DNA from: Dyella lipolytica | GTDB lineage: Bacteria > Pseudomonadota > Gammaproteobacteria > Xanthomonadales > Rhodanobacteraceae | Direction: 5' to 3' | DNA: 64,000 nt | NCBI RefSeq assembly: GCF_030160075.1 | Contig: NZ_BSNQ01000003.1 | Coordinates: forward strand, 1,734,328 to 1,798,327 | Shown here: piece by piece, positions 1 to 64,000 of the stretch | Position numbering within the stretch: position 1 is the first letter of the stretch | Layout: each line of letters begins with the position of its first letter | Position numbers and translations under genes: made by a program | The notes under the pieces: model-generated | The model's input: the letters and a program-made list of their open reading frames with translations, nothing else | Databases searched by the model: none | What the model was told of the DNA's origin: nothing

Positions 1-504
1 CTGGCCAGACCGGATCGGCGCGAAACCCATCGCGAAGCACGTACCACCGCCCGCACCGCGCGCACCAACGCGCAAGCATCGCTCGATCGCATGCAAGCCG
101 AGCCGGCTACACCGCTGACCTTGCTGGAATTGGCCAATGCGCTATTCCTCAATGGCAATCGTCTCGCACGCACCGCCATGACGCTGGAGGCTCTGCTGCA
201 TGACTGCGACAGCTTGCCGGAGCAGACGGAAGTCACCCAGTTCATCGACCGTGCCGCGTCTCAGCTGCACGTACTGGCGGGCGCGCTGCGCGATAACCAG
301 GTGCCGCAGACTGTGCCGGAATTGCGCCAGTTGCAGCGCAGCTTGTCCGCCTTGCTTGCCATGGCCGACGACCGGACCCGGGCGGAGCAGCTCGCGCGCA
401 TCAGCGACCGCCTGGTCGACAACATCAATACCCTGTCGCATGTGGTGGGGCGCGGCCCACAGGAGTCGGCAACGGCATACGGCGACCGGCGGGTTCATCC
501 CTGA
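1..504 (+). CDS. FUSC-family inner-membrane transporter, C-terminal part (5' truncated by window edge)
   Basis: Frame 1 is open from the first base, so the gene begins outside the window. What remains is about 167 residues of soluble, helical, Arg/Ala/Leu-rich sequence. It begins with a basic stretch (HREARTTARTARTNAQAS) followed by amphipathic helices. This resembles the cytoplasmic tail after the last membrane block of FUSC/YccS-type aromatic-acid or fusaric-acid exporters. No membrane segment is left in view, so the family call rests on the tail alone. An internal ATG at 91 is in frame but is unlikely to be the true start. A 79-bp gap separates it from the next gene. Confidence 0.55.
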   Translation: MARPDRRETHREARTTARTARTNAQASLDRMQAEPATPLTLLELANALFLNGNRLARTAMTLEALLHDCDSLPEQTEVTQFIDRAASQLHVLAGALRDNQVPQTVPELRQLQRSLSALLAMADDRTRAEQLARISDRLVDNINTLSHVVGRGPQESATAYGDRRVHP

Positions 505-571
505 TTAACGCAAATCGAGGCGTAGACAGCACCAGCCTTAATTGATCAAGGCCCGCGATCCGGGTACGCGA

Positions 572-586
572 TACAATGGGCCGATG
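572..586 (+). promoter_or_regulatory. Leaderless-type promoter -10 for ACMSD
   Basis: TACAAT at 572-577 is followed by six bases (GGGCCG) and then the ATG at 584. A start site 6-7 bases after the -10 would fall on or next to the ATG, and no Shine-Dalgarno is present. The identical 15-mer occurs before the dadA-like gene at 51524. No convincing -35 is visible. Confidence 0.5.
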
Positions 587-1618
587 CTCAAGATCGATAC
601 CCACGCCCATATCCTTCCCCGCGATTGGCCGAATCTAGCCGCCAAATACGGCAACGACGCCTTTCCGGTGATGACGCATACCGACGACAGGCACCGTATC
701 TACAAGGACGGCAAGTTCTTTCGTGAGGTGTGGGACTCCTCCTTCGACCCGCAGCACCGCATCAACGACTACGCACGATTTGGCGTGGACGTGCAGGTGA
801 TCTCCACCGTGCCCGTGCTTTTTTCGTATTGGGCGCCGGGCTATCAGGCGCTGGATTTGCATCGGCATCTCAACGATCACATGGGCCAGGTCTGCCGCGA
901 TTTTCCCAAGCACTATGCCGGCATCGGCACCGTGCCGCTGCAGTCGCCGGAGCTGGCCATCCGCGAACTGGAACGCTGCATCGACGAACTGGGACTGTGC
1001 GGCGTGCAGATCGGTTCGCACTGCAACGAATGGAACCTGGACGCGCCCGAGCTGTTCCCGTTCTTCGAGGCTGCCGCCGACCTGGGTGCAGCGGTGATGG
1101 TGCACCCGTGGGACATGATGGGCGCAGCCACCATGCCCAAATACTGGATGCCCTGGCTGGTGGGTATGCCGGCCGAACAATCGCGCGCCGCCTGCTGCCT
1201 GGCCTTCGGTGGGGTGCTGGAGCGGCTGCCGAAGCTGCGCGTGATGCTGGCGCACGGTGGTGGCAGTTTCCCGTGGACCATCGGCCGCATCGAGCACGGC
1301 TTCCGCATGCGCCCGGACCTGGTCGCCACCGACAATCCGCGCAACCCGCGTGAATACCTCAAGCGTCTGTACTTCGACTCCTGCGTACACGATCCCCAGG
1401 CCCTGCGATATCTGCTGGATGTGACCGGTGTCGACCGCGTGATGCTCGGTACCGACTATCCTTTCCCGCTGGGGGAGCAGGAGCCTGGCAGCGGCATCGA
1501 GTCGCTGAAGCTGGACGGCCCGGACCGCGCCCGCCTGTTTCACGGCACCGCGCTGGAATGGCTGGGATTGCCGCGCCAGCGCTTTATTTCCGATATACAT
1601 TCTCAGGAGCACGCATGA
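584..1618 (+). CDS. 2-amino-3-carboxymuconate-6-semialdehyde decarboxylase (ACMSD)
   Basis: This amidohydrolase-superfamily decarboxylase of 344 residues converts ACMS, formed in kynurenine/3-hydroxyanthranilate breakdown, to 2-aminomuconate semialdehyde. It thereby diverts flux away from quinolinate. The metal-site pattern is complete: HAH at residues 7-9, His174 in VHPWDMM, His223 in LAHGGG and Asp290 in LGTDYPFP; Arg47 (FFREVW) matches the known substrate arginine. I place the start at ATG 584 rather than the upstream TTG at 542, because the protein then opens with MLKIDTHAH as in the family. Its stop overlaps the next start (ATGA), and kynureninase follows one gene later, which supports the pathway call. 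Confidence 0.88.
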   Translation: MLKIDTHAHILPRDWPNLAAKYGNDAFPVMTHTDDRHRIYKDGKFFREVWDSSFDPQHRINDYARFGVDVQVISTVPVLFSYWAPGYQALDLHRHLNDHMGQVCRDFPKHYAGIGTVPLQSPELAIRELERCIDELGLCGVQIGSHCNEWNLDAPELFPFFEAAADLGAAVMVHPWDMMGAATMPKYWMPWLVGMPAEQSRAACCLAFGGVLERLPKLRVMLAHGGGSFPWTIGRIEHGFRMRPDLVATDNPRNPREYLKRLYFDSCVHDPQALRYLLDVTGVDRVMLGTDYPFPLGEQEPGSGIESLKLDGPDRARLFHGTALEWLGLPRQRFISDIHSQEHA

Positions 1619-2136
1619 ATTTCAGGCGCTACATGATGGTGACCGCCGTGCTGGCACTGGCCAGCATCGCCGTGGCCCAAGCCGACGACGTCAGCATGGC
1701 GTCGGGCAACGTGCACTTCAGCACGCCGCCCAACTGGGTCGGGATCATGCAGATCGATGGCGATCCGGAAGTGCGCGTATTCCAAGTTCCCGATCCGTCG
1801 CCGAGCGCGAACGATACGCTGGCGCGCGTCAGCGTGACGGTGAAGCAGATGGCCAATCTGCAGGATTTCAACGACTACGTCGGCGGCGCGGTCGCCAAAG
1901 CCAAGAATCTGAAGAATTACACGCCGGGCAGCAGCAAGTCGGGCGATGAGAACAGCTTTGTCTATACCGCCAGCGAGAGCGGCACGCCGTACACCTACGT
2001 CGAGCGTTACTGGTTCCGCGGTGGTCACGCTATCCAGCTGCGCTGCGCACGTCCGTCGTCGAGCCAAGCCGGGCAGGCCTGGGCCATGTCCTTCGATAAA
2101 GGTTGCAGCAACCTTGCTGCCACGCTGAACACATAA
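1615..2136 (+). CDS. Small secreted protein of unknown function in the kynurenine operon
   Basis: I do not recognise this 173-residue protein. It starts at ATG 1615 with CAGGAG just upstream and a 4-bp overlap with ACMSD. Residues 1-22 form a clear signal peptide (basic start, hydrophobic core, cut after AVAQA), so the mature part should be periplasmic. It contains a short segment with VHFSTPPNWVG and two cysteines near the C-terminus (RCARPSS, KGCSN). There is no membrane segment and no known catalytic motif. Its position between ACMSD and kynU suggests co-transcription but not a role. Confidence 0.8.
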   Translation: MNFRRYMMVTAVLALASIAVAQADDVSMASGNVHFSTPPNWVGIMQIDGDPEVRVFQVPDPSPSANDTLARVSVTVKQMANLQDFNDYVGGAVAKAKNLKNYTPGSSKSGDENSFVYTASESGTPYTYVERYWFRGGHAIQLRCARPSSSQAGQAWAMSFDKGCSNLAATLNT

Positions 2137-2198
2137 ACTGATCGCGCCTCGGTTTTACCGTGGCGCGACGTTGCCTCGTTTCCCGCTGGGATGCCTCA

Positions 2199-3488
2199 AT
2201 GTCCGCACCATACGAAGCCACCGCCGCCTGGGCCCACGCCCGCGACGCCGCCGATCCGCTGCGCGCCTTTCGCGACGAATTTCTGATCCCACCGCACGAG
2301 CATGGCGAAAGCCACTACTTCTGCGGCAACTCACTGGGTCTGCAGCCGCGCGCCGTGCGCGAGGCAGTGAATGCGGAGTTGAATTACTGGGGCGAACTGG
2401 GTGTGGAAGGCCACTTCAAAGGCCGCCTGCCGTGGATGGATTACCACGAATTCGTGCGCGACCACCTCGCCGAAGTAGTCGGTGCGCAGCCCGATGAAGT
2501 CGTAGCGATGAATACGTTGGGCGTGAACCTTCACTTGATGATGGTGAGCTTCTACTGCCCGACCCCCGACCGTCACGCCATCCTGATCGAGGCCGGTGCG
2601 TTCCCCACCGATCGCTATGCGGTGGAATCGCAGATCCGCTACCACGGTTTCAGTCCCAAACTGTCCCTGATCGAACTGGAAGCAGACGAGCCCAACGGCA
2701 CTATTTCGATGGCCGCAATCGAACGCGCGCTGGCTGAGCACGGCTCGCGCATTGCGCTGGTCATGTTGCCGGGTGTGCAGTATCGCACCGGCCAGGCGTT
2801 CGATCTGAAGGCCATTACCGAGCTCGCACACAAGCATGGCTGCATGATGGGTTTCGACCTTGCCCACGCTGTCGGCAACCTGCCCTTGCGCCTGCACGAC
2901 AGCGGCGCCGATTTCGCCATTTGGTGCAGCTACAAATATCTCAACGGTGGCCCGGGCGCGGTTGGCGGTGCCTTCGTGCATGCACGCCACGCACGCGCCG
3001 CTTTGCCGCGTTTCGCCGGTTGGTGGGGGCACGACAAGACCACGCGATTCCAGATGGGCCCCGACTTCGTGCCCACGCCCGGCGCTGATGGCTGGCAGCT
3101 TTCCAATCCGCCGATCCTGGCGCTGGTGCCGCTACGCGTTTCGCTGGAAATCTTCCATCGCGCCGGCATGTCGCGCTTGCGCGAAAAATCGCAGCAACTC
3201 ACTGGGTACCTGGAATGGCTGGTGCGCAGCCAGCTTCACGATGTGCTCGACATCGTCACGCCGATGGAAACCGAGCGCCGCGGCTCGCAACTTTCCATAC
3301 GCGTGCTGGGTGGCCGCACGCAAGGGCGTACACTGTTCGAGTATCTCACCGAGCACGGCATCATCGGCGACTGGCGCGAGCCGGATGTGATCCGCATTTC
3401 GCCTGCGCCGCTTTATAACCGTTTTGCGGACTGCCTGGCTTTTTCGGAAGCAACCAAGAAATGGCATGCGAGCCAAACCCGCGCGTAA
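2199..3488 (+). CDS. kynU: Kynureninase
   Basis: This PLP enzyme of 429 residues splits kynurenine (or 3-hydroxykynurenine) into anthranilate (or 3-hydroxyanthranilate) and alanine. The PLP lysine is Lys246 in WCSYKYLNGGPG, and the cofactor aspartates lie in GFDLAHAVGN at about 219-227. The family N-terminus with YFCGNSLG is at 40-47. I use ATG 2199 (MSAPYEA); the GTG at 2160 would add 13 residues without family support. It is the third gene of the ACMSD operon, 62 bp after the secreted protein. The oxygenases that must act before and between these enzymes are not in the window. Confidence 0.93.
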   Translation: MSAPYEATAAWAHARDAADPLRAFRDEFLIPPHEHGESHYFCGNSLGLQPRAVREAVNAELNYWGELGVEGHFKGRLPWMDYHEFVRDHLAEVVGAQPDEVVAMNTLGVNLHLMMVSFYCPTPDRHAILIEAGAFPTDRYAVESQIRYHGFSPKLSLIELEADEPNGTISMAAIERALAEHGSRIALVMLPGVQYRTGQAFDLKAITELAHKHGCMMGFDLAHAVGNLPLRLHDSGADFAIWCSYKYLNGGPGAVGGAFVHARHARAALPRFAGWWGHDKTTRFQMGPDFVPTPGADGWQLSNPPILALVPLRVSLEIFHRAGMSRLREKSQQLTGYLEWLVRSQLHDVLDIVTPMETERRGSQLSIRVLGGRTQGRTLFEYLTEHGIIGDWREPDVIRISPAPLYNRFADCLAFSEATKKWHASQTRA

Positions 3489-3506
3489 CTTATCGGTTCA
3501 GCCCAA

Positions 3507-4586
3507 CTATCCCGTAGCACTGGGAGTGGTTACCCGCGTAAGTCGTTCGTCGACTAGTGACTGTTTGGGCAAGTAACGCTTGAGCGCAAGTGAGGGTCGC
3601 TCTACCAAGTGCCACGACAATACGGCGCAAATCATCGTACCCGCTGACGAGATCAACAAGACCAGCAGATACGGTCGGTAGATGCCCATCACCGAGACCA
3701 CTAGCTGCTGCATCAGGAACGCATAAACATAAATGCCGTAGGAAAAGTCCCCAAAGCGACCCGCACGCTTTAGTACCGGCGTAGATTTGTTTCCCAACCA
3801 GATCACTATAAAAGGCAGCAATACGTACACCGCCGCGTATTGATGGTTTGAAACCGCAAGGAGACATGCAAGTAGTAGCAGAGAGCCGAAGGTCAGCATG
3901 ACCCTGTTGACCCATGCATGTCGCATGCAATGCAAAACCGCCCCGTAGCAAAAGAACGTTCCGTATTCGCATCCGAACTTGCGGAACGGAAACGCACTGA
4001 GCGGGTTATGCTGCACATCGAATATCAAATAAATATACGCAGCGTATAACGCGACCATTGCCAAGAGGAAATAGCGAAAGCGAGGGCGCAACAGTCCACA
4101 CATTCCCGCAGCCAGCAGCAAGCCGTACCATTGGGCTTCAATGGGGATGGTCCATAAGGAACCATTGACGACATGTATGGGATTGCCTTCGAAAAGTCCC
4201 GGCAAGTTAGGGGTTGTCCGTAGATACAGGTGCGAGAAATATCCCCATGTTTCCTTGGCGCGGAAATAGTCATGGAACGTTAGGGTAGTAAAAATCGGAC
4301 CTATGCAAAGCACTGCGAACAACGTAACGACGGCGAGCGCGGGCCATATACGCAGCAACCGTCTGGCGATGAATCGCCATGCGTGCGGATCTCGTTCCCA
4401 ACTCTGCATCACGAGATAACCGCTCGTTGAAAAAAATATGAGGACACCTAAAGTCCCCAATGTGAACAATCCAAAAGGTCTTGGTTCCGGCTGGGAAATA
4501 AGCGCGTATTGGTGCGAGAAAACGACCATGGTGGCCGCCGCGATCCGAATAAAATCAAAATTATTTGTCGCACCGCTGGATGACAT
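3507..4586 (-). CDS. Acyltransferase family 3 membrane protein (O-acyltransferase, OafA-like)
   Basis: This 359-residue integral membrane protein has about ten hydrophobic segments. The N-terminal NFDFIRIAAATMVVFSHQYAL carries the family's early Arg and the likely catalytic His. Such enzymes O-acylate surface sugars (LPS, exopolysaccharide or peptidoglycan) from acyl-CoA at the inner membrane. The acceptor cannot be told here. ATG 4586 is preceded by AAGGGG, so it is preferred over 4646. The gene is clearly AT-richer than both neighbours, uses more A/T-ending codons and stands alone between kynU and proA. It faces kynU tail to tail across 18 bp. All this suggests acquisition by transfer. Confidence 0.85.
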   Translation of the reverse strand: MSSSGATNNFDFIRIAAATMVVFSHQYALISQPEPRPFGLFTLGTLGVLIFFSTSGYLVMQSWERDPHAWRFIARRLLRIWPALAVVTLFAVLCIGPIFTTLTFHDYFRAKETWGYFSHLYLRTTPNLPGLFEGNPIHVVNGSLWTIPIEAQWYGLLLAAGMCGLLRPRFRYFLLAMVALYAAYIYLIFDVQHNPLSAFPFRKFGCEYGTFFCYGAVLHCMRHAWVNRVMLTFGSLLLLACLLAVSNHQYAAVYVLLPFIVIWLGNKSTPVLKRAGRFGDFSYGIYVYAFLMQQLVVSVMGIYRPYLLVLLISSAGTMICAVLSWHLVERPSLALKRYLPKQSLVDERLTRVTTPSATG

Positions 4587-4783
4587 TTGGTCAAATCCCC
4601 TTAGAACATGCCATCTCTTGATGTTGGAATTTGCGCCGCAAGTCAAGTTGCGCCGCCAAAAGCGCCAGTTTTGCGCGTCGCCAATTCAGCTCTTGTCGAG
4701 GTAGATCGCGAAACAAAGGCCCGAAAACTGAGCCCGGACCATGACCAACCGGCAAGGCTTGTATCCGGCAAACATCCTCAGCT

Positions 4784-6040
4784 TCAGTGCTGCGGATGCC
4801 TGACTTGTCCTGAACCACGCACCACAAAGCGCTCTACGGTCAATGCCTCCGCCCCCATCGGCCCGTAGGCATGCAGTCGCGTGGTCGATATGCCGATTTC
4901 CGCGCCTAGGCCGAGTTCGCCTCCATCGGAAAAACGCGATGACGCGTTGACCATCACGACCGCCGACCGGATCGCCTGCACGAAACGTTGCGCGGCGGCA
5001 TTGTCGCGCGTGACGATGACTTCGGTATGGTCGGAGCCGAAACGCTGGATGTGTCCGATCGCTGCACCGAGATCGTCGATCACGCGCACAGCGAGGATGA
5101 GGTCGAGAAATTCGGCGGCATAGTCCTCATCGCTGGCTGTACGCATGCCGGGCACCAGCGCGCGCGACCGCTCGCATCCACGCAGTTCGACACCGCGTTC
5201 CTCGAGCGCGCGCGCAGCGTTCGGCAAGAACGATTCGGCGATGTCGCGATGTATGAGCAGCGTTTCCAGCGCATTGCAGACACCCGGCCGTGATGTCTTG
5301 CCATCGACCAGCAGGTTCAGCGCCAACGCTTCATCCGCCGACGCATCGACGTACAGATGGCAAACACCCTTGTAGTGCTTGATCACCGGTACGCGCGCAT
5401 GTTCGGCGACAAAGCGGATCAGGCCTTCGCCACCGCGCGGGATGGCAAGATCCACGATGTCGGTCAGCTGCAGCAACTCGATCATGGTTTCACGGCGCAG
5501 ATCTTCGATCAGCGTCAACGCAGCGGCGGGAATGTCGTGTCTTGCGAGCACATCGCGCAGAACCGTGGCGATGGCCACATTCGAGTGCAGTGCTTCCGAA
5601 CCACCGCGAAGGATCACCGCGTTGCCAGCCATCAGGCACAGCGCCGCGGCATCGGCTGTGACGTTGGGGCGCGCTTCGTAAATCATGGCGATGACACCGA
5701 GCGGTATACGCACACGCTCGACTTCCAGACCGTTCGGACGCGTTTCCCGGCGCGTGACCAGACCGACGGGGTCGGGAAGTGCAGCAATCTCACGTACGGC
5801 ACTGGCGATACTTGCCACGCGTGCCTGGTCCAGACGCAGACGGTCCAGCATCGCTCCCTGTACACCCTTGGCAGACGCCTGCTGCAAATCGCGCGCGTTC
5901 GCGGCAAGGATAGCGTCGCTGTTTGCTTCCAGCGCAGCCGCCATATCGTGCAGCAGACTGCGCTTGGCCTCGCTGTCGAGCGCAAACATCGTCTGTGCCG
6001 CGTCGCGGCACGCCAGCGCCAAGCTGCGAATCTCGCTCAT
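4784..6040 (-). CDS. proA: Gamma-glutamyl phosphate reductase
   Basis: ProA (418 residues) reduces gamma-glutamyl phosphate to glutamate semialdehyde with NADPH, the second step of proline synthesis. It has the aldehyde-dehydrogenase-like fold, with the catalytic Cys in [11 protein letters not shown] and the family block [16 protein letters not shown]. Its length is normal. The start (ATG at 6040) overlaps the proB stop by 4 bp, so the two are translationally coupled. It is the last gene of the long arginine/proline operon. The 137 bp downstream before the acyltransferase hold no gene and no clear terminator. Confidence 0.96.
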
Positions 6041-7209
6041 GCTTCCAGCCCTCCTTGCGTTGTCTCAGGGTCGGTGCGGGTGGCCAGATCATCGCGGTGC
6101 ACGATCTCGGCGCCGTAGCTGTAGCCGAGCAATGACTCGATGTCGCGGCTATGGTGCCCGGCCAGGCGACGTACTTCCGATGCGCCGTACTGACACAGAC
6201 CGCGTGCGATGGCCCGATCGTCCGCGTCGACGATATCGACCAGATCGCCGCGATGAAACTCGCCTGCCACCTCAAGAATACCGCCGGGCAACAGCGACGC
6301 GCGACCGCCGAGGAGCGCACGCGCCGCGCCTGCATCGACACGGATATGTCCGTTGCCGCCCGGCGCATGATGCAACCAATATTTGCGGGCCTGCATCCGA
6401 TTGCCAGCGACATCGATGAGGGTGCCGTGCAAAGTGCCTTGCTCTAGCGCCTTAACCGTCGCCGCACCGCGTCCACCGAACAGCGCTGTGGGAATCCCGG
6501 CAGCGGCCGCCTTGGCGGCAGCCTGCAGTTTGGTTCGCATGCCGCCCGTGCCGACGCCGGTACCGCTGTCGGTAGCCATCGCGATCACCTCCGGCGTCAA
6601 CTGTGGCACGTGGCCGACAGGTACGGCGGTTGGGTCGCGACGCGGGTCGGCACTGTAAAGCGCATCCACGTCAGAGGCGATCAGCAGAAGGTCCGCATCC
6701 ACTAAGGCGGCGACGATGGCGGCAAGATTGTCGTTGTCGCCGAGCTTGAGTTCATCCACCGCTACGGTATCGTTTTCATTCACCACCGGCAGCACCCGCA
6801 ATGCGAGCAATTCTCGCAACGTGGCACGAGCGTTGAGATAACGCCGGCGATTGCGCAGGTCGTCGTGGGTGAGCAGCACCTGCGCCACCGGTCGATCGGA
6901 TAGCCCTTGCCACAACGCAATCATGGGTGCCTGACCGAGCGCCGCCAATGCCTGCCTCGCGACGAGATCGCCGCTGACCGCTGCATGTTCGCGCATCAGC
7001 GCACGACCAGCGGCCACCGCGCCGGAGGAAACCAGCACTATCTGGCGACCCGCAGCATGGCTGGCCACCATAAACGCCGACAACGCCTGTGCGTAGCGCG
7101 TAGTCAATCCGCCACCATCAGCGGCTAGCAGGTTACTGCCGACTTTAAGTACCGCACGTCGCCAGGCTGGCAACGCGCAAGTGGGTAGCAGGTGCGTCGA
7201 TACCGTCAT
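6037..7209 (-). CDS. proB: Glutamate 5-kinase with PUA domain
   Basis: ProB (390 residues) phosphorylates glutamate for proline synthesis and is normally inhibited by proline. The amino-acid kinase domain spans about 17-270, with VLKVGSNLL, the VSSGAVAAG loop and NENDTV. A C-terminal PUA domain covers about 290-370 ([22 protein letters not shown] region). The start overlaps the argH stop by 4 bp (ATGA). The argH-proB-proA linkage is typical of Xanthomonadales and joins proline synthesis to the arginine operon. Confidence 0.96.
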
Positions 7210-8510
7210 CGGATGCTGGGTTTCATCTCGGCAAGGCGTAACTTCAGCGCATCCAATCGCAAGTCGTTGCCGGCACCGGCGGACGTACGCGCCGCCAGAC
7301 TTGATTCAGGGGTACGCCCTTGCCCGGCTTCAGTCGCTGCCTGCGCCGCGGCACGATAGGCTTCGCGGAACGGTACGCCTGCCGCTGCCTGTTCGATCGC
7401 CACATCAGTGGCATACATCGCTGGCTCAATCGCGGCACGCATGGCTGCTTCGTTCCATTGCATGCGCGCGAGCAGATCCGGCAGCAGTTCGAGTGCAGCG
7501 AGTCCATGGGTGACGCCGTGAAACAACGAGCCTTTGGAGAACTGCAGATCGCGCTGATAGCCGGATGGCAACGACAGTAGCTGTTCGATTTCGCAGCGCG
7601 AGGCAGCTACCGTGGCATACGACGCACGCACCAGTTCCACGACGTCCGGGTTGCGCTTGTTGGGCATGATCGAACTGCCCGTGGTGTATTCCGACGGAAG
7701 CGTCACGAAATTGAATTCCGCGGTGGTGAACAACGACAGATCCCAGGCCAGGCGACGGGCATCCAGCATGGCGCTGCCCAGCGCTTCCATGACTGCCATC
7801 TCGAACTTGCCGCGCGAGAGTTGCGCATAGATTGGCGAAATCTGCATGCGCGCAAAACCGAGCGCTTGTGTGGTGTGCGCACGGTCGAGTGGCAGGTTGA
7901 CACCATAGCCGGCCGCGGTACCCAGTGGATTGGCGTCTATCCATGCCGCGGTTTGCCGGGCGCGCCAGGCGTTGTCGACAAATCCCTCGGCAAAGCCAGC
8001 AAACCACATCGCCGTAGACGAAACCACAGCGCGCTGAAGATGGGTGTAGCCCGGCAACGGAAGTGCCGATTGCGCAGCACGTTCCAGGCATACTTCGGCA
8101 ATCGAACGGCAATCCGTTTCCAGGACAGAGAGCTTGTCCTTCAGCCACAAGCGTGTTGCCACCAGGATCTGGTCGTTGCGGCTGCGACCGGTATGCACGC
8201 GACGGCCCGCATCGCCGAGACGCTCGGTCAATCGCGCCTCGATGGCCGAATGGCCGTCTTCGTAGCGCTCATCCAGCACGAAGCGGCCCGCACTAAAATC
8301 CTCCGCCAGCGCGTCCAGTTCGCGCTTGAGATCCTGCATCTCTTGTGCGCTGACGACGCCGATATGAGCCAATCCTTCGACATGCGCCTTGCTGGCGGTA
8401 ATGTCATGCAGAAAGAATTCGCGATCAAGCAGTACATCGTCGCCTGCCAGGAACTTCATGATTTTGGCGTTGGTTTCGACGCCGGCTTTTTGCCAAAGAA
8501 GATCGCTCAT
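7206..8510 (-). CDS. argH: Argininosuccinate lyase
   Basis: ArgH (434 residues) cleaves argininosuccinate to arginine and fumarate, the last step of the pathway. The family signature [15 protein letters not shown] is present, as are the HTGRSRND and TGSS blocks. I use ATG 8510 (MSDLLWQ), because the longer frame begins with a TTG at 8534 that has no family match. It follows argC after 39 bp and overlaps proB by 4 bp. Confidence 0.95.
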
Positions 8511-8549
8511 GGATTCTGTCTCTTGTATGCGCAACTCAACATTTTTCGG

Positions 8550-9503
8550 TCAGACCGGTATCGATGCGTATTCGTCCACGCCAATGGCGCGATTGATGTT
8601 CTGCATGGCCTGCGTGGCAGCACCCTTGAGCAGGTTGTCCAAGGTGGCTACGACGACGACACGCTTGCCATCGGTTGACATCGCGAAACCACCGATCTCG
8701 GCATGATGCTTGCCCGCGATCTGGCTCACCCACGGCGCCTCATCCAGCACGTGCACCAGCTTCTCGCTGCCATAAGCATGCTGGAAGCGTGCCTGCACCT
8801 CGTCGCGTTTAAGCGAGCGCGCAAGATAAAGATTGGTGGTAACAGTCAGACCACGGAAGTGCGGCGCGACATGCGGCATGAATTCCACCGGGATGCCGAG
8901 ATGCCGGCTGGCTTCCTTTTCATGCATGTGCCCGGTCAGCGCATACGGCATCAGGTTGTCACGCAGTTTCTCCGGATTGTTCTTATCCGAAGGTGTCGTG
9001 CCGGCGCCCGAATAGCCTGAGACGCCAAAACACACCGGCGGCGCGGCCAGCACATCCTTGAGCGGTGCGACGGACAGCTGGATGGCCGTGGCATAGCAGC
9101 CGGGATTGCTGATGCGTTTCTCGCCGCGCCACTTGCCGCGAGTGAGTTCCGGTAGACCGTAATACCATTGATTGTCGAAACGGTAGTCCGCGGAGAGATC
9201 CACGATAACCGGATCTTTTCCTGCAGCATTGAACGCCTCGACGCAGAGCGACGCCTTGCCATTCGGCAAAGCCAGCACGACAACGTCAGCATCCAGGCCC
9301 GGCAATGCTTCGTGCGCCGGCGAGCTGTAGCACAGGTCGCCATGGTATTCGGCGACATGCGCATCGACCCGCTGTCCGTCCAGCTCGCGGGAGGAGACAT
9401 AAGTCAACTCAAGCGCCGGATGGGCGGCAACCAGTCGAATCAATTCCGCGCCGGTATGCCCGCGTGCGCCGACGATGCCAATGCGTTTCTTCGATGCTGT
9501 CAT
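8550..9503 (-). CDS. argC: N-acetyl-gamma-glutamyl-phosphate reductase
   Basis: ArgC (317 residues) reduces N-acetylglutamyl phosphate to the semialdehyde with NADPH. It has a nucleotide fold at the N-terminus ([14 protein letters not shown]) and the active-site cysteine in SNPGCYATA. Two start codons lie side by side (GTG 9506, ATG 9503); I take the ATG. Only 6 bp separate it from the argB stop, so it is inside one transcript. Confidence 0.95.
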
Positions 9504-9509
9504 CACGAT

Positions 9510-10826
9510 TCAGTCCACCAGGGTCGGTTGCCGCACAGCGCAGTGGTCGACACAGCGCGCAATCGTTTCGAAGTCGTCCAAGCCATACCAGAACACTTTC
9601 CAGCGTTCCTGCTTGTAGCAACCGTCCGATTCGGCGTAATAGAAATGATTGATCTGGTTGCCATGACGCGAGCGCCAGAACAGGCGCGGATTTTCCTCGC
9701 GCATCACCAGCCATACCGCGCGGCCCAGACCTTCGCCTTGCGCGTCGTCGAGCACGGCAAACTTGTCCAAATAAATCAGGCCGTCCTGGTCGGTAAGAAT
9801 CATCGCCGCGCGATAGTTTTCGCTGACGTAGATTCTGTAAGGCGTGGTGCGCTCGAAGTAGTCATCGACCACCTTGCGGCCGAAACTCGATTCGATCAGC
9901 GTGCGCATGCGCGCGCGATCCACACCTTCCCAGCTTTCGAAACGGAAGACTTTCTCGCCACGACGCACCAGCGTGCCCGAACCCTTGTGCGTGAACAATT
10001 CTTTCGCCAGTTCCGCCGGGCGAGTGATCGATACCGAGGACGTCAGCGGCAGGCTTTGCAGCAAGTCCGCGATCTGTTCGATCTTCACGCGCATGCCGCC
10101 GTTGATCCACGGCTGCGACATCAGGTGATCGTACTCCGTGCTGAGATTGATCGAGTCGATGATGCGACCCTGATCGTCAAGCAACCCACCGGTGCCGGTA
10201 AGAAACACGATCTTGTAGGGCTGCAGCATGCGCACCAGCTCGTTGGCGGCGAAGTCGGCGTTGATGTTGAGGAACTGACCTTCATCCGTCTCGCCCAGGC
10301 TGGCGATCACCGGTATGGAGCCGGCGCGCAAGCTGGCCTCGATCGGCGCCAGGTTGATGCTGTCGACCTTGCCTACCATGCCGTAGACGTCCTTATCCAG
10401 ATAATTGGACATGAACACGCCCGATGGCACTGACGTAGCGCGCGTATCCATCGCCTGCAGGGCTTCGACCAGACGCAAATTCTGTTGCTGGAAAACACGG
10501 CGTACGATGCCCAGCGCCTTGGGCGATGTCACGCGCAAGCCGTTGACGGTTTGCTTGGTGATGCCGGCAGCCTGGAGTTCTTCGTCGAGCTGTGGACCTG
10601 CACCATGGAGAACGATCGGCGTGAGGCCCACTTGCTGCAGAAAGGTCAGCGACGACGTCAGGTCATTCAGTTCATCGCGCAGCACCGCACCGCCGACTTT
10701 GACTACGGCGAAGCGCTTGGCATCCTGCTGCGAAAAGCGCTTGAGGTACTGCTGGATTTCCTTGGCGCTGCCCATGGCGGAGAGCAGGCGCACAATGGTC
10801 TGGCGAGTGTTTTTATGCGATTCCAC
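9510..10826 (-). CDS. argB: Bifunctional N-acetylglutamate synthase/kinase (NAGS/K, fused kinase-GNAT)
   Basis: This 438-residue protein has an amino-acid kinase domain at about 30-290 ([35 protein letters not shown]). A GNAT-type acetyltransferase domain follows at about 300-435 ([37 protein letters not shown]). This matches the Xanthomonas-type enzyme, which both makes N-acetylglutamate from glutamate and phosphorylates it, so no separate argA is needed. The start is GTG 10826, which fits the family N-terminus, and overlaps the argE' stop by 14 bp. Arginine feedback on the family is known; nothing here shows its strength. Confidence 0.93.
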
Positions 10827-11913
10827 GGTTCACGATCTCGTAGATGGTTGCGGCATACGTCTGCAATTGGTCGAGCGCGACCCATTCGTCGGCGGTGTGT
10901 GCCTGGGCGATATCGCCCGGCCCATATACGAACGAGATATAACCGCCCGCTGAAAACAGCGCGGCCTCGGTCCAGAAATTCACCGCGTTTCCCACCGATA
11001 TGCCCAGCTCGTCGGCGATATCGCGTGCCGCAAGGCGTCGCGCTTCTGCCGTGGCGATATCGCCAGCCGGCAGCGATACACCGCGGAAAAGCTCGGTATA
11101 GGTCACTGGTTGCGGCTCCACCAAACTGCGGAAGGTCTCCAGCAACCGGTCTGGATCCATGCTCGGCAGCGGACGAAAACCGAATCGCACATCGGCGGTC
11201 GGCGCGATCATGTTGGCCTTGATGCCACCCTCGACACGGCCGATGTTGAAACGCAACCCAGTAAGGCCACCGAAACGCTCGTGCGCCTGGCGTTCGACGT
11301 AATCGAGCGCCGCTGTACCCCAGCGCACCGTCTGGTGTAAGGCGCTGTCGCTGGGACGTTGTTCACCCGATGCATGACCGGCCTGCCCCGCAAAACTCAT
11401 CTGCACGGAATGGATGCCGCGATGCGCGAGCACGGCCTCTCCGCGGGTGGGCTCGGCGACGATGACGGCATCGTACGGATGACCTTCGCGCAGAAAGGCA
11501 GCGATGCAGCGCGGATCGTTGGCTTCCTCGTCGGTAGTCAGCAACAAGGCCATATCGCCTTCGCTCGCATTCGCTACCGCAACTAAGGCAGCCGCGGCAC
11601 CCTTGATATCGCAGGCACCGAGACCGATAGCGCGATCGTTCATGACCTGCAGCGTGTGCGGATCGGTCGTCCAGTGCGGCGAATCGGGCACCGTATCCAG
11701 GTGCACGTTGAACAGGTACTTCGGCTTACCGCGCACGGCGTAGAGCGTCACAGCGCCCGCGCCGTGATCGGTAACCGTCACGTCGAAGCCGGGAAGCTGT
11801 TCGCGCAGATAGTCGAAGATACCGCCGGTGCCGATCGCACGCGGCGGATTGCGTGTGTCGTAGCCGACCAGCGCTTTCAGATGCGTCAACGTCGCTTCGA
11901 GCAGCATGCTCAT
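10813..11913 (-). CDS. argE': N-acetyl-L-citrulline deacetylase (ArgE')
   Basis: This 366-residue M20-family metallopeptidase removes acetate from N-acetylcitrulline to give citrulline. Zn-ligand blocks are visible: [31 protein letters not shown] and [15 protein letters not shown] call it the acetylcitrulline enzyme rather than acetylornithine deacetylase because the sequence matches the Xanthomonas enzyme closely and the operon carries the matching transcarbamylase (argF'). ATG 11913 overlaps the argG stop (ATGA); a second ATG at 11907 has a better spaced GAGG and is possible. Confidence 0.88.
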
Positions 11914-13103
11914 CCTCGGTTGACCTCGGCCCACAAGGTGCTGCTCATGCCGAACAGTTTGATAAAGCCTTCCGCTTCGGCCACACCCCAGTCGGCGGCC
12001 TGCGCATAAGTCGCGCCCTTGGCGTTGAGGATGTGCTTGGACTCGATCGCAACGGCATTGACGATGCCACCCGACGTCTCCAGCATCACGTCGCCGTTGA
12101 CTTGCGATTGGCTCGACGCCAGGAAGGCCTCCAGATCGGTCTTCAGCGGGTCGTGGAAGAAACCTTCATAAACCAACTCCACCCACTTGCGCGCCACCTC
12201 GGGCTTGAAGCGGTTCTGTTGTTTGGTGAGTACAGCCTCTTCGAGCGCACGATGCGCGACGAGCAGCGCAGTGAGGCCTGGCGCTTCGAAAATGATACGT
12301 CCCTTCAGGCCGATGGTGGTGTCACCGGTGTAGATGCCGCGACCCACGCCGTACTGCGCCAGAAGGTTGTTGAGTTTGGCCAGCATCTTATGGCCGTCGA
12401 TCTTTTCGCCATCCAGCGCAACGGCTTCGCCATCGACGAAACTGATCTTCAGGCGAAGCGATTTGGATGGCCATTCGGCACGCGGCTTGCACCAGCCTAC
12501 GGCGCCTTCGCCCGGCGCCTGCCAACGATCGATCTCGCCGCCGGACATGGTCAGACCGAGCAAGTTTTCGTTGATGGTGTAGGCCTTCTGCTTGGCGCGC
12601 ACGCCGAAGCCGAGGTCCTCGAGATACTTCTGCTCGTAAGCGCGCACCTCGGTGTGTTCTTTCTGGATTTCGCGGATCGGCGCCACGATCTCGTAATCGC
12701 CCTGCGCTTTCACCGCGAGGTCGAAACGCACCTGGTCATTGCCCATGCCGGTGCAGCCATGTGCGATCGCCTTGGTGCCCAGCTGCGCGCAGCGCTTCAG
12801 CGCGGCATCCACGATCAGGTAACGGTCGGAAACCAGCAGCGGATACTGGCCCTGATAACCCTCGCCTGCCCATACGAATGGTTTCACAAAGCCATTCCAG
12901 ATCGCCGGACCGCCATCGACGGTGACGTGGCTGGCCGCCTTCAGCTCTTTGGCGCGCGCTTCGATATAGGCACGCTCGTCGGCGTCGACGCCGCCGGTAT
13001 CGGCGAACACAGTGTGCACAGCCCAACCGCGTTGCTGCAGATACGGGATGCAGAAACTCGTGTCGAGGCCACCGGAAAAGGCGAGAACGATATCTTTGCT
13101 CAT
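11910..13103 (-). CDS. argG: Argininosuccinate synthase
   Basis: ArgG (397 residues) condenses citrulline and aspartate with ATP. The N-terminal PP-loop is visible ([11 protein letters not shown] at 8-18), as are [13 protein letters not shown] and the family core. The start at ATG 13103 (MSKDIVLAF) cuts off about 160 upstream residues of the open frame, which only shadow the OsmC gene. It sits 44 bp after the OsmC-like gene and overlaps argE' by 4 bp. Confidence 0.96.
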
Positions 13104-13147
13104 GATGCGTCGTCCAAAAGGGTTACTAATTAATAAGAGAAAGGGGT

Positions 13148-13624
13148 TTACACAGATTCGATGACAATGCGCGGTTCGCAGCGCACCGGAAAATTGACGG
13201 AGTTGGCGATGAAGCAGGCGTGATGGGCATCCTCGTGCACACTCGCGGCACGAACAGGGTCGCTCTCGGCCGTGATCGTCACCCGTGGGCGTAGCACGAC
13301 GTCGGTAAAGCGACCATCGTCTGTGCGTTCCACCAGCGTGCCTATGGCCGTGTCGACGTACGCAGTGACAACGACACCGGCGACAGCCGCCAAATGCAGG
13401 TACCAGAGCATGTGACAGCTGGATAGCGCGGCAACCAGCATGTCTTCCGGATTGTGCCGCGTTCCATCGCCACGGAAGGCGGCATCCGACGAACCGGCGA
13501 TGACGGGTTTGCCGACAACGTGCACTTCGTGCTCGCGTCCGTAACCCTGGTACGTTTTCGTGCCGTTGCCGTGATTGCCGGTCCATACCACTTCGACCGG
13601 ATACTGATGCTGCTTATGTCCCAT
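13148..13624 (-). CDS. OsmC-family protein
   Basis: This 158-residue OsmC/Ohr-fold protein has the two redox cysteines in [11 protein letters not shown] (about 70) and [10 protein letters not shown] (about 139). The family reduces organic peroxides with thiols. This branch is closer to the general OsmC-like proteins than to Ohr, whose true copy is at 55.9 kb. The start overlaps the end of the PaiB-like gene by 11 bp. It is carried in the arginine operon between argF' and argG without an obvious pathway role. Confidence 0.88.
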
Positions 13625-14246
13625 CGCGACGCTCCTCGGCTTGTTGCATCAAATCCGCCAGCTCGCTGTCGCGCCGGCCCGCGCGCGCGTTCAGCCCTTG
13701 CAGAACGCCTGCGCGATTGGCATCGGGATGATTCTGGCTCAGCTTGAACTTGCCCTCGATGCGGTCGATCGAGATCTCGATGCCGACGATGGCGCGCAGC
13801 ATTTTTTCAATGTGATCCTCCGGCGCATCGCTGACATGCCAGGGTTTCGGCTGGTCGGCTTCATGGCGTTCGGTCAGTCTTTCGAGCAACTGGCGCAACC
13901 ACACTTTGTCGTCCGTGACACGCAGGCGGCCGTGCACGTGTACGACGGCGTAGTTCCAGGTCGGCACTTCACGGCCTGTCTCATGTTTACTCGGATACCA
14001 GTTGGGACTGATGTAGCCGTCGGCAGCCTGGAAGATGACCAGCACTTGCGCGCCATCCGCCTTCGCTAGCTCGTTGCCACGCGCGACATGGCCATGCAGC
14101 AACTTGTCGCTGATCAGCTCGAACGGCAGATGATTGGCAACCAACTCCTCGGCGCCACGCATGACGATGGTGCCAAACGGGTAATCGCGAATCAGTGCGT
14201 GCAGCACGTCGACGCGGGTTTCGTGAAAAGATCCAGGCAAGTACAT
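13614..14246 (-). CDS. PaiB-type FMN-binding protein
   Basis: This 210-residue protein of the PaiB/FMN-binding split-barrel family starts MYLPGSFHETR. It contains the typical SPNWYPSKHETGREVPTWNYA-like core (about 80-100) and the C-terminal EGKFKLSQNH. Members were named as negative regulators in Bacillus, but many look like flavin enzymes. Function here is open. It lies 22 bp after argF' in the same operon. Confidence 0.85.
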   Translation of the reverse strand: MYLPGSFHETRVDVLHALIRDYPFGTIVMRGAEELVANHLPFELISDKLLHGHVARGNELAKADGAQVLVIFQAADGYISPNWYPSKHETGREVPTWNYAVVHVHGRLRVTDDKVWLRQLLERLTERHEADQPKPWHVSDAPEDHIEKMLRAIVGIEISIDRIEGKFKLSQNHPDANRAGVLQGLNARAGRRDSELADLMQQAEERRDGT

Positions 14247-14268
14247 GGCGTGTCCGTACCTCTATCGC

Positions 14269-15276
14269 TTATCGCTGTGCGATGAGTGAGGCCATCACCG
14301 CCTTCTGCACATGCAGGCGGTTTTCGGCTTCATCGATGGCGATGCAAGCGGGTGAATCCATCACCGCATCGGTTGCCTTGATGTTCCGGCGCAACGGCAG
14401 GCAGTGGCTGAAAACGCCATTGTTGGTCAGCGCCATCTTCGCCTCGTCGACGATGAAATGCTTGTGTGCGTCGCGGATCGGCTTTTCGTTCTCCCAATGA
14501 CCGAAGAACGGTAACGCGCCCCAGCTCTTCGCATAGACCACATCGGCGCCGCGATAGGCTTCCTCGATGTTGTGGCTGACCTTGAGCGAGCCGCCGTTTT
14601 CCTTAGCGTTCTGCGCGCCGAACGCCATGTAGCGTTCGTCCAGCACATAGTCGGGTGTTGGGCACAACAACGTAACGTCCATGCCCATCTTGGTGGCGAT
14701 CAGCAAAGCCGAATTGGCTACCGCTGTGTTCAGCGGCTTGGGATGGTAGGTCCAGGTAAGCACGTACTTGCGGCCGGTGAGATCCCCGAACCGTTCTTTC
14801 AGCGCCAGCGCGTGCGCCAGCTCCTGGCACGGGTGAGTGATCGTTTCCATGTTGATCACCGGCACCGTGGCATGTTGGGCGAACGCCTTGATCACGGCGT
14901 CTTCGCGGTCAACCGACCAGTCCTGGAACTTCGGAAAGGCACGCACTGCGATGAGATCCACGTAGCGGCTCAATACACGCGCGACCTCGGCGATGTGTTC
15001 TTCCGCCTCGCCGTCCATCACGACGTTCGGGCGGAATTCGATCGGCCATGCATCCTTGCCGGGCGAGAGCACGATGGCGTGGCCACCCAGATGAAACGCG
15101 CCAAGCTCGAAACTCGTGCGCGTACGCATCGACGGATTGAAGAACAGTAACGCCACCGACTTGCCAGCAAGCTGCTGACCGCGCGGCGAGCGCTTGAACG
15201 CAGTGGCCTGTTCCAGCAACGCGTCGATGTCGGCGCGACTGTAATCCTGCGTGGTGAGAAAGTGACGAAGCGACAT
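14269..15276 (-). CDS. argF': N-acetylornithine carbamoyltransferase (AOTCase)
   Basis: This 335-residue transcarbamylase is specific for N-acetylornithine and makes N-acetylcitrulline. The carbamoyl-phosphate loop SMRTRTSFE is at 49-57 and HPCQELAHAL at about 148-157. Glu92 in GEAEEHIAEV is the residue known to set acetylornithine preference, and Lys300 in LRRNIKATDAV aligns with the carboxylated lysine of the Xanthomonas enzyme. Ordinary ornithine transcarbamylases lack this Glu92 block. ATG 15276 (MSLRHFLTT) is preceded by GGAG. It is the first gene of the operon and lies directly behind a terminator hairpin and a leader ORF. Confidence 0.93.
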   Translation of the reverse strand: MSLRHFLTTQDYSRADIDALLEQATAFKRSPRGQQLAGKSVALLFFNPSMRTRTSFELGAFHLGGHAIVLSPGKDAWPIEFRPNVVMDGEAEEHIAEVARVLSRYVDLIAVRAFPKFQDWSVDREDAVIKAFAQHATVPVINMETITHPCQELAHALALKERFGDLTGRKYVLTWTYHPKPLNTAVANSALLIATKMGMDVTLLCPTPDYVLDERYMAFGAQNAKENGGSLKVSHNIEEAYRGADVVYAKSWGALPFFGHWENEKPIRDAHKHFIVDEAKMALTNNGVFSHCLPLRRNIKATDAVMDSPACIAIDEAENRLHVQKAVMASLIAQR

Positions 15277-15299
15277 CGTTGACTCCAGTCCGAAAAAGC

Positions 15300-15326
15300 A
15301 AAAAACCCGGCGCAAAGGCCGGGTTT
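15300..15326 (-). terminator. Intrinsic terminator in the argF' leader (attenuator terminator)
   Basis: Read on the minus strand, a perfect 9-bp stem AAACCCGGC / GCCGGGTTT (15326-15318 and 15311-15303) closes a 6-base loop and runs into six T's. It lies 24 bp before the argF' ATG, inside the leader rather than after a gene. Its 5' arm is also complementary to the end of the upstream leader ORF. Confidence 0.8.
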
Positions 15327-15369
15327 AGTCGTCGTATACACATGCAACGTGGCGACAGCCTACCCGGCC
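15317..15369 (-). promoter_or_regulatory. Candidate antiterminator of the argF' attenuator
   Basis: GGCCGGGT (15369-15362, minus strand, the last codons and stop of the leader ORF) is exactly complementary to ACCCGGCC (15324-15317), which is the 5' arm of the terminator. The two structures cannot form together. A ribosome stopped at the early Arg codons leaves the antiterminator free; one that reaches the stop codon would cover it. Confidence 0.5.
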
Positions 15370-15464
15370 GAATGTCGGTCCAGCGGTCGACGCGCACGCG
15401 ATGTCATGCCAGCGGCCATGCGGGCGCTGGTAAGCACGGTAGCGGTATAGACGGCTGCGGACAT
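15360..15464 (-). CDS. Putative 34-residue arginine leader peptide
   Basis: A short frame from ATG 15464 to TAG 15360 lies between the terminator of the upstream gene and the argF' attenuator. It encodes five arginines in 34 residues, four of them near the end in the run SRARRPLDRHSAG (codons CGT, CGT, CGA, CGA). Its last codons plus stop contain GGCCGGGT, which pairs perfectly with ACCCGGCC of the terminator's 5' arm. Upstream ribosome-site bases are weak. Arg codons are common in such G+C-rich DNA, so the coding claim rests mainly on the matching RNA structure. Confidence 0.45.
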   Translation of the reverse strand: MSAAVYTATVLTSARMAAGMTSRARRPLDRHSAG

Positions 15465-15517
15465 GGGGCTTCCGGGTGGTTGAACTTTAATCATGACTGG
15501 ATCTTCGTTGCCGTGCA

Positions 15518-15561
15518 ACAAAAAATTAAAGGCGACCGTGCCTAGGGCAACGGTCGCCTTT
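15518..15561 (-). terminator. Intrinsic terminator after the glycine-zipper gene
   Basis: A perfect 12-bp stem AAAGGCGACCGT / ACGGTCGCCTTT (15561-15550 and 15539-15528) has a 10-base loop. On the minus strand it is followed by AATTTTTTG. It ends the glycine-zipper transcript 20 bp after its stop and separates it from the argF' leader. Confidence 0.9.
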
Positions 15562-15580
15562 GGAAGGCACGTTCGACGGT

Positions 15581-16153
15581 TCAGTCCGCCGGCGAAACGC
15601 TCACCCGCACGCGCAGACGCTCGCCGGGGTCGTAACTCAGACGCGACATATAGACATCGCCGTGATAGCGATACTCGACATCGTAGCCGATGATCTGGCG
15701 CTGCTCACTGACCTGGGTCCCCGGTTGGCAGACGGTCTGGTTGGAAACCGTGGAGCTACCCCCGCTGGCCACCGAGTTGCCGACCGCGCCACCGACCACG
15801 GCGCCACCCACGGTGGCGGCCGTGTTGCCACGGCCATGGCCGATGGTGCTGCCGAGCACGCCGCCAACGACGGCGCCCAGCACCGTGCCGATGCCCTTGT
15901 TGCTGGGTGTCTGCTGGACCACCTGCTGGTCATAGCACTGCTGCGTTGGCGTTGCGGTACGCGCCACTCCGTAGACCGGGTCCACACGCAACACATCGGC
16001 CCAGGCATAGTGCGCATTGTCAGCACCCGGCGGAGGCGCACCGGCTCCCTGGGGCGGTGGCGGCGGATAACCATAACCGCCGTCCTGCGCCATCACGCCG
16101 GTGGATACCACGGCGAGTGCAAGCAGGGGAACCAACAGCATCTTTCTGTTCAC
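15581..16153 (-). CDS. Glycine-zipper (2TM) envelope protein
   Basis: This 190-residue exported protein has a signal peptide at 1-22 (ends GVMAQ), then a Pro/Gly-rich linker. A glycine-zipper block follows at about 85-125 (GIGTVLGAVVGGVLGSTIG, then a second GGAVVGGAVG), as in the 17-kDa surface-antigen/SlyB-like group. The C-terminal domain has a QRQIIGYDVEYRY-type strand. Role in the outer membrane is likely but unproven. The start is GTG 16153 with GGAGG eight bases upstream; the TTG at 16168 would overlap that site. It is a monocistronic unit with its own terminator. Confidence 0.82.
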   Translation of the reverse strand: MNRKMLLVPLLALAVVSTGVMAQDGGYGYPPPPPQGAGAPPPGADNAHYAWADVLRVDPVYGVARTATPTQQCYDQQVVQQTPSNKGIGTVLGAVVGGVLGSTIGHGRGNTAATVGGAVVGGAVGNSVASGGSSTVSNQTVCQPGTQVSEQRQIIGYDVEYRYHGDVYMSRLSYDPGERLRVRVSVSPAD

Positions 16154-16376
16154 AGATAACCTCCACAAGGGGGCATGAAAAGCGCCATTTGCGCATAGTG
16201 GGATTGCAGCAAACGCACGCTGAATCCAGGCTTAGAACTGCCGTAACTAAATGAGCTGTTCACGGCCTCCGCTCACAGTCTTCAGGACACAGGTTCCCAT
16301 ACATGCACACAGCTGTGCCGCAAGACCTTGATAAGATGACCGACTAACCCGCGCCACCACCCTCGGACCACGCATC

Positions 16377-17753
16377 ATGCCGATCTCGCTCTACAACAGC
16401 CTCAGCCGTCGCCTCGAGCCCTTTGCGCCGCTCGATCCGAACCGGGTGACGGTGTACCTGTGCGGGCCGACGGTCTACAGCTATGTGCATATCGGCAATG
16501 CGCGCGGTCCGGTCGTGTTCGATGTGCTGGTCAAGCTCTTGCGCCGGCACCACCCGCGCGTGGTCTACGCACGCAACATCACCGACGTCGACGACAAGAT
16601 CAACGCCGCCTCGCTGGAACAAGGCGTGCCGATCGGAACCATCACCGGACGCTTCAGCCAGGCCTACAAGGAAGACATGGCCGGGCTGGGCATCTCGCCG
16701 CCGGACATCGAGCCTTATGCCACCGCGCATATCGGCCAGATCATCACGATGATCGAAACCTTGATTGCCAGCGAGCATGCTTATGCGGCGGAAGGGCATG
16801 TGCTATTCGACGTCGGCTCCTATCCCGCCTACGGTGCGCTATCGGGTCGCGATACCGATGAGCTGATCGCGGGCGCCCGGGTCGAGGTCGCTCCCTACAA
16901 GAGAAATCCCACCGATTTCGTGCTGTGGAAACCTTCGACTCCCGAACTGCCTGGTTGGGACAGCCCGTGGGGCCGCGGCCGACCCGGCTGGCACATCGAG
17001 TGCTCGGCGATGAGCGCCGCGCACCTGGGCGAAACCATCGACATCCATGCCGGTGGCGTGGATCTGGTGTTTCCGCACCACGAGAATGAAATCGCGCAGT
17101 CCACCTGCGCCCACGGCGGCAAGGTGTTCGCGCGGTGGTGGCTGCACAACGGCATGCTCACCTTCGACGGGCGCAAGATGTCCAAATCGCTGGGCAACGT
17201 GCTGCACGTGCACGAGTTGCTCAAGATGCATCCGCCGGAAGCGCTGCGCCTGCTGTTGCTGCGCGGCCACTACCGCCAGCCCCTGGACTGGTCGGACGCC
17301 GCCATCGCACAGTCGATCAGCACCCTGGATGGCTGGTATCGCGTATTGCGCGAACTGAGCGATATCGCCCTCGATCCGGATCAGCCGCTGCCGGTGCCCG
17401 AGCGCCTGGAAGCAGCGTTGTGCGACGACCTGAATACGCCGCAAGCGCTGGCCGAACTCGTTGTGCTCGCCGATGCCGCGCGGCAAACGCCCACGGCCGC
17501 GTCCAAAGCCGCCCTGCTCGGCGGCGGTGCCGTGCTTGGCCTGTTGCAGGACGATCCGGAGGCGTGGTTCAAGCGCGCCAGCGGCGGCGCCGTGGATGCC
17601 GATCGCGTCGAAGCCCTGCTGGAGGAGCGCCGTACGGCTCGTGCGGCACGTGATTTCGCTCGAGCAGACGCCATCCGCAAGGAGCTGAGCGGCATGGGTG
17701 TGGTGATCGAAGATGGGGCTCAGGGCACACGCTGGAGCGTTTCGAAGCATTGA
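16377..17753 (+). CDS. cysS: Cysteinyl-tRNA synthetase
   Basis: CysRS (458 residues) charges tRNA-Cys. It has the class I HIGN motif (HIGNARG at about 39-45), KMSKS ([10 protein letters not shown]) and the Zn ligands (CGPTVY, then WHIECSAM and HHENE). Length is normal. The 223 bp upstream, back to the divergent glycine-zipper gene, hold promoter space and a small palindrome (CACAGCTGTG) but no gene. sufE follows 41 bp downstream. Confidence 0.97.
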
Positions 17754-17782
17754 CGGTTCGGCCCGGCTAAGGCGAACCGCGC

Positions 17783-17797
17783 GATAATAGACACATG
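17783..17797 (+). promoter_or_regulatory. Possible leaderless promoter -10 for sufE
   Basis: GATAAT (17783-17788) is followed by six bases (AGACAC) and the ATG at 17795, the same spacing as at 584 and 51524. There is no Shine-Dalgarno. The -35 is not evident. Confidence 0.35.
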
Positions 17798-18223
17798 AAT
17801 ACGATTGCCAACGTCAGCGCCGCCCAGGCCCAGCAAGATATCGCCGAAGAATTCGCCTTCTTCAGCGACTGGACCGAGCGCTACCAATACCTGATCGACC
17901 TCGGCAAACAGCTGCCGCCCTTCCCCGATGCCTGGAAAACCGAGGCGCACCGCGTGCACGGTTGCCAATCCATGGTGTGGCTGGTGCCGAGCGGCGACGC
18001 TTCGCTCATGCATTTCGACGCCACCAGCGACTCGGCCATCGTCTCGGGATTGATCGCCCTGGTGTTGCGTGTGTACTCCGACCGCTCCGCCGCGGAGATC
18101 GTCGCCACCGAACCTGCGTTTATCCAGCAAATCGGCTTGGCCAAGCATCTGTCGCCCACGCGCTCGAACGGCTTGGCGGCGATGTTGGCGAAGCTGAAAG
18201 CGTACGCCGCCGAAAAACTGTAG
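17795..18223 (+). CDS. sufE: Cysteine desulfuration protein SufE
   Basis: SufE (142 residues) takes persulfide sulfur from the SufS desulfurase and passes it to the SufBCD scaffold for Fe-S assembly. The acceptor cysteine lies in RVHGCQSMVWL at about 57. The first 15 residues extend the family N-terminus slightly. The other suf genes are not in the window; an IscA-type carrier is at 41.2 kb. Confidence 0.92.
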   Translation: MNTIANVSAAQAQQDIAEEFAFFSDWTERYQYLIDLGKQLPPFPDAWKTEAHRVHGCQSMVWLVPSGDASLMHFDATSDSAIVSGLIALVLRVYSDRSAAEIVATEPAFIQQIGLAKHLSPTRSNGLAAMLAKLKAYAAEKL

Positions 18224-18258
18224 GGCAGCGCCCGCGGGGCGAGTCCAGACCTCAACGC

Positions 18259-18284
18259 AGAACCCCGCACGATGGCGGGGTTCT
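18259..18284. terminator. Hairpin between convergent sufE and dksA
   Basis: A perfect 10-bp stem AGAACCCCGC / GCGGGGTTCT with a 6-base loop sits between the two converging genes. T-runs on either side are weak, so it may end transcription poorly or only protect ends. Confidence 0.5.
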
Positions 18285-18314
18285 GGTTATTCGAAAACGC
18301 CTAGGCATTCCGGT

Positions 18315-19382
18315 TCAATCGCCCATCTGCTTTTGTAGATGCTCGCGACGTTCCTGCGCGTCCAGCGACAGGGTGGCGATCGGGCGGGCGTCGAGCCGTT
18401 CCAGACCGATCTCCTCGTCGGTTTCCTCGCAGAAGCCGTAGCGGCCTTCTTCGATGCGGCGCAGGGCCTTGTCGATCTTGGAGATCAGTTTGCGGTAACG
18501 GTCGCGGGTGCGCAGCTCCAGCGAGTTTTCCGTTTCGCGGGTGGCGCGCTCGGCTTCGTCGCCGACATCACGCACTTCGTCGCGCAGGTTTTCCATGGTC
18601 TGGCGGGATTCCTCCACCAGCTGATCGCGCCACTCGCGGAGCTTGTTGCGGAAATAAGCGAGGTGGCGAGGATTCATGTACTCCTCGTCATTCGAAGGGC
18701 GATAACCCTTCGGCAGGTCAATATTGACCGTGGTGGGTAGTGCGTAACGGCCGTCTTCGCGGGTTACGCCATTGTCGAGAGTTGTAGCGGTGCTATTCAT
18801 TGAGGACTGCGGGGTCTTCTGTTTCTGAGTAGGGGTGTGGCGCGCCGTGGCGCTTGCCACGCGCGGTGCCGTCGGGCCGACGGCACTAGCCACCTTGCCC
18901 ACAATGGGGCGGGCGGCCTGGGGTGATGCGGTTACAGGTTTTACGGTCGGCGCAGGGGTGTGCGCCTTGGGTGCTACGGCCGGCTTGGCGGGTGCCGGAG
19001 CTGCTTTGGCGACCGGCTTGACGACTGCCGGCTTTACGACGGTTTTTTCAGCGACTTTCTTGACGGGTGCCGGCTTGGCGGGCGCGGCGTGCTTGGCTTG
19101 AGGCTTGGCCACGGCCTTTTTGACCGGAGCGCTTTTCTTCGGCTGCGGCTTGACGACAGGCTTGGCGGCTTTTTTCGCGACGACCTTCTTGGCAGGCGCC
19201 TTCTTGGCGGCGGCCTTCGCCGGTGCTTTCTTGACCGCGGCCTTCTTCACGGGCGCGGATGTCTTCGCGGACGACTTGGCGACGACCTTGGCCTTGCTGA
19301 CCTTGGCATCGTTGCCTTTACCCGCAGCCTTCCCTTGCTGAGCTTTCTTGGCGGCGGTCGGATTACGCGTGGTTTTCGCCAT
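18315..19382 (-). CDS. dksA: DksA-family RNA polymerase-binding regulator with long histone-H1-like N-terminus
   Basis: This 355-residue protein is more than twice the usual DksA length. Residues 1 to about 200 are almost only Lys, Ala, Pro, Val and Thr, in repeated AAKKAPAKK- and KPVAKAAPAPAK-like units. The DksA part follows: an N-terminal helix with YMNPRHLAYFRNKLREW, a coiled-coil tip GDEAERAT (DxxExA instead of DxxDxA) and NSLELRTRDRYRKLI. The zinc finger is degenerate: CEET and LSLDAQ keep only the first of four cysteines (C-x2-T-x17-S-x2-A). This occurs in other DksA groups, notably alphaproteobacterial ones. It should work with ppGpp at the RNA polymerase secondary channel; the tail could bind DNA or RNA. 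Confidence 0.88.
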   Translation of the reverse strand: MAKTTRNPTAAKKAQQGKAAGKGNDAKVSKAKVVAKSSAKTSAPVKKAAVKKAPAKAAAKKAPAKKVVAKKAAKPVVKPQPKKSAPVKKAVAKPQAKHAAPAKPAPVKKVAEKTVVKPAVVKPVAKAAPAPAKPAVAPKAHTPAPTVKPVTASPQAARPIVGKVASAVGPTAPRVASATARHTPTQKQKTPQSSMNSTATTLDNGVTREDGRYALPTTVNIDLPKGYRPSNDEEYMNPRHLAYFRNKLREWRDQLVEESRQTMENLRDEVRDVGDEAERATRETENSLELRTRDRYRKLISKIDKALRRIEEGRYGFCEETDEEIGLERLDARPIATLSLDAQERREHLQKQMGD

Positions 19383-19507
19383 TTACCTTCACCCATTTTG
19401 GCCGTGGCGGCCGGGTGTTATAGCCCAATACCCTTAACACCGGCAACCTTCCTTCTGGAATACTTGTGGCATTGGGTGCCACAGGCAGTTTCGGCAACGT
19501 GAATGCC

Positions 19508-19768
19508 GTGAGTCGATTGATCCTTTTCCTGCTCAACCTCTACAAGCGCTTCATGAGCCCCTTGCTCGGACAGCGTTGTCGCTTTTACCCCAGTTGCTCC
19601 GATTATGCACGGGTTGCCGTGTCCCGCTTCGGTCCTTGGCGTGGAAGTCTGCTTGCCGGATGGCGCATATTACGCTGTCAGCCGCTTTGTGCAGGGGGAG
19701 AAGATCCGGTGCCCGAACACTTCCATTTCCCCCGCTGCCGTAACCATGGAGAACCAGATGTCCACTGA
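19508..19768 (+). CDS. yidD: Membrane protein insertion efficiency factor YidD
   Basis: YidD (86 residues) carries the family motif [18 protein letters not shown] at about 17-34 and the second cysteine block [10 protein letters not shown] with DPVP. It helps YidC insert inner-membrane proteins. I choose GTG 19508 ([14 protein letters not shown]); an earlier GTG at 19466 would add a non-family stretch. It is not next to rnpA/rpmH/yidC as in most genomes. Here it overlaps the start of a dihydroorotase by 11 bp. It is divergent from dksA. Confidence 0.9.
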
Positions 19769-21095
19769 CTGGCTGATCAAGAATGCCGAACTGGTCAACG
19801 AAGGGCGCCGTTTCTACGCCGACCTGCGCGTGAAGCACGGCCATATCGAGACCATCGGCGGCGGCCTGGACGCGCGTCCGGGCGAGCAGGTGATCGATGC
19901 GGCCGGGCTGTTGCTGTTGCCCGGCATGATCGACGACCAGGTGCACTTTCGCGAACCCGGCCTCACCCACAAGGCTGACATCGCGCATGAATCACGCGCC
20001 TGTGCCGCGGGCGGCATCACCAGCTTCATGGAGATGCCCAATACCAAGCCGCCGGCGCTGGATCGCGACTCGCTAGAGGCAAAATACAGTCGTGGCGCCG
20101 AAACCTCGGCGGTTAACTACGCCTTCTACCTCGGCGCCAGCAACGACAATCTCGATGCGATCCGCGCGCTGGATCCGAAAGCCGCGCCGGGCATCAAGGT
20201 GTTCATGGGCGCATCCACGGGCAACATGTTGGTGGATAACCCGCAAACGCTGGACGCGATCTTTCGCGAAGCACCCACGCCGATCATCACGCACTGCGAA
20301 GACACACCGATGATCGATGCCTTGCACGCCAGGGCGCGCGAGACCTACGGCGACAATATTCCGGCGCGCGAGCATCCGCTGATCCGTTCGCGTGAAGCCT
20401 GCATCAAATCGACCCGGCTGGCGATTTCGCTGGCGCAGAAGCACGGTACGCGGCTGCACGTGCTGCATATTTCCACCGCCGACGAATTGGCGCTGTTCCA
20501 GCCCGGGCCGGTCAAGGGCAAGAAGATCACGGCCGAAACCTGCGTGCATTTCCTGCATTTCGACGATCGCGACTACGAGCGGCTGGGCTTTCTGATCAAG
20601 TGCAACCCGGCGATCAAGACGGCTGCCGACCGTGAGGCCATCATCAAGGCCGTGGCCGACGGCCGCATCGATGTGCTTGCCACCGACCATGCACCACATC
20701 TGCTGGAAGAAAAAGGTCAGCTCTACGACAAAGCGCCCTCCGGCTTGCCCCTCGTTCAATTCGCGCTGCAAGCGGCGCTGCAACGGGTGACCGAAGGCAA
20801 GCTAACGTTGGAACGCGTCGTCGAGGCGGTATGTCATGCCCCGGCCACGTTGTTCGACGTGCACGAACGCGGTTTTCTGCGCGAAGGCTACGCGGCCGAT
20901 CTGGTGCTGGTGGATCCACGCAAGTCGCATACCGTGCGGCGCGAAGAAGTGTTGTCGAAGTGCGCTTGGTCGCCGTTCGAAGGGTTTACCTTCAGCAGTT
21001 CCATAGTCGCCACTTTCGTCAACGGGCAACGCGTATGGGACGGTTCGCGCGTCGACGAAACCGTACGCGGTCAACGTTTGGCTTTTGATCGATAG
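19758..21095 (+). CDS. pyrC: Dihydroorotase (Bacteroidetes-like type)
   Basis: This 445-residue cyclic amidohydrolase converts carbamoyl-aspartate to dihydroorotate in pyrimidine synthesis. The active-site blocks are [39 protein letters not shown] with the lysine expected to be carboxylated, a THCED block and LATDHAPH. The first His of the usual HxH is Gln (QVH), a feature I recall from Bacteroides-type enzymes, which this sequence resembles. ATG 19758 has GGAGA six bases upstream; ATG 19746 is the alternative. The frame open back to 19605 overlaps yidD and is not used. Confidence 0.9.
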
Positions 21096-21103
21096 GAATG
21101 GTC

Positions 21104-21134
21104 ATGCGCTGGCCTACGACAAGGGTCAGCGCAT
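21104..21134. terminator. Weak hairpin between convergent pyrC and the YbaY-type lipoprotein gene
   Basis: ATGCGCTG (21104-21111) pairs with CAGCGCAT (21127-21134) across a 15-base loop in the 43-bp gap between the converging genes. There is no T-run, so termination is uncertain. Confidence 0.3.
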
Positions 21135-21138
21135 GCGC

Positions 21139-21588
21139 TCAATGCGCCTCCGCCAAAACGACACGCACCGGACCATTGTTGCCGGAACGGCCCAGCACGC
21201 TGACGCGGCTATCGTTGAAAGCCACTAGCTGACCGCCTTGCTGGATGTGCGCCGATACGGCGAAATCCACCCCATCTTGCAGATCCGCAGGCTCGTAGCT
21301 CAACACAAATGTCACGGGCGACGCGCCGACCGGCGAGATGCGATCTTTAGCTATGACGCGAGCCGGTGCGTCCTGCCGACTGACATCGGAAAGGGTCACT
21401 TCCAGGTACGCATCGGCGGGAAGCGGCTGCGGAAGATCGAAATCGACCTCGCCGGTTATCGATTTCATCAGCGTTTGCTTTTGCGCTGCATCGTCGTTCG
21501 GTGTTGCGCTTTTACCGAAATGCGGCATCCAGCTGCATCCGGCGAGCACGAGCGCGCCGATCAATAGCAGGCCATAACGAGTCTTCAT
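21139..21588 (-). CDS. YbaY-family lipoprotein
   Basis: This 149-residue lipoprotein has a signal sequence with the lipobox LVLAGC at 14-19. The mature part is a single beta-rich domain (GEVDFDLPQPLPADAYLEV ... VSVLGRSGNNGPVRV) of the YbaY/YscW type. These are outer-membrane-facing lipoproteins of unknown role. It lies 81 bp downstream of folE2 on the same strand and may be its operon partner. Confidence 0.85.
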   Translation of the reverse strand: MKTRYGLLLIGALVLAGCSWMPHFGKSATPNDDAAQKQTLMKSITGEVDFDLPQPLPADAYLEVTLSDVSRQDAPARVIAKDRISPVGASPVTFVLSYEPADLQDGVDFAVSAHIQQGGQLVAFNDSRVSVLGRSGNNGPVRVVLAEAH

Positions 21589-21669
21589 ACGAACTCCTTG
21601 TCTACGCCGCGCAATGCACCTTCATGCTGCGCGATAAATCGTTGCATTCGTTCCGCGTCCATGGAGGAA

Positions 21670-22620
21670 TCAGGGTCGCTCGGCACCGTATCCGCCGGCG
21701 ACGCCCTTGCTCGCGTAAGCCACTGCATCGTGCGGATGCAGGCTTTCCTGGTGTTCGAGACGAACATGGAAGTCCGCGATGCGGTTATCGGCATCGAGTG
21801 CACGCTGGATGCGGCGCGCGGCGTCTTCGCAGAACATCAGGTTGCTGCCGTTGGCCAGTGCGAACGCCTGTTCGTCTTCGCGCTTGACCGCGGTCTGCAC
21901 CGGCGTGCCCAACGCGTGCTCGACGCGATCGAGCAGGTCGATCAGATTCAACGGCGCACCGTCGACAAAGCGCACCAGCAAGCGCGCGACGCTGCGTTGT
22001 GCATGCGGCGTGGCGACGATACCTTTCTCGCTACCCAGCCAGGCCAGAATGGCGGCGTGATCCAGCGGCTTGCTCGCGTCGAAATCCTTGGCGAACTGTT
22101 CCTGGATAAGCTGGCGAGACAAGGCCGCCGAGGCGGGACAAGTGGACGAATACACCACTTCCGTACCCAGTTCCATGCGGAAACCATCGGCACACAGGCT
22201 GGCCTCGATGGACACCGGATAGGCGCGCCAGCCGCTGTTCTCGCTACGCAACGCGGCGCGACGCACGAGTTGGTCGAAACGAATGCTGACGCGCGCGCGG
22301 TCGGCCAGATCCTTGTGCGATTCCAGGAAGGCGCGCAGCAAGGATTCGAGCATCCCTGCGTCGATCGTCTTCGCACTCAGGTATTCGTCTACCAACAGAT
22401 ACAGACGTGACATATGAATGCCGCGCCGGTCCGGGCGAGTGAGATTGACGAAGGCGCCGACCTGGGCGCTGGAGCGCTGCACGTCGCCGTCGCCGGCGTC
22501 GAAGCGCACTGGCACCTCGATGCCGTCCATCCCCACCCAATCCAGCGCGCCGGCCAGATGCGGCTGTGCCTGGGTGGCGACATCGGGCATCAGACGAACG
22601 GTGTTTTCGTGGCTATGCAT
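21670..22620 (-). CDS. folE2: GTP cyclohydrolase FolE2 (type IB)
   Basis: FolE2 (316 residues) opens GTP to dihydroneopterin triphosphate, the first step of folate synthesis. It is the metal-flexible alternative to FolE. The family core SSTCPASAALSRQ (about 156-168) holds the metal/catalytic Cys; GTEVVYSST and a MELGTE-type Glu precede it. The start at ATG 22620 has AGGAA eight bases upstream; the frame open to 22791 lacks family support. I saw no clear Zur box in the 110 bp upstream. Confidence 0.93.
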   Translation of the reverse strand: MHSHENTVRLMPDVATQAQPHLAGALDWVGMDGIEVPVRFDAGDGDVQRSSAQVGAFVNLTRPDRRGIHMSRLYLLVDEYLSAKTIDAGMLESLLRAFLESHKDLADRARVSIRFDQLVRRAALRSENSGWRAYPVSIEASLCADGFRMELGTEVVYSSTCPASAALSRQLIQEQFAKDFDASKPLDHAAILAWLGSEKGIVATPHAQRSVARLLVRFVDGAPLNLIDLLDRVEHALGTPVQTAVKREDEQAFALANGSNLMFCEDAARRIQRALDADNRIADFHVRLEHQESLHPHDAVAYASKGVAGGYGAERP

Positions 22621-22730
22621 GGGGTATTCCTGTAACAACCGGGCGATCGACCGCCGCGAGACACACCTATGTTGGGGCAGCTTTCCGCGTCGCAACAGGC
22701 CCGTGCAAGAAACAGTGCGTCTTGCCGGGG

Positions 22731-23588
22731 TCAGCTGTCCAGGTGCTTTCGCCAATGCCGCGCGGCCTGCCAGGCGCGGAAGGTGGCCCAAAACCCAACA
22801 TCCGGTGCGCCTTGCTGCAACACGACCAGTGGTTCGCCCGCGCGTGCCGCCTTGCGCACGAGGCGTTCGCCCTGACCCGCTTCCAACGCCCGGAATACGC
22901 TGAGTGGACCGGGGAGGTCGGCCGCGTCGCGCCAGGTCGATTGCAGATCGTCCAGCTGGGCCTTGATGGCCTGATCGCGAGCCTCGCTGCGTTCGCGCAG
23001 CCCCGTGCGACTAAGGCTGAATCGGGCGAGCCGCGCCATGGGCAGCGGCAGGCGGTCTCGCTCGGCATCGTCCTGCAGACGGCGCAGCGCATATAGCAGG
23101 TGGCTCAAGGTCGCCACACGTGTGGCGCGTACTGGCGATGCGGCTTCGCCGTACCACCAGGCGGTCTCGAGAGTCGCCAGCGCACCGTGCAACGCAGAGG
23201 CCGCGGTGAGCTGTGCCGGGAAATCTACCGCTGTGCCCTCTTCCAGCTGGGCCATCGCGGCCAGCACCGGTGCCAACCAGCGTTCCTGCGGCATCGCATG
23301 TGCGCGTTCATCGTCGAACAACACACGCGTTAAAGGATGTCTGCCACCACTGCTTGCGGCGCCGCTCAATTCTTCTGCCCACCAATTGAGCTTGGTGGCG
23401 GCGACCTGCGGCTCACGGATGCCATATGCGGCCGAGAGCAACTCTTGCTCCAGCGCTGCAAGCGCAACGTGTCCCGGATACTTGTCGGGCTCTACGAAAA
23501 CCAACGCCATCCGCTGCTGCGGCTGCACGGCCAGCCATTTGTCGACATAGCTCTGCAGCGCACCGTGCTGGACAACGTCATGACTCAC
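22731..23588 (-). CDS. Squalene/phytoene synthase-like protein
   Basis: This 285-residue, all-helical protein is of the squalene/phytoene synthase fold. It has KLNWWAEEL (about 68-76), the counterpart of the family's RLxWWRDEL, and LRRLQDDAERDRLPLP (about 169-184), the counterpart of the second aspartate motif. The first aspartate-rich motif expected before the WW block is not visible. It may therefore be a non-catalytic relative, as in the NDUFAF6 group, rather than a terpene synthase. It is the last gene of the mtaD-ubiG operon and overlaps the HAD phosphatase by 4 bp. Confidence 0.78.
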   Translation of the reverse strand: MSHDVVQHGALQSYVDKWLAVQPQQRMALVFVEPDKYPGHVALAALEQELLSAAYGIREPQVAATKLNWWAEELSGAASSGGRHPLTRVLFDDERAHAMPQERWLAPVLAAMAQLEEGTAVDFPAQLTAASALHGALATLETAWWYGEAASPVRATRVATLSHLLYALRRLQDDAERDRLPLPMARLARFSLSRTGLRERSEARDQAIKAQLDDLQSTWRDAADLPGPLSVFRALEAGQGERLVRKAARAGEPLVVLQQGAPDVGFWATFRAWQAARHWRKHLDS

Positions 23589-24259
23589 GCGGGAACCTTC
23601 AGCTTGAGCAGTTCACCGAGCTGGCGCGGATGTTCCAGCACCGCATCGGCACCCCAGGCGCGCGGATCGCCCCCATCGAGGTAACCCCAATGCACGGCGA
23701 CGGTGTACAGCCCGGCATCGCGACCGGCCTGCACGTCACGGCGATCGTCGCCGACGAATAGGCAGCGCGCGGGATCGAGTCCGGCGCGTTCGCAGGCTAG
23801 TAATACCGGTGCGGGATCGGGTTTGCGCACCGGCAGGGTATCGCCGGACACCACCGCGCAGACGCGATCACTCCACCCGATCTGATGCACCAGATCATCG
23901 GTGAGATAACCGGGCTTGTTGGTCACGATGCCCCATGCCAGCCCACCATGTTCAAGCGCATCGAGCAGCGGGACGATGCCTTCGAATGGGCGCGTATGCC
24001 GGGACATCATCGAGTGGTACAGCTCGAGATAACGCGGCATGCGTTCCAGCAGCGCTTCGTCGCTTTCGTCGAAAGCGCAACGCAGGATGGCGCGCGAACC
24101 ACGCGAGACGACCTCGCGCACCATGGCATACGGCGGCGGCGTTGCGTCGACTTCGCTGCAATACGTGACCAATGCTCCGTGCAGATCCGGTGCGCTGTCC
24201 AGCAAGGTGCCGTCGAGATCGAACAAGACACCTTGCGGCGATTCGGGTAGTGATTTCAT
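23585..24259 (-). CDS. HAD-family phosphatase, MupP or Gph
   Basis: This 224-residue HAD phosphatase has FDLDGTLLDS (nucleophile Asp14, Asp16), motif II in VTNKPG, motif III KPDPAP and motif IV GDDRRDV. By sequence it could be phosphoglycolate phosphatase. The gene order mtaD-ubiG-HAD is that of Pseudomonas, where the HAD member is MupP, the N-acetylmuramic acid 6-phosphate phosphatase of cell-wall recycling. I therefore leave the symbol open. It starts at ATG 24259 and overlaps ubiG by 4 bp. Confidence 0.85.
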   Translation of the reverse strand: MKSLPESPQGVLFDLDGTLLDSAPDLHGALVTYCSEVDATPPPYAMVREVVSRGSRAILRCAFDESDEALLERMPRYLELYHSMMSRHTRPFEGIVPLLDALEHGGLAWGIVTNKPGYLTDDLVHQIGWSDRVCAVVSGDTLPVRKPDPAPVLLACERAGLDPARCLFVGDDRRDVQAGRDAGLYTVAVHWGYLDGGDPRAWGADAVLEHPRQLGELLKLKVPA

Positions 24260-25011
24260 GCTGGTTTGCGTGCGCACAGGAGATAATTGACGGCCGTAAC
24301 TCGGCTTAGCCACGCCTTGCGGTTGAGCGGGTTGTAGCCGAGACCGCTGACATCCTCCAGTTCCAGCCCGGCTTGACGAAGTAGCCGCGCGAGCTCGGAA
24401 GGCTTGAGGAATTGCGAGTAGTGGTGCGTTCCACGCGGCAGCATGCGCGTGATGTATTCGGCACCGAGGATAGCCGCGCCGAACGCCACCGGCGTGCGAT
24501 TGAGGGTGGACATGAACAAGCGTGCGCCCGGCTTGAGCATCGCCGCCAAATCCTGCACCAAGGCAGCCGGATCGGGCACATGCTCGATCAACTCCATGCA
24601 GCACACCGCGTCAAAACTGGCCGGTTCGGCTGCCGCCAGTTCCGCGGAGGACTGCTTGCGGTAATCGACCTTGAGATTCGATTCGTACAAGTGCAGCCGG
24701 GCGATCTCGATGACTTTCAATCCAAGGTCGATACCGACTACATCGGCACCCGCACGCGCCAGCGCTTCGCTCAGCAGGCCGCCACCGCAACCGACATCGG
24801 CGATCTTTGCCCCGCGCAACGGCACGCGTGCGGCCACGTAGGCGGCACGCACCGGATTGAGGTCGTGCAGCGGTCGCGATTCGCCATCAGGATCCCACCA
24901 GCGCGCGGCCAGTTTGTCGAAGCGGGCGATTTCATCGTGGCTGACATTTGAGGAGTCCGCACGCGGATGTGCGGGATTTTGCGAGGGATTCGCATTTGTC
25001 GTATGCATCAT
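24256..25011 (-). CDS. ubiG: Ubiquinone biosynthesis O-methyltransferase UbiG
   Basis: UbiG (251 residues) does both O-methylations of ubiquinone synthesis with SAM. The SAM site is at about 69-90 (IADVGCGGGLLSEALA, VVGIDLG) and the family opening is present (ARWWDPDGESRPLHDLNPVR). Two ATGs stand next to each other (25011, 25008) behind AGGAG. It overlaps the HAD gene by 4 bp and lies 24 bp after the YciI gene. Confidence 0.95.
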   Translation of the reverse strand: MMHTTNANPSQNPAHPRADSSNVSHDEIARFDKLAARWWDPDGESRPLHDLNPVRAAYVAARVPLRGAKIADVGCGGGLLSEALARAGADVVGIDLGLKVIEIARLHLYESNLKVDYRKQSSAELAAAEPASFDAVCCMELIEHVPDPAALVQDLAAMLKPGARLFMSTLNRTPVAFGAAILGAEYITRMLPRGTHHYSQFLKPSELARLLRQAGLELEDVSGLGYNPLNRKAWLSRVTAVNYLLCARKPA

Positions 25012-25035
25012 CGTGCTCCTGGTGACTCGCCAAGC

Positions 25036-25290
25036 TTAGTGCGCATGCCATGCGTACACAGTGATGTCCCAGCCGCCGCTGGTGTGTGCCGGATCGCGGT
25101 GGGCAATGTCGATCGCCTCTTCCATCGATTCGGCGCGAAGCAAATAGGCACCGCCGGACTTGTCGCCAAATGCACCGGACATCTCATTGCGTCCTTGCGC
25201 GCGCAAGTCTTCCAGGAACTGCTGGTGCAACGTCACCACGGCAGGGTCGAAGTGCGGGCGGCGCAGGAGGATGACGAGATAACGATTCAT
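25036..25290 (-). CDS. YciI-family small protein
   Basis: This 84-residue YCII-like domain protein has an N-terminal strand MNRYLVILLRR, a His in TLHQQFLEDL, SGAYLLRAES-like strands and the C-terminal AHRDPAHTSGGWDITVYAW. The fold resembles muconolactone isomerase, and catalytic roles are known for few members. It lies between mtaD and ubiG, 29 bp after mtaD, so it is probably in the operon. Confidence 0.85.
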   Translation of the reverse strand: MNRYLVILLRRPHFDPAVVTLHQQFLEDLRAQGRNEMSGAFGDKSGGAYLLRAESMEEAIDIAHRDPAHTSGGWDITVYAWHAH

Positions 25291-25319
25291 GTCGATGCCG
25301 GTGAAGATCCGTATGACGT

Positions 25320-26651
25320 TTAGATTGCAGCGATGCGTTCGCGCCAGGCATGGGTGCGGGCGAGGATGCCGGCCGTATCCATGTCGACCAGCTCGCGGGC
25401 GGCCAGCTTGCGCTTGCCGGCGATCCATACATCGCTGACCTGGTGGCGTCCCGTTGCATAGACAAGCTGCGAAACGATATGAAACAACGGTTGGGTTTCC
25501 AGATCGCTAAGCCGTACCGCAGCGAGATCCGCCTGCTTGCCGGCTTCGATCGAGCCGATACTGGCTTCGAGACCCAGTGCCTTCGCTGCATGAATCGTCG
25601 CCGAGCGTAGCGCATAGCCGGCATCGAATGCAGCCGCATCTTCAGCTACCGCTTTGGCCAGCAGTGCTGCGGTGCGCATTTCGCCGAACATGTCCAGATC
25701 GTTGTTGGACGCACAACCATCTGTGCCTAGCGCAAGATTCACGCCGGCCTTGCGCAACTTTTCCGCCGGACAAAAGCCCGAAGCCAATTTCAAATTGGAC
25801 TCGGGGCAATGCACCACGGATACACCGGCTTCGGCACAAGCGGCGATCTCGCCCTCGGTAAGCTGCGTCATATGCACGGCGATCAGACGGTCGTTGACCA
25901 ACCCAAGCTTCTGCAAGCGCTGGAACGGACGCAAGCCGGTTTTTTTTCGCTCCTCGTCCACTTCATGCGCGGTTTCGTGCAGGTGCAGGTGCACGGGGAT
26001 ATCAAGTTGATCGGCCAGCACGCGGATGCGCTCGAACGATTCGTCCGACACCGTATACGGCGCATGCGGCGCGAACGCGGTGCGGATCAGCGGATCGCTG
26101 CGAAAGCTGTCGTGTGTTTCGCCTGCGCGCTCGAAATATTCGTCTGGTGTTCTGGCCCAGGCGGTTGGGAATTCGATCACCGGCAATCCGACTACGGCAC
26201 GAAAACCAAGCTTTCGGTAAGTCGCGCCCATCGCGTCGGGAAAGAAGTAATTTTCGTTGGTGCAGGTCGTACCCCCTCGCAACATCTCGGCGACCGCCAG
26301 CTCCACGCCGTCGCGCACGAACTCCGGGCCGATCACTTTGGCCTCAACGGGCCAGATGTGTTGTTGCAGCCAGACCATCAGCGGCAGGTCGTCGGCGAGA
26401 CCGCGCATCAGCGTCATGGGGTTGTGCGTGTGGGTGTTGATCAGGCCGGGGATCAGCACGTGTTCGCCCAGCTCGACACGCTCGCGCGGCGCATAAGCGG
26501 TGCGTGCCTGCGCGATCGGGAGTATGTCGACGATGCGATCGCCGTTGATGGCTAGCGAGTGATGTTCCAGCACCACGTCGTGCGGTTCGACAGGCACGAC
26601 CCAGCGGGCCTCGATAAGTAGATCGACGGTCTGCGGAGCGTTCTGGCTCAT
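25320..26651 (-). CDS. mtaD: 5-methylthioadenosine/S-adenosylhomocysteine deaminase (TRZ/ATZ family)
   Basis: This 443-residue amidohydrolase deaminates methylthioadenosine (and S-adenosylhomocysteine) to the inosine forms. Metal residues are visible: NTHTHNP, HLHLHETAHE, AVHMTQL and LGTDGCASNNDLDMF. It is linked to ubiG, which produces S-adenosylhomocysteine, as in Pseudomonas. ATG 26651 (MSQNAPQTV) follows AAGGCGA; the longer frame from 26693 has no support. It heads the operon mtaD-yciI-ubiG-HAD-PSY-like. Confidence 0.9.
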   Translation of the reverse strand: MSQNAPQTVDLLIEARWVVPVEPHDVVLEHHSLAINGDRIVDILPIAQARTAYAPRERVELGEHVLIPGLINTHTHNPMTLMRGLADDLPLMVWLQQHIWPVEAKVIGPEFVRDGVELAVAEMLRGGTTCTNENYFFPDAMGATYRKLGFRAVVGLPVIEFPTAWARTPDEYFERAGETHDSFRSDPLIRTAFAPHAPYTVSDESFERIRVLADQLDIPVHLHLHETAHEVDEERKKTGLRPFQRLQKLGLVNDRLIAVHMTQLTEGEIAACAEAGVSVVHCPESNLKLASGFCPAEKLRKAGVNLALGTDGCASNNDLDMFGEMRTAALLAKAVAEDAAAFDAGYALRSATIHAAKALGLEASIGSIEAGKQADLAAVRLSDLETQPLFHIVSQLVYATGRHQVSDVWIAGKRKLAARELVDMDTAGILARTHAWRERIAAI

Positions 26652-26793
26652 CGGTGTTCGCCTTGCGGGGAGTGATACGAGATGGGGCGGCACATCTTAC
26701 GATGCCCGCCCCGGTGATTTTGGCCCGTCATTCCGGTTTGCACTGCGATGACAAACTGGCAAAAGCGCAAACCAAAGTTTGCGCACCGGTTCG

Positions 26794-27360
26794 TCACTTC
26801 ACGCGGCTGACATATTCGCCGGAACGCGTATCGACCTTGATGATCTCTTCCTGGTTCACGAACAGCGGCACGCGCACCACGGCACCGGTTTCCAGCTTGG
26901 CCGGTTTGCCGCCACCGCCGGAGGTATCGCCACGCAGGCCCGGATCGGTCTCGACAATCTTCAACTCAACGAAGTTCGGTGCCTGCACCGAGATCGGACG
27001 ACCGTTCCACAGGGTTACGACACACTCTTCCTCACCCTTCAGCCACTTGGCGGCATCGCTCATGGCGGCCGCGTCGGCTTGATGCTGTTCGAACGACTCC
27101 TGCTGCATGAAGTGCCAGAACTCGCCGTCGCTGTAGAGGAACTGCATGTCGGTATCGACTACGTCCGCGCCTTCGAACGATTCGCTCGACTTGAGGGTCT
27201 TTTCCGTGGTGCGGCCGTTGAGCAGGTTACGGATCCTGATGCGGGTGAAGGCCTGGCCCTTGCCCGGCTTGATGAACTCCGCCTCGACGATAACGTAGGG
27301 ATCGCCGTCGACGATGATCTTCACACCGTTCTTGACGTCGTTGAGACCGTAACTGGCCAT
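26794..27360 (-). CDS. efp: Translation elongation factor P
   Basis: EF-P (188 residues) rescues ribosomes stalled on polyproline. The modification lysine is Lys34 in [10 protein letters not shown], the beta-lysylation type of site. All three OB-like domains are present. The enzyme making the beta-lysine (EpmB) is encoded divergently just upstream; the ligase EpmA is not in the window. GGAG lies close to ATG 27360. Confidence 0.97.
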
Positions 27361-27381
27361 GCATTTCGCTCCAATAAGGAA

Positions 27382-27401
27382 AACCGCTGCCTTCAGCGGT
27401 T
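27382..27401 (-). promoter_or_regulatory. Hairpin in the efp 5' leader
   Basis: On the minus strand AACCGCTG / CAGCGGTT (8-bp stem, 4-base loop) runs into TTCCTT and ends 21 bp before the efp start. It could be a weak terminator or a stabilising 5' hairpin. The T-run is interrupted, so I do not call it a terminator. Confidence 0.35.
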
Positions 27402-27484
27402 AAAATGGGTGTTTCAGGGGCCATGAGGCCCGCATAAGGCCGTACATGATAACCGCAAGCCCCGGCGCCCGCATTACATCGCCC

Positions 27485-27680
27485 AGAGCCTGCTTTCCTA
27501 TTCCAGGTATCTCGCGCCGGGAGCTGTTTGCGCGCAAGACAAGGAAGAACGAGGGCGCGTATGTCAATACGTAACCGAGTGATGACGCAGGATTGCGTGC
27601 AAACAGACCCGGCCCTTCGGGTTGCGCCTGAGGGGCCGTCAGGCGCAACGCGAGATACCTGGAATAGGAAAGCAGGCTCT
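27485..27680. repeat. 196-bp inverted-repeat element (MITE/REPIN-like)
   Basis: Perfect 32-bp inverted ends (27485-27516 and 27649-27680, centred on CCTGCTTTCCTATTCCAGG) enclose 132 bp. Inside are a second inverted pair, CTGTTTGCGCGC (27524-27535) with GCGTGCAAACAG (27596-27607, one mismatch), and hairpins CGTAT/ATACG and GTTGCGCCTGA/TCAGGCGCAAC (27621-27649). The whole unit can fold into a multi-armed cruciform. There is no transposase gene and no clear target duplication. It occupies most of the efp-epmB gap; copy number in the genome cannot be judged here. Confidence 0.75.
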
Positions 27681-28652
27681 TTGGCAGACTGGCGGCAGCT
27701 CTGGCGCGACTCGATTACCGACAGTCGCGAGCTGCTCCAAGTGCTCGAGCTAGGCCACCTGGCCGATCGCCTGCCGATCGAAGACGCCGGCTTCGCGCTG
27801 CGCGTACCGCGTGGCTTTGTGGCGCGCATGCGTCCTGGCGACGCACGCGACCCCTTACTGTTGCAGGTGCTACCCCAACTGGCCGAGCTGGAGCGGGTGC
27901 CCGGCTTCGTTGTCGACGCCGTGGGCGACCTCGCGGCGCGCGAAGCGCAAGGTGTCCTGCATAAGTACCAGGGCCGTGCCTTGCTGATCGCCAGCGGCAG
28001 CTGCGCGATCAATTGCCGTTATTGCTTCCGCCGGCATTTTCCTTATGGCGATGAAATAGCCGCGGCCGGCCAGTGGCGCCAGGCGCTGGAACATGTGCGG
28101 CAGGACACGTCGATCAACGAGCTGATCCTGTCCGGCGGTGACCCGCTGGCGCTAGCGACGGGCAAGCTCGAGGAACTCAGCCAAGGTCTGGCTGGGCTCA
28201 CTCACGTCACTCGCCTGCGCATCCATACGCGCTTGCCGGTCGTGCTGCCGGAGCGAATCGATACGCCATTTGTCGAATGGTTGCGTTCGTTGCCGCTGCA
28301 GAAAGTCGTGGTGTTACACGCCAATCACGCCAGCGAATTCGACGAAAGCGTGGATGCGGCCTGCGCCCGTCTGCGCGAAGCCGGCGCGACGCTGCTCAAT
28401 CAGTCCGTGCTGTTGCGCGGGATCAACGACCATGCGGGCGTGCTGACTGCGCTATCCGAGCGGATGTTTGCCGCCGGCGTGCTGCCCTATTATCTGCACC
28501 AGCTGGATCGCGTGCAGGGCGCGGCGCATTTCGAAGTAACCGATGCCCAGGCGCAATCGCTGGTCGAGGACATGCGCAGCCGCTTGCCCGGCTACCTTGT
28601 GCCCAAACTGGTCCGCGAAGTAGGCGGCGATCCGTCCAAACGGCCGCTCTGA
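27681..28652 (+). CDS. epmB: EF-P lysine 2,3-aminomutase (radical SAM)
   Basis: EpmB makes (R)-beta-lysine for EF-P Lys34 using a [4Fe-4S] cluster, SAM and PLP. The radical-SAM motif is CAINCRYCFRRHFPYG, followed by LSGGDPL; the C-terminal PLP-lysine region is VPKLVREVGGDPSK. The start is unclear. Family similarity begins at LADWRQLWRDSI. TTG 27681 gives 323 residues, about ten fewer than usual at the N-terminus. ATG 27582 gives 356 residues, but its first 33 are read from the inverted-repeat element. An insertion there may have replaced the original start. Confidence 0.9.
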   Translation: MADWRQLWRDSITDSRELLQVLELGHLADRLPIEDAGFALRVPRGFVARMRPGDARDPLLLQVLPQLAELERVPGFVVDAVGDLAAREAQGVLHKYQGRALLIASGSCAINCRYCFRRHFPYGDEIAAAGQWRQALEHVRQDTSINELILSGGDPLALATGKLEELSQGLAGLTHVTRLRIHTRLPVVLPERIDTPFVEWLRSLPLQKVVVLHANHASEFDESVDAACARLREAGATLLNQSVLLRGINDHAGVLTALSERMFAAGVLPYYLHQLDRVQGAAHFEVTDAQAQSLVEDMRSRLPGYLVPKLVREVGGDPSKRPL

Positions 28653-28704
28653 CCCATGCACTTCGTCACCAATGTGTGAATTGACGCTGGCGAGTCCGTG
28701 CAGA

Positions 28705-28720
28705 ATCCGTTAAAACGGAT
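28705..28720 (+). repeat. 16-bp perfect palindrome upstream of fimX
   Basis: ATCCGTTAAAACGGAT lies 70 bp before the fimX-like start in a 137-bp gap that has no other gene. It may be an operator or a small hairpin; nothing else in the gap is recognisable. Confidence 0.3.
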
Positions 28721-28789
28721 AGGTAGTGCCGGCTAGCCCGCGGACATCTTCCTCGTGAGCGGCCCTATCCAAGGAAGCACGACGCACCC

Positions 28790-30844
28790 ATGAAGACAGA
28801 CTCCGTTATCAAGATCCTCTTCATCGAAAATTCGGTCGAGGACGCGGAACAGATCATCACGTTATTACGCAATGCGGGCATCGCGGTCCGCCCTGCGCGA
28901 GCGACCACCCCCGAACAGATCCATTCAGCGCTGGAAGAACTCGGCCCAGACCTCGTGCTGTTCAATCCCGGCGTGAATGGCCTGCCGCTGCGCAGCGTCG
29001 CGCAGCAGATCGATGCCAGCTCGCGCGACATCGCACTGATCACCTGCGTGACCAAGATCGATGACCAAAGCGTGGCAGACATGTTCCAGGACGGCGTGCA
29101 GGGAGTGGGCTCCCGCAGCCAGCCCAAACAGATGATCGCGGTGATCAAACGCGAATTTGATTCGCTCAACACACGCCGGCAAGTGCGCCGGCTCGAATCG
29201 GCGCTACGCGAATCCGAACGCCGCTGCGATGCGCTGCTCGATTCGTCGAACGATCCCATCGCCTACGTGCACGAAGGCATGCACGTGCGCGCCAACCGGT
29301 CTTACCTCGATACGTTCGGCTACGAGGATTACGACGACCTGCTCGGCTTGCCGGTGCTGGATCTGATCGGTCCCGCCGACGCGGAGGCGTTCAAGAACCT
29401 CCTGCGCGCCTTGTCGCGCGGCGAGAAAGCGGAGTACCGGCTGGAGTTGCATGCCCGCCGCGCCGACGGCACCACCTTTCCTGCGACAGCCGAATTCGCA
29501 CACGCCACCTTCGAAGGCGAGGCCTGCCTGCAAATCGTGTTCCGTCGCCAGCAGGTCGATGCAGCCCTGGTCGAACAGCTGCAACGCGATCCGGTGACCG
29601 GGCTCTTTAACCGTGCGCGTACGCTGGAATTCATCGATAACGCTGTTGCCGCCGCGAGCGAGGGACGCAAGGGCCAGAGTCTGTTGCTGATCGAGCCGGA
29701 CAATTGGGCCCACATCGTGAGCGGCGTCGGCCTGGGCAAGGCCGACGAACTCCTGGCAGCCTTCGCCCATCGGGTGAGCATGCTGCTGGGCCAGGAAGAT
29801 GTTGCTGGTCTGCTGGCCGAACATACGATCGGCGTCATCCTGCGCACCGACAGCGATGAGGCGATCCGCGAATGGATCGGCGGCCTGCAGCAGGCGATCT
29901 CGCGCGAGATCTTCGATCTGGGCAACCAGTCGATCACGTTGACCGTCAGCATCGGTGGCAGCCTGCTAGGCGAAAAGAACGCCAATACCGAGATGCTGCT
30001 GAACCAGGCCAGCCAGGCCCTGCGCAGCGCGCAGAGCCAGGGCGGCAATCGCAGCGATCTGCACGATCCTGCTGCGCGCGAAAAGGCCGATGCCGAGCGC
30101 GAGCGCAACTGGCTGGGCTTGCTGCGCCAGGCGCTTACGCAGAACGAATTCGTGCTGTACCACCAGCAATGCATCAGCCTGCAGGACGCCGAGGGCGATT
30201 ATTCGGAAATCCTGCTGCGCATGAACGGTCCGCAGGGCGAAGTATTGCCCGGTTTCTTCATGCCGATCGCCGAAAAGCACGGTCTCAACGCCGAGATCGA
30301 TCGCTGGGTGCTGAGCCAGGCGATCATTGCGCTCAAGTCACGTGAACGATCGGGCTTGCCCACGACCTTCTTCGTGAAGCTGACTGCCGACTCGTTGCAA
30401 CAGCAGGGCACGCTGTTGCCGTGGCTCGATCGTGTGCTTAAGCAGGCCAATCTGAAAAATGGCCGACTGGTGCTGGAAATGACCGAAAGCAAGGTGGTCA
30501 CGATGCTGCGTCCGGCGCAGGAATTCATCAACGCGTGGAAAAAGCTCGGCGGCTACTTTGCGCTGGAGCAATTCGGTTCAGGGCTCAACTCCTTCCAGTT
30601 GCTCAACCACATCAACGCGGATTATCTGAAGATCGACCGCAGTTTCATGGCCGATCTGCCGCAGCACCCGGAAAACCAGAAGAAAATCTCCGAGATCTGC
30701 CAGCAGGCCCATGAGATGAAACGCATGGCGGTCGCCGAATGGGTCGAAGACGCAGCCAGCACGTCGCTGCTGTTCGCCTGCGGCGTGGATTTCGTGCAGG
30801 GCAACTTCCTGCAGGAGCCGCAGCGGCTGGCAGTCACTGTCTGA
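28790..30844 (+). CDS. fimX: FimX-like degenerate REC-PAS-GGDEF-EAL protein
   Basis: This 684-residue protein has four domains in FimX order. The REC-like part (8-125) lacks the phospho-aspartate (LVLFNPGVN). A PAS domain follows at about 140-255. The GGDEF domain (about 265-420) has no GGDEF motif. The EAL domain (about 435-675) reads SEILLRM for EAL and LEQFGSG for the DDFG metal site, and keeps LKIDRSF. All catalytic sites are lost, so it should be a c-di-GMP receptor. FimX proteins act in type IV pilus assembly and twitching, in Xanthomonas through PilZ and PilB. It is monocistronic with a terminator 38 bp downstream. Confidence 0.85.
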   Translation: MKTDSVIKILFIENSVEDAEQIITLLRNAGIAVRPARATTPEQIHSALEELGPDLVLFNPGVNGLPLRSVAQQIDASSRDIALITCVTKIDDQSVADMFQDGVQGVGSRSQPKQMIAVIKREFDSLNTRRQVRRLESALRESERRCDALLDSSNDPIAYVHEGMHVRANRSYLDTFGYEDYDDLLGLPVLDLIGPADAEAFKNLLRALSRGEKAEYRLELHARRADGTTFPATAEFAHATFEGEACLQIVFRRQQVDAALVEQLQRDPVTGLFNRARTLEFIDNAVAAASEGRKGQSLLLIEPDNWAHIVSGVGLGKADELLAAFAHRVSMLLGQEDVAGLLAEHTIGVILRTDSDEAIREWIGGLQQAISREIFDLGNQSITLTVSIGGSLLGEKNANTEMLLNQASQALRSAQSQGGNRSDLHDPAAREKADAERERNWLGLLRQALTQNEFVLYHQQCISLQDAEGDYSEILLRMNGPQGEVLPGFFMPIAEKHGLNAEIDRWVLSQAIIALKSRERSGLPTTFFVKLTADSLQQQGTLLPWLDRVLKQANLKNGRLVLEMTESKVVTMLRPAQEFINAWKKLGGYFALEQFGSGLNSFQLLNHINADYLKIDRSFMADLPQHPENQKKISEICQQAHEMKRMAVAEWVEDAASTSLLFACGVDFVQGNFLQEPQRLAVTV

Positions 30845-30881
30845 TGGGCACATGTCGAACCGACGGCTAGCGCACACCCAT

Positions 30882-30914
30882 AAAAAAACCCGCGGAGCAA
30901 TCCGCGGGTTTTTT
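30882..30914. terminator. Bidirectional terminator between fimX and rplS
   Basis: AAAAAACCCGCGGA / TCCGCGGGTTTTTT around a 4-base loop gives a strong stem with an A-run before and a T-run after. It should work for fimX on the plus strand and for the ffh-rplS operon on the minus strand. Confidence 0.95.
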
Positions 30915-30936
30915 CGTTGCGCCGTAACGCGCCGGA

Positions 30937-31302
30937 TCAATCGCCGGACAGGGAAGCGCCGATGTCTTCCTTGATGCGGGCAGCCTTGCCTTCCAGACCA
31001 CGCAGGTAATACAGCTTGGCACCGCGCACCTTACCCTTGCGCTTCACCTGCACCGACTCGATGCTCGGGCTGTGCGCCTGGAATACGCGCTCCACGCCCG
31101 TGCCGTGCGAGATCTTGCGCACGGTGAAGGCCGAATGCAGGCCGCGGCTACGCTTGGCGATGACGACACCCTCGAACGCCTGAACGCGCTCGCGATTGCC
31201 TTCCTTCACCTTCACGTTGACGATCACGGTGTCGCCAGGGCCGAATTCCGGCAGCTGGCGGGTGATCTGCTCGGCTTCGAACTGTTCGATGATCTTGTTC
31301 AT
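30937..31302 (-). CDS. rplS: 50S ribosomal protein L19
   Basis: L19 (121 residues) lies at the interface of the ribosomal subunits. The family sequence [20 protein letters not shown] is recognisable and the protein is full length. It is the last gene of the conserved operon rpsP-rimM-trmD-rplS, 18 bp after trmD, and is followed by the shared terminator. Confidence 0.97.
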
Positions 31303-31320
31303 GGCAACACCTGTCTTTTC

Positions 31321-32109
31321 TCAATGATTGCGGTCTTCATCGGCCGCATCGTTTTGCCGTGCCCGCTCCTGTTGAGCATGCTCACGACGGAATTCATCCA
31401 ACAGCGCACGGGATTGCACATCCAGCGCGCGCTGCGCCAACAAATCGGGACGCCGCAGCCAGGTCCGTCCCAGCGATTGCTTCAGGCGCCAGCGGCGAAT
31501 CGCCGCGTGATCGCCGGAGAGCAACACCTCCGGTACATCTCCCAGTGCGTCATGCACCGGCTTCGCGTAGTGCGGACAGTCCAGCAGACCGTTCGAGAAC
31601 GAATCCTGCTCGGCCGATTGCGCGTCGTTCAACGCGCCGTCCTGCAAGCGGCCCACGGCATCGATGATCACCGCGGCACCTAGCTCACCGCCGGACAGCA
31701 CATAATCGCCGATGGAAAGCTCCTCGTCGACCTCGTGCGCCAGCAGACGCTCGTCCACACCTTCGTAACGCCCGCAGAGCAGAGCGATGCGCGGCAGTTT
31801 CGCCAGCGCTTCCACCCTACCCTGCGTCAGCCGCGTTCCTTGCGGGCTGAGGTAAATCACATGCACCGGTTCCGGTGCTGCTTCGCGTACGGCTTTTAGG
31901 GCTGCACGCAAAGGCTCGACTAACATCACCATCCCGGGGCCGCCGCCGCAGGTGCGGCCATCCACAGTACGGTAATTGTCGGTGGCGTAATCGCGCGGAT
32001 TCCAGGTTTCCACCTGCAACAGCTCACGCTGCTGCGCGCGTCCTACGACACCGACGGCGGCGCACTGACGCATGAAGTCGGGAAACAGCGTGACGACATC
32101 GATGCGCAT
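31321..32109 (-). CDS. trmD: tRNA (guanine-N1)-methyltransferase
   Basis: TrmD (262 residues) methylates G37 of tRNAs with SAM. The trefoil-knot sites are visible ([30 protein letters not shown]). The start at ATG 32109 ([11 protein letters not shown]) is 13 bp after the rimM stop. The C-terminal tail after about 245 is rich in Gln, Arg and Asp, slightly longer than usual. Confidence 0.97.
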
Positions 32110-32122
32110 CGGACCCTCGATC

Positions 32123-32638
32123 TCAGAACTCAGGGTCCCAGTCCACCACCATGCGCCCGTCGGACAAATCCACCGAACGCACATAAACACCTTGGACGAA
32201 AGGAACCAGCCGCTCGCGCTCGCCATCCCTTACGACCACCACGTCATTGGCGCCGGTTGCGAACAGATGACTCACCCGTCCCAACGCTACGCCTTCCGTG
32301 GTGACGACCTCGAGACCTTCGAGATCGACCCAGTAATACTCATCCTTGCCGGGCGGCGGCAGCAGTTCGCGGGCGACGTAAATGTCTTGCCCAACCAACG
32401 CTGCGGCGCCGTCCCGATCGTCCACCTCAGGCAATTTGGCGATAAGGCCCTTGCCCTGGGGTCGACCGTTGATACCTGCGATCTCCGTTTCCTGGCCCGG
32501 CGCCGTTGAGAGCAGCCAGGGCTGGTATTTGAAGATCTGCGTGCGCGGCTCAGTCCAGGATTCCACCTTGAGCCAGCCCTGCACGCCGTACAACCCGACG
32601 ATGCGTCCCACCAGGACGCGCCGACCGGATGCCGTCAT
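32123..32638 (-). CDS. rimM: Ribosome maturation factor RimM
   Basis: RimM (171 residues) helps mature the 16S 3' major domain by binding S19. The opening [18 protein letters not shown] and the PRC-barrel part with [13 protein letters not shown] are typical. Two bp separate it from rpsP. Confidence 0.96.
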
Positions 32639-32640
32639 GC

Positions 32641-32895
32641 TCAGGCAGCCTGCTGCTTACCGGCTTCCTTCACCAGCGAAGCAACCTTGTCGCTCAGCTG
32701 AGCGCCCTTGGCCACCCACTCCTGAACGCGTACGACGTTCAGTTCAAGGCGCTTGTCCTTGCCCGAAGCCGTCGGGTTGTAAAAGCCCAAGTTCTCGATG
32801 CTGCGGCCGTCGCGCTTATTGCGCTGATCGGTCACAACGACGTGGTAGAACGGACGGCCCTTGGCGCCGCCGCGCGAAAGACGAATCTTAACCAT
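32641..32895 (-). CDS. rpsP: 30S ribosomal protein S16
   Basis: S16 (84 residues) begins [20 protein letters not shown], the family signature. It is the first ribosomal gene after ffh, 129 bp downstream of it; the gap may hold a promoter but shows no clear motif. Confidence 0.97.
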
Positions 32896-33024
32896 AGTAA
32901 AAGCTCCAGAATTGCCAGCATCGCCGGCAAGCGCGCCCTAGAACGGACGCGGTAAACGCGACATTTTAATGAAATCTGGGGAAAAAGGAAGGGGTTAGCT
33001 CATCCGCGAGTCAGCCGGCGCGCC

Positions 33025-34407
33025 TCAGCGCATCGGCGGGAACCCGCCTCCCATCCCGCCCATGCCCTTCATGGCGCCACGCATCTGCCGCATCAGGCCC
33101 TTGGCGCCGCCCTTGGAGAGCTTGGACATCATCTTTTCCATCTGCATGTACTGCTTCAGCAGGCGATTGACGTCGGCGGGCTGCGTACCGGAGCCGCGCG
33201 CCACACGGGCGCGGCGGGATCCGTTCAGCAAATCCGGATGACGGCGTTCCTTCTTGGTCATCGAACTGATGATGGCGACCATACGCTTGATTTCGCCGTC
33301 GTTGACCTTGGACTTCACGTTCTCGGGCAGGCCGGAGACGCCCGGCAGCTTGTCCATCAGGCCGGCCAGGCCGCCCATATTGGTCATCTGCTCGAGCTGA
33401 TCGCGCATATCGTTGAGATCGAAGCGCTTGCCCTTCATCACCTTGGTGGCGAGCTTCTGCGCCTTTTCCTGATCGACTTTGCGCTCGACTTCTTCGACCA
33501 GCGACAACACATCGCCCATGCCGAGTATGCGCTGGGCGATGCGGTCCGGATGGAACGGTTCCAGCGCGTCGGTCTTCTCGCCGGCGCCAAGGAACTTGAT
33601 CGGACGACCAGTGATGTAGCGCACCGAGAGCGCCGCACCGCCGCGGGCGTCACCATCGGTCTTGGTCAGCACCACACCGGTGAGCGGCAGCGCCTCGCTG
33701 AAAGCCTTGGCGGTGTTGGCGGCGTCTTGACCGGTCATCGAATCGACCACGAACAAGGTTTCGATCGGCGTGACCGCAGCGTGCAGCGCCTTGATCTCCG
33801 CCATCATCGCTTCGTCGACGTGCAGACGGCCGGCGGTATCGACCAGCAGCACATCAATCACTTCCTTGCGTGCCGCAGATATCGCCGCCTTGGCGATATC
33901 CACCGGATTCTGGCCCGCTTCGGATGGGAAGAACTTCACCCCAACCTGCTCGGCCAGCGTACGCAGCTGCTCGATGGCGGCGGGACGATAAACGTCGCAG
34001 CTCACCACCATCACGCGCTTCTTCTTGCGCTCGGTTAGGAAGCGCGCCAGTTTGGCTACCGTCGTGGTTTTGCCTGCACCTTGCAGACCGGCCATCAGCA
34101 CCACGGCGGGCGGCTGTTGGGCAAGGTTCAATTCGGTGTTCGCGGTGCCCATCAGCACGGTCAACTCGTCGCTGACCACCTTTACCAGCGCCTGGCCCGG
34201 CGAAAGGCTCTTGAGCACTTCCTGACCGACCGCACGCACTTTCACGCGCTCGATCAATGCCTGCACTACTGGCAAAGCCACATCCGCCTCAAGCAGCGCG
34301 ATGCGCACCTCGCGCAAGCTCTCGCGAATATTTTCCTCGGTCAGCCGACCGCGGCCGCGCAGGCGGTTGACGGTGGTGGAGAGGCGTTGGCTGAGTGATT
34401 CGAACAT
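33025..34407 (-). CDS. ffh: Signal recognition particle protein Ffh
   Basis: Ffh (460 residues) binds 4.5S RNA and signal sequences for co-translational targeting. The N domain is followed by the GTPase G domain (GLQGAGKTTTVAKLA, DVYRPAAIEQL, DTAGRLHVD, TKTDGDARGG). The Met-rich M domain follows, with the RNA-binding GSRRARVARGSGT, and the protein ends in a Met/Gly tail. It is divergent from the ypjD-like gene, as in many gammaproteobacteria. Confidence 0.97.
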   Translation of the reverse strand: MFESLSQRLSTTVNRLRGRGRLTEENIRESLREVRIALLEADVALPVVQALIERVKVRAVGQEVLKSLSPGQALVKVVSDELTVLMGTANTELNLAQQPPAVVLMAGLQGAGKTTTVAKLARFLTERKKKRVMVVSCDVYRPAAIEQLRTLAEQVGVKFFPSEAGQNPVDIAKAAISAARKEVIDVLLVDTAGRLHVDEAMMAEIKALHAAVTPIETLFVVDSMTGQDAANTAKAFSEALPLTGVVLTKTDGDARGGAALSVRYITGRPIKFLGAGEKTDALEPFHPDRIAQRILGMGDVLSLVEEVERKVDQEKAQKLATKVMKGKRFDLNDMRDQLEQMTNMGGLAGLMDKLPGVSGLPENVKSKVNDGEIKRMVAIISSMTKKERRHPDLLNGSRRARVARGSGTQPADVNRLLKQYMQMEKMMSKLSKGGAKGLMRQMRGAMKGMGGMGGGFPPMR

Positions 34408-34606
34408 GGCGGAAGCTAAGTTGCAGGATTGACCGCTGAATATACCAGACCTTCCAGCAACGCTCGGGACAGAGACCCGGCGTCTTGGGAAGGCAGCGAA
34501 ATCGAGCAGACCATCCTTTCGGCGACGAATGGATCGGCTTCAACCTCTAGAACCTGACGATTCGCCGCGTTCACGCCATCCGCACCCTGTGCCAAACTCC
34601 CTCGCC

Positions 34607-35416
34607 ATGCTGCCCGCCCTTTCGATCTTCGCCATCGCCTGCTACCTGCTTGCCAGCGGTTTGTTGGCGCGCCCGTTGTTCGGCAGCGGCAAGACCACGC
34701 CGACGACACTGACGCGTCCCGCCTTAGCGATCGCAACGCTGGCGGTATTGGCGCATGCGGCGGGGCTGCTTGCGATGCATCGCGGTGCGCTGGACCTGCA
34801 TTTTTTCTCGGCGCTCTCGCTAGTGGCGTGGGTCGTGTCGGCCTTGACCCTACTGGTGAATATCACCCGTCCGGTCGCAACGCTTGGTGTGATTGTTTTT
34901 CCACTCAGCGCGCTGCTGCTATGGGTCGATAGTTTCCTGGCGCCGCCGACCCTACCGTTGTCGATGGACTGGCATATAAAGCTGCATGTCACCGTGGCAT
35001 TGCTGGCCTTTGGCGTGCTCTCGATTGCGGCGGCCATGGCGATTCTGCTGGCGATACAGGAACGGGCCTTGAGGCATCGTCACCTGGGGCCGTGGTTAAG
35101 CGCACTGCCGCCGTTGACGCTGACCGAATCCCTGTTATTCCGACTGATCGGCGCAGGTTTCATGCTGCTTACGCTGACCTTGCTGACCGGCATCCTGTTC
35201 GTCGACAACTTGTTCGGCCAACACCTGGTGCACAAGACGGTGCTGTCGATCGTCGCATGGCTGGTGTTTGGCGCCCTGCTCTATGGGCGCTGGCGGCACG
35301 GTTGGCGCGGAAGCAGCGCGGTGAACCTCACGCTGATCGGCATGGGTATGCTGGCGCTGGCGTTCTTCGGTTCGAAGTTCGTACTGGAAGTGATTCTGCA
35401 CCGTACGGTGGATTGA
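34607..35416 (+). CDS. ypjD: YpjD/CcsA-like inner-membrane protein
   Basis: This 269-residue protein has about eight membrane segments and belongs to the cytochrome c assembly (CcsA/HemX-like) family. It includes conserved His residues in HIKLHVTVALLAFG and VHKTVLSIVAW. The family's heme-handling WWD motif is missing, as in E. coli YpjD, which also lies next to ffh. It starts at ATG 34607 (MLPALSIF); the 26-residue extension from 34529 is basic and not family-like. It converges on radA across 9 bp. Confidence 0.85.
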   Translation: MLPALSIFAIACYLLASGLLARPLFGSGKTTPTTLTRPALAIATLAVLAHAAGLLAMHRGALDLHFFSALSLVAWVVSALTLLVNITRPVATLGVIVFPLSALLLWVDSFLAPPTLPLSMDWHIKLHVTVALLAFGVLSIAAAMAILLAIQERALRHRHLGPWLSALPPLTLTESLLFRLIGAGFMLLTLTLLTGILFVDNLFGQHLVHKTVLSIVAWLVFGALLYGRWRHGWRGSSAVNLTLIGMGMLALAFFGSKFVLEVILHRTVD

Positions 35417-35425
35417 GCCGTTTTT

Positions 35426-36805
35426 TTACCGACAGGCGTCGATCGCCTGCGACAGACGCTCTACGCCGATGACTTCCATCTCGCCGACACGCCCTTTCTT
35501 CGGCGCATTGGCTTTCGGCACGATCGCGCGCTGGAATCCGTGATGGGACGCTTCTTTCAATCGCTCCTCGCCATTGGGTACCGGACGGATTTCACCGGAC
35601 AGCCCTACTTCGCCAAAGGCGATCGTCTTTTCCGGCAACGGCCGATCGCGCAGTGATGACAGCACCGCCAGCAGCACCGGAAGATCCGCGGCGGTTTCCT
35701 GCACACGAATACCACCGACGACGTTGACGAATACGTCCTGGTCGTAGGCCGCCACGCCACCGTGCCGATGCAACACCGCCAATAACATCGCCAAACGGTT
35801 CTGCTCCAGACCCAACGCCACGCGCCGCGGGTTACCCAACGAGGATTGATCGACCAGCGCCTGCACTTCCACCAGCAGCGGTCGCGTACCTTCACGCGTG
35901 ACCATCACTGCACTGCCTGACGTGGGACCGCTATGCGCGGACAGGAAGATCGCCGACGGATTGGGTACTTCACGCAGCCCCTTCTCGGACATGGCGAACA
36001 CGCCCAGCTCATTTACTGCGCCGAAACGATTCTTGAACGCGCGCAGCACCCGAAAGCGGCTACCGGAGTCGCCTTCGAAATACAGCACGGCGTCCACCAT
36101 GTGTTCAAGCACACGCGGGCCGGCAATACCGCCCTCCTTGGTAACATGGCCGACCAAAAAGACCGACGTGCCGCTTTCCTTGGCGAAACGCGTGAGCCGC
36201 GCCGCCGATTCGCGCACCTGGCTCACCGAGCCCGGCGCCGCCGTGAGCAGTTCGGTCCAGATTGTCTGGATCGAATCGATGACCAGTACACGCGGCCGCG
36301 TGGCGGCGACTTGATCGAGGATGCGCTCAACGCCCGTCTCCGCCAGTGCATGCAAAGGCTGCAACGGCAAATCGAGGCGTTGCGCACGCGAAGCGACCTG
36401 CGCCAGCGACTCCTCGCCGGTGACATAAACACTGGAAAGTTTTTCGCCAAGTTTGCCGAGCATCTGCAGCAGGAGAGTCGATTTGCCGATGCCGGGGTCG
36501 CCGCCGATCAGCACTACCGATCCCTCAACGAGTCCACCGCCAAGCACACGATCCAGTTCGCCGATACCGGTCAGCGTGCGCGACTCCGCCGTGATAAGCA
36601 CATCCGTAAGCGCGGTCACGCGCGGCACGGTGTTAGCTGCGCCCGCATAGCCGCCCTGCCTCGCGGCCGCGACGGATTTCTGCGCCGACTGCACAACGAA
36701 CTCGGACAGCGTATTCCACGCGTTGCATTCGACGCACTGGCCTTGCCACTTGGTGTGTTCGGCACCGCAATCGGTGCAGACATAGGCGGTTTTGGCTTTG
36801 GCCAT
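35426..36805 (-). CDS. radA: DNA repair protein RadA
   Basis: RadA/Sms (459 residues) is a branch-migrating helicase of recombination. It has an N-terminal CxxC...CxxC zinc finger (CTDCG, CVEC), a RecA-like core with Walker A GGDPGIGKSTLL, the RadA-specific KNRFG and a C-terminal Lon-like domain. It is the last of the dnaB-alr-radA group, 75 bp after alr. Confidence 0.96.
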   Translation of the reverse strand: MAKAKTAYVCTDCGAEHTKWQGQCVECNAWNTLSEFVVQSAQKSVAAARQGGYAGAANTVPRVTALTDVLITAESRTLTGIGELDRVLGGGLVEGSVVLIGGDPGIGKSTLLLQMLGKLGEKLSSVYVTGEESLAQVASRAQRLDLPLQPLHALAETGVERILDQVAATRPRVLVIDSIQTIWTELLTAAPGSVSQVRESAARLTRFAKESGTSVFLVGHVTKEGGIAGPRVLEHMVDAVLYFEGDSGSRFRVLRAFKNRFGAVNELGVFAMSEKGLREVPNPSAIFLSAHSGPTSGSAVMVTREGTRPLLVEVQALVDQSSLGNPRRVALGLEQNRLAMLLAVLHRHGGVAAYDQDVFVNVVGGIRVQETAADLPVLLAVLSSLRDRPLPEKTIAFGEVGLSGEIRPVPNGEERLKEASHHGFQRAIVPKANAPKKGRVGEMEVIGVERLSQAIDACR

Positions 36806-36880
36806 GGCGTTATAAGCGTGATATCGATGGATGCAGCTTAGCGTGCCGCGGTCGCATGCAGCGAGACGGTTCGGTTCCGC

Positions 36881-37969
36881 TCACGCGTCGTCTTCGACGA
36901 ACAACACGCGACGCGTCATGCCGCAGGTAAGGTCGTAGCTGATCGTACCCGACTGCGCAGCGACGATCTCTACCGGCAATTCCGGCCCCCACAGCACGAC
37001 GCGATCACCGACTTTTGCCTCCGGCGCATCGCGCAGATCGAGCGTGATGAGATCCATCGACACACGTCCGATCAATGGCACGCACCGGTTGCCGACTCGT
37101 ACCGGCGTGCCGGCAGCGGCGCTGCGAGGATAACCGTCGCCATAACCGACGGCGGCAACGCCGACCGGCATGTCTTCGGGGCATTCCCACAGGCCGTTGT
37201 AGCCGATGCGCTCACCGCGTCCGATGGTGTTGATGGCGATCAAGCGAGTAGACAGCGTCATCGCCGCTCGAAAGCCGAAATCCGCACCGCTCTTGCCGTC
37301 CACCACGGAGAGTCCGTAAAGCATTCCACCGGTGCGCACCCAGTCCGCGCGTGCATCGGGCCAGCCCAGCACTGCGGCAGAGTTGGCGAGCGAACGCGGC
37401 CCGGACAGGCCGTATGTCGCGTTGCGAAAGCGTTCGATTTGCTGCCGTGTGCGCTCGCCGTCAAACACTTCCGATTCCGCGAAATGCGTCATCAGGCCGA
37501 TATCTGGATCGATGCCGGGCATCGTCGCCAGTTGTGCATGTACGGTCGCCGCGCGTTCGGGTGCGAAACCGAGCCGATGCATGCCGCTATCGATCTTCAT
37601 CCATACGCGCAGCCGTCCGCGCGTAGGCGATGTCTCGGATAGCCAATGCAACTGGCTTTCGTGATGAATCGCTGCATCGAGACCTAGACGCTGCATCTCG
37701 GCAATATCGCCAGCCTGGTCCGGGCCGGACAGCACTACGATGCGCTGTCGATGGCCGGCGGCGCGCAGCCGCAAACCGTCGCCAAGCGATGCAACCGCGA
37801 ACGCATCGGCAGCGCCGTCCAAGGCACGCGCAACACGTTCCAGACCATGCCCATAGGCATCGGCCTTGACCACGGCCATGACTTTGGCCGGCGCGGCCAG
37901 CTCCCTGATCCGCTCGAGGTTGTGGCGCAGCGCGCCGAGATGAATGGTAGCGACGGTAGTACGGCTCAT
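36881..37969 (-). CDS. alr: Alanine racemase
   Basis: Alr (362 residues) makes D-alanine for peptidoglycan. The PLP lysine is Lys35 in VVKADAYGHG and the catalytic Tyr lies in GERIGYNGLW. The start at ATG 37969 has AGGACC just upstream. It lies between dnaB and radA on the same strand. The 164-bp gap to dnaB shows no gene or terminator. Confidence 0.96.
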   Translation of the reverse strand: MSRTTVATIHLGALRHNLERIRELAAPAKVMAVVKADAYGHGLERVARALDGAADAFAVASLGDGLRLRAAGHRQRIVVLSGPDQAGDIAEMQRLGLDAAIHHESQLHWLSETSPTRGRLRVWMKIDSGMHRLGFAPERAATVHAQLATMPGIDPDIGLMTHFAESEVFDGERTRQQIERFRNATYGLSGPRSLANSAAVLGWPDARADWVRTGGMLYGLSVVDGKSGADFGFRAAMTLSTRLIAINTIGRGERIGYNGLWECPEDMPVGVAAVGYGDGYPRSAAAGTPVRVGNRCVPLIGRVSMDLITLDLRDAPEAKVGDRVVLWGPELPVEIVAAQSGTISYDLTCGMTRRVLFVEDDA

Positions 37970-38133
37970 GGTCCTGGCTTGTTCAAAACCAGCGCTTCCG
38001 AAACGCGAAAGCGCATACGAGCGACGAGCCGGAGGCCCATGCCCACTGAATCATAGGGTAGCGGTTACCGGACTGTAGATCAGGGCAATGCGATGGCAAA
38101 GCGCAGGCAACATCGCCAGATGAAGGCTGACGC

Positions 38134-39525
38134 TTAGAAATGCCCGACGTAGCTGTCCGGGCTGTAGTTCTCGAACTTGGTGTAGTGGCCAAGGAAGGTC
38201 AGCTTCACCATATCGGTCGGGCCGTTACGCTGCTTGCCGATAATGATCTCGGCCAGGCCTTTATCCGGCGATTCCTTGTTGTAGTAGTCGTCGCGATAGA
38301 TGAACATGATCACGTCGGCATCCTGTTCGATAGCGCCCGATTCGCGCAGGTCCGACATCATCGGCCGTTTATCCGCGCGCTGTTCCAGCGAGCGGTTCAA
38401 CTGGGAAAGCGCGATCACCGGCACATTGAGTTCTTTCGCCAGGCCCTTTAGCGAACGCGAGATTTCCGAGATTTCGGTCGCGCGATTTTCCTTGTTGCCC
38501 GGCACCTGCATCAGCTGCAGGTAGTCGATCACAATCAGTCCCAGACCGCCGTGTTCGCGGTGCAGACGACGCGCTCGGGAGCGCAGTTCCACCGGCGACA
38601 GGCCGGGTGTGTCGTCAATGAAAATCTTCGCCTCGGACAGCAGCGCGATCGCATTGGTGACGCGCGGCCAGTCTTCTTCGGCCAAATCGCCATTGCGCAA
38701 GTGCTGCTGATGGATGCGGCCCACCGAGGAAATCAGACGGAACGCCAGCTGCGAAGCGGACATTTCCATCGAGAACACGGCGACCGGCTTTTTGGCGCGT
38801 AACGCTGCCGCCTCGGCAATGTTCAACGAAAACGCGGTTTTGCCCATAGACGGACGCGCTGCGACGATGATCAGATCCGAAGGCTGCAAACCCGAGGTGA
38901 GATTGTCCAGGTCAGTGAAACCGGTGGAGATGCCCGTGAGCTGGCCACGGTTCTGGTAGCGCTCATGCAGCAGACGGAAGGCATCCTTCACCGCTTCACG
39001 CATCGACACGGTGTCTTTGCGCCCACGTGCGCCGGATTCGGCGATGTGAAACACGCGCTGCTCGGCGCTTTCCAGCACCTCCTGCACGCCTTTACCTTCC
39101 GGTCGATAGCCGTCTTCGGTGATCGCGGTGCCTGCATCGATCAACTGGCGCAGCACGGATTTCTCGCGCACGATCTCCGCATAAGCGGCGATGTTCGCAG
39201 CACTCGGCGTGGCATTGGCCAGCTCCACCAGATAGCTGGCGCCGCCTACCATCTCGGCCAGGCCGTTGGTCTCAAACCAATCGCCGAGTGTCACCGCATC
39301 ACACGGCATGCCCTTGTTGGCCAGCTCGCTGATGGCGCGCCAGATCAGCCGATGATCCTTGCGATAGAAATCCTGCTCACCCAGCTTGTCGGCGACCTTG
39401 TCCAGCGCATCCGCGGCCAGCATCAGGCCGCCGAGCACGGCCTGTTCCGCATCGATGGAATGCGGCGGCACGCGTAGGGCTTCGATGGCGCTGTTGTTGG
39501 ATTTACGCTCAGGTACAAAGGACAT
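38134..39525 (-). CDS. dnaB: Replicative DNA helicase DnaB
   Basis: DnaB (463 residues) is the hexameric fork helicase. The N-terminal primase-interacting domain (PPHSIDAEQAVLGGLML) is followed by the RecA-like domain with Walker A ARPSMGKTAF, a DYLQLMQ block and SQLNRSLEQRADKRP. There is no intein. ATG 39525 has CAGGGA at good distance; ATG 39531 is too close to it. It follows rpsF-rpsR-rplI as in many proteobacteria, but a hairpin terminator stands between. Confidence 0.97.
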   Translation of the reverse strand: MSFVPERKSNNSAIEALRVPPHSIDAEQAVLGGLMLAADALDKVADKLGEQDFYRKDHRLIWRAISELANKGMPCDAVTLGDWFETNGLAEMVGGASYLVELANATPSAANIAAYAEIVREKSVLRQLIDAGTAITEDGYRPEGKGVQEVLESAEQRVFHIAESGARGRKDTVSMREAVKDAFRLLHERYQNRGQLTGISTGFTDLDNLTSGLQPSDLIIVAARPSMGKTAFSLNIAEAAALRAKKPVAVFSMEMSASQLAFRLISSVGRIHQQHLRNGDLAEEDWPRVTNAIALLSEAKIFIDDTPGLSPVELRSRARRLHREHGGLGLIVIDYLQLMQVPGNKENRATEISEISRSLKGLAKELNVPVIALSQLNRSLEQRADKRPMMSDLRESGAIEQDADVIMFIYRDDYYNKESPDKGLAEIIIGKQRNGPTDMVKLTFLGHYTKFENYSPDSYVGHF

Positions 39526-39685
39526 GGACATTCCCTGTAGCAAGGAAAGGCGCACAGACCGCATCGGCAGGCACGGCTAGTGAGCATACGCAACAGCGTC
39601 TCAGACGGTAAGACAACAAGTCTGTGGCAATGCTGTGGATATGTTGTGAACGGGCGTGGATAAAAACGCCCCCGCCTCATCGCGA

Positions 39686-39713
39686 AAACAAACGGGCGCC
39701 ATATGGCGCCCGT
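39686..39713 (-). terminator. Terminator of the rpsF-rpsR-rplI operon
   Basis: On the minus strand ACGGGCGCC / GGCGCCCGT (9 bp, loop ATAT) is followed by TTGTTTTC. It lies 30 bp after the rplI stop. The remaining 160 bp to dnaB probably hold the dnaB promoter. Confidence 0.8.
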
Positions 39714-39742
39714 CTGTATCCATCCAAAGATGGCGTAGCGGC

Positions 39743-40192
39743 TTACTTCTCGCCGACCACGATCACCTTGACGGTGTTCTGCACGTCGGCGTGCAGAGCG
39801 ATCAGCACATCGAATTCGCCGATGTGGCGGATCGGGCCTTCGCCCTGGATCACTTCACCCTTATGGATGTCGTGGCCCGCGGCTTGCAGCGCATCGGCGA
39901 TCTCGCGCGGACCGACCGAGCCATACAGCTTGCCTTCTGGGCTGGCGTTGGCGGAGATGGTCACCGACACGTCGACCAGCTTGGCCTTGCGCGACTCGGC
40001 GTCGGTCAACAGCTTGTTGGCCTTGGCTTCGTATTCGGCGCGACGGGCTTCGAACGCGGCGAGGTTTTCGGCGTTCACGCGCACGGCCTTGCCCTGCGGC
40101 AGCAGGTAGTTGCGGCCGTAGCCCGGCTTCACCTTGACCTTGTCGCCGAGGTTACCGAGGTTGCGCACTTTCTCGAGAAGAATGAGTTCCAT
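39743..40192 (-). CDS. rplI: 50S ribosomal protein L9
   Basis: L9 (149 residues) shows the N-terminal [36 protein letters not shown]-type RNA-binding domain, the long connecting helix (about 45-75) and the C-terminal domain. It is 140 bp downstream of rpsR, an unusually wide gap filled by two hairpins. Confidence 0.97.
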
Positions 40193-40260
40193 GGTGGTTC
40201 CTTAAATTCGTTAGCACCGGTGTGGCCCAGCGCAGCCGTGGACGGTTGTCCGAAGTGTTA

Positions 40261-40322
40261 CCCCTCTCCTGCTAAACGAGGAGAGGGTTGGAGCACGCCC
40301 TTCTCCCGCAAAGGAGAAGGGC
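40261..40322. repeat. Two tandem hairpins (REP-like) between rpsR and rplI
   Basis: CCCTCTCCT / AGGAGAGGG (40262-40270, 40279-40287) is followed 9 bases later by GCCCTTCTCC / GGAGAAGGGC (40297-40306, 40313-40322). The arms are related in sequence (CCCTTCTCC against CCCTCTCCT). Such CT-rich palindromes are often dispersed in Xanthomonadales intergenic DNA. They could set different expression of rplI and rpsR. Confidence 0.6.
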
Positions 40323-40332
40323 TCACGATCGA

Positions 40333-40563
40333 TTAAACGTCGTGGTTGTCGGTGTACGGCAGCAGCGCCAGGAAGCGTGCGCGCTTGATGGCCGTGGCCA
40401 GCTGACGCTGGTAACGAGCCTTGGTGCCGGTGATGCGGCTGGGAACGATCTTGCCGTTCTCAGTGATGTACTGGCGCAACGTGTTGAGATCCTTGTAGTC
40501 GATCTCTTTGACGTTTTCAGCCGTGAAACGGCAGAACTTGCGGCGGCGGAAGAACTTGGACAT
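40333..40563 (-). CDS. rpsR: 30S ribosomal protein S18
   Basis: S18 (76 residues) begins [16 protein letters not shown] and has [18 protein letters not shown], the family core. It follows rpsF after 14 bp. It pairs with S6 in the platform of the small subunit. Confidence 0.97.
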
Positions 40564-40577
40564 GGCTTGGGCTCCTA

Positions 40578-41006
40578 TCAGTCTTCGATTTCAACGTCGT
40601 CGCTATCGGCGCGACCCACGCGGCGGTCATCGCCATCGGAATCGTCGTCACGGCGGCGCGAGGACTTGGCGTCATCCTTTTCCTTGCTCTTAAGGATGAA
40701 GGACTGCTCGGTATCGGCCTCGTCGCGCTTGACCACCAGGTGGCGCAGCACGGCGTCGTTGAAGCGGAAGCCCGACTCCAGTTCGTTCAGCGCGTTCTGG
40801 CTCACTTCGATGTTGAGCATGACGTAGTGAGCCTTGGCCAGGTTCACGATCGGGTACGCCAGCTGGCGGCGGCCCCAGTCTTCCAGGCGGTGGATCTTGC
40901 CGCCGTCGGCCGTGATCAGCGATTTGTAACGCTCGATCATCGCCGGAACCTGCTCGCTCTGGTCAGGGTGGACCAGAAACACTACTTCGTAATGACGCAA
41001 GGTCAT
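40578..41006 (-). CDS. rpsF: 30S ribosomal protein S6
   Basis: S6 (142 residues) begins [19 protein letters not shown], with the RRLAYPI-type core ([10 protein letters not shown]) at about 67-76. The C-terminal 45 residues are strongly charged (Lys/Asp/Glu/Arg), longer than the usual tail. AAGGAG precedes the start. It is the first gene of the operon. Confidence 0.97.
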
Positions 41007-41189
41007 TGGGAAAACTCCTTATGGATGCGACCCTTACGGGCCTCGCAGCCTCCCGCGGATACGGTGAGGCAAGAGACTGCCTATGCCCTTAGGGGTATAG
41101 ACAGAAGCGGAATTCTAAGTGAAATCAATCAATCAGCGCAAGTAGCTGATCTGAATGGATTTGGGCGGAAATATGCTGATGGACCGTGC

Positions 41190-41516
41190 TCAGCCGACGG
41201 TAAAGCTTTCCCCGCAGCCACATTCCCCGGTCGCATTGGGGTTGTGGAACACGAAACTGGCATTGAGCCCCTGGCGCTGGAAATCGATCACGGTGCCGTC
41301 GACAAGAGCCAGGCTCTTGGTATCGACGATCACCGGCACGCCATCGATCTGGAACGTCTGATCGTCGCTGCTCACGGTATCGGCGAGATCCACCACATAG
41401 GCGAATCCCGAACAGCCGGTACGTTTCACGCCGAAACGAACACCCGCGGCCGCGGGCGTCTGTGCCAGGAACTGACGCATGCGTTGACTGGCGGAGGCGG
41501 TAATGGAAATAGTCAT
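41190..41516 (-). CDS. iscA: IscA-type Fe-S carrier protein
   Basis: This 108-residue A-type carrier has the three cluster cysteines in RTGCSGFAYVVDL and ECGCGESF. The sequence is closer to IscA than to ErpA (GVKRTGCSGFAY, GLNASFVFHNPNA). The start is ATG 41516; a second ATG at 41537 would add seven residues. Neither has a strong ribosome site. It stands alone, divergent from asnS, without other isc genes; sufE at 17.8 kb suggests SUF is the main machinery. Confidence 0.9.
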   Translation of the reverse strand: MTISITASASQRMRQFLAQTPAAAGVRFGVKRTGCSGFAYVVDLADTVSSDDQTFQIDGVPVIVDTKSLALVDGTVIDFQRQGLNASFVFHNPNATGECGCGESFTVG

Positions 41517-41624
41517 AAAGGTCAGCACTTCCTGCATGTCGCAGTGCAGGCAACGGCTACATTATCATGCCCGCTTGCCTTAACGCCCTACATACATGGG
41601 CGCCTCTCCTAGGAGTTTCAATCC

Positions 41625-43025
41625 ATGACGGTGGTCAGCGTCAAACAGGCTCTTTCCGGCAAACTCGACGCCGGTAGCAAGGTGACAGTCCGCGGCTGGG
41701 TACGCACCCGCCGCGACTCCAAAGCGGGCCTGTCGTTTGTAAATGTTACCGATGGCTCCTGCTTCGATCCGATTCAGGCCGTAGTGCCGGCTACTGTGGG
41801 TAACTACGAGAGCGAGGTGAAACATCTCACCGCCGGCGCCGGCGTGATCGTCACCGGTACGCTGGTGCCTTCGCAAGGCAAGGGCCAGGCGTTCGAAATC
41901 CAAGCCGACAGCGTGGCCGTTACCGGCTTGGTCGACGATCCGGAAACCTACCCGATCCAGCCCAAGCAACACTCGATGGAATTCCTGCGCGAGGTCGCCC
42001 ACTTACGTCCGCGCACCAACCTGTTCGGAGCCGTCACGCGTGTGCGCCACACGATGATGATGGCTATCCATCGTCATCTCACCGAGCAGGGCTTCTTCTG
42101 GATCAACACGCCGATCATCACCACCTCGGATGCCGAGGGCGCTGGCGATATGTTCCGTTTGTCCACGCTGGACCTGGCCAATCTGCCGCGCGACGAGAAA
42201 GGCAAGATCGATTTCCGCAAGGATTTCTTCGGCCGCGAAGCCTTCCTCACCGTGTCCGGTCAGCTCAACGTCGAAGCCTACGCATTGGCGATGAGCAAGG
42301 TGTACACCTTCGGCCCGACCTTCCGCGCCGAAAACTCCAACACGCCGCGCCATCTGGCCGAGTTCTGGATGGTGGAACCGGAAATCGCCTTTGCCGATCT
42401 CGCTGCCGATGCGGATTGTGCGGAAGCGTTCCTCAAGGCGATCTTCAAAGCGGTGCTCGAAGAATGCGCTGACGACATGGCATTTTTCGCCGAGCGAGTA
42501 CTGCCAGAAGCCATCAGCAGGCTGGAAACCTTTATCGCCCAGCCGTTCGAACGCATCAATTACACCGATGCCATCGAGATCCTCAAAAAGTCCGGCCAGA
42601 AGTTCGACTTCCCGGTTGCCTGGGGTGTGGATTTGCAAACGGAACACGAACGCTACCTGGCGGAGAAACACGTCGGCCGTCCGGTCGTAGTCATGAACTA
42701 CCCCGAGCAGATCAAAGCGTTCTATATGCGCCTCAACGACGACGAAAAAACCGTGGCGGCGATGGACGTGCTCGCGCCGGGCATCGGCGAAATCATCGGT
42801 GGCAGCCAGCGCGAGGAACGCCTGGATTACCTCGACCGCCGCATGGCCAAGTTTGGTCTCGATACCGCCACTTATGGCTGGTATCGTGACCTGCGTCGTT
42901 ATGGCACCGTACCCCATGCCGGCTTCGGCCTCGGTTTCGAACGCCTGCTGGTATACGTATGCGGGCTATCGAACATCCGCGATGCCATCCCCTATCCACG
43001 CGCGGCAGGGAGTGCCGAATTCTGA
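41625..43025 (+). CDS. asnS: Asparaginyl-tRNA synthetase
   Basis: AsnRS (466 residues) charges tRNA-Asn. It has an OB-fold anticodon domain (about 15-100, [14 protein letters not shown]) and a class II core with motif 2 ([22 protein letters not shown]) and motif 3 ([13 protein letters not shown]). TAGGAG precedes ATG 41625. It is the first gene of a tightly spaced plus-strand string that reaches 47569, so it may be co-transcribed with the aminomuconate genes. Confidence 0.97.
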
Positions 43026-43037
43026 TCGATTTCCCCG

Positions 43038-43835
43038 ATGCGCCTTCGACTACTACTTACCGTTGTTCTCATGCTCCTGCTTGGCGCTTGCCATAGCGTC
43101 AAGCTGCCGTTGCCGACCACGCTGCTGCCGCAAAGTCCACCGCCCAAGACGTTGGCCGATGCGAAAAAACAGCTTGATCAGGCAACGCCTTGCTGTACGA
43201 GCTTTGCCGACTTCTCCTACCAGGACCGCCTGCCCTGGCGGCCGCAGCAATTTGTGCTCGGTAACGGCAGCCCCGTGGCGGCCATCAATGGCGTGCGCAG
43301 CTATTTTCTGAGTTTCGTACTGCCGGTCGATGCCAAGCTGCCCTACAAGGTCGCACTGAAGTCGGAACTCATCGGTCGCTCCGTGATGGGCTCCAGCTAT
43401 CTGTTCGCACCTAGCGTGGTGCAGCTCGATGATGCGTTTCAGCCGATCGATTCGCAGGACGTGAAACTGTGCGAATACATGGGCTGGAGCAACAGCGACA
43501 GCGGTGCGTTCGGCAGCGTCATCATCACCGACAAGCGCGCGCGTTACCTGGTGGTGTATAGCTCCGGCAAACAGCAATCGGACAACACGTACTGGGAACA
43601 ATCCGCCAGCACGTTCACCACGACGGGTAGCGGCAACACACCCGCAGCCGTTAGCACCGGCGGTAGCTACAAGATCCAGCATGGTCCCGACGGCACGGTC
43701 TGGGTCGGCATGATGGACAAACCCTATGCCGAAGCGGTGAATCGGGCCGTATGCGGCAAGGCCCCACAGGGCGATGGCCTGCTGCATTCCTTGCGCACGG
43801 ATCTTCCCGCCCATTTGAGTTGGAGCAGTCTTTGA
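43038..43835 (+). CDS. MalM-like lipoprotein
   Basis: This 265-residue lipoprotein has a signal sequence with lipobox LLLGAC at 13-18. The mature part has a short helix (ADAKKQLDQATPCC) and a beta-rich domain with FVLPVDAKLPYKVALKSE and YLFAPSVVQLD, resembling MalM, the periplasmic protein of the E. coli maltose operon. No maltose genes are near. It follows asnS after 12 bp. The function is unknown; the family resemblance is moderate. Confidence 0.7.
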   Translation: MRLRLLLTVVLMLLLGACHSVKLPLPTTLLPQSPPPKTLADAKKQLDQATPCCTSFADFSYQDRLPWRPQQFVLGNGSPVAAINGVRSYFLSFVLPVDAKLPYKVALKSELIGRSVMGSSYLFAPSVVQLDDAFQPIDSQDVKLCEYMGWSNSDSGAFGSVIITDKRARYLVVYSSGKQQSDNTYWEQSASTFTTTGSGNTPAAVSTGGSYKIQHGPDGTVWVGMMDKPYAEAVNRAVCGKAPQGDGLLHSLRTDLPAHLSWSSL

Positions 43836-44158
43836 TTCCGTTTGCGGTCTATATCGGATTGCTGCTGATCGGCCTCGTATGCTTCATCACGCACGCCGTA
43901 CTGCCGTTTCGCATTGCCAAGCGGCTGCGCGACGATTATCCGCAACACTGGAAAGTGATTGTTGACACGGGCAGCGGTCCGGCTGCGCATGGGCCGCAGT
44001 TGTGGCTGCGCATGCAACACGTGCTGCGCTCGCCGGCCATTGCCGCCATCGACGACGCAGCGATCACGCGCTTGTGGCGCATCTGGCGTTACATTCAGTG
44101 GGTAGCCTGGGCGTGCTGGGTCGCAGCGCTCGCCCTTCAATGGTTCAGCCGTCCCTAG
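43832..44158 (+). CDS. Small two-helix membrane protein, unknown
   Basis: I do not recognise this 108-residue protein. TTG 43832 overlaps the stop of the lipoprotein gene (TTGA) and has GGAG six bases upstream. One membrane segment lies at about 2-23 (FAVYIGLLLIGLVCFITHAV), a second at the end (YIQWVAWACWVAALALQWF), with a charged 60-residue middle (RLRDDYPQHWKVIVDTG). It resembles universal-stress-type inner-membrane accessory proteins only in layout. Confidence 0.65.
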   Translation: MIPFAVYIGLLLIGLVCFITHAVLPFRIAKRLRDDYPQHWKVIVDTGSGPAAHGPQLWLRMQHVLRSPAIAAIDDAAITRLWRIWRYIQWVAWACWVAALALQWFSRP

Positions 44159-44166
44159 GAGATCGC

Positions 44167-44958
44167 ATGGATTTGAACCTCAGCGGCCGTCACGCACTGG
44201 TGTGTGGCGCATCCCAAGGCATCGGCCGGGCGACCGCTATCGAATTGGCTGAGCTGGGGGCGGATGTCACGTTGCTGGCACGTTCAGCCGATCAGCTTGC
44301 GACCGTCGCCAACAGTCTGCCGTGCAAGCACTCTGCGCAACGCCACGACTGGCGCAGCGTCGATATGCAGGACACGAACGGTCTGCAGGCTATCGCTACC
44401 GAGATCGTCGCCGCTCGTCCGGTACAGATCCTCATCAACAATACCGGCGGTCCGCCCGGGGGACCTGCCCATAGCGCCGAAACGGCCGCTTTCGAAAGTA
44501 CATTCCGACAGCATTTGCTGGCCGGTCAGGTGCTGCTGCAAGCGGTGCTGCCCGGTATGCGCGACGGCGGTTATGGCCGGCTAGTCAATGTCATCTCCAC
44601 GTCGGTGAAGGAACCGATTCCCGGGCTTGGCGTCTCCAACACCGTCCGTGCCGCCGTGGCGGCCTGGGCGAAAACGCTGGCTGGCGAACTGGCCGCCGAC
44701 GGCATCACCGTCAACAACGTGCTGCCCGGCTATACCCGCACGGCGCGACTGGACGGCCTGCTGGCCGTGCAATCGAAAAAGAGCGGGCGCAGCGAGCGGG
44801 AGCTGGCGGAGGAAATGGCCGCCGCGGTTCCCGCGCGCCGTTTCGGTGAACCGGGCGAAGTGGCTGCGGTTATTGCATTCCTTTGCACACCCGCTGCCGC
44901 GTACGTCAACGGCGTAAGCATTGCGGTAGACGGCGGCCGCACACGGGCGCTGAGCTGA
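44167..44958 (+). CDS. Atypical short-chain dehydrogenase/reductase
   Basis: This 263-residue SDR has a Rossmann start CGASQGIGRATAIELAELG and NNTGGPPGG in place of the usual NNAG. The catalytic Tyr-x3-Lys is replaced: after VNVISTSVKEP comes GLGVSNTVRAAVAAWAK, with Asn and Arg where Tyr and Lys normally stand. A group of SDRs annotated as BKR-like shares this change. It ends with VNGVSIAVDGG. TAGGAG precedes the ATG. It is placed just before the aminomuconate semialdehyde dehydrogenase, so it may act on a pathway intermediate. Confidence 0.83.
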   Translation: MDLNLSGRHALVCGASQGIGRATAIELAELGADVTLLARSADQLATVANSLPCKHSAQRHDWRSVDMQDTNGLQAIATEIVAARPVQILINNTGGPPGGPAHSAETAAFESTFRQHLLAGQVLLQAVLPGMRDGGYGRLVNVISTSVKEPIPGLGVSNTVRAAVAAWAKTLAGELAADGITVNNVLPGYTRTARLDGLLAVQSKKSGRSERELAEEMAAAVPARRFGEPGEVAAVIAFLCTPAAAYVNGVSIAVDGGRTRALS

Positions 44959-45013
44959 TCCAATACGCGTGCGTTCGGTGCAATCGGGACGCGCAGGTTC
45001 TAAGCTTGCGCAG

Positions 45014-46465
45014 ATGCCAAGCACCCGCCTCGCCAATCTGATTGACGGCCGCCTGCAGGCGCCCCGGGACAACCACTGGCTCGACATCCACGAGCCAGCC
45101 ACCGGCGCAGTATTCGCGCAATGTCCCGATTCCACTCCCGCCGATGTCGAAGCGGCGGTACAGGCCGCGCAAAAGGCTGCGCCAGGATGGATGGCGACAC
45201 CTTCCGACGAACGTGCTCGCCTGCTCCATCGACTCGCCGATCTGATCGAAGCACGGCTCGATGAATTCGCCGCGCTCGAGTCGCGCGACAGCGGCAAGCC
45301 GGTGGCACTCGCCAGACGCCTGGATATTCCACGCGCCGTTTCCAACCTACGCTTTTTCGCTGCCGCGGTCATGGCCTGGGATAGCGAATCGCATGCGATG
45401 GAAACCGGTGCGATCAACTACACCCTGCGACGTCCTCTCGGCGTCGTCGGCTGCATCAGCCCGTGGAATCTGCCGTTGTACTTGTTCACGTGGAAGATCG
45501 CTCCCGCGCTAGCCAGCGGCAACGCGGTAGTCGCCAAGCCTTCCGAGATCACGCCCTGCACTGCTGCGCTGCTTGGCGAGCTGAGCATCGAAGCCGGATT
45601 TCCGCCGGGTGTGCTGAACATCGTGCATGGTCGCGGCCCAAACACCGGCCAGGCCATCGTGGAACATCCAGCCATCAAAGCCGTGTCCTTCACCGGGAGC
45701 ACGCGCACGGGCGCCAGCATTGCTACTGCCGCGGCACCGCATTTCAAGAAAGTATCGCTGGAGCTGGGCGGTAAGAATCCGGCCATCGTCTTCGCCGATG
45801 CCGAGCTTTCCGACGACAACCTCGACACCATCGTACGCTCCGGTTTCGCCAATCAGGGCGAGATCTGTCTGTGCGGTTCGCGCCTGTTGGTGCAACGCTC
45901 GATCTATGAAACGTTCCGAGAACGCTACCTTGCGCGCGTGAACGCCTTGCGAGTCGGCGATCCACAGGAATCGTCCAGTGACCTCGGCGCCCTGGTATCC
46001 CGCGAACATTTCGACAAAGTGATGCATTGCATCGCCCAGGCGCGTGACGAGGGCGGACGAATTCTTTCTGGCGGTCATGCCCTAACGCCGGCCGGCCGCT
46101 GTGCCTCGGGCTGGTTCGTCGCACCCACCGTCATCGATGGGTTGTCGAATGACACGCTCACCAATCAGCAGGAAATCTTCGGCCCCGTGGTCACGCTCAT
46201 ACCGTTTGATGACGAGGCCGAAGCGCTGGCCATCGCCAACGGCACCGGCTACGGCCTCGCCGCTTCGCTTTGGACCAGCGACCTGTCGCGTGCGCATCGC
46301 ATGGCCGCGCAACTGGAGTTCGGCATCGTATGGATCAACTGTTGGCTGCTGCGCGATCTGCGCACGCCGTTCGGCGGCAGCAAACAATCGGGCGTAGGTC
46401 GCGAAGGCGGCACAGAAGCGCTGCGGTTCTTTACTGAACCACGCAATATCTGCATTCGTTATTGA
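45014..46465 (+). CDS. 2-aminomuconate 6-semialdehyde dehydrogenase (ALDH8-type)
   Basis: This 483-residue NAD-dependent aldehyde dehydrogenase has Asn152 in PWNLPLY, Glu250 in LELGGKNP and catalytic Cys285 in GEICLCGSR. The short N-terminus and the family opening NLIDGRLQAP match enzymes that oxidise 2-aminomuconate or 2-hydroxymuconate semialdehyde. The ACMSD gene at 0.6 kb makes exactly this substrate and a Rid-type deaminase follows two genes later, which decides for aminomuconate. ATG 45014 lacks a good ribosome site; GTG 44969 is a less likely start. Confidence 0.85.
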   Translation: MPSTRLANLIDGRLQAPRDNHWLDIHEPATGAVFAQCPDSTPADVEAAVQAAQKAAPGWMATPSDERARLLHRLADLIEARLDEFAALESRDSGKPVALARRLDIPRAVSNLRFFAAAVMAWDSESHAMETGAINYTLRRPLGVVGCISPWNLPLYLFTWKIAPALASGNAVVAKPSEITPCTAALLGELSIEAGFPPGVLNIVHGRGPNTGQAIVEHPAIKAVSFTGSTRTGASIATAAAPHFKKVSLELGGKNPAIVFADAELSDDNLDTIVRSGFANQGEICLCGSRLLVQRSIYETFRERYLARVNALRVGDPQESSSDLGALVSREHFDKVMHCIAQARDEGGRILSGGHALTPAGRCASGWFVAPTVIDGLSNDTLTNQQEIFGPVVTLIPFDDEAEALAIANGTGYGLAASLWTSDLSRAHRMAAQLEFGIVWINCWLLRDLRTPFGGSKQSGVGREGGTEALRFFTEPRNICIRY

Positions 46466-46475
46466 GGGAAATACT

Positions 46476-47144
46476 TTGAGCAGTCCATTGCAGAATCTGA
46501 TCGACAGCAATCGCCGCTGGTCGGCCGCGGTAACGAAGGCCGATCCGCAATTCTTCGAGCGCCTGGCCAAGCAGCAATCGCCGAAATACCTGTGGATCGG
46601 TTGCTCCGACTCGCGTGTGCCGGCTACCCAGATCGTCGACTTGCCGCCCGGCGAAATCTTCGTGCAGCGCAATGTCGCCAATGTGGTTTCGCACACGGAC
46701 CTCAACTGCCTCAGCGCCATCCAGTTCGCGGTGGACGTGCTGAAGGTGGAGCACATCATCGTCGTCGGCCACTACGGCTGCGGCGGCGTGCAGGCGGTGC
46801 TCGACGAACGCCGGCTTGGCCTCGTCGACAACTGGCTGCGACATGTCAGCGATGTCGCCCAGAAGCACAGCGACAAGCTCTCCGCGCTTGGCTCCATGTC
46901 CTTGCGCAATACACGACTGTGCGAACTCAATGCCATCGAGCAAGTGGTTAACGTCTGCCAGACCACCGTCGTGATGGAAGCGTGGGAACGCGGACAGCCA
47001 CTTTCCGTGCATGCTTGGTGCTACAGCCTGTTCAACGGGCATATGCATGATCTGGGCATGCACGTCGACTCGCGTCAGTCGCTGCGCCCAAGTTATGAGC
47101 AAGCCTTGCATGAGCTGATCTGTCACGTCGAGGAACCGCGATGA
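46476..47144 (+). CDS. can: Beta-class carbonic anhydrase
   Basis: This 222-residue Zn enzyme interconverts CO2 and bicarbonate. Metal and active-site residues are visible: GCSDSRVPATQI and GHYGCGG. It starts at TTG 46476 with GAGGGAAA upstream. It lies between AMSDH and the Rid protein with a 4-bp overlap, so the three are coupled. ACMSD releases CO2, which may explain the company. Confidence 0.93.
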   Translation: MSSPLQNLIDSNRRWSAAVTKADPQFFERLAKQQSPKYLWIGCSDSRVPATQIVDLPPGEIFVQRNVANVVSHTDLNCLSAIQFAVDVLKVEHIIVVGHYGCGGVQAVLDERRLGLVDNWLRHVSDVAQKHSDKLSALGSMSLRNTRLCELNAIEQVVNVCQTTVVMEAWERGQPLSVHAWCYSLFNGHMHDLGMHVDSRQSLRPSYEQALHELICHVEEPR

Positions 47145-47569
47145 GCGACGTGGTGCGCACCGATGCCGCCCCGGCACCGGTCGGCGCTTATCCGCATGCG
47201 CGGCGCGTCGGCGACCTGTTGTTTCTTTCCGGTGTCGGTCCACGGCAGCCTGGCAGCAATGCGATTCCCGGCAATGCCTACGACGCCGAAGGGCGACTGA
47301 CCAGCTACGACATCGAGCAGCAGTGCCGGCAGGTATTCGCCAATGTGCGGGCCGTGCTGGAGGCCAGCGGCGCACGCTGGGAGCATCTGATCGATGTCAC
47401 GGTGTTCCTGACCGACATGGCGCGTGACTTTCCTGTCTACAACCGTCTTTACGCCGAGTACTTTGCAGGCGTCGATGCCTGCCGCACCACGCTGGGCATC
47501 AGCGCATTGCCTACGCCGATTGCGATCGAACTCAAATGCATCGCGGTGCTACCTCGTTCGGCGAGCTGA
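47141..47569 (+). CDS. Rid-family protein, probable 2-aminomuconate deaminase
   Basis: This 142-residue RidA/YjgF-fold protein has the opening VGAYPHARRVGDLLFLSGVGPR and the core DVTVFLTDMARDFPVYNRLYAEYF. The conserved Arg of Rid proteins lies in DACRTTLGISALP. It is longer than RidA proper and resembles the group of 2-aminomuconate deaminases (as in nitrobenzoate and aminophenol pathways). It would turn 2-aminomuconate into 4-oxalocrotonate, directly after AMSDH. Confidence 0.82.
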   Translation: MSDVVRTDAAPAPVGAYPHARRVGDLLFLSGVGPRQPGSNAIPGNAYDAEGRLTSYDIEQQCRQVFANVRAVLEASGARWEHLIDVTVFLTDMARDFPVYNRLYAEYFAGVDACRTTLGISALPTPIAIELKCIAVLPRSAS

Positions 47570-47572
47570 CAC

Positions 47573-47605
47573 AAAAAAACCCCAGCAGGCAGCGCCGGCC
47601 GGGGT
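47573..47605 (-). terminator. Terminator of the acid-shock-like gene
   Basis: On the minus strand ACCCCGGC pairs with GCTGGGGT (one mismatch, 11-base loop) and is followed by a run of T's. It ends the minus-strand gene 28 bp after its stop and may also help end the plus-strand string. Confidence 0.75.
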
Positions 47606-47632
47606 CTCGGTATACCGATCGAGCTACAAAAA

Positions 47633-47887
47633 TTACTTCGCGCCGCCAGCGGTGCTCGCGGAAGCCGGTTCTGTACCGGTTGCGGCCTTCTTGTGCGACT
47701 TTTTGTGGCTGGTCGAGGACGACTTCTTGTGGTGCTTGGTGGTGGTCGGGGTCGCCGTGCTCGACGCTGCTGCAGGCGCTGCTGCTGCCGGAGTCGGAGC
47801 CGGAGCCGTCTGGTCCTGAGCCAGCACCGAACCGGAGAGGGCCACACCCGCAACGAGCAGGGAAGCGATCGCAAGTTTACGCATCAT
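47633..47887 (-). CDS. Small exported acid-shock-like protein
   Basis: This 84-residue protein has a signal peptide at 1-24 (cut after SVLA). A low-complexity Ala/Pro/Thr stretch follows, then a Lys/His/Ser tail with TKHHKKSSSTSHKKSHKK. Composition and layout recall Asr, the acid-shock protein of enterobacteria, but such simple sequences can look alike by chance. It starts at ATG 47887 (or 47884) and has its own terminator. The 186 bp upstream hold no other gene. Confidence 0.7.
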   Translation of the reverse strand: MMRKLAIASLLVAGVALSGSVLAQDQTAPAPTPAAAAPAAASSTATPTTTKHHKKSSSTSHKKSHKKAATGTEPASASTAGGAK

Positions 47888-48073
47888 GATCATGAGCCTC
47901 GAGATTTGATTGCCACGGACCCGGCCGGAACCCGGCAAACGCGGGCGGCGTGGCGACTTAACAATGCATCGTTCTCGGCATACTGGAACTGAACGGCAGC
48001 AAGAAATCGTGCAAAACCGGTGACAATTTAAACAAAGCGCCCGCGCCAGCCTTTCCATCTCGCCTTTGACCGA

Positions 48074-48853
48074 TCAGACCAGGCATTGCTGCAGCAACTG
48101 ACGGATCGTGCCCTGCACCATCGGCGCCTTGGTCGCATCCCAGACGAAGTTTTCTTCGTTCATGTACTGGCATTGGGCCAATTCCAATTGCACGGCCTGG
48201 ATGCCCTCGCCCGGCTGTCCGTATTGGCGAGTGATATAGCCGCCCTTGAAGCGGCCGTTGAGCACGAAGTCATAGCGCGACTGGGCTTCCATCACGTTCG
48301 TGAGGCTCCATTGGAGGTCGGCACCACAGCTGGCACCATCGACCGTGCCCAGATTGAAATCGGGCAGCCGTCCCTCGAATAGCATGGGCACCCGGCTGCG
48401 AATGGAGTGACCCTCCCACAACACCACGCGGCCGTGTTCCGATTTCAGCCGCGCGATTTCCTGCGCCAACGCCAGGTGATAAGGGCGCCACCACGTATCC
48501 ACCCGTTGAAGGATCTCGTCTGCATCGGGCTCCGAGCCATCCAAATAGAGCGGCTCACCATCGAAACCGATCGTCGGCACAAGGCCGGTTTCACGCCGCC
48601 CAGGGTAGAGGGCATGCCCATCTGCCGGACGATTCAGATCGATCACGTAGCGCGACGCCACCGGCTTGAGCAAGCTCGCGCCGAGCTCTTGGGCTAGCGG
48701 TTCGTACAGCTGGGCGACGTGCCAGTCGGTATCGGGCGAGCGACGCGCGCCCGGATGCAGCCGCGTGGCCAATACATCAGGAATGTAGCTGCCGTTATGA
48801 GGCAGGCTGATCAGCAGCGGTACGTTACCGCGGGTAAGGGTGAAGGTCTCCAT
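48074..48853 (-). CDS. hutG: N-formylglutamate amidohydrolase-like protein
   Basis: This 259-residue protein of the N-formylglutamate deformylase family has LISLPHNGSYIPD, DTDWHVAQLY and a WEGHSIRSRVPMLFEG block. In histidine breakdown HutG releases formate from formylglutamate. No other hut gene is in the window; it follows dadA and gor in a three-gene minus-strand operon, 24 bp after gor. Given the kynurenine genes nearby, a formamidase role on another substrate is conceivable but unsupported. Confidence 0.85.
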   Translation of the reverse strand: METFTLTRGNVPLLISLPHNGSYIPDVLATRLHPGARRSPDTDWHVAQLYEPLAQELGASLLKPVASRYVIDLNRPADGHALYPGRRETGLVPTIGFDGEPLYLDGSEPDADEILQRVDTWWRPYHLALAQEIARLKSEHGRVVLWEGHSIRSRVPMLFEGRLPDFNLGTVDGASCGADLQWSLTNVMEAQSRYDFVLNGRFKGGYITRQYGQPGEGIQAVQLELAQCQYMNEENFVWDATKAPMVQGTIRQLLQQCLV

Positions 48854-48877
48854 CCCAGGAGTGTGTACCGTCCGCCG

Positions 48878-50224
48878 TCAACGCAGCAACAACAGCTCTT
48901 CGGCAGCGGTGGGATGGATGGCAATCGCCGCCTTCAGATCGTGCCAATACAAGCCTTTCTGCAAGGCCACCGCAAAACCTTGCAGCAGTTCGTCGCTGCC
49001 CGGCCCCAGCACGTGGATGCCGACCACCCGGCGATCGGCGCCCACGCAAACCAGCTTAACCACGCTTTGCTCCGAGCGACCCGCGACCATCCATATCAGC
49101 GGGGTGTAGCGACCGCTGTGTACGCTTACGTCATTGCCATACCGAGCGCGCGCCTGTTGTTCAGTCAGGCCGACCATGCCCAGCGGCGGCTCCGCGAAGA
49201 CCACGCTGGGAATGGCGCTGTCGTCGAACTTTGCCTCCAAGTGGCCGCCGATCAAGCGGTCGGCCAGCGCGCGGCCCGCTGCCACGGCGACTGGTGTCAG
49301 GGCTTTGCGATCGGTCACGTCACCCACGGCGTAGATACCCGGCACGCTGGTGTTCTGAAATGCGTCGACCAGCACGTGACCACGTTCGTCGTACGCCACA
49401 CCGAGCTGTTCCAATCCCATGTCGCCGCTACTCGGAACGCGACCGACGGCCCATAGCAAGGCATCGTATGGGCCATGCGCGGTTCCGTCTGTCGTTTCCA
49501 GCGTAATGACACCGGGCTGGCCACGAGCAGCTTTTACGCGTGTATGGCGCAAAATCCGGATGCCGTGCGCCTGCATCTGCGCAGCCAACGCTTCGACCAG
49601 CTCGATATCGAAATCCGTCAGCAGATTCTCGCGGACCAGCAAATCCACCTCGCATCCCAGCCCACGCATGACGCAGGCGAACTCCACGGCCACATAGCCG
49701 CCGCCGACGATGGCGATGTGCCGGGGTGGCGCATCGAGCATGAAGATGTCGTCCGATAGCATGCCGAGCTCGAAGCCGGGCACATCCAAGCGGTAGGGTC
49801 GCGCGCCGGTGGCGATCACGATGTGTGGCGCGCTTGCGTGCAAGCCTGACGCCGTCACCACAGCATTAGCCGAAAGCAGACGAGCCGCTTCAGATAGCAC
49901 GCGTATACCAGCTGTTTCGAGACGCGTTGCATAGCGATCGCGGATCCCGGCGATGTATTGATCGCGCAATCGGCGAAAGCGCGCCCAGTCCAATCGCATC
50001 GGCGCCGTTTCAAAGCCGACATCGGCGGCCAGGCGATGCATATCCGCCATGTGTGCGGCGTACCACATGGCTTTCTTCGGTACACAACCGCGATTTACGC
50101 AGGTGCCGCCAAGCGCGTCAGGGTCGAACAACGCAACCCGTGCACCCAACCGTGCCGCATGCTGCGCAGCGCTCAATCCACCGGAACCCGCACCCAGCAC
50201 GATCAGATCGAAGCGTTCGCTCAT
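48878..50224 (-). CDS. gor: Glutathione-disulfide reductase
   Basis: This 448-residue FAD/NADPH disulfide reductase has an FAD site VLGAGSGGLSAA at 9-20 and the redox pair Cys42/Cys47 in GGTCVNRGCVPKK. The NADPH site is IAIVGGGYVAVEFA and the C-terminal catalytic block is AIAIHPTAAEE. The CVNxGCVPKK pattern fits Gor among the family. ATG 50224 has AAGGAA upstream. It lies 40 bp after the dadA-like gene and 24 bp before hutG. Confidence 0.9.
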   Translation of the reverse strand: MSERFDLIVLGAGSGGLSAAQHAARLGARVALFDPDALGGTCVNRGCVPKKAMWYAAHMADMHRLAADVGFETAPMRLDWARFRRLRDQYIAGIRDRYATRLETAGIRVLSEAARLLSANAVVTASGLHASAPHIVIATGARPYRLDVPGFELGMLSDDIFMLDAPPRHIAIVGGGYVAVEFACVMRGLGCEVDLLVRENLLTDFDIELVEALAAQMQAHGIRILRHTRVKAARGQPGVITLETTDGTAHGPYDALLWAVGRVPSSGDMGLEQLGVAYDERGHVLVDAFQNTSVPGIYAVGDVTDRKALTPVAVAAGRALADRLIGGHLEAKFDDSAIPSVVFAEPPLGMVGLTEQQARARYGNDVSVHSGRYTPLIWMVAGRSEQSVVKLVCVGADRRVVGIHVLGPGSDELLQGFAVALQKGLYWHDLKAAIAIHPTAAEELLLLR

Positions 50225-50264
50225 CGTCCATTTCCTTGGTGGGCAGGCTGGATACCGTGTCTCA

Positions 50265-51524
50265 TTACAGACCGAAGCGCGCCGGTGCATAAGGCGCTGG
50301 ATCGAATGCGGGCGTCGTTCCATGGATTTGCGCGGCGACCAGCTCGCCGGTCGCCGCCGACATGCTCACGCCCAGCATGCCGTGCGCCGTCGCCATATGC
50401 AGGTTCGACCAGCGCGTGCTGGGGCCGATGATCGGCACTTCGTCCACGCACATCGGCCGCCACCCCCACCACTCCTCCTGCAGCTCCGGCCCCTCCGGCT
50501 CATGCAGTCCTTCGGCGGCGCCGCGTCGCAGTGCATTCAAGCGCGTGCGATTGAGCCCCTCCGCATATCCTGAAAATTCCATCGTGCTGCCAAGACGAAG
50601 ACCACTTTCCCACGTGGTGACGCACACGGCCGCTTCTCGGAGTACCAGTGCGTGGCGCGGCGCGAGCGCAGGCCGCGTGTAGGTGAGTGAATAACCTTTG
50701 CCCGGTTGCATTGGCAAGCGCAAATCGAGCTGACGCCCCAGCAGCGGCGACCAGGCCCCCAGCGCCATTAGCACGCGTTCGCCGGCAAAATCGCCGCGAC
50801 TGGTGCCGACGCCGGTGATACGGCGTCCATCCGTTTCGAAACGCTCGATCCTGGCTCCGGATTCAATGATGCCGCCGTGCTCGCGCACCAGCCGGGCTAG
50901 CTCGGCGACATAACGATCCGGACGCAGCCGCGCGTCCTCCGGATGAAATAGCCCGCCTTGCACGCCCGGTTTCAGTGCCGGCTCCATGCGCTCGACTTCA
51001 TCTCCGCGCAGACGCTGCACCGGAATGCCGAGGCGATCGAGTAAATCCGCATGATGACGCTCGTCCGCAGCCAATTGTGCAGCGCCGCGATAGACGTAAA
51101 GCACGCCTTCTTCGACGAATTCGCAATTCAGTTTCTCGCCGCGGATCAGATCGCCTAGCAAATGCCGGGAGCGTTGCAGGATGGCTGCCCGGGCTTTCGC
51201 AGCATGATGAAAATCGCGCCAATTGCAGTGCCGCGCAAATCCCATTAGCCAGCGAAATCGCGGACCATCGAAGCGGGGGTTGAGATATAGCGGAGCATCG
51301 GCCCGCAGCATCGACCGTAGCGCCACGCCCAGCATGCCCGGCATGGCTAAGGGCGCGGCATGGCTGGGGGTAATGGTGCCGCAATTGCCGTGCGAACTAC
51401 CGCAGCCGGGCGTGCCCTGCTCCAGCACACGCACGCCGGTGCCGCCCTTGAGCAAATACAGCGCACAGGACAGGCCGACTACGCCACCACCAAGGATCAA
51501 TACATCGCTACGGGAAGCATCCAT
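50265..51524 (-). CDS. D-amino-acid dehydrogenase small subunit-like (DadA family)
   Basis: This 419-residue FAD-dependent oxidoreductase has the dinucleotide motif LILGGGVVGLSCALYL, the DadA-like HGNCGTITPSHAAPLAMPG and the C-terminal WWGWRPMCVDEVPIIGPS with HGMLGVSMSAATGELVA. Likely oxidation of a D-amino acid or related amine into the respiratory chain; the substrate is open. ATG 51524 has no ribosome site but sits six bases after TACAAT. It is first in the dadA-gor-hutG operon and divergent from the ChaN/EreA-like gene. Confidence 0.88.
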   Translation of the reverse strand: MDASRSDVLILGGGVVGLSCALYLLKGGTGVRVLEQGTPGCGSSHGNCGTITPSHAAPLAMPGMLGVALRSMLRADAPLYLNPRFDGPRFRWLMGFARHCNWRDFHHAAKARAAILQRSRHLLGDLIRGEKLNCEFVEEGVLYVYRGAAQLAADERHHADLLDRLGIPVQRLRGDEVERMEPALKPGVQGGLFHPEDARLRPDRYVAELARLVREHGGIIESGARIERFETDGRRITGVGTSRGDFAGERVLMALGAWSPLLGRQLDLRLPMQPGKGYSLTYTRPALAPRHALVLREAAVCVTTWESGLRLGSTMEFSGYAEGLNRTRLNALRRGAAEGLHEPEGPELQEEWWGWRPMCVDEVPIIGPSTRWSNLHMATAHGMLGVSMSAATGELVAAQIHGTTPAFDPAPYAPARFGL

Positions 51525-51536
51525 CGGCCCATTGTA
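51522..51536 (-). promoter_or_regulatory. Leaderless-type promoter -10 for the dadA-like gene
   Basis: On the minus strand TACAAT (51536-51531), GGGCCG and ATG follow directly, the same 15 bases as at 572-586. There is no Shine-Dalgarno and no clear -35. Confidence 0.5.
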
Positions 51537-51614
51537 GCGATCCTGCCCAAAGGGTACTTGCGCGAAGCCCAACAACGTCGCAGGCTGGGGCCGCGCAACT
51601 ACGACATCTTCCCC

Positions 51615-52967
51615 ATGCCGATGCGTTTACCGATGGTGATGTGCCTGTTCTGCACGACCGTGCTACTGGCAGCAACCAGTGCGCGTGCGCAGCAGCCCGC
51701 CCCTTCCGCGCAGGAAGTGCTGACCCACTTCGGGGCCGCACCGAACGGTCTAGCACGCTACGACTACTTGACCGCGGTCATACCCCAGCTGGACAACAAC
51801 ACCAAATCGCTCGCCAGGCAGTTGCTCGCCACGGTAGATAGTGAGCTGGGGTTATACAACGAAGCTGCGATGGCCTTCCCGTTCGACAACCGTCTCGCGC
51901 CTCCTAAATCCGGGGCTTTGCCGCGTAGCGAAGAATGGCGCAGCGTCGATGCTGCTGACGCCGTCGTCGAACTGGCCGCCCAACGCCACATCGTGATGAT
52001 CAATGAAGCGCATCACGATGCGCATACCCGCGAATTGACATTGGCGCTGCTGCCGCGCCTGCGCGCGCTGGGTTTTCGCTACTTTGCCGCCGAGGCACTC
52101 AGCGAGAAAGACACCGACCTGATGCACCGCGGCTACGCCACCGATGCGTCGGGCAGCGAATACCTGCTCGAACCGTTATACGGCGAAATCGTGCGGCAAG
52201 CGATCAAGCTTGGCTACATCATCGTGCCCTATGATTCGGATTCGGCCTCCATCAACAACCGCGACACCGAACAAGCGCAGACGCTTTACGAAAAGGTGTT
52301 CGCGAAGGATCCGCAGGCCAAGCTGTTCGTGCACGCCGGCTACTCGCACATCGACAAAGCCGTCGGCAACCTGGGCGACGATATCCAGCCGATGGGCATG
52401 CTGCTGAAACACCTCAGTGGCTACGACCCGCTCTGCGTCGACCAAGTGCAGTTTCGGGACGTCGCGGTCGGTGGGCTCGACTTCGGCTTTTACGACGCCC
52501 TCGCCTTGCGTTTCCCCTCGTCTGTCCCGATCGCCCTGCGCGAGCGCGGCACCGGGGTGATATGGAGCTCCGATCCACGACAACACGACATTACCGTCAT
52601 TCTGCCACCCGCGGACGAAAGCGATCTCGACACCAACGGTCTGAAAAATGCCGACGAGATGCGCCGCATGGTCGTGCTGCCTCGCCCCCCCTTCGATGCC
52701 GACCAACGGCCGAAATGGCTGACGCTGGGCGGCAGACGCGTCACCTATCCCATCAACGCCGATCTATGTACCGGACAGATCCCCTGCGTGATCGACGCTT
52801 ACTATCCCGGCGAGCCGGACACCTCCATTCCAGCCGACCGCTACACCCTGGTGCACACTCGCGCGCACAACGTGCTGTATCTCTATCCGGGGCATTACCG
52901 CCTACGCGCCTGGAATGCCAGCGGCACAACCTTGTCCCAGCGAGAGATTGACGTCCCTCCACACTGA
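51615..52967 (+). CDS. Secreted ChaN/EreA/TIKI-like protein, function unknown
   Basis: This 450-residue protein has a signal peptide at 1-25 (cut after ARAQ). It contains a His-rich block IVMINEAHHDAHTRELT at about 118-134 and FVHAGYSHIDKA at about 240. Both are reminiscent of the metal-binding GExH motifs of ChaN, TIKI and erythromycin-esterase-like proteins, though the Gly is Asn here. A C-terminal domain (about 360-450, with two Cys in DLCTGQIPCVI) follows. ATG 51615 or 51621 starts it; the frame open back to 51360 shadows dadA. It is probably periplasmic. I cannot name a substrate. Confidence 0.72.
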   Translation: MPMRLPMVMCLFCTTVLLAATSARAQQPAPSAQEVLTHFGAAPNGLARYDYLTAVIPQLDNNTKSLARQLLATVDSELGLYNEAAMAFPFDNRLAPPKSGALPRSEEWRSVDAADAVVELAAQRHIVMINEAHHDAHTRELTLALLPRLRALGFRYFAAEALSEKDTDLMHRGYATDASGSEYLLEPLYGEIVRQAIKLGYIIVPYDSDSASINNRDTEQAQTLYEKVFAKDPQAKLFVHAGYSHIDKAVGNLGDDIQPMGMLLKHLSGYDPLCVDQVQFRDVAVGGLDFGFYDALALRFPSSVPIALRERGTGVIWSSDPRQHDITVILPPADESDLDTNGLKNADEMRRMVVLPRPPFDADQRPKWLTLGGRRVTYPINADLCTGQIPCVIDAYYPGEPDTSIPADRYTLVHTRAHNVLYLYPGHYRLRAWNASGTTLSQREIDVPPH

Positions 52968-52985
52968 CCCGCTCGATAAAGGGAC

Positions 52986-53035
52986 TTGCGCCTTTCGAAT
53001 TACGTGTGTAATTTAGTCGCAAGACTACACATGTA
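52986..53035 (+). promoter_or_regulatory. blaI promoter with two BlaI operators
   Basis: A -35 TTGCGC (52986-52991), a 17-bp spacer and a -10 TAATTT (53009-53014) form a promoter. Box 1 TTACGTGTGTAA (53000-53011) overlaps the -10. Box 2 TACACATGTA (53026-53035) is a perfect TACAnnTGTA dyad, the known BlaI/MecI site type. The dyad centres are 25 bp apart. This implies self-repression of the blaI-peptidase operon. Confidence 0.75.
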
Positions 53036-53054
53036 ATCCAAGAGGAGCCGTCCG

Positions 53055-53441
53055 ATGCCGCAGACCACTGTTCCCATCAGCGAAGCTGAAAGCCGCGTCA
53101 TGGAAGTGCTCTGGCAGGATGCGCCGCTCACTTCTGAGCAAATCGTCGCTGCCGTCCAGTTGAACAGCGACTGGCACGAGAAAACCATCCGCACCCTGCT
53201 CAACCGTCTACTGGGCAAAGGTGCCGTTGAAGCAACCCGCGACAGTCGCCGTTACCTCTACTCCCCGTTGCTGAGTCGTGCGCAATGGCAGTCGCAGGAA
53301 AGCCACAGCCTGCTCGATCGAGTTTTCGGCGGCCGCGTTGCGCCCCTGCTCGCGCATTTCAGTCAGCACGAAAAACTATCCGCGAAGGACGTTGCGGAAT
53401 TGCGCAAGCTGGTCGATGCCATCGAACGAAAAGGGCGCTGA
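53055..53441 (+). CDS. blaI: BlaI/MecI-family repressor
   Basis: This 128-residue winged-helix repressor begins PISEAESRVMEVLWQDAPLT and has the recognition region DWHEKTIRTLLNRLLGKGAV. The C-terminal half dimerises. Family members are cut by a BlaR1-type protease to release their promoters. The partner gene follows one base after the stop, and two matching operators lie in the promoter. No beta-lactamase gene is in the window, so the inducing signal is unknown. Confidence 0.93.
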   Translation: MPQTTVPISEAESRVMEVLWQDAPLTSEQIVAAVQLNSDWHEKTIRTLLNRLLGKGAVEATRDSRRYLYSPLLSRAQWQSQESHSLLDRVFGGRVAPLLAHFSQHEKLSAKDVAELRKLVDAIERKGR

Positions 53442-53442
53442 C

Positions 53443-54747
53443 ATGAACGCGATGCTGCTGCAAATGCTGCTTGCCACGACGCTGGGACTGGCGATGGTGT
53501 TGTTACTGCGCAAACCCATGCGTCGCGCGTTTGGCGCCGGACCAGCGTTCACGTTGTGGTGTTTGCCACTGCTGCTAGCTGCCATGCCATGGTTGCCGAC
53601 GCCCATGCCGGCCTGGTCGGTGCAGCCCATGATCGCCGCCCTGCCTTCGCAAACATTCGCCGCAACATCTGACTTACCCGCCAGTACATGTGCGTGGCTT
53701 ATTGCAATCTGGCTTCTCGGCGTCGTCTGCGGCGTCGTGCAACGGGGCGCCCGCTACCTGCGGCTGGCACGCGCGTGCCAAGCCATGCCGGATGCCATGC
53801 AACGTCTCCTGCTCGCCGAACATCCTGCACTAGCCACGCGTCGGATATGGCTACACCCAGCAGGTCCCGCTGTGATGTGGGCACCACGGGCGCGGCTGTT
53901 ACTGCCTGTGGATTTTTTGGAACGCTACGACATCGATTCACGCGACATCATGCTGCGCCACGAATGCAGTCACCTGCGGCGCGGCGATGCGTGGTGGAGC
54001 TTGTTGGGCGAATGCGCATTCGTACTGCTTTGGTTCCATCCATTGGCCTGGCTCGCGCTACCGCGCTTCCAGTTGGATCAGGAGCTCGCCTGCGATGAAA
54101 GCGTGCTGCGTGCAGCGCCACAGCAAGAACTTCGCTATGCCCAGACCCTGATGCGCAGCATCGGTGTGGATGCACAGCCGGCAATGATCCCCTGGCTCGC
54201 GGAGCCACAACTAAAGGAGCGTCTCATCATGATAAGCCGCCAACCCTGTGGAACCTGGCGCCGCCGACTTGGTTACGTCGCATTGACGGCATTGCTCATC
54301 AGCAGTGCAGCCATGGCGCAAACCGCAGCCAAAACATCGGCTGATACGTTGGCAACCCAAGATGTGCATTTCAACGCGGCGATACCGCCGCCGTACCCAC
54401 CGGACGCCATCAAAAATCGTGAGCAAGGCCTGGTCATGCTCAAAATGCTGATAGGCGCGGATGGCACTCCACGCAAGATCGATATTGTCAGCGAGGTCAC
54501 CACCGCTTCGCCTGAGTTAGCAAAAGCCGCCAGCGATGCCGCCATGAAGTGGCACTTCAATCCGAAAATGCAAAACGGCAAGGCGGTGGAAGGATGGGTG
54601 CAGGTACCCGTGTACTTCAGCCTGAGCCCGTTGCCACAGGCGCCGCCGCCTGGAGCTCCGCCTCCGCCACCACCGCCGGGCGGCATGATGCCTCCGCCGC
54701 CTCCGCCACCCGCTCCACTTGCACCGCCCACCTCTTCCAATACCTGA
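53443..54747 (+). CDS. M56 (BlaR1-like) peptidase fused to a TonB C-terminal domain
   Basis: This 434-residue membrane protein has membrane segments near 3-22, 36-54, 80-99 and about 288-303. The zinc protease motif HECSH (in MLRHECSHLRRGD) is followed by LDQELACDESVL with the third ligand. Instead of the penicillin sensor of BlaR1, the periplasmic part is a TonB_C-like domain (about 315-400, PYPPDAIKNREQG, ASDAAMKWHFNPK). The protein ends in a proline tail with two runs of seven Pro, which should need EF-P. M56-TonB fusions are common in Xanthomonadales. It probably cleaves BlaI on an envelope signal. Confidence 0.87.
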   Translation: MNAMLLQMLLATTLGLAMVLLLRKPMRRAFGAGPAFTLWCLPLLLAAMPWLPTPMPAWSVQPMIAALPSQTFAATSDLPASTCAWLIAIWLLGVVCGVVQRGARYLRLARACQAMPDAMQRLLLAEHPALATRRIWLHPAGPAVMWAPRARLLLPVDFLERYDIDSRDIMLRHECSHLRRGDAWWSLLGECAFVLLWFHPLAWLALPRFQLDQELACDESVLRAAPQQELRYAQTLMRSIGVDAQPAMIPWLAEPQLKERLIMISRQPCGTWRRRLGYVALTALLISSAAMAQTAAKTSADTLATQDVHFNAAIPPPYPPDAIKNREQGLVMLKMLIGADGTPRKIDIVSEVTTASPELAKAASDAAMKWHFNPKMQNGKAVEGWVQVPVYFSLSPLPQAPPPGAPPPPPPPGGMMPPPPPPPAPLAPPTSSNT

Positions 54748-54774
54748 AAACTTCCATCCAAGCTATTGATTTGC

Positions 54775-54809
54775 TATAACCTCGGCGCAAACCACGCCGA
54801 GGTTTTTTT
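54775..54809 (+). terminator. Terminator of the blaI operon whose 3' arm is the next gene's ribosome site
   Basis: AACCTCGGCG / CGCCGAGGTT (54778-54787, 54795-54804) with a 7-base loop runs into seven T's (54803-54809), and the next ATG follows at once (54810). The GAGG of the 3' arm lies seven bases before that ATG, an ideal Shine-Dalgarno. TATAAC (54775-54780) with TTCCAT 17 bp upstream could start transcripts inside the hairpin that lack the 5' arm. Confidence 0.8.
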
Positions 54810-55379
54810 ATGGCTCAGGCCAGCAACGAGGATACGGACAAACACCGATCGTTCGGAACAGTGCTGCGCCTGGCCGCACTGGCCGGCGTGCTGTTGTTAC
54901 TCGCTGCTTGCGCGGGCGCACCACGACGCGAAACCACGTACAAACCCTCGCATTCGGAACTCGCCGACGAGCCGGCGCGTGCACCGGAAAACTCCGTAGG
55001 CACTGCCAACGACGTGCTGTTCCGCGCCATGGCCCTGGTCGGCACGCCTTACCACTGGGGCGGCAATACGCCAGCAGGCGGCTTCGACTGCAGCGGTCTG
55101 GTCGATTACATCTACCGCAACGCCGCCAACATCACACTGCCGCACAGCTCGCGCGACATGGCGTCGATCGACGGGCTCAAAGTCCGGCGCATGGATGACC
55201 TGATGAGCGGCGACCTGGTTTTCTTCAGCATCGGCGGCGGCATCAGCCATGTCGGCGTCTACGTCGGCAAAGGCCGTTTCGTGCATGCCCCTAACAGTGG
55301 CGGCACGGTCCGCATGGACGATATCGACGGCCCGTACTGGCGCGATCACTTCGCCTACGGCAAGCGGCTACTGGATTGA
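54810..55379 (+). CDS. NlpC/P60-family lipoprotein endopeptidase
   Basis: This 189-residue lipoprotein has a signal sequence with lipobox LLAAC at about 30-34, longer at the N-terminus than usual. The NlpC/P60 domain (about 70-189) has Cys in GFDCSGLVDYIY, His in ISHVGVYVG and the third residue in FVHAPNSGG. Such enzymes cut peptidoglycan stem peptides. A GTG at 54861 could start a shorter form, but the GAGG seven bases before ATG 54810 supports the longer one. Confidence 0.88.
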   Translation: MAQASNEDTDKHRSFGTVLRLAALAGVLLLLAACAGAPRRETTYKPSHSELADEPARAPENSVGTANDVLFRAMALVGTPYHWGGNTPAGGFDCSGLVDYIYRNAANITLPHSSRDMASIDGLKVRRMDDLMSGDLVFFSIGGGISHVGVYVGKGRFVHAPNSGGTVRMDDIDGPYWRDHFAYGKRLLD

Positions 55380-55414
55380 TTCCCTTCGTTAAATGCATCA
55401 CTGGTTCTTTTTCA

Positions 55415-55445
55415 CGAAATTTATATTGTGCACAATTAAATTTCG
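55415..55445 (+). promoter_or_regulatory. OhrR operator
   Basis: CGAAATTTA (55415-55423) and TAAATTTCG (55437-55445) flank the 12-bp palindrome ATTGTGCACAAT (55425-55436), with a single unmatched base on the left. This AT-rich near-perfect dyad lies 17 bp before the ohrR start, and TACTAT (55446-55451) abuts it as a likely -10. It fits the AT-rich operators of OhrR regulators. Confidence 0.7.
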
Positions 55446-55461
55446 TACTATGCTTTTCCTC

Positions 55462-55920
55462 ATGAAAGCTCGAATCAAGCCATCACTGCTTCTGGACGAT
55501 CAACTTTGCTTCGCGCTCTACGCCGCTTCGCGCCGTATGACAGCGGTCTATCGCCCGCTGCTCGATGCATTGGATCTCACCTACCCGCAATATCTGGTGA
55601 TGATGGTGTTGTGGGAGCGCGATGGGCTCACCGTGCGTGAGCTCGGCGAACGCCTGCAATTGGACTCGGGCACCCTCACCCCACTGCTCAAACGCCTGGA
55701 ACAGGCCAGCCTGTTAGGCCGCCGTCGCCGTCAAAGCGACGAGCGCGAAGTAGAAATCACCCTGACCAAAGCCGGACATAAGCTGCACGAACGCGCAGAG
55801 GATGTGCCTCGTTGTATGGCTGAGCGCCTTTGCCTTTCCGCCGACGCTTTCAAGCATTTGCGTGACGAACTCAAATCCCTGGCGGCTCAGCTAGCCGTCC
55901 CCACTGACGAAAGAGACTGA
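55462..55920 (+). CDS. ohrR: Organic hydroperoxide sensor/repressor OhrR (MarR family)
   Basis: This 152-residue MarR-type repressor has the peroxide-sensing cysteine Cys16 in [17 protein letters not shown]. Two further Cys lie at about 118 and 124, so a two-Cys (disulfide) type as in Xanthomonas is likely. Winged helix: [20 protein letters not shown] and [15 protein letters not shown] 55450 would add four residues. It is followed after 4 bp by ohr, its usual target. Confidence 0.93.
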
Positions 55921-55924
55921 AACC

Positions 55925-56356
55925 ATGAGCAATCCAACCAAAATCCTCTATACCGCCACCGCCACCGCAAAAGGTGGCCGCGAAGGCCATATTCACAGCA
56001 GTGACGGCGTGCTGGATTTCGATCTGAAGGTGCCGAAGGAAATGGGCGGCCCGGGCGGCCACGGCAGCAATCCGGAACAGCTGTTCGCTGCCGGTTATTC
56101 GGCCTGCTTTGAAGGCGCGGTGCGCTATGTGGCACGCGAGAAGAAAGTGACCCTGAAGGAAGCCTCAGTGACAGGGCACGTCGGCATCGGCCCGCGTGAG
56201 CCCACCGGCTTCGGCATCGCGGTGAAGCTGGAAGTGAGCCTGCCCGGTATCGATCGTGCCGTGGCACAGGAGCTGATCGATATCGCCCATCGCGACATCT
56301 GCCCGTATTCGCACGCCACGCGCGGCAATGTGGATGTGCAGATCAGCCTGGTTTGA
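55925..56356 (+). CDS. ohr: Organic hydroperoxide reductase Ohr
   Basis: Ohr (143 residues) is a thiol peroxidase for organic and fatty-acid hydroperoxides, recycled by lipoylated proteins. Catalytic Cys61 is in AAGYSACFEGA and Cys126 in HRDICPYSHATRGN. It forms an operon with ohrR and is released when OhrR is oxidised. Confidence 0.97.
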   Translation: MSNPTKILYTATATAKGGREGHIHSSDGVLDFDLKVPKEMGGPGGHGSNPEQLFAAGYSACFEGAVRYVAREKKVTLKEASVTGHVGIGPREPTGFGIAVKLEVSLPGIDRAVAQELIDIAHRDICPYSHATRGNVDVQISLV

Positions 56357-56378
56357 TTTTTCGACTCGGCAGTAAACG

Positions 56379-56404
56379 ACAACGGCGCCCAAGGGCGCCG
56401 TTGT
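56379..56404. terminator. Hairpin between convergent ohr and slyD
   Basis: A perfect 12-bp stem ACAACGGCGCCC / GGGCGCCGTTGT closes on two bases. T-runs are interrupted on both sides, but the position between converging genes fits a bidirectional terminator. Confidence 0.7.
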
Positions 56405-56426
56405 GTTGTACATGACCTGAGAAAAC

Positions 56427-56912
56427 TCAGTGCGCCGCAGCACCCGGCGGATGCGCATGGCCGTGCTGGATTTCTTCCTCGGTGGCGTCGCGCACTTCCT
56501 GGATCGTCACGTCGAAGTTGAGCGTCTTGCCGGCCATCGGATGATTGAGATCCACGTCGACCGTGCTCATGCCGACCTTATGCACCGTCACCGCACGCTG
56601 ACCACCCTCTTTGAGCGACAGCACGGTCACCATGCCGGGCTTGAGGCGATTGCCCTGCTGGAAATATTTCTTCGGCACGCGCTGGATCTGGCCTTCCTGA
56701 CGCTCGCCATAGCCTTCGGCGGGCGGGATCTCGACCTGCAGCGTGTCACCGGCGCCATGTTCGTCCAGCGCTTTTTCCAGTCCAGGGATCAGTTGGCCGT
56801 GGCCAAGCAGAATCCACAACGGCTGCCCGCTCTCGTGCGAGCTTTCAACCTTCTCGCCCTCCACGGTAAGCGTGTAGTGGAATGCGATGACCTTGTCCTT
56901 GCCAGCCTTCAT
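56427..56912 (-). CDS. slyD: FKBP-type peptidyl-prolyl isomerase SlyD
   Basis: SlyD (161 residues) is a prolyl isomerase and chaperone. It has the FKBP halves FHYTLTVEGEKVESS and LNHPMAGKTLNFDV around the inserted flap (about 70-125, PPAEGYGE). The C-terminal tail has only three His (HGHAHPPGAAAH), so metal binding should be weaker than in E. coli SlyD. It starts at ATG 56912. Confidence 0.94.
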   Translation of the reverse strand: MKAGKDKVIAFHYTLTVEGEKVESSHESGQPLWILLGHGQLIPGLEKALDEHGAGDTLQVEIPPAEGYGERQEGQIQRVPKKYFQQGNRLKPGMVTVLSLKEGGQRAVTVHKVGMSTVDVDLNHPMAGKTLNFDVTIQEVRDATEEEIQHGHAHPPGAAAH

Positions 56913-56949
56913 TGTCTGTCTCTCGGTAGAAGCTAAAGCGACGATTCTA

Positions 56950-58182
56950 TCAGCTGTCCGTCTTGCCGAAGCCCACGCCACGGGCCTCCGGGCCCAGCCA
57001 GACCAACAGCGCCAGCAGTGCCGCCACGGCGGCGATCCACAGCGACATGACCAGCGGCAACCCGACGCCATGCTGCGCTGCCAGCCACGATTGCGCCGTC
57101 GCTGTGCCGGCTGCGATCAGGTTGCCCATCTGATAGGCAAAGCCGGGCAGCGTGCCGCGCACCGCATCCGGCGACAGCTCGTTGAGATGGGTCGGCACCA
57201 CGCCCCACGCCCCCTGCACCATCACCTGGATCAGGAAGGCGCCAAGCCCCAACAGCAGCAAGGAACCACCGTAAGTCCACAGCGGTATCACCGGAATAGC
57301 GAGCAACGCCGCGATCATCATGGCGCGACGGCGGCCGATCTTCTCCGACCAAGCACCGAAGAAGATGCCGCCCACCAAGGCGCCAAGATTGAGCATCGCG
57401 ACCAACACAAACGCCGCACTCGATCCGGTCGGCAGATGCAGGTTTATTTCCTCGAACGTGTGATACATGTCCTGCGAGCCGTGGCTAAACATGTTGAACG
57501 CCGCCATCAGGCACATCAGATAAATCGCCAGCTTCCAATGACCGCGCATGGCTTCGCGCAGACTGCGTTTGCCGTGCTCGGCCTGACTGGCCTCCCATGC
57601 CGGCGATTCCGGCACCTTGCGCCGGATATAGAGAACCAGCAACGCCGGCAACGCACCTACCACGAACAGGCCGCGCCAGCCGATGTGATCGACGAGCAGC
57701 CAGTTCACCAGCGCACCGAGGAAAAATCCACAGGGATAACCACTCTGTAGCAGACCCGATACCAGACCGCGCGATTTGGCTGGAATGGACTCCATCGCCA
57801 GTGACGCGCCAATGCCCCACTCGCCGCCCATCGCCACGCCAAACAGAAAACGCAGCACCAGCAATACCGTGATCGATGGCGCAAACGCCGTCGCCAATTC
57901 GAACAGCGAGAACAGAATCACGTCGATCATCAGCACCGGCCGACGCCCGTAGCGATCGGCCAAACGACCAAACAGCAAGGCGCCGACAGGACGCGCTGCA
58001 AGTGTGAGCAACACACCCAGCGTGACTTCGGTTCTGTCTACATGGAATTCATTCGCGATGCCGACGATCACGAACGTGAACATGAAATAGTCGAAAGCAT
58101 CCAGCGTCCAGCCTAGGAAACTCGCCAGCACGGTATGCCGTTGTTCGTGGTTCAACTCGCGCAGGGCGGACAGGATGGACAT
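56950..58182 (-). CDS. MFS metabolite:proton symporter
   Basis: This 410-residue, 12-segment carrier has the MFS motif FGRLADRYGRRPVL in the loop after segment 2 and its repeat GAWSEKIGRRRA in the second half. The start LGWTLDAFDYFMFTFV and the Glu-rich GGEWGIGASLAMESIP are typical of the sialate/lactate (SHS) and aromatic or organic-acid symporters. The substrate is open. ATG 58182 has GGAG nine bases upstream. The 37-bp gap to slyD suggests co-transcription. Confidence 0.87.
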   Translation of the reverse strand: MSILSALRELNHEQRHTVLASFLGWTLDAFDYFMFTFVIVGIANEFHVDRTEVTLGVLLTLAARPVGALLFGRLADRYGRRPVLMIDVILFSLFELATAFAPSITVLLVLRFLFGVAMGGEWGIGASLAMESIPAKSRGLVSGLLQSGYPCGFFLGALVNWLLVDHIGWRGLFVVGALPALLVLYIRRKVPESPAWEASQAEHGKRSLREAMRGHWKLAIYLMCLMAAFNMFSHGSQDMYHTFEEINLHLPTGSSAAFVLVAMLNLGALVGGIFFGAWSEKIGRRRAMMIAALLAIPVIPLWTYGGSLLLLGLGAFLIQVMVQGAWGVVPTHLNELSPDAVRGTLPGFAYQMGNLIAAGTATAQSWLAAQHGVGLPLVMSLWIAAVAALLALLVWLGPEARGVGFGKTDS

Positions 58183-58364
58183 GCAGGAACTCCGTTTTCG
58201 CAATCGCAGGAGGCTATCACGCCGTTTTTGCCTACCGGACGGGAAGCTGTCAATCGTGTATACTTGCAGTTCGGCTATACCTTGCCGAGGCGGCACGATC
58301 CGCCATATCCCACACAGCAACGCGGTTCTGAATGAACGCTCCGGGTTGCACTTAGGAGTTTTTC

Positions 58365-59690
<1,326 letters not shown>

Positions 59691-59696
59691 TCGCAT

Positions 59697-59727
59697 AAGT
59701 TGGGGTTTGCTTTGCTCACCCCAACTT
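59697..59727. terminator. Terminator between convergent rhlE and SDR
   Basis: A perfect 10-bp stem AAGTTGGGGT / ACCCCAACTT has an 11-base loop, 7 bp after the rhlE stop. The T-run is short. Confidence 0.65.
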
Positions 59728-59733
59728 TCGATG

Positions 59734-60483
59734 TCAGCGTTCCTGATCCGTTGGCCGCAACAGCACTTCGTTGATGCACACGTAATCCGGTCTGGTCACG
59801 CAGAATAGAATCGTGTCGGCAATATCTTCGGCTTGCAGCTGACGCATCTCGCCTGCTCGCGCATTCACGGCCTGGCGGCTTGCGGCATGACCGATGTGAT
59901 CGCGTAACTCCGTATCCACCATGCCCGGCTCGATCACGCTGACGCGGATATTGTCCTTATAGACTTCGCGTCGCAGCGATTCGGAAAAACCAACCACGCC
60001 GAACTTGGTGGCCGCGTAAGCCGCCGAGTTGGGGTTGGCGACGCGACCCGCCACGGACGACACATTCACGATGTGCCCGTCACGGCGCGCACGCATGCCG
60101 GCCAGAGCGGCTTGTGTGGAGGCGATCAGGCTCAGCACGTTCAACTCCAGCATGCTGCGCCAGCGGCCGAGATCGGCTTCGGCCACCGGTTCGAGGTACA
60201 TCACGCCGGCGTTGTTGACCAGGATGTCTAGACGGCCGTAGTGCGCTTCGGTGTCTTTCACGATGCGTTGCGCTTCCGCTTCACGCGCGAGGTCCGCAAC
60301 CAGCACCAGCGGTTCTGCGCCGAGCTCGGACAGCTTGGCGGCGAGCTGCCGAAGGCGGTCTTCGCGGCGTGCCGCGATCGCTACCTTCGCACCCTGCTCC
60401 GCCAGGGCCAATGCGGTGGCTTCCCCGATACCCGAGGAAGCCCCCGTCACTAATGCAACACGGTTTTTCAGGCGGTTTTGCAT
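59734..60483 (-). CDS. Short-chain dehydrogenase/reductase (YdfG-like)
   Basis: This 249-residue classical SDR has the NADP site VTGASSGIGEATALALAEQG, NNAG, and the catalytic Ser-Tyr-Lys (VNVSSVAGR, YAATKFG). The sequence resembles serine/3-hydroxy-acid dehydrogenases of the YdfG kind; the substrate is unproven. The start is ATG 60483. It lies between two RNA helicases, tail to tail with rhlE and head to head with the next gene. Confidence 0.9.
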   Translation of the reverse strand: MQNRLKNRVALVTGASSGIGEATALALAEQGAKVAIAARREDRLRQLAAKLSELGAEPLVLVADLAREAEAQRIVKDTEAHYGRLDILVNNAGVMYLEPVAEADLGRWRSMLELNVLSLIASTQAALAGMRARRDGHIVNVSSVAGRVANPNSAAYAATKFGVVGFSESLRREVYKDNIRVSVIEPGMVDTELRDHIGHAASRQAVNARAGEMRQLQAEDIADTILFCVTRPDYVCINEVLLRPTDQER

Positions 60484-60591
60484 ACTGACTTCCCGATGGA
60501 TAACTCCCGTCAAGGGTAGGGTCAATGCAGGCTGTTACAATAGCTACTATTCTCCCGCATGCCTTCGTGCATGCCACGTCGAGGTTCTCCC

Positions 60592-62448
60592 ATGTCGTCC
60601 CCGTCTCCCGACACCACTCCGGCTTCTGCTGGATTCTCTGCGCTCGCGCTCTCGCCAGAAATACAGCGCGCATTGACCGATGTAGGCTACGAATCGCCCT
60701 CGCCGATTCAGGCGGCGACGATTCCGCCCTTGCTTGAAGGGCGCGATGTGCTCGGCCAGGCGCAGACCGGCACCGGCAAGACAGCCGCTTTCGCGCTGCC
60801 CATCCTTTCCCGCATCGATATGCGCCCCGGCAAGCCGCAGGCGCTGGTGCTGGCGCCGACGCGCGAATTGGCCATCCAGGTGGCTGAAGCCTTCCAGCGT
60901 TACGCCGCGCATATGCCGGGCTTCCAGGTGCTGCCGATCTACGGCGGCCAGAGTTATGGTCCGCAGCTGCATGCACTGCGCCGTGGCGTGCATCTCATCG
61001 TCGGTACGCCGGGCCGCGTAATCGACCATCTCGATAAGGGCACTCTCGATCTTTCCGAGCTGCGCTTCCTGGTGCTCGACGAAGCGGACGAAATGCTGCG
61101 CATGGGCTTTATCGACGACGTCGAGAAAGTGCTGCAGGCCACACCGCCGCAGCGTCAGGTGGCATTGTTCTCCGCCACCATGCCGACGCCGATCCGCAAG
61201 ATCGCGCAGCGTCATCTCAAGGATCCGGTAGAAGTCACCATCAAGACCGCCACCACCACCGCAGCGAATATCCGCCAACGCTACTGGTGGGTAAGCGGCA
61301 TGCATAAACTGGACGCGATGACACGCATCCTCGAGGCCGAACCGTTCGACGCGATGATCATCTTCGCACGCACCAAGCAGGCCACCGAGGAGCTCGCCGA
61401 AAAATTGCAGGCGCGTGGCCTCGCCGCCGCCGCGATCAACGGCGACATCGCGCAGCCGCAACGCGAACGCGTGATCCAGCAACTGAAGGAAGGCAAGCTC
61501 GACATCCTCGTCGCCACCGACGTGGCCGCGCGCGGCCTGGACGTGGAACGCATCAGTCACGTGCTGAACTACGACATTCCCTACGACACCGAAAGCTACG
61601 TGCACCGCATCGGTCGCACCGGCCGTGCCGGGCGCAACGGCGATGCGATCCTGTTCGTGACGCCGCGCGAGAAAGGCATGCTGCGCGCGATCGAACGCGC
61701 CACGCGCCAACCAATCGACGAAATGAAATTGCCCACCGTCGAAGCGGTGAACGACCGTCGCATCGAACGCTTCAAGCAAAACATCAGCGACACGCTTGCG
61801 GTCGGCGGACTGGAACAATTCCAGCAGCTGATCGAGCAATTCGAACAGGAACACAACATCCCGGCGATCGAAATCGCCGCGGCGCTGGCGCGCCTGGCCC
61901 AGGGCGATCGCCCGCTGCTGCTGGAGCCGCCGGCAAAACGCGAACATACGCGCGAACGCGATGCGCGCCCCACCCACGGCCACGAAGGCGACACCCGTCG
62001 TCCGGCCCGTGAGCCGCGCCATCGCGACGAAGCACCGCGCGATGCCGCACCACGCCAGGCTCGCCCCCATGCCACCGAAGCGGGCAAGCGCACCTATCGC
62101 ATCGAAGTGGGTCACGAGCATGGCGTAAAACCCGGCAATATCATCGGCGCCATCGCCAATGAAGCCGGACTGGAAAGCCAATACATCGGCCGCTTGAGCA
62201 TCCGCGGCGACTACAGCCTCATCGATCTGCCCGACGGCATGCCCGCCGAAATCTTCGAGCATCTGAAAAAGGTGTGGGTGAACCAGCAAATGCTACGCAT
62301 CGCCGAATGGAAGGGCAGCGATGACGATGCCGGCGGACGTCCGCCGCGCAAATCCGGGCCCGGGTTCAAGCCTGCTCATGCGCGAGGTCACGGCGACAAA
62401 CCGCGCCCGCATGGGCATGGCGGCGGCAAGCCACCGCGTCGCAAGTAA
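60592..62448 (+). CDS. deaD: DEAD-box RNA helicase DeaD/CsdA-like
   Basis: This 618-residue helicase has a Q motif [31 protein letters not shown] and [11 protein letters not shown]. It then has a dimerisation region (about 380-450) and a DbpA-like RNA-binding domain (about 505-580, TYRIEVGHEHGVKPGNIIGAI). A highly charged Arg/His linker (about 455-500) and a Gly/His/Arg tail follow the pattern of DeaD in cold adaptation and ribosome assembly. ATG 60592 has GAGG eight bases upstream. The long frame on the other strand (60547-62289) is only its shadow. Confidence 0.93.
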   Translation: MSSPSPDTTPASAGFSALALSPEIQRALTDVGYESPSPIQAATIPPLLEGRDVLGQAQTGTGKTAAFALPILSRIDMRPGKPQALVLAPTRELAIQVAEAFQRYAAHMPGFQVLPIYGGQSYGPQLHALRRGVHLIVGTPGRVIDHLDKGTLDLSELRFLVLDEADEMLRMGFIDDVEKVLQATPPQRQVALFSATMPTPIRKIAQRHLKDPVEVTIKTATTTAANIRQRYWWVSGMHKLDAMTRILEAEPFDAMIIFARTKQATEELAEKLQARGLAAAAINGDIAQPQRERVIQQLKEGKLDILVATDVAARGLDVERISHVLNYDIPYDTESYVHRIGRTGRAGRNGDAILFVTPREKGMLRAIERATRQPIDEMKLPTVEAVNDRRIERFKQNISDTLAVGGLEQFQQLIEQFEQEHNIPAIEIAAALARLAQGDRPLLLEPPAKREHTRERDARPTHGHEGDTRRPAREPRHRDEAPRDAAPRQARPHATEAGKRTYRIEVGHEHGVKPGNIIGAIANEAGLESQYIGRLSIRGDYSLIDLPDGMPAEIFEHLKKVWVNQQMLRIAEWKGSDDDAGGRPPRKSGPGFKPAHARGHGDKPRPHGHGGGKPPRRK

Positions 62449-62556
62449 GCGACGCGAGTCGTTTCAGCAAGGCGACACTGCGTTTCGCTTTTCCACCGCT
62501 GAAAAGCCACGCTTCGGCCCATACTTGTGCGGTATCGAACCGCATAAGTGGCCGCC

Positions 62557-63366
62557 ATGAACGCACTGCCCAGCCTCTACATCTCGCACGGCTCGCCGAT
62601 GACCGCCCTCCATCCGGGCCGGGTCGGCGAGCGGCTGGCCGAACTTGCCGCGGCGCTGCCTCGCCCCAAGGCGATTGTGATCGCGACGGCACACTGGCTG
62701 GCGCACAAGCCCACGGTTGGCGGTGCGGCGCAACCTGAAACCATTCACGACTTCTACGGTTTTCCACGCGAGCTTTTCGAGATCCGCTATCCGGCGCCGG
62801 GCGCGCCCGCCGTCGCTGCACAAGTCATGCGGTTGCTCGCAGAAGCAGATCTCGCGCCCGCGCTCGATCCCGCACACGGCCTCGACCATGGCGCCTGGGT
62901 GCCGTTGCGCCTGCTTTATCCGCAAGCAGACATTCCAGTCGTACCGTTATCGATCCAGCCCAACCTGGGACCGGCACACCAATACGCGGTCGGACAAGCG
63001 CTCGCTCCGCTGCGCGAGCAAGGCGTGCTGGTGATCGGTTCGGGCAGCATTACGCACAACCTGCACGACCTCCGCGCCGGCTACAGTGAAGAACGCGAAG
63101 CGCCCTACGTGCGTCCGTTCATCGGCTGGATCGAACAGAAGCTGGCGGCTGGCGACGTCGACGCCCTGCTCGACTACCGTCGCCAGGCGCCATTCGCCGA
63201 GCGCGCGCATCCCACGGACGAACATCTGCTGCCGCTCTATGTGGCACTCGGCGCCGCCGGCGAACATGTCGGTGCGCAACGTATCGATGCCGGCATCGAT
63301 CTCGGTTTCCTGGCCATGGATATCTATCGCTTCGATACCCAGGAAACCGCAGTCACTGCACGATGA
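62557..63366 (+). CDS. LigB-type extradiol dioxygenase (4,5-DOPA dioxygenase family, YgiD-like)
   Basis: This 269-residue single-domain protein has the metal residues in SLYISHGSPM, ATAHWL, HGLDHGAWVPL and TDEHLLPLYVALG. Plant and bacterial members open catechols such as DOPA; E. coli YgiD is the nearest known type. The physiological substrate is unknown. ATG 62557 is used; GTG 62548 is nine bases upstream and neither has a good ribosome site. Its end overlaps the converging cupredoxin gene by 14 bp. Confidence 0.88.
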   Translation: MNALPSLYISHGSPMTALHPGRVGERLAELAAALPRPKAIVIATAHWLAHKPTVGGAAQPETIHDFYGFPRELFEIRYPAPGAPAVAAQVMRLLAEADLAPALDPAHGLDHGAWVPLRLLYPQADIPVVPLSIQPNLGPAHQYAVGQALAPLREQGVLVIGSGSITHNLHDLRAGYSEEREAPYVRPFIGWIEQKLAAGDVDALLDYRRQAPFAERAHPTDEHLLPLYVALGAAGEHVGAQRIDAGIDLGFLAMDIYRFDTQETAVTAR

Positions 63367-63715
63367 TGGTGCCCACCATCATCGGATGAATCGAACAGTA
63401 GTAGGTATACGTTCCCGACTTGGCAAACGTCACGACGTAAGAGTCGCTGGTATCCAGCGCTTTCGATGACGTAAACAGCGAACCGGCGCTGGTGACGACA
63501 TGCGGCTCCTCGTCGTGATTGGTCCACACCACACGAGCACCCACCGGCACGGTGAGTGTCTTCGGCGCAAAGGCAAAGTTGCGTATCTCGATCTGAAACG
63601 CTTTCGCGTCTTTCGATGAGGATGCATCGGCAGCGACAGCAGTTCGACCGATACCGCACAGCGCCATCATGATCATCAAGGCGCATCCCAGCCTGCGTGT
63701 GGCGATGGCACTCAT
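63353..63715 (-). CDS. Cupredoxin (plastocyanin/amicyanin-like) copper protein
   Basis: This 120-residue exported protein has a signal peptide at 1-29 (cut after AVAA). A single cupredoxin domain follows with copper ligands His in NHDEEPHVVTS, Cys in YTYYCSIHPMM, His and Met just after. Family members carry electrons in the periplasm. The start overlaps the stop of the metallophosphoesterase gene by 4 bp; the pair is often found together. Confidence 0.9.
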   Translation of the reverse strand: MSAIATRRLGCALMIMMALCGIGRTAVAADASSSKDAKAFQIEIRNFAFAPKTLTVPVGARVVWTNHDEEPHVVTSAGSLFTSSKALDTSDSYVVTFAKSGTYTYYCSIHPMMVGTIIVQ

Positions 63716-64000
63716 GACAGCACCTCATCGGTCACCGCCAGCGCATGGGCGCCTCGTACATGACGCACATCGCGGATGCCCAAGTAACGATGCAAGGCTT
63801 CCGGCGTCACGCTCTGCAACGGTCCAGGCCCCGGCCCTACACCCGGCGCCGGTTGTGGATAGGCCGTCGAGCGTGCCGTGTAGAACGTAATGGTGCCTTC
63901 CACCTTCTGCTGGATCTGGTGGATATGCCCATTCAACACACTGACCGATCCAAAGCGCCGCAAATAAGTCAGCGCTTCGGCACTGTCGTCGGTGCCCCAG
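63712..64000 (-). CDS. Metallophosphoesterase, C-terminal part (5' end beyond the window)
   Basis: The frame is open to the window edge, giving about 95 residues. The block SVSVLNGHIHQIQQKVEG carries the GHxH metal motif that closes the calcineurin-like phosphoesterase site, followed by a Pro/Gly-rich TARSTAYPQPAPGVGPGPGP stretch. Related proteins are exported, Tat-dependent phosphodiesterases; the N-terminus that would show this is missing. It is coupled to the cupredoxin gene by ATGA. Confidence 0.75.
   Translation of the reverse strand, partial: WGTDDSAEALTYLRRFGSVSVLNGHIHQIQQKVEGTITFYTARSTAYPQPAPGVGPGPGPLQSVTPEALHRYLGIRDVRHVRGAHALAVTDEVLS

Follow-up and report, generated by a model that had tools for sequence, protein, structure and literature searches.

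We found that the arginine operon in the window (the whole 64-kb stretch of DNA analyzed here) is preceded by a leader that is very probably a ribosome-mediated transcription attenuator sensing charged tRNA-Arg. A short ORF, its frame kept and its core changing silently among relatives, stands before this biosynthetic operon, and it carries control codons for the end product (RARR is fixed in families f1–f4 of the order, and clusters of Arg codons take its place elsewhere). An antiterminator and an intrinsic terminator are predicted to pair in mutually exclusive ways, and in the window a stall site and the stop codon are positioned to free or cover the antiterminator strand, S2. The device is spread more widely than Dyella, Rhodanobacter, Luteibacter and Xanthomonas.

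The Leader Region in the Window

The original prediction of a 34-codon ORF with four Arg codons among its last twelve was confirmed (Table 1). The product of the ORF is MSAAVYTATVLTSARMAAGMTSRARRPLDRHSAG, which has five Arg, four of them within those last twelve codons. The exact complementarity claimed between GGCCGGGT (15369-15362) and ACCCGGCC of the terminator 5' arm also holds. The terminator stem has the nine pairs described earlier, with a loop of 6; the six-T tail was overstated, as three of the six T's after GGG pair with AAA and only three lie past the stem.

Table 1. Features of the leader and the arginine operon in the window.
Feature	Position	Strand	Basis or remark
-35-like box TTGCAC	15513..15518	(-)	TTGCNN-N17-NANNNT pattern in leaders; putative start site
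-10-like box CATGAT	15490..15495	(-)	17 nt from the -35 box; promoter pattern in leaders
GGAAG, ribosome-binding-site-like	15469..15473	(-)	seen in the sequence
Leader peptide ORF, 34 codons	15360..15464	(-)	stop TAG at 15362-15360
MTSRARR core	15387..15407	(-)	conservation across leaders
Control codons CGT GCG CGT CGA (R23-A-R25-R26)	15398-15387	(-)	nearly invariant CGA at 15389-15387
S2 antiterminator strand GGCCGGGT	15362..15369	(-)	overlaps the last ORF codons and the first stop base
Antiterminator hairpin, S2 to terminator 5' arm	15317..15369	(-)	predicted -24.2 kcal/mol
Intrinsic terminator stem-loop, then T-rich tail	15303..15326	(-)	terminator scan, folding
argF', N-acetylornithine carbamoyltransferase, first gene of the operon	14269..15276	(-)	NF003384
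Remaining co-directional cluster	7206..14246	(-)	gene annotation; putative co-transcription

The argF' product scored 605.7 bits against NF003384 (cut-off 288), and its nearest solved chains have the same name. The cluster after it encodes an FMN-binding-domain protein, an OsmC-like protein, argG, argE, argB (whose product is of the acetylglutamate kinase type), argC and argH. The product of the gene upstream of the leader (window 15581-16168) is a protein with a glycine-zipper 2TM domain (PF05433). In locus L047 of family f6, argF' is likewise preceded by a reading frame similar to this gene, so the neighborhood around argF' seems, from its sequence, to be an old one.

The promoter-like pair TTGCNN-N17-NANNNT was present upstream of 213 of 242 leaders (0 of 8 in f4), compared with 0.4% of shuffled regions, and the commonest -10 box was CATGAT (61 leaders). 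A GGAA similar to that of the window is present in several f1 leaders. Translation from ATG 15494 was disfavored because that codon overlaps the conserved -10 box. Upstream hairpins, as candidates for a 1:2 pause hairpin, appear in folds of the window leader.

Could the arrangement be a spurious ORF in GC-rich DNA that happens to lie beside an ordinary terminator? The statistics of the single sequence would allow it: the region contains 1 terminator-like site when 1.3 are expected from shuffles, the fold of the whole window leader is not unusually stable (z -1.23), and the Arg count is, as was rightly cautioned earlier, weak evidence by itself. On the other hand, the PF05433 gene appears by eye to have its own hairpin and T-run (~15561-15522), which the terminator scan did not call, and the leader is conserved across the order with silent changes. 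It is this conservation, not the single-sequence statistics, that places the leader far above chance, and on this ground we rejected a chance origin, to which we give practically no credence.

Conservation Upstream of argF'

In an argF'-anchored set (regions upstream of argF' from 61 relatives), MTSRARR was present in all 46 genomes of families f1–f4 (37 f1, 3 f2, 3 f3 and 3 f4). The loss of the ORF in close relatives, which the original prediction had named as an outcome that would count against it, was thus not seen. As to the individual control codons proposed earlier, R23-A-R25-R26 are conserved and R15 and R30 are variable.

Furthermore, a degenerate DNA motif for GMTSRARRP was matched in 241 of 398 genomes of the order; among the matches listed, it occurred once per genome and the reversed control had none. 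In f2 it was found in 95 of 119 genomes, one of which (G363) has a chance match elsewhere. When the 24 motif-less f2 genomes and G363 were searched with argF', 21 of the 25 gave a full-length match (one with an internal stop), and MTSRARR was present in 20 of 20 usable upstream regions from f2 genomes without the strict motif, with the Pro mostly replaced by another residue. The argF' search found no proper argF' in f2 genomes G409, G427, G429 and G457.

The argF' gene starts within 500 nt of the motif in 250 of 261 motif loci. The remaining 11 comprise L141 and L174, which look like chance; L034, L035 and L046, which contain only ~100 nt of argF' and are invisible to the 500-nt test; L194, L207, L231, L261 and L274, which end soon after the motif; and L184. 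In locus L085 (G043), the leader ORF occurs twice upstream of argF', as near-identical tandem copies ~190 nt apart with an N between them, either by duplication or as an assembly artefact.

Outside the order, a looser 20-base core was matched in 2 of 364 genomes of the class, with no argF' within the 1.9-2.6 kb around these two matches. The match in a Deltaproteobacteria MAG (L174, among the matches listed from at least 119 stretches in the scan of named genomes) is in a reading frame of another kind, close to where the locus ends; it looks like chance and was rejected.

Other Leaders and the Distribution of ArgR

Families f5, f7, f8, f11 and part of f10 have no MTSRARR and carry other Arg-rich leaders before the same RNA switch, among them RRRR, RRRRR, RRLRRP, RHLRRP/S, RRARRTRRP and others. 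In each of the 29 deduplicated f8 regions, a terminator was called together with an ORF whose last 22 residues include at least 3 Arg. In f10, a terminator and an Arg-rich ORF were found in 10 of 30 regions; 14 had no called terminator, 3 were doubtful, and 3 (L344, L346 and L348) had a called argF' terminator without a called Arg-rich leader ORF. The script used for these families took the ORF with the most Arg, so the peptides are favorably picked, and the fixed distance to S2 described below therefore serves as the independent support. No such leader was found in f6 (1 genome examined, no called terminator) or in f12 (2 genomes examined), and the two f9 genomes have no proper argF'.

The original prediction had set the leader against the usual picture of arginine operons repressed by ArgR, and this picture proved inapplicable here. 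Only 4 of 100 relatives, each of them in f12, had a match to the ArgR C-terminal domain (PF02863); the genome of the window had none, and control by ArgR was rejected. The f12 loci (L081-L084, L091 and L092) belong to the only relatives with an ArgR domain, and their argF-type protein is more distant. Judged by its sequences, f12 seems to have exchanged one regulator for the other, as it has the ArgR domain and neither of the two genomes examined has the leader.

The RNA Switch

Of the 242 MTSRARR leaders, 240 had a called terminator. The best duplex between S2 and the terminator arm had a mean energy of -13.4 kcal/mol in these 240, and dinucleotide shuffles gave -8.5 (sd 2.2). The real duplex beat all 20 shuffles in 160 leaders; in the other 80, at least one shuffle equalled or surpassed it. 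Similarly, 44 leaders of other families gave -13.7 kcal/mol compared with -7.8 (sd 2.1), with none of 50 shuffles as good in 28 and at least one in 16.

The spacing is also kept. The S2 core begins 18 nt past RARR in 189 of 206 leaders, a count from which 34 of the 240 were dropped because the search form did not fit S2 (30) or the terminator arm (4). In the other families, S2 starts 18 nt after the last Arg of the cluster in 20 of 44 leaders and 15 nt after it in 8, the rest lying at 2 to 22 nt. In the window the distance after CGA is 17 nt and the stop overlaps S2; some f4 and f8 leaders have the stop before S2 or well behind it. Furthermore, most f1 and f2 leaders read S2 as Ala-Gly-stop, many of those in f8 read it as Gly-Trp-Val, and in some of f4 it lies past the stop. 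This reading in different frames indicates that S2 is kept as RNA, not for coding.

At the variable pair, the bases in S2, the 5' arm and the 3' arm (n = 206) were C/G/C in 97 leaders, T/A/T in 89, T/G/C (a wobble) in 12, C/A/T in 5 and T/A/C in 3. S2 and the arm are Watson-Crick paired in 189 of 206, compared with a mean of 103 (maximum 129) over 2000 random reassignments of the letters. On a tree of 166 taxa, the two terminator arms changed together on 8 branches, S2 and the arm together on 1, S2 alone on 5 and the arm alone on 9. Independent covariation support for the antiterminator is thus thin, and the case leans more on the spacing, the independence from frame and the unrelated peptides. 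Of the comparison with relatives proposed in the original prediction, the frame, the Arg codons and both stems are borne out as largely kept, but independent compensated changes in the antiterminator are few (this 1 branch).

In the window, the predicted folding energies were -24.2 kcal/mol for the antiterminator segment and -14.9 kcal/mol for the terminator. Before the 3' arm exists, the predicted fold is the antiterminator (-25.6 kcal/mol), and with all of the RNA it is the terminator with small hairpins (-28.1 kcal/mol). Since the terminator fold wins in the complete RNA, the switch must be kinetic.

From the anatomy, the conservation, the spacing and the two alternative pairings, we infer stalling, termination and an arginine response, which would proceed as follows. 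RNA polymerase would initiate shortly before the leader ORF, and a ribosome would follow it. When charged tRNA-Arg is scarce, the ribosome would stall within CGT-GCG-CGT-CGA and leave S2 outside its footprint, so that S2 could pair with the terminator 5' arm once this is made; the pairing would block the terminator, and argF' would be transcribed. When arginine is plentiful, the ribosome would reach the stop and cover S2, the terminator would form, and transcription would end. A ribosome with CGA in the A site should cover ~10 nt downstream; with this footprint, S2 would be free at the CGA stall and covered at the stop.

Selection on the Peptide and the CGA Codon

MTSRARR is fixed across the 242 deduplicated leaders, a set collected with the motif itself; the subsets free of this selection are the 46 genomes of f1–f4 and the 20 f2 genomes described above. 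On an argF' tree of 196 of these 242 taxa, namely those that were free of N and had 300 or more aligned residues, amino-acid changes were absent from codons -6, -3 and 0 to +6. Third-position changes at the same time numbered 37 at Ala -3, 50 at Thr +1, 23 at Arg +3, 27 at Ala +4 and 35 at Arg +5, and the codons that flank the core changed their amino acid dozens of times.

The last Arg codon of the core is CGA in 237 of 242 leaders, and the tree shows 4 changes of its third base; among the Arg codons of argF' in these groups, CGA has a share of 1.6-2.3%. The Ser codon is TCG in 233 of 242 leaders and Ala -6 is GCC in 235 of 242, a bias that indicates some constraint at the nucleotide level as well. 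A small hairpin between TCG and CGA might be the cause of the invariant CGA, but it is predicted at only -2.4 to -3.8 kcal/mol, and CGA is enriched in unrelated leaders too: in 43 leaders of other families it accounts for 79 of 230 Arg codons, compared with 6.7% (f8) and 7.2% (f10) in argF' genes.

All 46 tRNA hits in the genome of the window were typed, and the Arg anticodons are ACG, TCT, CCT and CCG, with no TCG; a single inosine tRNA therefore presumably reads CGU, CGC and CGA. In a Salmonella his-leader assay, as described in the part of the report consulted (PMC4046918), translation of CGA was slower than that of CGU and CGC, and strong de-attenuation was seen with Arg pairs containing CGA. 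A theoretical treatment, in the part consulted, holds that the sensitivity of an attenuator is set by codon choice (PMC1183508). The frozen core with its near-obligatory CGA suggests a contribution of the nascent peptide to the pause, and with the invariant core and the slow CGA the pause probably lasts longer and responds more sensitively.

Could the nascent chain itself be the sensor? The chain would then bind arginine, ornithine or N-acetylornithine in the tunnel and arrest, and the switch would read this arrest, not tRNA charging. SpeFL is known to arrest in response to ornithine binding. The lack of any amino-acid change at codons -6, -3 and 0 to +6, with 23-50 silent changes at several of them, speaks for such a sensor, and orf34/SpeFL, described in the part of that report consulted as a conserved leader with consecutive Arg codons, is a precedent (PMC6386406). 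On the other hand, f5, f7, f8, f10 and f11 retain the switch with peptides that are quite unlike and have mainly Arg codons in common, which fits codon sensing, and the preference for CGA acts at the codon level. We consider a sensor of this kind unlikely and regard charged tRNA-Arg as the more probable signal. A dual input is a possibility that we raise tentatively from these sequence patterns: the invariant chain A..A.GMTSRAR and the slow CGA would set a programmed pause released by Arg-tRNA, making the leader an arrest peptide with the regulated amino acid as its A-site substrate, used across the order in place of ArgR.

The Leader and sRNA-Xoo5

In Xanthomonas and Stenotrophomonas loci, the leader falls under the Rfam family RF02242, with scores of 101-147 bits on the leaders of these genera and of other f2 loci. 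Its cut-off of 50 bits was reached by 5 of 15 sources in one scan and by 5 of 5 in another; the f2 loci L120 and L125 fell below it, as did the window leader, at 26.8 bits with the covariance model. RF02242 is typed as an sRNA gene, yet it contains the conserved coding frame and the antiterminator strand, and the model ends before the terminator.

As the part of the report consulted describes it, sRNA-Xoo5 of X. oryzae lies before PXO_00353, a gene named N-acetylornithine carbamoyltransferase elsewhere in the same paper (PMC3039613). The description presents Xoo5 as a non-coding sRNA and is silent on an ORF, an attenuator or a link to arginine; the words 'arginine', 'argF' and 'leader' are absent from the main text. 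In the Rfam model, the RACE 5' end of Xoo5 falls two nt ahead of the ATG, so ribosomes may translate the Xanthomonas leader from an RNA with hardly any 5' leader. The clone is 124 nt and the reported bands are ~130 and ~100 nt (PMC3039613, part consulted), all shorter than the ~159 nt obtained for X. vasicola by visual counting as far as the last T of the T-run; our guess is that processing explains the difference.

The leader RNA might instead act mainly in trans as an sRNA, with the terminator as its own 3' end, and the growth-phase-dependent Northern bands and the 5' RACE end in the part of the report consulted (PMC3039613) would agree with this. However, the RNA encodes a peptide under protein-level selection, it is followed by argF' in 250 of 261 motif loci, its S2 has an alternative pairing with the terminator arm, and the Xoo5 clone stops short of the terminator. 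A mainly trans-acting role is accordingly very improbable, and a cis-acting attenuator remains our reading of the RNA.

An X. oryzae mutant in sRNA-Xoo1 showed decreased protein spots for argF' (PXO_00353, by 1.7-fold) and for argininosuccinate synthase (PXO_00352, by 3.25-fold) (Table 4 of PMC3039613, a report consulted in part), hinting at a further input to the arginine operon.

Discussion

Leader-peptide attenuators of his, trp and leu are known from enterobacteria. The leader described here has in common with them an ORF with control codons, a strand shared by antiterminator and terminator, and a stop near that strand. It is unlike them in the proposed sensing of arginine, in a core frozen at the protein level and in one slow codon that is nearly obligatory. 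In gammaproteobacteria, leader-based control of an arginine-related operon is known from the carAB attenuator of Pseudomonas; that operon encodes carbamoyl phosphate synthase, unlike the argF' operon.

Among the reports found, the closest functional relative is orf34/SpeFL of speF in Salmonella and E. coli, which in the part of the report consulted is likewise a conserved 34-codon leader with consecutive Arg codons that controls an arginine-related gene (PMC6386406). As described there, it differs in its peptide, in working through Rho, RNA structure and RNase G, and in letting speF be induced, and no intrinsic terminator was found. In the RAPP and SecM arrest peptides, according to the parts of two reports consulted (PMC10951233; PMC12992588), Arg-Ala occupies the two residues before the P-site residue, as it would here if the pause has CGA in the A site. 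The leader would have Arg in both the P site and the A site, whereas RAPP and SecM have Pro/Gly in both, and it reads R-A-R then R, which does not match the RA(P/G)P arrest motif. We regard the likeness as a resemblance only.

A full-text search of open-licence papers turned up no description of an arginine attenuator preceding argF' in this order, and none is mentioned in the parts consulted of two broad surveys (PMC2965389; PMC8632094). By its predicted architecture, the leader is a classical attenuator; for its amino acid and operon, the literature found has no described case.

These results offer a possible answer to how arginine synthesis is controlled without ArgR in much of the order, including soil bacteria, plant pathogens and Stenotrophomonas, and they give the catalogued sRNA Xoo5 a proposed identity. 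Selection at the protein level is seen on an attenuator peptide and, within it, on one rare codon. Consequently, nascent-chain effects in attenuators and tuning by slow codons become directly testable.
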